A stretch of 13,677 nucleotides of DNA from Candidatus Aenigmatarchaeota archaeon (GTDB taxonomy: Archaea; Aenigmatarchaeota; Aenigmatarchaeia; QMZP01), in the NCBI GenBank assembly GCA_030673725.1, contig DAOVIL010000004.1:1-13677 (forward strand). The letters run 5' to 3'. Position 1 is the first letter of the stretch. Each line of letters starts with the position of its first letter. Position numbers and translations under genes: made by a program. A model generated the notes under the pieces. It saw only the letters and a list, made by a program, of their open reading frames with translations, was not told the origin of the DNA and made no database searches. Of the stretch, positions 1-13,677 are shown piece after piece.

Positions 1-19
1 GGAAAGTCAAATTAAAAAG

Positions 20-523
20 ATGAAAAACCGTGTTGTCGGCTATCTTGTGCTAGGCTTTGCCTGCCTGATGGGATTCGTAGTATACTCCTTCAATACAGCG
101 ATGACAGACATAGTCTCATCTGCATGCGCGCACGGGGAGGCATGTGCGATGTGGGGGACGCTGACGCTGCAGACCAACGTGAGCCTGGCGATAACAGGAT
201 TCGTCGCGGCGCTTGGCCTGTACCTCATATTCTTCGGCAAGGAAGAGAAGACCATAACCAAGATAATACAGAAGACCGTAAGGCCGTCCAGAGAGGACGT
301 GGACAAGAAGAGGAAGAAGGTGCTGAACACGCTTGAAGGCGAAGAGAAGGAAGTGTTCTCAGTGCTCATAGAATCAAAGGGCTCCATCCTGCAGTCAGAG
401 CTGATAGAGAAGACCGGCATGCAGAAGGTCAAGATGACGAGGGTGCTTGACAGGCTCGAAGGGAAGAAGCTGATTGAGAGGAAGAGAAGGGGCATGTCAA
501 ACGTGGTGATGATAAAGGAGTGA
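20..523 (+). CDS. Membrane-anchored winged-helix (MarR-like) transcriptional regulator
   Basis: The 167-residue product has two hydrophobic segments (about residues 7-25 and 54-73), a basic and charged linker (75-105), and a C-terminal winged helix-turn-helix of about 60 residues (106-165). The helical part reads EVFSVLIESKGSILQSELIE, followed by a recognition-helix-like KVKMTRVLDRLEGKKLIE and a basic wing ending VVMIKE. This layout matches predicted archaeal membrane-associated regulators of the COG2512 type. The short loop between the two membrane segments carries Cys36-x-His38-x3-Cys42 and should face outside, so it could sense a metal or redox state (inference). The ATG at 20 lies only 19 bases from the window edge, so the promoter cannot be judged. 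The stop sits one base before the next ATG at 525, which implies an operon. The winged-helix call is firm; DNA target and signal are unknown. Confidence 0.82.
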   Translation: MKNRVVGYLVLGFACLMGFVVYSFNTAMTDIVSSACAHGEACAMWGTLTLQTNVSLAITGFVAALGLYLIFFGKEEKTITKIIQKTVRPSREDVDKKRKKVLNTLEGEEKEVFSVLIESKGSILQSELIEKTGMQKVKMTRVLDRLEGKKLIERKRRGMSNVVMIKE

Positions 524-524
524 C

Positions 525-803
525 ATGAGCAAGAAAAGGAAGAAGAGTATGTTCCTGGCGGGCCTGGTGGGATCCATCTCCGCAGTGCTTTCTGTTCTAG
601 GTTTTGCCGGCGCCATCTGCGTTCCCTGCACCCTGACGTTCCTTACTGTCTTTGGCATAAGCACAGCATTCTTCGCATCAACCTTCCACTGGATATTTCT
701 CATAATAGCAGTGGTATCATTTGTCGTGCTAATCGAGCTCCTTCTCCACCATAAGGGCAAGTGCTTCATCTGCGGACGCAGGCTGAGGAAGAAAAGAAAC
801 TAG
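525..803 (+). CDS. Small membrane protein with two CxxC pairs, possibly MerC/MerT-like
   Basis: The 92-residue product begins with a basic stretch (KKRKK), then two or three hydrophobic helices (about 10-30, 34-51, 55-75), then a cytoplasmic-looking tail rich in Lys and Arg. Cys32-Val-Pro-Cys35 lies within or next to the first helices. A second pair, Cys80-x2-Cys83, opens the tail. A CxxC in an early membrane helix followed by a hydrophobic helical pair recalls small mercuric-ion transporters (MerC, MerT, MerF), but similarity is too weak to assign transport. It starts one base after the stop of the membrane regulator, with a purine-rich AAGGAG (515-520) just upstream, so the two are probably translated from one mRNA. 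The regulator may control it. Family not recognised with certainty. Confidence 0.72.
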   Translation: MSKKRKKSMFLAGLVGSISAVLSVLGFAGAICVPCTLTFLTVFGISTAFFASTFHWIFLIIAVVSFVVLIELLLHHKGKCFICGRRLRKKRN

Positions 804-813
804 TTACAGCCAA

Positions 814-824
814 ACCTTATATGC
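814..824 (+). promoter_or_regulatory. TATA-like box for the cysteine-rich protein gene
   Basis: The AT-rich CCTTATATG motif lies about 40 bases upstream of the ATG at 862, directly after the upstream gene ends at 803. A start of transcription 25 bases downstream would leave a short leader of 15-20 bases that includes the Shine-Dalgarno at 854. This suggests a unit separate from the regulator pair. Inference from spacing only. Confidence 0.45.
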
Positions 825-852
825 TGTTTCATGCCTCTCTAAACCAGAAAAA

Positions 853-859
853 AGGAGGT
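853..859 (+). promoter_or_regulatory. Strong Shine-Dalgarno (AGGAGGT)
   Basis: A near-perfect complement to the 16S rRNA tail lies only 2 bases before the ATG at 862 and 5 before the ATG at 865. The short spacing to the first ATG favours the second codon (865) as the true start. The choice changes the product by one residue. Confidence 0.7.
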
Positions 860-861
860 AT

Positions 862-1110
862 ATGATGAAACATAAAAGACGCGTGGGTATGGTAGTGTTC
901 CTGGCGGCAGTCCTGTCGGTATCCGTGATGCTGACGGCGGACACCATCCAGGGCCTTTCCGCGCACGGTGACCCTATCACAAGCGAAGTGTCATGCGGTT
1001 CAGAATACTGCGAAGATAACGGATGTGCTTGCGATACAGTGGGATGCGAAGCCCCAACATACGCTGCCTGCAATGGGAACTGCGCCTGCGACAGCCAAAC
1101 GTGTGGATAA
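862..1110 (+). CDS. Small secreted protein with nine cysteines and a duplicated CxC motif
   Basis: The 82-residue product has a basic N-terminus (residues 1-8), a hydrophobic core (9-25) and a likely signal-peptidase site near Ala34 (GLSA|HG). The mature part of about 48 residues has nine cysteines, at 45, 50, 55, 57, 62, 70, 74, 76 and 81. Eight form two copies of C-x(3,4)-C-A-C-D-x3-C (50-62 and 70-81), an internal duplication. Density and CxC spacing recall metallothioneins or small disulfide-rich peptides, but no known family was recognised. It has a strong Shine-Dalgarno and its own TATA-like box, and it is followed 11 bases later by a thioredoxin-like gene, so thiol oxidation or metal binding outside the membrane is a sensible guess. 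If the ATG at 865 is used, numbering drops by one. Confidence 0.72.
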   Translation: MMKHKRRVGMVVFLAAVLSVSVMLTADTIQGLSAHGDPITSEVSCGSEYCEDNGCACDTVGCEAPTYAACNGNCACDSQTCG

Positions 1111-1121
1111 AGGATAGTCAT

Positions 1122-1475
1122 ATGAAAACGATAAATATACTGTTAGTGGCAGTGATAGTGGCAGTTGTTGCAAGCGCAGGATTCTTGTACTCCATGCCCT
1201 CGGCATCTTCAGGGGAAGACAGCAGCTTTGCCCAGTGCCTGACCGATAAGGGTGCCATAATGTACGGCACTGACTGGTGTTCCTACTGTAAGAAACAGAA
1301 GGCCATGTTCGGAGAATCGTTCAGAGACATCGACTACAGGAACTGTGACACTGTCGGGGAAGAGTGCAGCCAGGCAGGCATCAGAGGATATCCTACCTGG
1401 GTGATAGGCGGAAAGAACTATCCTGGCGTCAGGAGCTTTGAAGAACTGGGCAGCCTTACGGGCTGCGAGCTGTAG
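1122..1475 (+). CDS. Membrane-tethered thioredoxin-like protein (VKOR-type Trx domain)
   Basis: The 117-residue product has an N-terminal hydrophobic anchor (about 5-22) and a thioredoxin-like domain (36-117). The active site is W52-C53-S-Y-C56, and the cis-proline loop is G89-Y90-P91-T92-W93. Further cysteines are at 39, 75, 82 and 115. The run YGTDWCSYCKKQKAMFG, a later CD...C pair, GYPTW and a closing VRSFEELGSLTGC closely follow the thioredoxin domain attached to bacterial and plant VKOR homologues. Here it stands alone on its own anchor. The domain should face outside and shuttle disulfides, perhaps with an unlinked VKOR or DsbB-like partner (inference). The reading frame stays open upstream to 1023, but ATG 1122 is chosen because the extension overlaps the cysteine-rich gene and lacks a signal sequence. 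Confidence 0.85.
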   Translation: MKTINILLVAVIVAVVASAGFLYSMPSASSGEDSSFAQCLTDKGAIMYGTDWCSYCKKQKAMFGESFRDIDYRNCDTVGEECSQAGIRGYPTWVIGGKNYPGVRSFEELGSLTGCEL

Positions 1476-1481
1476 GCTTGT

Positions 1482-1501
1482 TTCGTAAACGTTTATACGA
1501 A
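1482..1501. terminator. Inverted repeat between convergent genes
   Basis: TTCGTA (1482-1487) pairs with TACGAA (1496-1501) around an 8-base loop. It lies 7 bases after the thioredoxin-like stop and upstream of the convergent PCNA end. A 12-base palindrome, AATAAGCTTATT (1535-1546), covers the PCNA stop codon. Either could help end convergent transcripts, but no T-tract follows, so a terminator role is weakly supported. Confidence 0.3.
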
Positions 1502-1541
1502 GTAAAGCCGAAGGCGTAAAGGTTTAGTCTAAAGAATAAGC

Positions 1542-2285
1542 TTATTCCTGCACCCTAGGCGCAAGGATGAAGTTCAATGCTATCTTGTCGATTGACCTGA
1601 AGGTTATCCTCATGGGGTAGTCAGGGCCGAACTCCAGAAGGAGGTTGGGCGAGAGCTTGGAGGCTTTTATCATCTTCTTCAGGTAATCCAGCGGGTACTG
1701 GGACTTTATGGGCTGCTTGACGGTCAGGTTGGTCAGCCCGCCCTCACCCTTCTTTATCTCGAGCTCTGTGCTGGAGATGTCGCCCTTTGCCATCATCTTG
1801 AATGACTCTGGCCCAGCCTCAAGCACAATGGAATCGCCTATCAGCTCTGCGTCTGCAACGCCCTCTTCCAGAACCTTTGAGTCTATCTCGACTGAACCGG
1901 AGAACTGGAGCTGGTCAATCGGGGGCTTCTCGACCTTGACGTCTATGAGCGGTATCTCGAATGTCCTGGTGCCCCCGCCAAGGACCTTTATCCTCAGCCT
2001 GTTCTTGGTGGACTCCAGGCTTATCTTGTCGCTGCTCTTGACCCTCTTCAGGACAGCCGCCAGGTTTGCCATGTTTATGCCCAGCTGCTCTGCCTGCTCC
2101 ACCTTGAACTCGTCGAAAGCGCTTGAAAGAATCTTGAAGTCGACCACAGACACCATCGTCCTGTCCGGCGATACAAGCGACATGCCGTTCTGGTCCACGT
2201 TGAATATGCCCTCGTCTATTATCTCAGCTATTATGGGAATAGAATTCTTGAGCAGGTCAACATCCGAAAGCACTGCTGTAAACAT
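1542..2285 (-). CDS. pcn: DNA polymerase sliding clamp (PCNA)
   Basis: The 247-residue product has the usual archaeal PCNA length. It forms the trimeric ring that tethers DNA polymerase, Fen1 and ligase to DNA. Recognisable points are the N-terminal LLKNSIPIIAEIIDEG, then GMSLVSPDRTMVSVVDFKI (the family's GMDPSRVALV region), LKRVKSSDKISLE, the start of domain 2 near residue 115, and the C-terminal end LNFILAPRVQE matching the family's YLAPKIE-like tail. The frame also has an in-frame TTG at 2291, but ATG 2285 is preferred because it gives the family-typical MFTAVLSD start and lies 20-28 bases from a TATA-like ATTTAAAT. It follows an OB-fold gene with a 22-base gap on the same strand. Confidence in the function is very high. 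Confidence 0.96.
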   Translation of the reverse strand: MFTAVLSDVDLLKNSIPIIAEIIDEGIFNVDQNGMSLVSPDRTMVSVVDFKILSSAFDEFKVEQAEQLGINMANLAAVLKRVKSSDKISLESTKNRLRIKVLGGGTRTFEIPLIDVKVEKPPIDQLQFSGSVEIDSKVLEEGVADAELIGDSIVLEAGPESFKMMAKGDISSTELEIKKGEGGLTNLTVKQPIKSQYPLDYLKKMIKASKLSPNLLLEFGPDYPMRITFRSIDKIALNFILAPRVQE

Positions 2286-2303
2286 AAACAATTCTTGGTT
2301 GTA

Positions 2304-2315
2304 GGATTTAAATCC
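2304..2315 (-). promoter_or_regulatory. Palindromic TATA-like box for PCNA
   Basis: GGATTTAAATCC is a perfect 12-base palindrome with the core ATTTAAAT 21-28 bases upstream of the PCNA ATG. The spacing fits an archaeal TATA box and a leaderless transcript. It overlaps the stop codon of the upstream OB-fold gene (2308-2310), so PCNA may be transcribed both alone and with it. Confidence 0.5.
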
Positions 2316-2643
2316 TTAACAACTTCCCCTCCAGTTTCCTCACCCTGTTCAGGAGAGCATTATCCAAACCTTTCATGTCCTGCACTATTTCTCCCTGGAG
2401 TTCCAGGCCATCTCCGACAGAGACGACCCTTCCCATCACTCTCACCAGGCTGCTGGCCTCTATGTCAGGCGCTTCCTCCAGGCTGACGTCTATCTTTCCT
2501 GAACCATCATCAAGGACGAACCTGTTCCCTTTCGTGTCCACCACAGTCCCTGTTACGCTCACCCTCATGTCAGACGGCTGTATCTCAGAAACACCCTTCT
2601 CTGCCGCTGGCATCTTCCTCTGGAATCCCTCTCCTTCAGGCAT
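2308..2643 (-). CDS. Short OB-fold protein, probable single-strand DNA-binding (RPA-like)
   Basis: The 111-residue product has a short charged head (1-25) and one OB-fold (about 26-95). The fold shows strand-turn patterns VTGTVVDTKGNRFVLDDGSG, KIDVSL, VRVMGRVVSVGDGLELQGE, then a C-terminal helix rich in Lys and Arg (95-111). This matches the nucleic-acid-binding OB domains of RPA32/Stn1-like and short archaeal RPA relatives. Placement directly before PCNA on the same strand supports a DNA replication or repair role. Start ATG 2643 is chosen because the frame upstream (to 3006) runs through the divergent synthetase gene and has no homology-like content. It carries no zinc finger and only one OB-fold, so it is either a small subunit of a multimer or a specialised factor. 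Confidence 0.78.
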   Translation of the reverse strand: MPEGEGFQRKMPAAEKGVSEIQPSDMRVSVTGTVVDTKGNRFVLDDGSGKIDVSLEEAPDIEASSLVRVMGRVVSVGDGLELQGEIVQDMKGLDNALLNRVRKLEGKLLRI

Positions 2644-2680
2644 ACTTAAATTACTGGATATAATATTTATATTGTTGAGG
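2644..2680. promoter_or_regulatory. Compact divergent promoter, OB-fold/PCNA versus AspRS
   Basis: Only 37 bases separate the two divergent start codons and they are very AT-rich. On the minus strand the ATATAAATATTA-like run (2661-2672) is 18-29 bases from the ATG at 2643. On the plus strand CTTAAATTA (2645-2653) is 28-36 bases from the ATG at 2681. Both fit archaeal TATA spacing with leaderless or near-leaderless starts. The two boxes lie so close that pre-initiation complexes would compete (inference). Confidence 0.5.
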
Positions 2681-3946
2681 ATGGAGAGGACGCATACAGC
2701 TGGAGTGAAAGCAGGAAAGGATGTTTTGGTCCAGGGCTGGGTAGAGAGCGTAAGGGACAAAGGGGCCCTGAAATTCCTTTTGCTGAGGGACAAGACAGGC
2801 ACAGTCCAGATTATAGCGAAAAAGGGAGTTGTCCCGGACGGCATAATGGATACCATAGCATCCCTGAACAAGGAGGACTGCATATCTGTTACAGGAGAAG
2901 CGAAAGATGCACCCAAGTCAGACGCTAAAGTGGAGATAGTGCCCAAGAAGCTGGAGCTGGTCAGCAAGTCTGCCGTTCCCTTACCTTTGGATGAGAACTC
3001 GCACAAGGACCAGAGGTTCGATTACAGGTTCATGGACATCAGGAACCCGAAGATACTGAACATCTTCAGGCTGAAGGATGTGGTCTTCACCCTGATAAGG
3101 GAATACTTCGAGTCGAATAATTTCATAGAGATACACACGCCTGTCATACAGGCGGCCGGGGCAGAGGGCGGTGCCACCATGTTCCAGTTCAAGTACTACG
3201 ACAGGACAGCCTTCCTGAGGCAGTCGCCGCAGCTGTACAAGCAGATGATGATGTCATCGGGCCTGGACAAGGTGTATGAGATAGGCCCTGCATTCAGGGC
3301 AGAGCCCCACCATACCAGGAGGCACGTGAGCGAATTCATGTCAGTCGATTATGAGATTGCCTGGATAAAGTCAGAGGAGGACGTGATGGAAGTGATGGAG
3401 AACCTGGTGCACCACGTCTACAAGGGCCTGAAGGAGAAGCATGCGGGCCTGATGAAGGAGCTGGGTGCAGAAGTGAAAGCCCCGAAGGTGCCCTTCAAGA
3501 GAATGACATACGAGGAAGCGATAAAGCTCCTGAAGATAAAGTGGGGAGAGGACCTGGGAGACGACGAGGAGAGGAAGCTGGGAGAGATAATGAAGAAGAA
3601 AGGCCATGAATGGTACTGGATAACCAAGTTCCCTGCAGAGATGAAGCCGTTCTACATCATGATGGACGGCAAGTATTCCAGAGGATTCGACCTGGACTAC
3701 AGGGGGATGGAGATGACGTCAGGCGGCCAGAGGGAGCACAGGTATGATGTGCTGGTTAAGATAATGAAATCCAAGGGCCTGAACCCTGACGACTTCAAGT
3801 TCTACCTTGACCCCTTCAAGTATGCATGCCCGCCCCATGGCGGTATAGGCTTCGGAGTCGAGCGGTTCATACAGCAGATACTCGGCCTCACAGACATAAA
3901 GGAAGCCATCATGTTCCCAAGGACACCCGAGAAGCTCGTGCCGTAA
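2681..3946 (+). CDS. aspS: Aspartyl-tRNA synthetase, archaeal type
   Basis: The 421-residue product charges tRNA-Asp with aspartate. It has an N-terminal OB-fold anticodon-binding domain (about 12-100) and a class II catalytic domain. Motif 1 includes FIEIHTP at 148-154. Motif 2 starts with FRAE at 205-208 and continues [10 protein letters not shown]. Motif 3 is GFGVERF at 390-396, with Arg395. The C-terminus [10 protein letters not shown] matches archaeal AspRS ends, and no bacterial GAD insertion is present. ATG 2681 is chosen because it gives the family's MxRTH start; the frame is open to 2375, but that extension overlaps the OB-fold gene. By my recall of Thermococcus AspRS, the two anticodon-domain positions that govern Asp/Asn discrimination (Trp26, Lys85) are Glu22 and Asp81 here, so tRNA specificity cannot be called. 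A pilin-like gene follows after 17 bases. Confidence 0.96.
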
Positions 3947-3963
3947 AGCTACCTGAGATTTCC

Positions 3964-4365
3964 ATGAACCGAAAAGGACAGATGTTCATTGTGACAATGG
4001 TGTTCATGACAGGCCTGATTTTCGCTGTCCAGCAAATCCTTTACCAGTATTCCTTCATAGACCCTGCAGACCCGATGCAGAGGAATGACGCCCCCCTCTT
4101 CTATATGATAAGGGACTCGTACAATGTCTCGATAGAAACCCCAGGGCTGACCTTCTCCAGGGCGAACCAGTCTGTCCAGGAGCTGCACACATGGCTGATG
4201 ACAAGGGGCATGGGGCCGTACAACCTGGAGCTGCGCTATAACGGCCTGGCTGACCCGGACCTGAAACGCGCCAACTGGGGGACAAGCAGCCCTGCGCTCA
4301 TCCTGAATGTCCACCTTACAGGCCCGACAACAGACTCCAGGGCGACTTACAGATTCTACGGCTGA
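3964..4365 (+). CDS. Pilin-like membrane protein, class III signal peptide
   Basis: The 133-residue product begins MNRKGQMFIVTM. The basic R-K-G|Q site before an uninterrupted hydrophobic helix (7-27) is the hallmark of archaeal class III (type IV pilin-like) signal peptides, normally cut by a FlaK/PibD-type peptidase after Gly5. The outer part (30-133) looks mixed alpha/beta, with a strand-rich end ALILNVHLTGPTTDSRATYRF and no cysteine. The conserved Glu often found at +5 is missing. ATG 3964 is the only start that gives this signal. It lies 17 bases after the AspRS stop with no TATA box or Shine-Dalgarno visible, so it probably shares the AspRS transcript. It is the first of seven anchored proteins in a row. 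Exact family not recognised. Confidence 0.75.
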   Translation: MNRKGQMFIVTMVFMTGLIFAVQQILYQYSFIDPADPMQRNDAPLFYMIRDSYNVSIETPGLTFSRANQSVQELHTWLMTRGMGPYNLELRYNGLADPDLKRANWGTSSPALILNVHLTGPTTDSRATYRFYG

Positions 4366-4368
4366 ACC

Positions 4369-4380
4369 CAAATATATAAG
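4369..4380 (+). promoter_or_regulatory. TATA-like box upstream of the 195-residue pilin-like gene
   Basis: The AAATATATAAG run begins 4 bases after the preceding stop and ends 22 bases before the ATG at 4403. This is the canonical archaeal spacing for a leaderless transcript, and no Shine-Dalgarno precedes the ATG. Confidence 0.6.
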
Positions 4381-4402
4381 CGGGCTCGGACAAATTATAA
4401 CC

Positions 4403-4990
4403 ATGAGGACCCAAAGAAAGGGCGCTTTCCAGGTCAGCATGGGATTCATCATCACTGTGGTATTCGCAGTGGTGCTCCTTACCCTTGCCCTCCCCTGGCT
4501 GACAGAGACAGTAAGCCAGATAAGCGGGGTGACCCATCAGGTCACTGACCTGGCAAGGTCAGAGCTCCTGAACGAGATAGCCCAGACAGGAGCAAAGGTC
4601 GGCATAGCTGCACCCCCTGTAACCGCATGGAGGAGGGGAGAGACAGGAGCCTTCGCCATAGGCATCAAGAACAAATACACTGACCAGGGCAAGACGTTCT
4701 ACATAAATGTCTACCTGGTGGGCCTTGGGGGAAACCTGGCAGGAGAGTCTGCGGCAGCCTTGCAGGGTGATGTGAGCAAATGGCTGACATTCTTCTCGAA
4801 CGAATTTGTCGAGGCAGGAGGCAGCAAGTCCAGCAAAATAATAATGAAGCCTGCAGCTGACGCAAGAGCAGGCATCTACCAATTCAGGGTGCTGGTATGC
4901 GAGTCCCAGCCATGCACGACGCTTGAAGCGACGCCCGAGAGCAACATATACGGCTCTGAATCATTTGCGATAGAGATTGAGGCCTTCTAA
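4403..4990 (+). CDS. Pilin-like anchored protein with beta-sandwich ectodomain
   Basis: The 195-residue product starts MRTQRKG|AFQVSM, a basic R-K-G site before a hydrophobic helix (about 13-34), as in pilin-like class III signals with Ala at +1 like archaellins. The outer part contains RRGETGAFAIGIKN and FYINVYLVG (about 77-107), then SSKIIMKPAADARAGIYQF and VLVCESQPC (143-171). This strand pattern resembles CARDB or other Ig-like archaeal surface domains. Cys166 and Cys171 could form a small loop disulfide. It has its own TATA-like box 24-33 bases upstream and is followed by a 147-base gap with hairpins and a T-tract, so it looks like a one-gene transcription unit. An upstream reading-frame extension to 4307 is rejected because it overlaps the preceding gene. 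Confidence 0.75.
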   Translation: MRTQRKGAFQVSMGFIITVVFAVVLLTLALPWLTETVSQISGVTHQVTDLARSELLNEIAQTGAKVGIAAPPVTAWRRGETGAFAIGIKNKYTDQGKTFYINVYLVGLGGNLAGESAAALQGDVSKWLTFFSNEFVEAGGSKSSKIIMKPAADARAGIYQFRVLVCESQPCTTLEATPESNIYGSESFAIEIEAF

Positions 4991-5030
4991 GAAACCTTTG
5001 TCCCTTCGGATTTGCTCCACATAAAGGTCG

Positions 5031-5111
5031 TGTCTCGTAGACACGAGACATCTCTGCATCAGAGATGCAGATTTCATCCAAGCAAGGCCTTCCTTTTTTT
5101 CTTGTTATTTT
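5031..5111 (+). terminator. Double hairpin followed by T-tract
   Basis: A perfect 8-bp stem with a 4-base loop (TGTCTCGT 5031-5038, ACGAGACA 5043-5050) is followed at once by a second perfect 8-bp stem with a 3-base loop (TCTGCATC 5053-5060, GATGCAGA 5064-5071). The second region can instead pair ATCTCTG (5050-5056) with CAGAGAT (5060-5066), which excludes the other form. A T-rich tract (5091-5111, including seven consecutive T) follows about 20 bases later. The most likely role is transcription termination after 4990, since archaea use T-tracts. A structured small RNA or processing site is the alternative. Confidence 0.5.
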
Positions 5112-5136
5112 AACCCCTCTATACTATATTATATAA
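5104..5136 (+). promoter_or_regulatory. AT-rich promoter before the 5138 operon
   Basis: TTATTTTAA lies 26-34 bases before the ATG at 5138, and a TATACTATATTATATAAT run reaches the start codon itself. A leaderless transcript from the first box fits the spacing. The T-rich terminator-like tract overlaps it, so one element may serve both ends. No Shine-Dalgarno is present. Confidence 0.45.
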
Positions 5137-5137
5137 T

Positions 5138-5608
5138 ATGAACGCGGGCATGGTTTTCGCGCTTATTTTCACTGTAATCGTGATAGGGCTTGTTCTGGTC
5201 TTCGGGCTGGGCCAGATGGGCAGCCTTTTCTGCATGTCCAGCGACGCCCAGGTAGGCAAGGCAATGACAGACCTGGAGACAGTGGCTTCAGAGGTATACA
5301 ACCTGGCAGAGGGCTCAAGCAGGGTGTTCAGAATCAGCCTTCCCGGAGACTCAAAGCTGTGCTTCGTGGATCCGGAGGGCACAGGCATACAGCTCTATAC
5401 AGCCGCAGACAGCTGGAAGAACTGGGTGCCTGACCCTGTCTACGAGAGCATCATACAGGAGAAGGGCTACAACATCTGGTATGAGATGTGCAGCGGCAAG
5501 GGCGGCAAGACACTGTCCTACGTAAAGGTGCCCAAGAATTTCTGTGTAATAGGGGGCAAGAGCATCTACCTGGAGAACAAGGGCCTCTGGGTGGAGATAA
5601 GCGTTTAA
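5138..5608 (+). CDS. Anchored pilin-like protein with four cysteines
   Basis: The 156-residue product has one N-terminal hydrophobic helix (about 5-28). It opens MNAGMVFAL, with no basic residue before the Gly, so prepilin-type processing is doubtful and a simple anchor is possible. The outer part has a helix (35-57: DAQVGKAMTDLETVASEVYN) and then a beta-rich region with SRVFRISLPGDSKLCFVDPEG (61-81) and KNFCVIGGKSIYLENKGLWV (133-152). Cysteines are at 32, 75, 118 and 136; pairing of 75 with 136 is plausible as both sit on neighbouring strands. I recall similar short anchored proteins with a LPxGxKxCF-type motif in DPANN archaea but cannot name the family. It opens a four-gene operon: the next gene starts 11 bases after the stop. 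Confidence 0.75.
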   Translation: MNAGMVFALIFTVIVIGLVLVFGLGQMGSLFCMSSDAQVGKAMTDLETVASEVYNLAEGSSRVFRISLPGDSKLCFVDPEGTGIQLYTAADSWKNWVPDPVYESIIQEKGYNIWYEMCSGKGGKTLSYVKVPKNFCVIGGKSIYLENKGLWVEISV

Positions 5609-5619
5609 GGGGTTTGGGA

Positions 5620-6777
5620 ATGGTATCGGCTTTCCAGGTATTCAAGATGCTGTTCGGGCTGATTATATCCGGCTTTGTCCTGTATTTCCTGGTGTTCTAT
5701 GCAGGCAGCTACAGCCAGACCCAGACAGAATCACAGCAGGTCATTATATTAAAGAACTTTGAGGACCTTGCAAAGGACGTCTATTATACAGGCAACCCCT
5801 CCCCCTTCGGGGACTTCAAAAGGGTCGAATTCTCCATGCTCTCCCTGGAGATAAGGGAGCCTGAGGGCAATGCCCAGGTCGTGGCGGATATAGGGAAGGT
5901 GACGCTTACTGTTCCCCTATTCTTCAGGCCAGGGGACGAGCTTTTTATTGACAGGGCCACAATGGACCTGGGCTGGTGGGAGTTCCATGTGGCAGAGGCG
6001 ATGCCCGAGACAAAGGTCATACTCAACCCGATGGAAGTGGGCCCGGAATCCTGGTCATACATGAAGGAGGCAGTAAGGATGATGCCCTCCTCTATAGGGT
6101 TCGAGCCCAAGGTCACGTTCGGATTATGTGACGGGGACGTCATCGTAGAGGACTTCCTGGGCCTTTGCGGCCCCTCCAGCGACCCATGCGAGAAGGAATA
6201 CTTCCTGAGGATATCCAGGCCTGACACAGGCATGTCCAGGTGCACAGCCCAGCTGCCTGAAGGCTACATACTCGCCACGATAGCGCGGGACTGCTCCAAT
6301 GTGCAGTCAGGCGCCTGCTTCGAGCCCCCATCTGTCGGCACAGGCAATGCGCACATAGCCGGCTCCACCAAAACGTACCTCTACCATGATGCTATGGACT
6401 GGGTGGCACTTATCATAGGGGGCAGCAGGTCAGACATATACGGCTTCGCAGGGGAGAACCTCTGGAGGCACAAGAACAAGATGTTCGGGACAGAGGTCGG
6501 CCTGGCAGCAGAGATGATGGCTGAGAGGGCCAGGATGCTGGCGACAGCCATAGAGGATGAGGTGAACAGGGGCGGTTTATTGCCAGACAGCCAGAGCGCT
6601 GACTGCAAGCAGCTTTACCTGGACCTGGGCACTGTGCTGGATGTCATCACAGACGCGCTCAGCCTGGACGACTACCACACAGCATTCGCCAGCGTGCGCC
6701 AGCTCAACGAGAAGCTGGCAGAGGCAGAGGCAATGCACAACGGGCTTGTGAACAAGGGGTGTGAGCCTATAACATGA
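5620..6777 (+). CDS. Anchored surface protein with cysteine-rich beta region and helical tail
   Basis: The 385-residue product has a single N-terminal hydrophobic helix (about 8-27, opening MVSAFQVFKMLFG) with no pilin-type cleavage site. Beta-rich sequence (65-215) follows, and a mainly helical C-terminal third (285-380) with EVGLAAEMMAERARMLATAI and VRQLNEKLAEAEAM. Eight cysteines lie at 170, 183, 190, 208, 225, 233, 329 and 381, all outside the membrane. The 5138 product and this one share the layout of anchor, helix (LKNFEDLAKDVYY here, DLETVASEVYN there) and strands, which suggests distant paralogy. It starts 11 bases after the previous stop, with a weak purine run AAGGGG (5607-5612). 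Its stop overlaps the next ATG as ATGA. Function not recognised; probably an extracytoplasmic subunit of the same surface assembly. Confidence 0.75.
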   Translation: MVSAFQVFKMLFGLIISGFVLYFLVFYAGSYSQTQTESQQVIILKNFEDLAKDVYYTGNPSPFGDFKRVEFSMLSLEIREPEGNAQVVADIGKVTLTVPLFFRPGDELFIDRATMDLGWWEFHVAEAMPETKVILNPMEVGPESWSYMKEAVRMMPSSIGFEPKVTFGLCDGDVIVEDFLGLCGPSSDPCEKEYFLRISRPDTGMSRCTAQLPEGYILATIARDCSNVQSGACFEPPSVGTGNAHIAGSTKTYLYHDAMDWVALIIGGSRSDIYGFAGENLWRHKNKMFGTEVGLAAEMMAERARMLATAIEDEVNRGGLLPDSQSADCKQLYLDLGTVLDVITDALSLDDYHTAFASVRQLNEKLAEAEAMHNGLVNKGCEPIT

Positions 6778-7286
6778 AAACGAAAAAACTGGCAGGCCAG
6801 ATGGGGATAATGGAGTACATGCTGATGACGGTCTTCATAATGGTAATAATAGTCATGCTGGTGTTCTTCTTCAGCGGCTGGCAGATATCACAGACACAGA
6901 TGCAGGGGAGCAGGGTGAAGAGCGAGAATCTGCTTTCCAACCTGAAGAACGTGATGTACTCCCCCCTCTTCATAAGGGATGACAGCATGTTCGATGACGC
7001 CAAGCTCACCGCACTCCAGGGCAAGTGCGAGAAGGTGAAGGAAGTGCTTGGGGCGGACGTCTTCATAGAGGTCAAGACCCTGGAGAAGGTGGCTGAGATA
7101 CCCTGCGACCCGCACAGGTATGACATAAACTGCAACTACTGGTCCATCTGCAGGAGGGACGCCCCGCACAGCGCCCTTGTGATGCCTGTGAACGTCTACA
7201 GGAACATGGGGAACGTCCTGGCCTCAGGCATACTGGGAAGGGTGGACCTGGCCATAGTAAAGGTGGGGGTGTATGAGAGCCAATAA
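6774..7286 (+). CDS. Pilin-like protein with AG|Q signal
   Basis: The 170-residue product opens MKTKKLAGQMGIMEYM. Lysines at 2, 4 and 5, then Leu-Ala-Gly|Gln and a Glu six residues into the mature part, precede a hydrophobic helix (about 16-34), which fits an archaeal class III signal peptide with cleavage after Gly8. The outer part has helices (SENLLSNLKNVMY at 50-62; LTALQGKCEKVKEVLG at 78-93) and a beta end (RVDLAIVKVGVY). Cysteines are at 85, 111, 120 and 126. The ATG overlaps the preceding stop in ATGA, and the stop lies inside the next gene, so expression is tightly coupled to both neighbours. The anchor followed by a NLLSNL helix recalls NMLLSIL in the next gene, hinting at a duplicated pair. 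Exact family not recognised. Confidence 0.78.
   Translation: MKTKKLAGQMGIMEYMLMTVFIMVIIVMLVFFFSGWQISQTQMQGSRVKSENLLSNLKNVMYSPLFIRDDSMFDDAKLTALQGKCEKVKEVLGADVFIEVKTLEKVAEIPCDPHRYDINCNYWSICRRDAPHSALVMPVNVYRNMGNVLASGILGRVDLAIVKVGVYESQ
7260..7268 (+). promoter_or_regulatory. Shine-Dalgarno for the 172-residue pilin-like gene
   Basis: The purine run AAGGTGGGG lies 4-6 bases before the ATG at 7273, inside the coding end of the preceding gene. It decides this start, which overlaps the upstream gene by 14 bases, and points to coupled translation. Confidence 0.5.
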
Positions 7287-7791
7287 GGGACAGACCACAC
7301 TGGTGATGATAGTGATAATCATAATCATATTCGCAGGAATCATCATGTTCCTCCTCAACCTGGCGGGGACTGTCAGCCAGAAGGAGTACATGAACATGTA
7401 TTCCCATAACATGCTCCTCTCGATTCTCAGGACAGACACAGGGTACCTGGACTCCAAGTGCCAGACGATGTCAGACACCCTGGCATGCGCCTTCCTGGAG
7501 CCCAGCTGGGTGTGCGAGGGCAGCGGGATGAGATGCAAAGATCTGGCAGAAGGGCTTCTGGCAAGCTATACTGGCAAGCTGGAGGCCACCAAGAAGAACT
7601 ACCTCTACCTCTTCACTGTGGAGCCCACAGGCGGGCTGGTAGTGAGGGACCCTGAAACAGGCGAGCAGATGGTCATACAGGTCGGCAACATGGATCCGTC
7701 AGCAAAAGGGGACATAATAACAGCCAATGAGAGGATAGTGAAAGGTGGGAACATCCTGAAAGTGCAGCTTAAGCTCACCAGTGCCCAATGA
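7273..7791 (+). CDS. Pilin-like protein with KG|Q class III signal
   Basis: The 172-residue product opens MRANKG|QTTLVMIV, with a basic Lys-Gly|Gln site directly before a very hydrophobic helix (about 8-30), a textbook class III/prepilin-like start except that Glu+5 is missing. The outer part has YSHNMLLSILRTDTGY (43-58), then four cysteines at 63, 72, 81 and 88 in a helical region ending CKDLAEGLLASY, then a strand region with NYLYLFTVEP (109-118) and a beta end NILKVQLKLT. I recall the LLLSxLRTDTGY...CKDLA pattern as frequent in DPANN anchored proteins, but no curated name is known to me. The start overlaps the preceding gene by 14 bases. It is the last gene of the 5138 unit: a TATA-like box lies before the next gene. 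Confidence 0.78.
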   Translation: MRANKGQTTLVMIVIIIIIFAGIIMFLLNLAGTVSQKEYMNMYSHNMLLSILRTDTGYLDSKCQTMSDTLACAFLEPSWVCEGSGMRCKDLAEGLLASYTGKLEATKKNYLYLFTVEPTGGLVVRDPETGEQMVIQVGNMDPSAKGDIITANERIVKGGNILKVQLKLTSAQ

Positions 7792-7802
7792 TGGGCCCCT
7801 AG

Positions 7803-7815
7803 AATATTAATAAAC
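7803..7815 (+). promoter_or_regulatory. TATA-like box upstream of the 612-residue gene
   Basis: The AATATTAATAAA run lies 23-35 bases before the ATG at 7838 in a 46-base gap, with no Shine-Dalgarno near the start codon. Spacing fits a leaderless archaeal transcript that would carry the 612-residue gene and the giant secreted protein. A GGGCCC palindrome (7794-7799) precedes it, and no T-tract terminator is visible. Confidence 0.5.
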
Positions 7816-7837
7816 AATGGGCACCTAATTTAATTAT

Positions 7838-9676
7838 ATGGTGAAGGGCCAGGTCGAATTCATTGCCATCATAGGTATCATCGCTGTTGTAATAGTTGCC
7901 GTCTATTTCGCATTCACTTCAGTAGCTCCTGGGGTGACACCCACTGCTCCTGTGTACACTTCTGCAGAGCAGGCTTCTGTCGCAGACACAGTAAACAGCT
8001 TCGTCAGGGACGGCACCTCAGAGACCCTCAGGACCCTCAGCACGTATGGAGGCTACCTGTCCCCGCAGGCAGACTCGGTCACATACCTTGGCAAGGAGAC
8101 ATCCTACTGGATGAAGGACGGCTCAGTCAGCTACCCCAACCTGAAGGACAATTTCATAGCAGGCCTCAGGGACTATATCAATACTAACAAAGATGCGCTG
8201 GAGAGCTCGCTTGCCGGCCAGGGCGTGGAGTTCGGCACTCCCACAGTCTCTGCCACACTCATGTCAAACCAGATAGTGGCCACAGTCAACATGCCCACAA
8301 CCTTCAAGGGCGGCCAGGTGCCCCAGCCGTATGTAATCACGATTCCGACCAAGATATCAGATGTTTATGAGTTCTCAAAGGCCCTTGCAGAATACCAGAA
8401 GACAGAGAGGTTCCTGGAATACACTACCCTGGCCTCGATGGTGAGCTCCCCGATAACTAACAATGTGAAGGACGTGCCGATGTGGATAGCCCTCGTAAGG
8501 TGCGGGGACTATGTGTTCAAGACCTGGTCTGACATACAGCCTGGCGTTGACTATGCGGTCAAGACCACGCTGGCGCACATATACATGCCTGGCAAGGTTC
8601 CCACCAACATAGGGGATGTGACGAGCTACCCCAAGTACCCGCTGCCCCCGATGAACGGGAAGAGCTACAGTGACCTGGGAGTCTCCTTTACGCTTCCTGA
8701 CGACTTCGGTTTTGACAGGAGCAACCTGCAGATAGACCCTGACCCGATAATAGCTTACGCCAAGCCAGTGCCCAGGACAGGGCTGTGCTATGGCGACCCC
8801 AAGCTGGTCAGCTACCATCTCGATTACCCTGCAGTCGTGGTCGTCAAGGACTCACTTACAGGCAACCTCTTCAAGTTCGCTGTGGACACGATGATACAGG
8901 ACAACCTGCCAGGCGACTGGGCCACAGTTGGGTATGAGTCAGACGACCAGGAGGCTATATGTGCTGCCAGGGACTGCCCTGTTGACATAACTGTGGTTGA
9001 CTCCTCAGGCGGCCCGGTTGACGGCGCTGCCATAAAGTTCGCTGGATGTGGCCTGGGTTCCACTGATGTCAATGGGGAGTTCAAGGGAATTGCCCCCTGC
9101 GCTGCAGGCCCCCTTCACGTGTTCAAGGCAAATTATGGGACATACCAGCAGGCATTTGACGAGAGCGATATAAGGGACATAACAGTGACCCTGCCAGGCA
9201 TACCGCAGCTCAGCGTATACTTCTACGAGGTGCCGATAGAAAACCAGTCTGACTCAAGCGGCGAGAAATACTTCATCTATGACAGGACCATAACGACTGT
9301 AGGCAATGACAGGGTGGCCAGGCTGGTCCTGACGAATTCAGCAGACTTCGAGATGTATGAGGTAGTGAGCGAGGATGACATAGCAGTGCTCAACTATGCT
9401 CCTGCAGGCAACTATGGCCTCTCATCGGGGCTGTTCTCAAGCGACATAGCCACCATGTATGGAGGGGCAGTCACATCATACGAGATAACAGAGGACATGA
9501 ACGGAAAGGCGCTCTATGTATACATCCCGACCCTTGTGGGATTCGAGAACATAGACAATGACGATGACATAGTGGGCGCCACAGATACCCTTTCAACTGT
9601 ACTGAGGAACCTGGGCATAGGCCCGATATCAAGCACACCCTTTGTCCAGACAGGGGCACTGGAGGTTACCCTATGA
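7838..9676 (+). CDS. Large pilin-like anchored protein with carboxypeptidase-regulatory-like domain
   Basis: The 612-residue product opens MVKG|QVEFIAII: a Lys-Gly|Gln class III site, Glu at +3, and one hydrophobic helix (about 8-27). Residues 40-170 include VADTVNSFVRDGTSETLRTL, a GGYL turn and YWMKDG, an arrangement I recall from large anchored DPANN proteins. Strand-rich sequence follows. Near 380-455 lies a carboxypeptidase-regulatory-like (CarboxypepD_reg/Ig-like) fold, with PVDITVVDSSGGPVDGAAIK, a Gly-Ser-Thr-Asp-x-Asn-Gly-Glu-Phe turn and a closing DITVTLPG strand. Beta-rich sequence continues to the end. Length is three to four times the other anchored proteins. The stop overlaps the giant gene start in ATGA, so the two proteins are probably made in fixed ratio and may bind each other. 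Role: structural or tip-linking component (inference). Confidence 0.8.
   Translation: MVKGQVEFIAIIGIIAVVIVAVYFAFTSVAPGVTPTAPVYTSAEQASVADTVNSFVRDGTSETLRTLSTYGGYLSPQADSVTYLGKETSYWMKDGSVSYPNLKDNFIAGLRDYINTNKDALESSLAGQGVEFGTPTVSATLMSNQIVATVNMPTTFKGGQVPQPYVITIPTKISDVYEFSKALAEYQKTERFLEYTTLASMVSSPITNNVKDVPMWIALVRCGDYVFKTWSDIQPGVDYAVKTTLAHIYMPGKVPTNIGDVTSYPKYPLPPMNGKSYSDLGVSFTLPDDFGFDRSNLQIDPDPIIAYAKPVPRTGLCYGDPKLVSYHLDYPAVVVVKDSLTGNLFKFAVDTMIQDNLPGDWATVGYESDDQEAICAARDCPVDITVVDSSGGPVDGAAIKFAGCGLGSTDVNGEFKGIAPCAAGPLHVFKANYGTYQQAFDESDIRDITVTLPGIPQLSVYFYEVPIENQSDSSGEKYFIYDRTITTVGNDRVARLVLTNSADFEMYEVVSEDDIAVLNYAPAGNYGLSSGLFSSDIATMYGGAVTSYEITEDMNGKALYVYIPTLVGFENIDNDDDIVGATDTLSTVLRNLGIGPISSTPFVQTGALEVTL
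9661..9667 (+). promoter_or_regulatory. Strong Shine-Dalgarno for the giant secreted protein
   Basis: GGAGGTT, a perfect anti-16S match, lies 5 bases before ATG 9673, inside the coding end of the upstream gene. It supports this start over the in-frame ATG at 9679 and shows re-initiation at the ATGA overlap. Confidence 0.75.
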
Positions 9677-12600
9677 ACATGAAGACATTCAGCATAGAAC
9701 TTGGAGCGATACTGGTATGCTACATGCTGATTATGCTGCCGGTGGTGTCAGCCACTGACGTCAACGTACTGTTCAACGGAGAGCTGAAGGAGACGGTTGT
9801 CATATCCCCAGAGAACCTGGTGAACAGGCAGATAAACATAGTGCACCTGCCGAACGACATAACCTGGACCAACGTGAAGGTCCTGATATCTGTCAGCTCA
9901 GCCAGCCTGGCCAAGTCCATAAGCAGGATACTGGTCTACAAGTGCAAGAACAACAACCCTGTGGACTGCATAAAAGCCGAACCATTGGAGTTCGAGGCAT
10001 ATGTGGACACAGAGCTCTCCTGGAATGACATCTCAGAGAAGACAGGCGCAGGCATGTACCCCCAGTTTGCCAATGTGCTCATGTTAGTTAAGCTGGAAGG
10101 CGACGGCACAAGCTGGACAGCTTTCTGGGACACGATTGAGAGGACCAACTACAATGTGTTCACCACCAAGAGCAGCGAGGTCGGAACCATAGACATAGAG
10201 CTGCAGTCTCTGGAGGTACTGGGGCCAGTGAAGAACTTCATAATGGAGAACCAGATGCTTCCCTTCACCTGGCTGAAGAGCGTGGCCTTCTCAGCCAGGA
10301 ACCTTTTCGGGATAGGGGCCAATGAGAAGGAGCTGGACACCAATGACCTGCAGGGAGTCAGGCCGCCCTCCACCACAGTGACCTCCATATCAAAGGATTT
10401 CTTCTTCATGTTCCCCGAGACAGCCAATGTGAACCATCCAGTCGTCCTGAACAGGAACCCGACCTACACATGCGGCAACAATATCCCGGAGCTTGAGCTG
10501 GGAGAGACCCAGGTGAACTGCTGCTATGACAACGGCTGCCCGGCAGGCAGCTACTGCGACCTGAGGGACGCTGATGACCCGGCGACAGGCACATGCAAGA
10601 GCGATAGCAACATAGCGCTTGAGGTCCTGCCTGTGCCGCCCGCACAGGTGGACGACTGCACCCAGCAGGTGCAGATAGACGTCTCAGCCAGGCTGATGAA
10701 CGCGCCCTCCAACCTTCCGGAGACAGCGTCAGGAAGGATTACGCTAAAGGATATACCATATCCTGTCACATGCACCAGGTACACGATGGACACGTACAGG
10801 TGCCCGCTGGCCATCCCATCGCCTGCAGGATGCGGCTTCGGTGATTCAGGCGTGGGCCCGAACAGGCTGTCCCTGACTATTACCTACACAGACGGGGCAA
10901 ACCAGGTGTCAAAGGACTTCGAGAGGGGCTTTGGCACAGTCACGATGAACTATGACTGCGCCTGCCCTGAAGGCTACTACTGCGACTCAGAAAGGCTTAA
11001 GTGCCAGCCAGAAGGCTCCATAACATTGGGAGTGCTTTCAGTCAGGTCATTCATAGATGATTACAACGAGGCAGGGGACAGCATAGATGTCCAGCTCAAG
11101 ATAAACAATCCGCCCTCAGACCTTGAGGTCACAGGGGCCGAGTACAGGCTGGGCTACATGACATTCAATGGGGACAACGAGACAGGCATGACAGGCTCCA
11201 TCACATGCACTGGCGGGCCAGAGACAGGCTACATATATGACTGCCCGATACCTTTCTCTATAAGCAACTATGACCACACCAAGCAGTATGTGGTGAGGGA
11301 CAACAGCATGAGCTTTGATGTCGCCTACAGCTCAGGCCCTGACACCAAGACAAAGGCCCTGACAACCGGCTTCTCTGACGTCACAATACCTAGCTACAGG
11401 TGCGGAGACAGGACCTGCCACCCGGAGGAGAACAGCGACAACTGCTGCACAGACTGCGGGTGCGATGCACCAGGCACATTCTGTGATGCTGAGAGGGGCT
11501 GCCAAACCACAGGGGATATAGCGGTGGTTGTGGACAGCGTCACTCCGGACACTGTGGATGGCTGCAAGAAGCAGCATACCATCAACATAACAGCCCATAT
11601 AGAGGGCATGCCGTCTGACGCCAGGCTTGATTACTCGTCCCACCAGATGGAAGGCGCCGCTTCAGGATGGCCTATGGCATGCGGCCAGCCCAACCAGTTC
11701 ACAGGGATAATCCAGTGCTCCCTGACTGTCCCGCCACAGAACGGCTTATGCCAGGGAATCTCCCTGCCGAACCAGTATGTGATAAGCCCGAACACCCTCA
11801 ACATCAAGATATCATACTCTGACGGGGCCGCAATGGCAACCAAGACCCTGACAGCGGACTTCAGCGAGATCAGGATAAACCCGAGGGCGGTGTGCGGTGA
11901 TAATGTCTGTGAGGACAACCTGGGCGAGAGCGCATCCAACTGCTGCCTGGACTGCTCCTGCACGAACCCTGCATACTTCTCCCCGCCGCAGGGCAACATA
12001 ATGGATTATTACTGCAATTACGACCCAGCTGACCCCAATGACAATGGCGAGTGCAGGTACAAGAATGCCATAAGCCTTGATGTCAAGAGCCCGACAAGCA
12101 CAGTCAGATTCACTAGATGTGAGATAAGCAATTCACTTGATGTGCTGGTTGATATAGTCAACCCACCCACACAGATGAGGGTGGACGGCTGGACAGCCAC
12201 TGTAGGCAGGGTCAAGAACAACGGCACAGACGACATAACTTCTGAGGAGAACACCGCAGTCATGTGCGAGGAAAAGAACACAGGCAGCTACAACTGCAGC
12301 ATCCAGATACCTGCAATAGGCGACTGCAGGTCAGGACAAGTGTACAAGTTCACTGATAATACCCTGTCAGTCTCCCTTTCCTATCCAGACGGCCCGATCA
12401 GGGAGATAGCCTCGCTTACAGAAGATGTGGTCGATGCAGAGGTGACCCAGAGCACCAAGACCCTCTTCGAGATAATGGAAACCTCCATAAGCAAGATGCA
12501 GGAAAAGCTGGCTGAGATCGAGAAGCTGATGAAGAAGTCAATGGAGTACATGGAGAGGTGCATGAACTGGAAGATTGCTGCTGCAGCCATCAATGCTTTC

Positions 12601-13677
12601 CTTACGATTCTCGGGGCCTTCGCGGATATATTAGGCGCAGGCAGCGGCAACCTGAAGGGAGGCTGGTCCACTATGGGAAGCACAGTGGGAAGCGCTTTCA
12701 TAGCTACAGTGACCGCCATATGCGATGCGGTTTTGAAGTATAATGAGGCAATGATAGAATACCAGGCAGCACTGCTGGACCAGATAGCAGGGGAGATGTG
12801 CATGGATATGTACCACCACCAGGTGGATGAAGGCCTGTGCAAGAACAAGGAGACCCAGTGCCTGGGACAGATGACCAAGTGCCTGAAGGATATGAGCAGC
12901 AAGATGAAAGGCCACTTCAATAACATAGATGGCCTGATGGACCAGGTTACAGCCAGCATGAACACCGCAAGCAAGTCATGGGAAAAGGTGGGCGAAGCTG
13001 CAAAGCAGATTGGCCGGGGATGGGATAGAACAGCTGCTTTCGTCATACTTGAGAGGGGCAACATAGCCGTGACGTCCACCAAGAACGTATGCAACCATAA
13101 CGGCCTCGGCGGCACCCAGGCCAGGCCAGCCTGCAGAGATACCCCCATAAGCTACAGGGCAGCCAAGTGCAGTTCTGGAGGCAGGGCCTTCGTCACATTC
13201 ACTGCTGGAAGCGGCGCCTCAGAGCAGCCCTCGACGATTGGTATGGGGCGTGTGAGGGACCTTGTGCCTAACCTGGGAATCGGAAGCGAAGTGCTCGTTA
13301 CATTCAAGTTGTACTGTGACGACAACAAGAACAATATATTCGAGATTGACAGGGACAGATTGCAGAATAGCCTGACCAAGGAAATCAAATTCGAGGGAAG
13401 CAGCGGGATGGGCGGCGCCCCGGCATGCAGGTGCAAGGGTTATACCGGCACTGATGCAGGTGACGGAGGCGCTCAAACCGGAAACACCATCACCCTGGGA
13501 CAGCCATTCGATATGAGCATGGCTGATTCACCCAAGACGTTCACAATCAACCCCACATACAGGTTTGAGGTTGTGGCAAGCAGTTACGCTGATTATATCT
13601 CTTCAGAGTCATGGGACTTTAACTTTGAGATATATGACCAGGCGGGAGCACTGAAGGCATCCGACACAGTGACTCAC
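9673..13677 (+). CDS. Giant secreted cysteine-rich repeat protein (partial, open at window end)
   Basis: The frame is open from ATG 9673 to the last base, giving 1335 residues without a stop. A Sec signal peptide (1-27, ending PVVSA|TD) replaces the pilin-like signals of the neighbours. After an N-terminal domain (28-266) come four tandem units of 148-164 residues. Each begins with a cysteine knot (267-308, 429-444, 577-610, 741-794; 6, 4, 8 and 8 cysteines), in units 3 and 4 of the form CGDxxC-x(8,9)-NCCxDCxC, then a beta domain. Beta-domain ends share YxxG-like turns at Tyr405, Tyr552, Tyr715 and Tyr904. Residues 925-1124 are alpha-helical: a coiled-coil-like stretch, two hydrophobic stretches (967-990, 1000-1020), and long amphipathic helices. 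Beta-rich sequence follows, with a DDNKNN loop at 1216-1221. It is likely an extracellular adhesin or tip protein; no named family recognised. Confidence 0.85.
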   Translation, partial: MNMKTFSIELGAILVCYMLIMLPVVSATDVNVLFNGELKETVVISPENLVNRQINIVHLPNDITWTNVKVLISVSSASLAKSISRILVYKCKNNNPVDCIKAEPLEFEAYVDTELSWNDISEKTGAGMYPQFANVLMLVKLEGDGTSWTAFWDTIERTNYNVFTTKSSEVGTIDIELQSLEVLGPVKNFIMENQMLPFTWLKSVAFSARNLFGIGANEKELDTNDLQGVRPPSTTVTSISKDFFFMFPETANVNHPVVLNRNPTYTCGNNIPELELGETQVNCCYDNGCPAGSYCDLRDADDPATGTCKSDSNIALEVLPVPPAQVDDCTQQVQIDVSARLMNAPSNLPETASGRITLKDIPYPVTCTRYTMDTYRCPLAIPSPAGCGFGDSGVGPNRLSLTITYTDGANQVSKDFERGFGTVTMNYDCACPEGYYCDSERLKCQPEGSITLGVLSVRSFIDDYNEAGDSIDVQLKINNPPSDLEVTGAEYRLGYMTFNGDNETGMTGSITCTGGPETGYIYDCPIPFSISNYDHTKQYVVRDNSMSFDVAYSSGPDTKTKALTTGFSDVTIPSYRCGDRTCHPEENSDNCCTDCGCDAPGTFCDAERGCQTTGDIAVVVDSVTPDTVDGCKKQHTINITAHIEGMPSDARLDYSSHQMEGAASGWPMACGQPNQFTGIIQCSLTVPPQNGLCQGISLPNQYVISPNTLNIKISYSDGAAMATKTLTADFSEIRINPRAVCGDNVCEDNLGESASNCCLDCSCTNPAYFSPPQGNIMDYYCNYDPADPNDNGECRYKNAISLDVKSPTSTVRFTRCEISNSLDVLVDIVNPPTQMRVDGWTATVGRVKNNGTDDITSEENTAVMCEEKNTGSYNCSIQIPAIGDCRSGQVYKFTDNTLSVSLSYPDGPIREIASLTEDVVDAEVTQSTKTLFEIMETSISKMQEKLAEIEKLMKKSMEYMERCMNWKIAAAAINAFLTILGAFADILGAGSGNLKGGWSTMGSTVGSAFIATVTAICDAVLKYNEAMIEYQAALLDQIAGEMCMDMYHHQVDEGLCKNKETQCLGQMTKCLKDMSSKMKGHFNNIDGLMDQVTASMNTASKSWEKVGEAAKQIGRGWDRTAAFVILERGNIAVTSTKNVCNHNGLGGTQARPACRDTPISYRAAKCSSGGRAFVTFTAGSGASEQPSTIGMGRVRDLVPNLGIGSEVLVTFKLYCDDNKNNIFEIDRDRLQNSLTKEIKFEGSSGMGGAPACRCKGYTGTDAGDGGAQTGNTITLGQPFDMSMADSPKTFTINPTYRFEVVASSYADYISSESWDFNFEIYDQAGALKASDTVTH
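10471..12391 (+). repeat. Four tandem cysteine-knot plus beta-domain units (protein-level repeat)
   Basis: Unit starts fall at residues 267, 429, 577 and 741 of the giant protein, 162, 148 and 164 residues apart. In the beta domains of units 1, 3 and 4 a Cys opens the domain (DDC, DGC, TRC), then a pattern C-x(8-13)-C-x-(L/I)-x-(I/V)-P-x(4,5)-C recurs (VTC...YRCPLAIP, MAC...IQCSLTVP, VMC...YNCSIQIP). Each ends with a strand and turn: TYTDG, AYSSG, SYSDG, SYPDG. Unit 2 is divergent, with a short knot and only the middle cysteine pair. DNA identity between units is low, so duplication is old. Confidence 0.75.

Follow-up and report, generated by a model that had tools for sequence, protein, structure and literature searches.

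A conserved, ordered set of pilin-like genes and a giant cysteine-rich protein gene in Candidatus Aenigmatarchaeota: a candidate accessory-pilin module

A run of eight consecutive genes (g1-g8) for exported proteins ends the contig analysed here; five of the products carry prepilin-type N-termini, the last is a giant cysteine-rich protein, and most of the set recurs in fixed order across an order of the Candidatus Aenigmatarchaeota. We think it somewhat probable that the locus is an accessory-pilin and giant-adhesin module of a type IV pilus-like system that is assembled in trans. Throughout, "the window" is the whole stretch of DNA that was analysed (13,677 nucleotides), which is contig C106 of a genome of 702 kb in 143 contigs, 71% complete.

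Gene layout and conservation of the locus

The window holds eight genes between 3964 and 13677, and the preliminary description of this DNA was right that from 3964 onward every gene is exported and on one strand (Table 1). The last of them, g8, is still open at 13677, where the contig ends. Start/stop overlaps of a few bases at g4/g5, g5/g6 and g7/g8 fit an operon, and AspRS, an OB-fold gene and PCNA lie upstream of the set. In a family-library scan of each protein, none of the eight reached a Pfam or NCBIfam cut-off. Relatives of g7 were present in five named genome records, all assigned to Candidatus Aenigmatarchaeota (e.g., JAUWZW010000009.1, JACQII010000009.1, and JAFCEK010000001.1), and on this basis the source organism is taken to be a DPANN archaeon.

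Table 1. Genes g1-g8 and regions of the two large proteins, in window coordinates.
Feature	Position	Strand	Description
g1, 133 aa	3964..4365	+	RKG|Q then helix, class III-like; companion gene, often AspRS-linked
g2, 195 aa	4403..4990	+	RKG|AFQ then helix; block A, first gene
g3, 156 aa	5138..5608	+	N-terminal anchor, without class III site; block A
g4, 385 aa	5620..6777	+	N-terminal anchor, without class III site; outer-domain Cys conserved; block A
g5, 170 aa	6774..7286	+	Pilin-like LAG|Q; Q9 and E14 invariant; outer-domain Cys; block A
g6, 172 aa	7273..7791	+	Pilin-like NKG|Q; weak Pilin_N matches; block A, last gene
g7, 612 aa	7838..9676	+	Pilin-like VKG|Q-x-E; large outer region; block B
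g7 residues 376-456	8963..9205	+	Transthyretin/carboxypeptidase regulatory-like (CnaB-like) domain
g8, giant Sec-exported Cys-rich protein	9673..13677	+	3' end beyond contig; block B
g8 residues 28-260	9754..10452	+	N-terminal beta region, conserved
g8 residues 261-930	10453..12462	+	Cys knots and Ig-like domains in chain
g8 residues 931-1121	12463..13035	+	Three long helices, hydrophobic tip, invariant Cys
g8 residues 1122-1335	13036..13677	+	C-terminal region begins; poorly conserved

Genes g2-g3-g4-g5-g6, which we call block A, stand in identical order, all on the same strand, in the window and in 28 other genomes. The preliminary description had proposed a comparison of synteny across DPANN genomes, and the objection that the genes might lack synteny clearly fails. 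The complete copies are spread over five families of one order (13 in f1, 5 in f2, 8 in f3, and 1 each in f4 and f5, the window not counted), and five more copies are partial, four of them at contig ends and one, in G079, without a detected g2. Profiles of g4, g5, and g7 matched 34, 33, and 36 of the 37 genomes within the order. Among the 108 genomes outside it, the g4 profile matched 5 through the N-terminal helix only, the g5 profile matched 7 weakly, and the g7 profile matched 5, weakly in four cases and strongly in one (G117). The g8 search gave matches, some of them short, in 43 of the 145 genomes of the phylum.

Gene g7 is the next labelled gene after block A in 16 of the 28 complete copies and is not beside it in the remaining ones (e.g., G139, G040, and the f3 genomes). 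Together with g8 it makes up a second unit, block B, which is attached to block A or located elsewhere and in relatives is often followed by g9, by its sequence a signal-peptide protein with a C-terminal membrane segment. The g9 search matched 17 of the 24 family genomes, some of them weakly. For all 39 g7 ORFs, g8 was directly downstream, a figure that is biased because the loci were mostly fetched on account of g8. Several genomes contain a second, diverged g7-g8 pair, and the window's own genome contains a second g7 on contig C70. Membership in the set is least certain for g1, because this gene often travels with AspRS rather than with g2. Overall, the claim that dissimilar pilin-like proteins are coupled to one giant secreted protein was borne out as an ordered, conserved gene set.

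Variations of the arrangement were also observed. Besides a full block A near 717 kb, G139 has a separate g6-g7-g8-g9 copy with a partial g5 match just upstream of it (G139:C1:464035-464244), which may be a trace of how the modules split. Insertions between g6 and g7 were seen in single genomes at L033:6003-6749 and L049:9760-11151, where the inserted genes, judged by eye, are short-chain dehydrogenase-like and AAA-type ATPase-like, respectively. In family f13 (L254, L256, and L257), there are proteins of about 1000-1176 aa whose similarity to g4 is confined to the N-terminal helix region.

Prepilin-type sites and machinery for assembly

A leader followed by a G|Q or G|A step and one hydrophobic helix was found at the N-terminus of g1, g2, g5, g6, and g7 (sites in Table 1), in agreement with the preliminary count of five pilin-like sites among seven anchored proteins; g3 and g4 have the N-terminal helix and lack the step. 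Among ORFs of more than 110 aa from the fetched loci, [GA]Q directly preceded the helix in 11/11 for g1, 16/16 for g5, 17/17 for g6, and 36/39 for g7, and in none of the ORFs of g3 (0/16), g4 (0/15), g8 (0/43), or g9 (0/31). A variant site, [GA][ADGE][FIL][QE]-x-S, was kept in 16 of 20 g2 ORFs; the four exceptions were three g2-like second copies of shorter length and one ORF that is the latter half of a split ORF. As background, [GA]Q was counted in the other ORFs of the fetched loci that have an N-terminal hydrophobic stretch, and 37 of these 264 carried it; since pilus-machine stretches encode their own pilins, the rate is given separately for these (36/170) and for ORFs elsewhere (1/94). 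Conservation of [GA]Q against a background of 1/94 indicates that the site is not due to chance.

Other features of the N-termini are consistent with a pilin-like character to varying degrees. Invariant residues are Q9 and E14 in g5 and E7 in g7. Family matches were weak, with Pilin_N found in 5 of 15 g6 members (best E 0.011) and Class_IIIsignal in 2 of 16 g5 members (best E 0.082), and PDB profile searches with g7 gave marginal pilin matches (E 0.64 and 0.7). The g5 motif GQ-x-x-x-MEY resembles the GQ-x-x-MEY of pilin-like proteins L161 and L169 from the same genome family, which we take to be major pilins. By these features, g1, g2, g5, g6, and g7 are candidate class III prepilins, and their cleavage is predicted.

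These sites bear directly on the main rival explanation, a non-fibrous envelope complex. Here the proteins would make up an S-layer-like or anchoring membrane complex, the leaders would serve for insertion and trimming only, and no fibre would form. We regard such a scaffold as possible but not probable, as the prepilin-type site is kept almost perfectly in four of the protein families and the g5 motif has its likeness in L161 and L169.

Neither an ATPase nor TadC was found at any of the 56 fetched cluster loci, some of which are short, when these were searched with 41 references that label 20 of 20 machine loci. The single apparent match at a cluster locus was an intein. L055:15393-17978, which has FAD-binding and intein-splicing matches and a LAGLIDADG domain, is apparently an oxidoreductase interrupted by an intein. 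The absence of an ATPase and a platform protein, which the preliminary description had stressed, thus holds at the locus but not genome-wide: T2SSF and T2SSE (PF00437) both occur in 24 of 24 family genomes, a count that overstates pilus motors because PF00437 matches other ATPases too. In the window's own genome, T2SSF was found four times and T2SSE five times. Peptidase_A24 is present in 19 of the 24 family genomes, and no prepilin peptidase (Peptidase_A24) was found in the window's own genome, which is 71% complete.

A recurring machine combines an ATPase and two TadC genes with one or two genes for small pilin-like proteins. Its distance from block A, block B, or g9 is 6-25 kb in 11 genomes, which belong to three families (G031, G030, G081, G023, G014, G093, G006, G050, G040, G053, and G035) and represent fewer independent events than genomes because the f2 genomes share one arrangement, as do G031 and G081; with several machines per genome, some proximity is also expected. 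The machine is near g9 only in G053 and G035, G081 has one TadC only on the contig, and G079 is a possible twelfth case from positions only. In G139 and G120, about 66 kb or more separates the machine from the module, and in most other genomes the two are on different contigs. Other machinery was found nearby in G112 (a TadC pair 13 kb from block A) and G040 (T2SSE 24 kb from block B). Contig C45 of the window's own genome carries an ATPase/TadC/TadC run whose ATPase has a PilB3_C domain (E 2.8e-8); the PilB3_C scan covered this one machine ATPase.

Two loci of the recurring machine (L155:1523-5646 and L173:7365-12072) encode small GQ/AQ pilin-like proteins with weak DUF7266 matches, and the L173 protein has a weak DUF7289 match as well. 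In G012, a genome of the outside family f13, a 1176-aa protein with a g4-like N-terminus is encoded head-to-head with a T2SSE ATPase (L257:5473-10524).

Motors present in trans would also suit a pseudopilus-like device for secretion or DNA uptake, in which a short pseudopilus built from block A would push cargo or pull DNA. Pseudopilin operons hold a fixed set of small pilin-like genes and one larger protein, a general layout that block A with g4 recalls. We consider this reading unlikely: no further conserved gene, such as one for a channel, was seen inside the syntenic block (genes outside g1-g9 are mostly unannotated), and the strongest partner of block A is a giant surface protein.

The giant cysteine-rich protein

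The giant Cys-rich secreted protein of the preliminary description is g8, in which an ordinary signal peptide is followed by at least 1335 aa with 55 Cys. Over 16 g8 sequences, Cys was invariant at 35 of 49 positions. The claim that the outer domains differ in fold was addressed by structure models of g7 and g8. Structure prediction models g8 as a Cys-knot/Ig chain with helices, and the tip of the helices has low model confidence (pLDDT below 50 at 974-1005). The tail (residues 1122-1335) shows 12-19% aligned identity to 14 f1 relatives; it is 45% identical to P0001, to which identity is 80-87% further upstream. On these alignments, the tail is fast-evolving.

Pfam lists for the window's g8 (C-terminus missing), for P0001 and L033 in full, and for other relatives to about residue 1130 contained neither DUF2341 nor a PilY1/PilC family. 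DUF2341 does occur in 11 of the 24 family genomes, in none of them at a g8 match place, and the window's own genome has no DUF2341 match. At G035:C25, G102:C57, and G147:C15, in the same family, DUF2341 matches fall in open frames about 3400-4600 codons long, giant proteins encoded in places other than g8.

The helical region of g8 gave matches to SLATT_1 (E 0.0066) and DUF4231 (E 0.016-0.02). Together with the long helices and their hydrophobic tip, these weak matches would accord with a contact-dependent membrane-active device, in which the three-helix hydrophobic module would insert into the membrane of a partner cell. We find this very unlikely as the function of the locus: the matches fall far short of the cut-off and any two-helix hairpin might give them, the tip is the low-confidence part of the model, and insertion into the cell's own membrane explains the same data.

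At 525-1475, the window encodes a small membrane protein with a C-V-P-C motif, a small Cys-rich protein, and a thioredoxin-like membrane-anchored protein with WCSYC (Thioredoxin E 9.5e-4). These genes possibly act in disulfide chemistry outside the cytoplasm, from which the Cys-rich g8 could benefit.

Proposed assembly and relation to known systems

From the gene order, we infer that the g1-g8 parts form one assembly. In the accessory-pilin module that we propose, g1, g2, g5, g6, and g7, with their leaders of class III type, would be inserted by Sec and then trimmed by a prepilin peptidase whose gene lies elsewhere, and an ATPase/TadC platform acting in trans would extract the trimmed pilins into a short fibre or a fibre tip. 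The two proteins g3 and g4 would be unprocessed partners anchored in the membrane. In turn g7, which carries an Ig/CnaB-like extension, would dock the conserved N-terminal part of g8, whose disulfide-locked Cys-knot/Ig chain would project outward or lie against the envelope, held by its own hydrophobic helical module, while the variable tail would contact the surroundings or a host cell. The best-supported reading of g7 is that of a modular large pilin within an accessory set that carries or anchors g8.

This account draws on the order-wide synteny of g2-g6 with g7 next in 16 of 28 complete copies, on the conservation of the class III site relative to background, and on the coupling of g8 to g7 (39/39 in a biased sample) with its largely invariant Cys. 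Motor, platform, and peptidase families throughout the family genomes, the ATPase/TadC/TadC sets nearby in 11 genomes and on C45 with PilB3_C, and the head-to-head pair in G012 are consistent with assembly in trans, for which there is a published precedent: Makarova et al. (2016; PMC4858521), in the accessible part of that paper, argue that ATPase/TadC modules can work with pilins in trans, haloarchaeal PilB3 being an example. Against it stand the motorless cluster loci and the distant machines of G139 and G120, the small pilins that a nearby machine itself owns, the number of machines per genome, the missing prepilin peptidase in the window's incomplete genome, the siteless g3 and g4, and the marginal or weak pilin matches of g7, g5, and g6.

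Among bacterial systems, FimU-PilVWXE and PilY1 offer the closest layout in our reading, with several minor pilins and then a giant exported protein. By analogy, the best reading of block A with g7/g8 is that it would work like minor pilins with PilY1; the two differ in that g8 models as a Cys-knot/Ig chain with helices and that the scanned parts of g8 and its relatives, few of them with the tail, list no PilY1/PilC family. The block A families have no Pfam assignment, and one g5 member touches DUF7287 (E 0.025), presumably a haloarchaeal family. In this they differ from haloarchaeal PilB3-PilC3, where, in the accessible account, a motor locus without pilins serves pilins in trans (PMC4858521), as the C45 ATPase with PilB3_C beside two TadC might do here. 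The clade-1 type IV pili of Methanococcus, Methanothermobacter, and Thermococcus have in common with the set several class III minor pilins, large secreted proteins, and rapid divergence; their model, in the text available, has five or more class III minor pilins together with large proteins of PilY-like type that carry DUF2341, with an ATPase and two TadC in the loci, whereas the fetched g1-g8 cluster loci are motorless and g8 is without DUF2341 (PMC4858521).

By the features tested, the set is therefore neither an archaellum, there being no archaellin, nor a clade-1 pilus, there being no DUF2341 on g8. An archaellum-like rotary filament can be practically dismissed: archaellins share class III leaders, and the accessible text of a genome paper on Aenigmarchaeota describes homologues of FlaG, FlaI, and FlaJ for most MAGs and confines type IV pili to the thermal ones (PMC8407114), but Arch_flagellin (PF01917) matched 0 of 24 family genomes, with control matches in four named archaea. 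The earlier statement that no named archaeal system fits stands in that neither archaellin nor named pilus family homology was found; it does not stand for the architecture, which has published archaeal counterparts, with comparable modules in pilus models as far as the available text of these sources goes (PMC4858521, PMC6393860). In a dark-matter survey, islands of certain DPANN genomes are interpreted as diverse pilins (PMC6393860, in part), and DPANN pilins are described in the accessible passages as often escaping annotation (PMC9563170, PMC6393860). A literature search with thin coverage of subscription journals recognised no description of the g1-g8 gene set.

The set bears on the recognition and holding of partner cells by DPANN archaea. 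In the Saccharibacteria, type IV pili act in episymbiosis and host binding requires a minor pilin that is large and modular, according to the part of the source available; these organisms are bacterial, and the host association of the window's archaeon is inferred from its phylum only (PMC12206443). A bolder version of the accessory-pilin account would make the set a tip apparatus of type 4 filaments that evolved independently and is shared across an order of presumably episymbiotic DPANN archaea, with a five-gene minor-pilin core and a giant disulfide-locked g8 whose helical module would engage or insert into the partner membrane and whose hypervariable tail would set host specificity; we consider this version doubtful. 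Even if it is ordinary in principle, the set delimits eight protein families that have no Pfam assignment, and it is well defined and worth naming. Together, g1-g8 constitute a strictly ordered, order-wide, unannotated surface set with testable predictions, namely leader cleavage, the motor that serves it, and a role of g8 as an adhesin, that bear on how these archaea may hold their partners.
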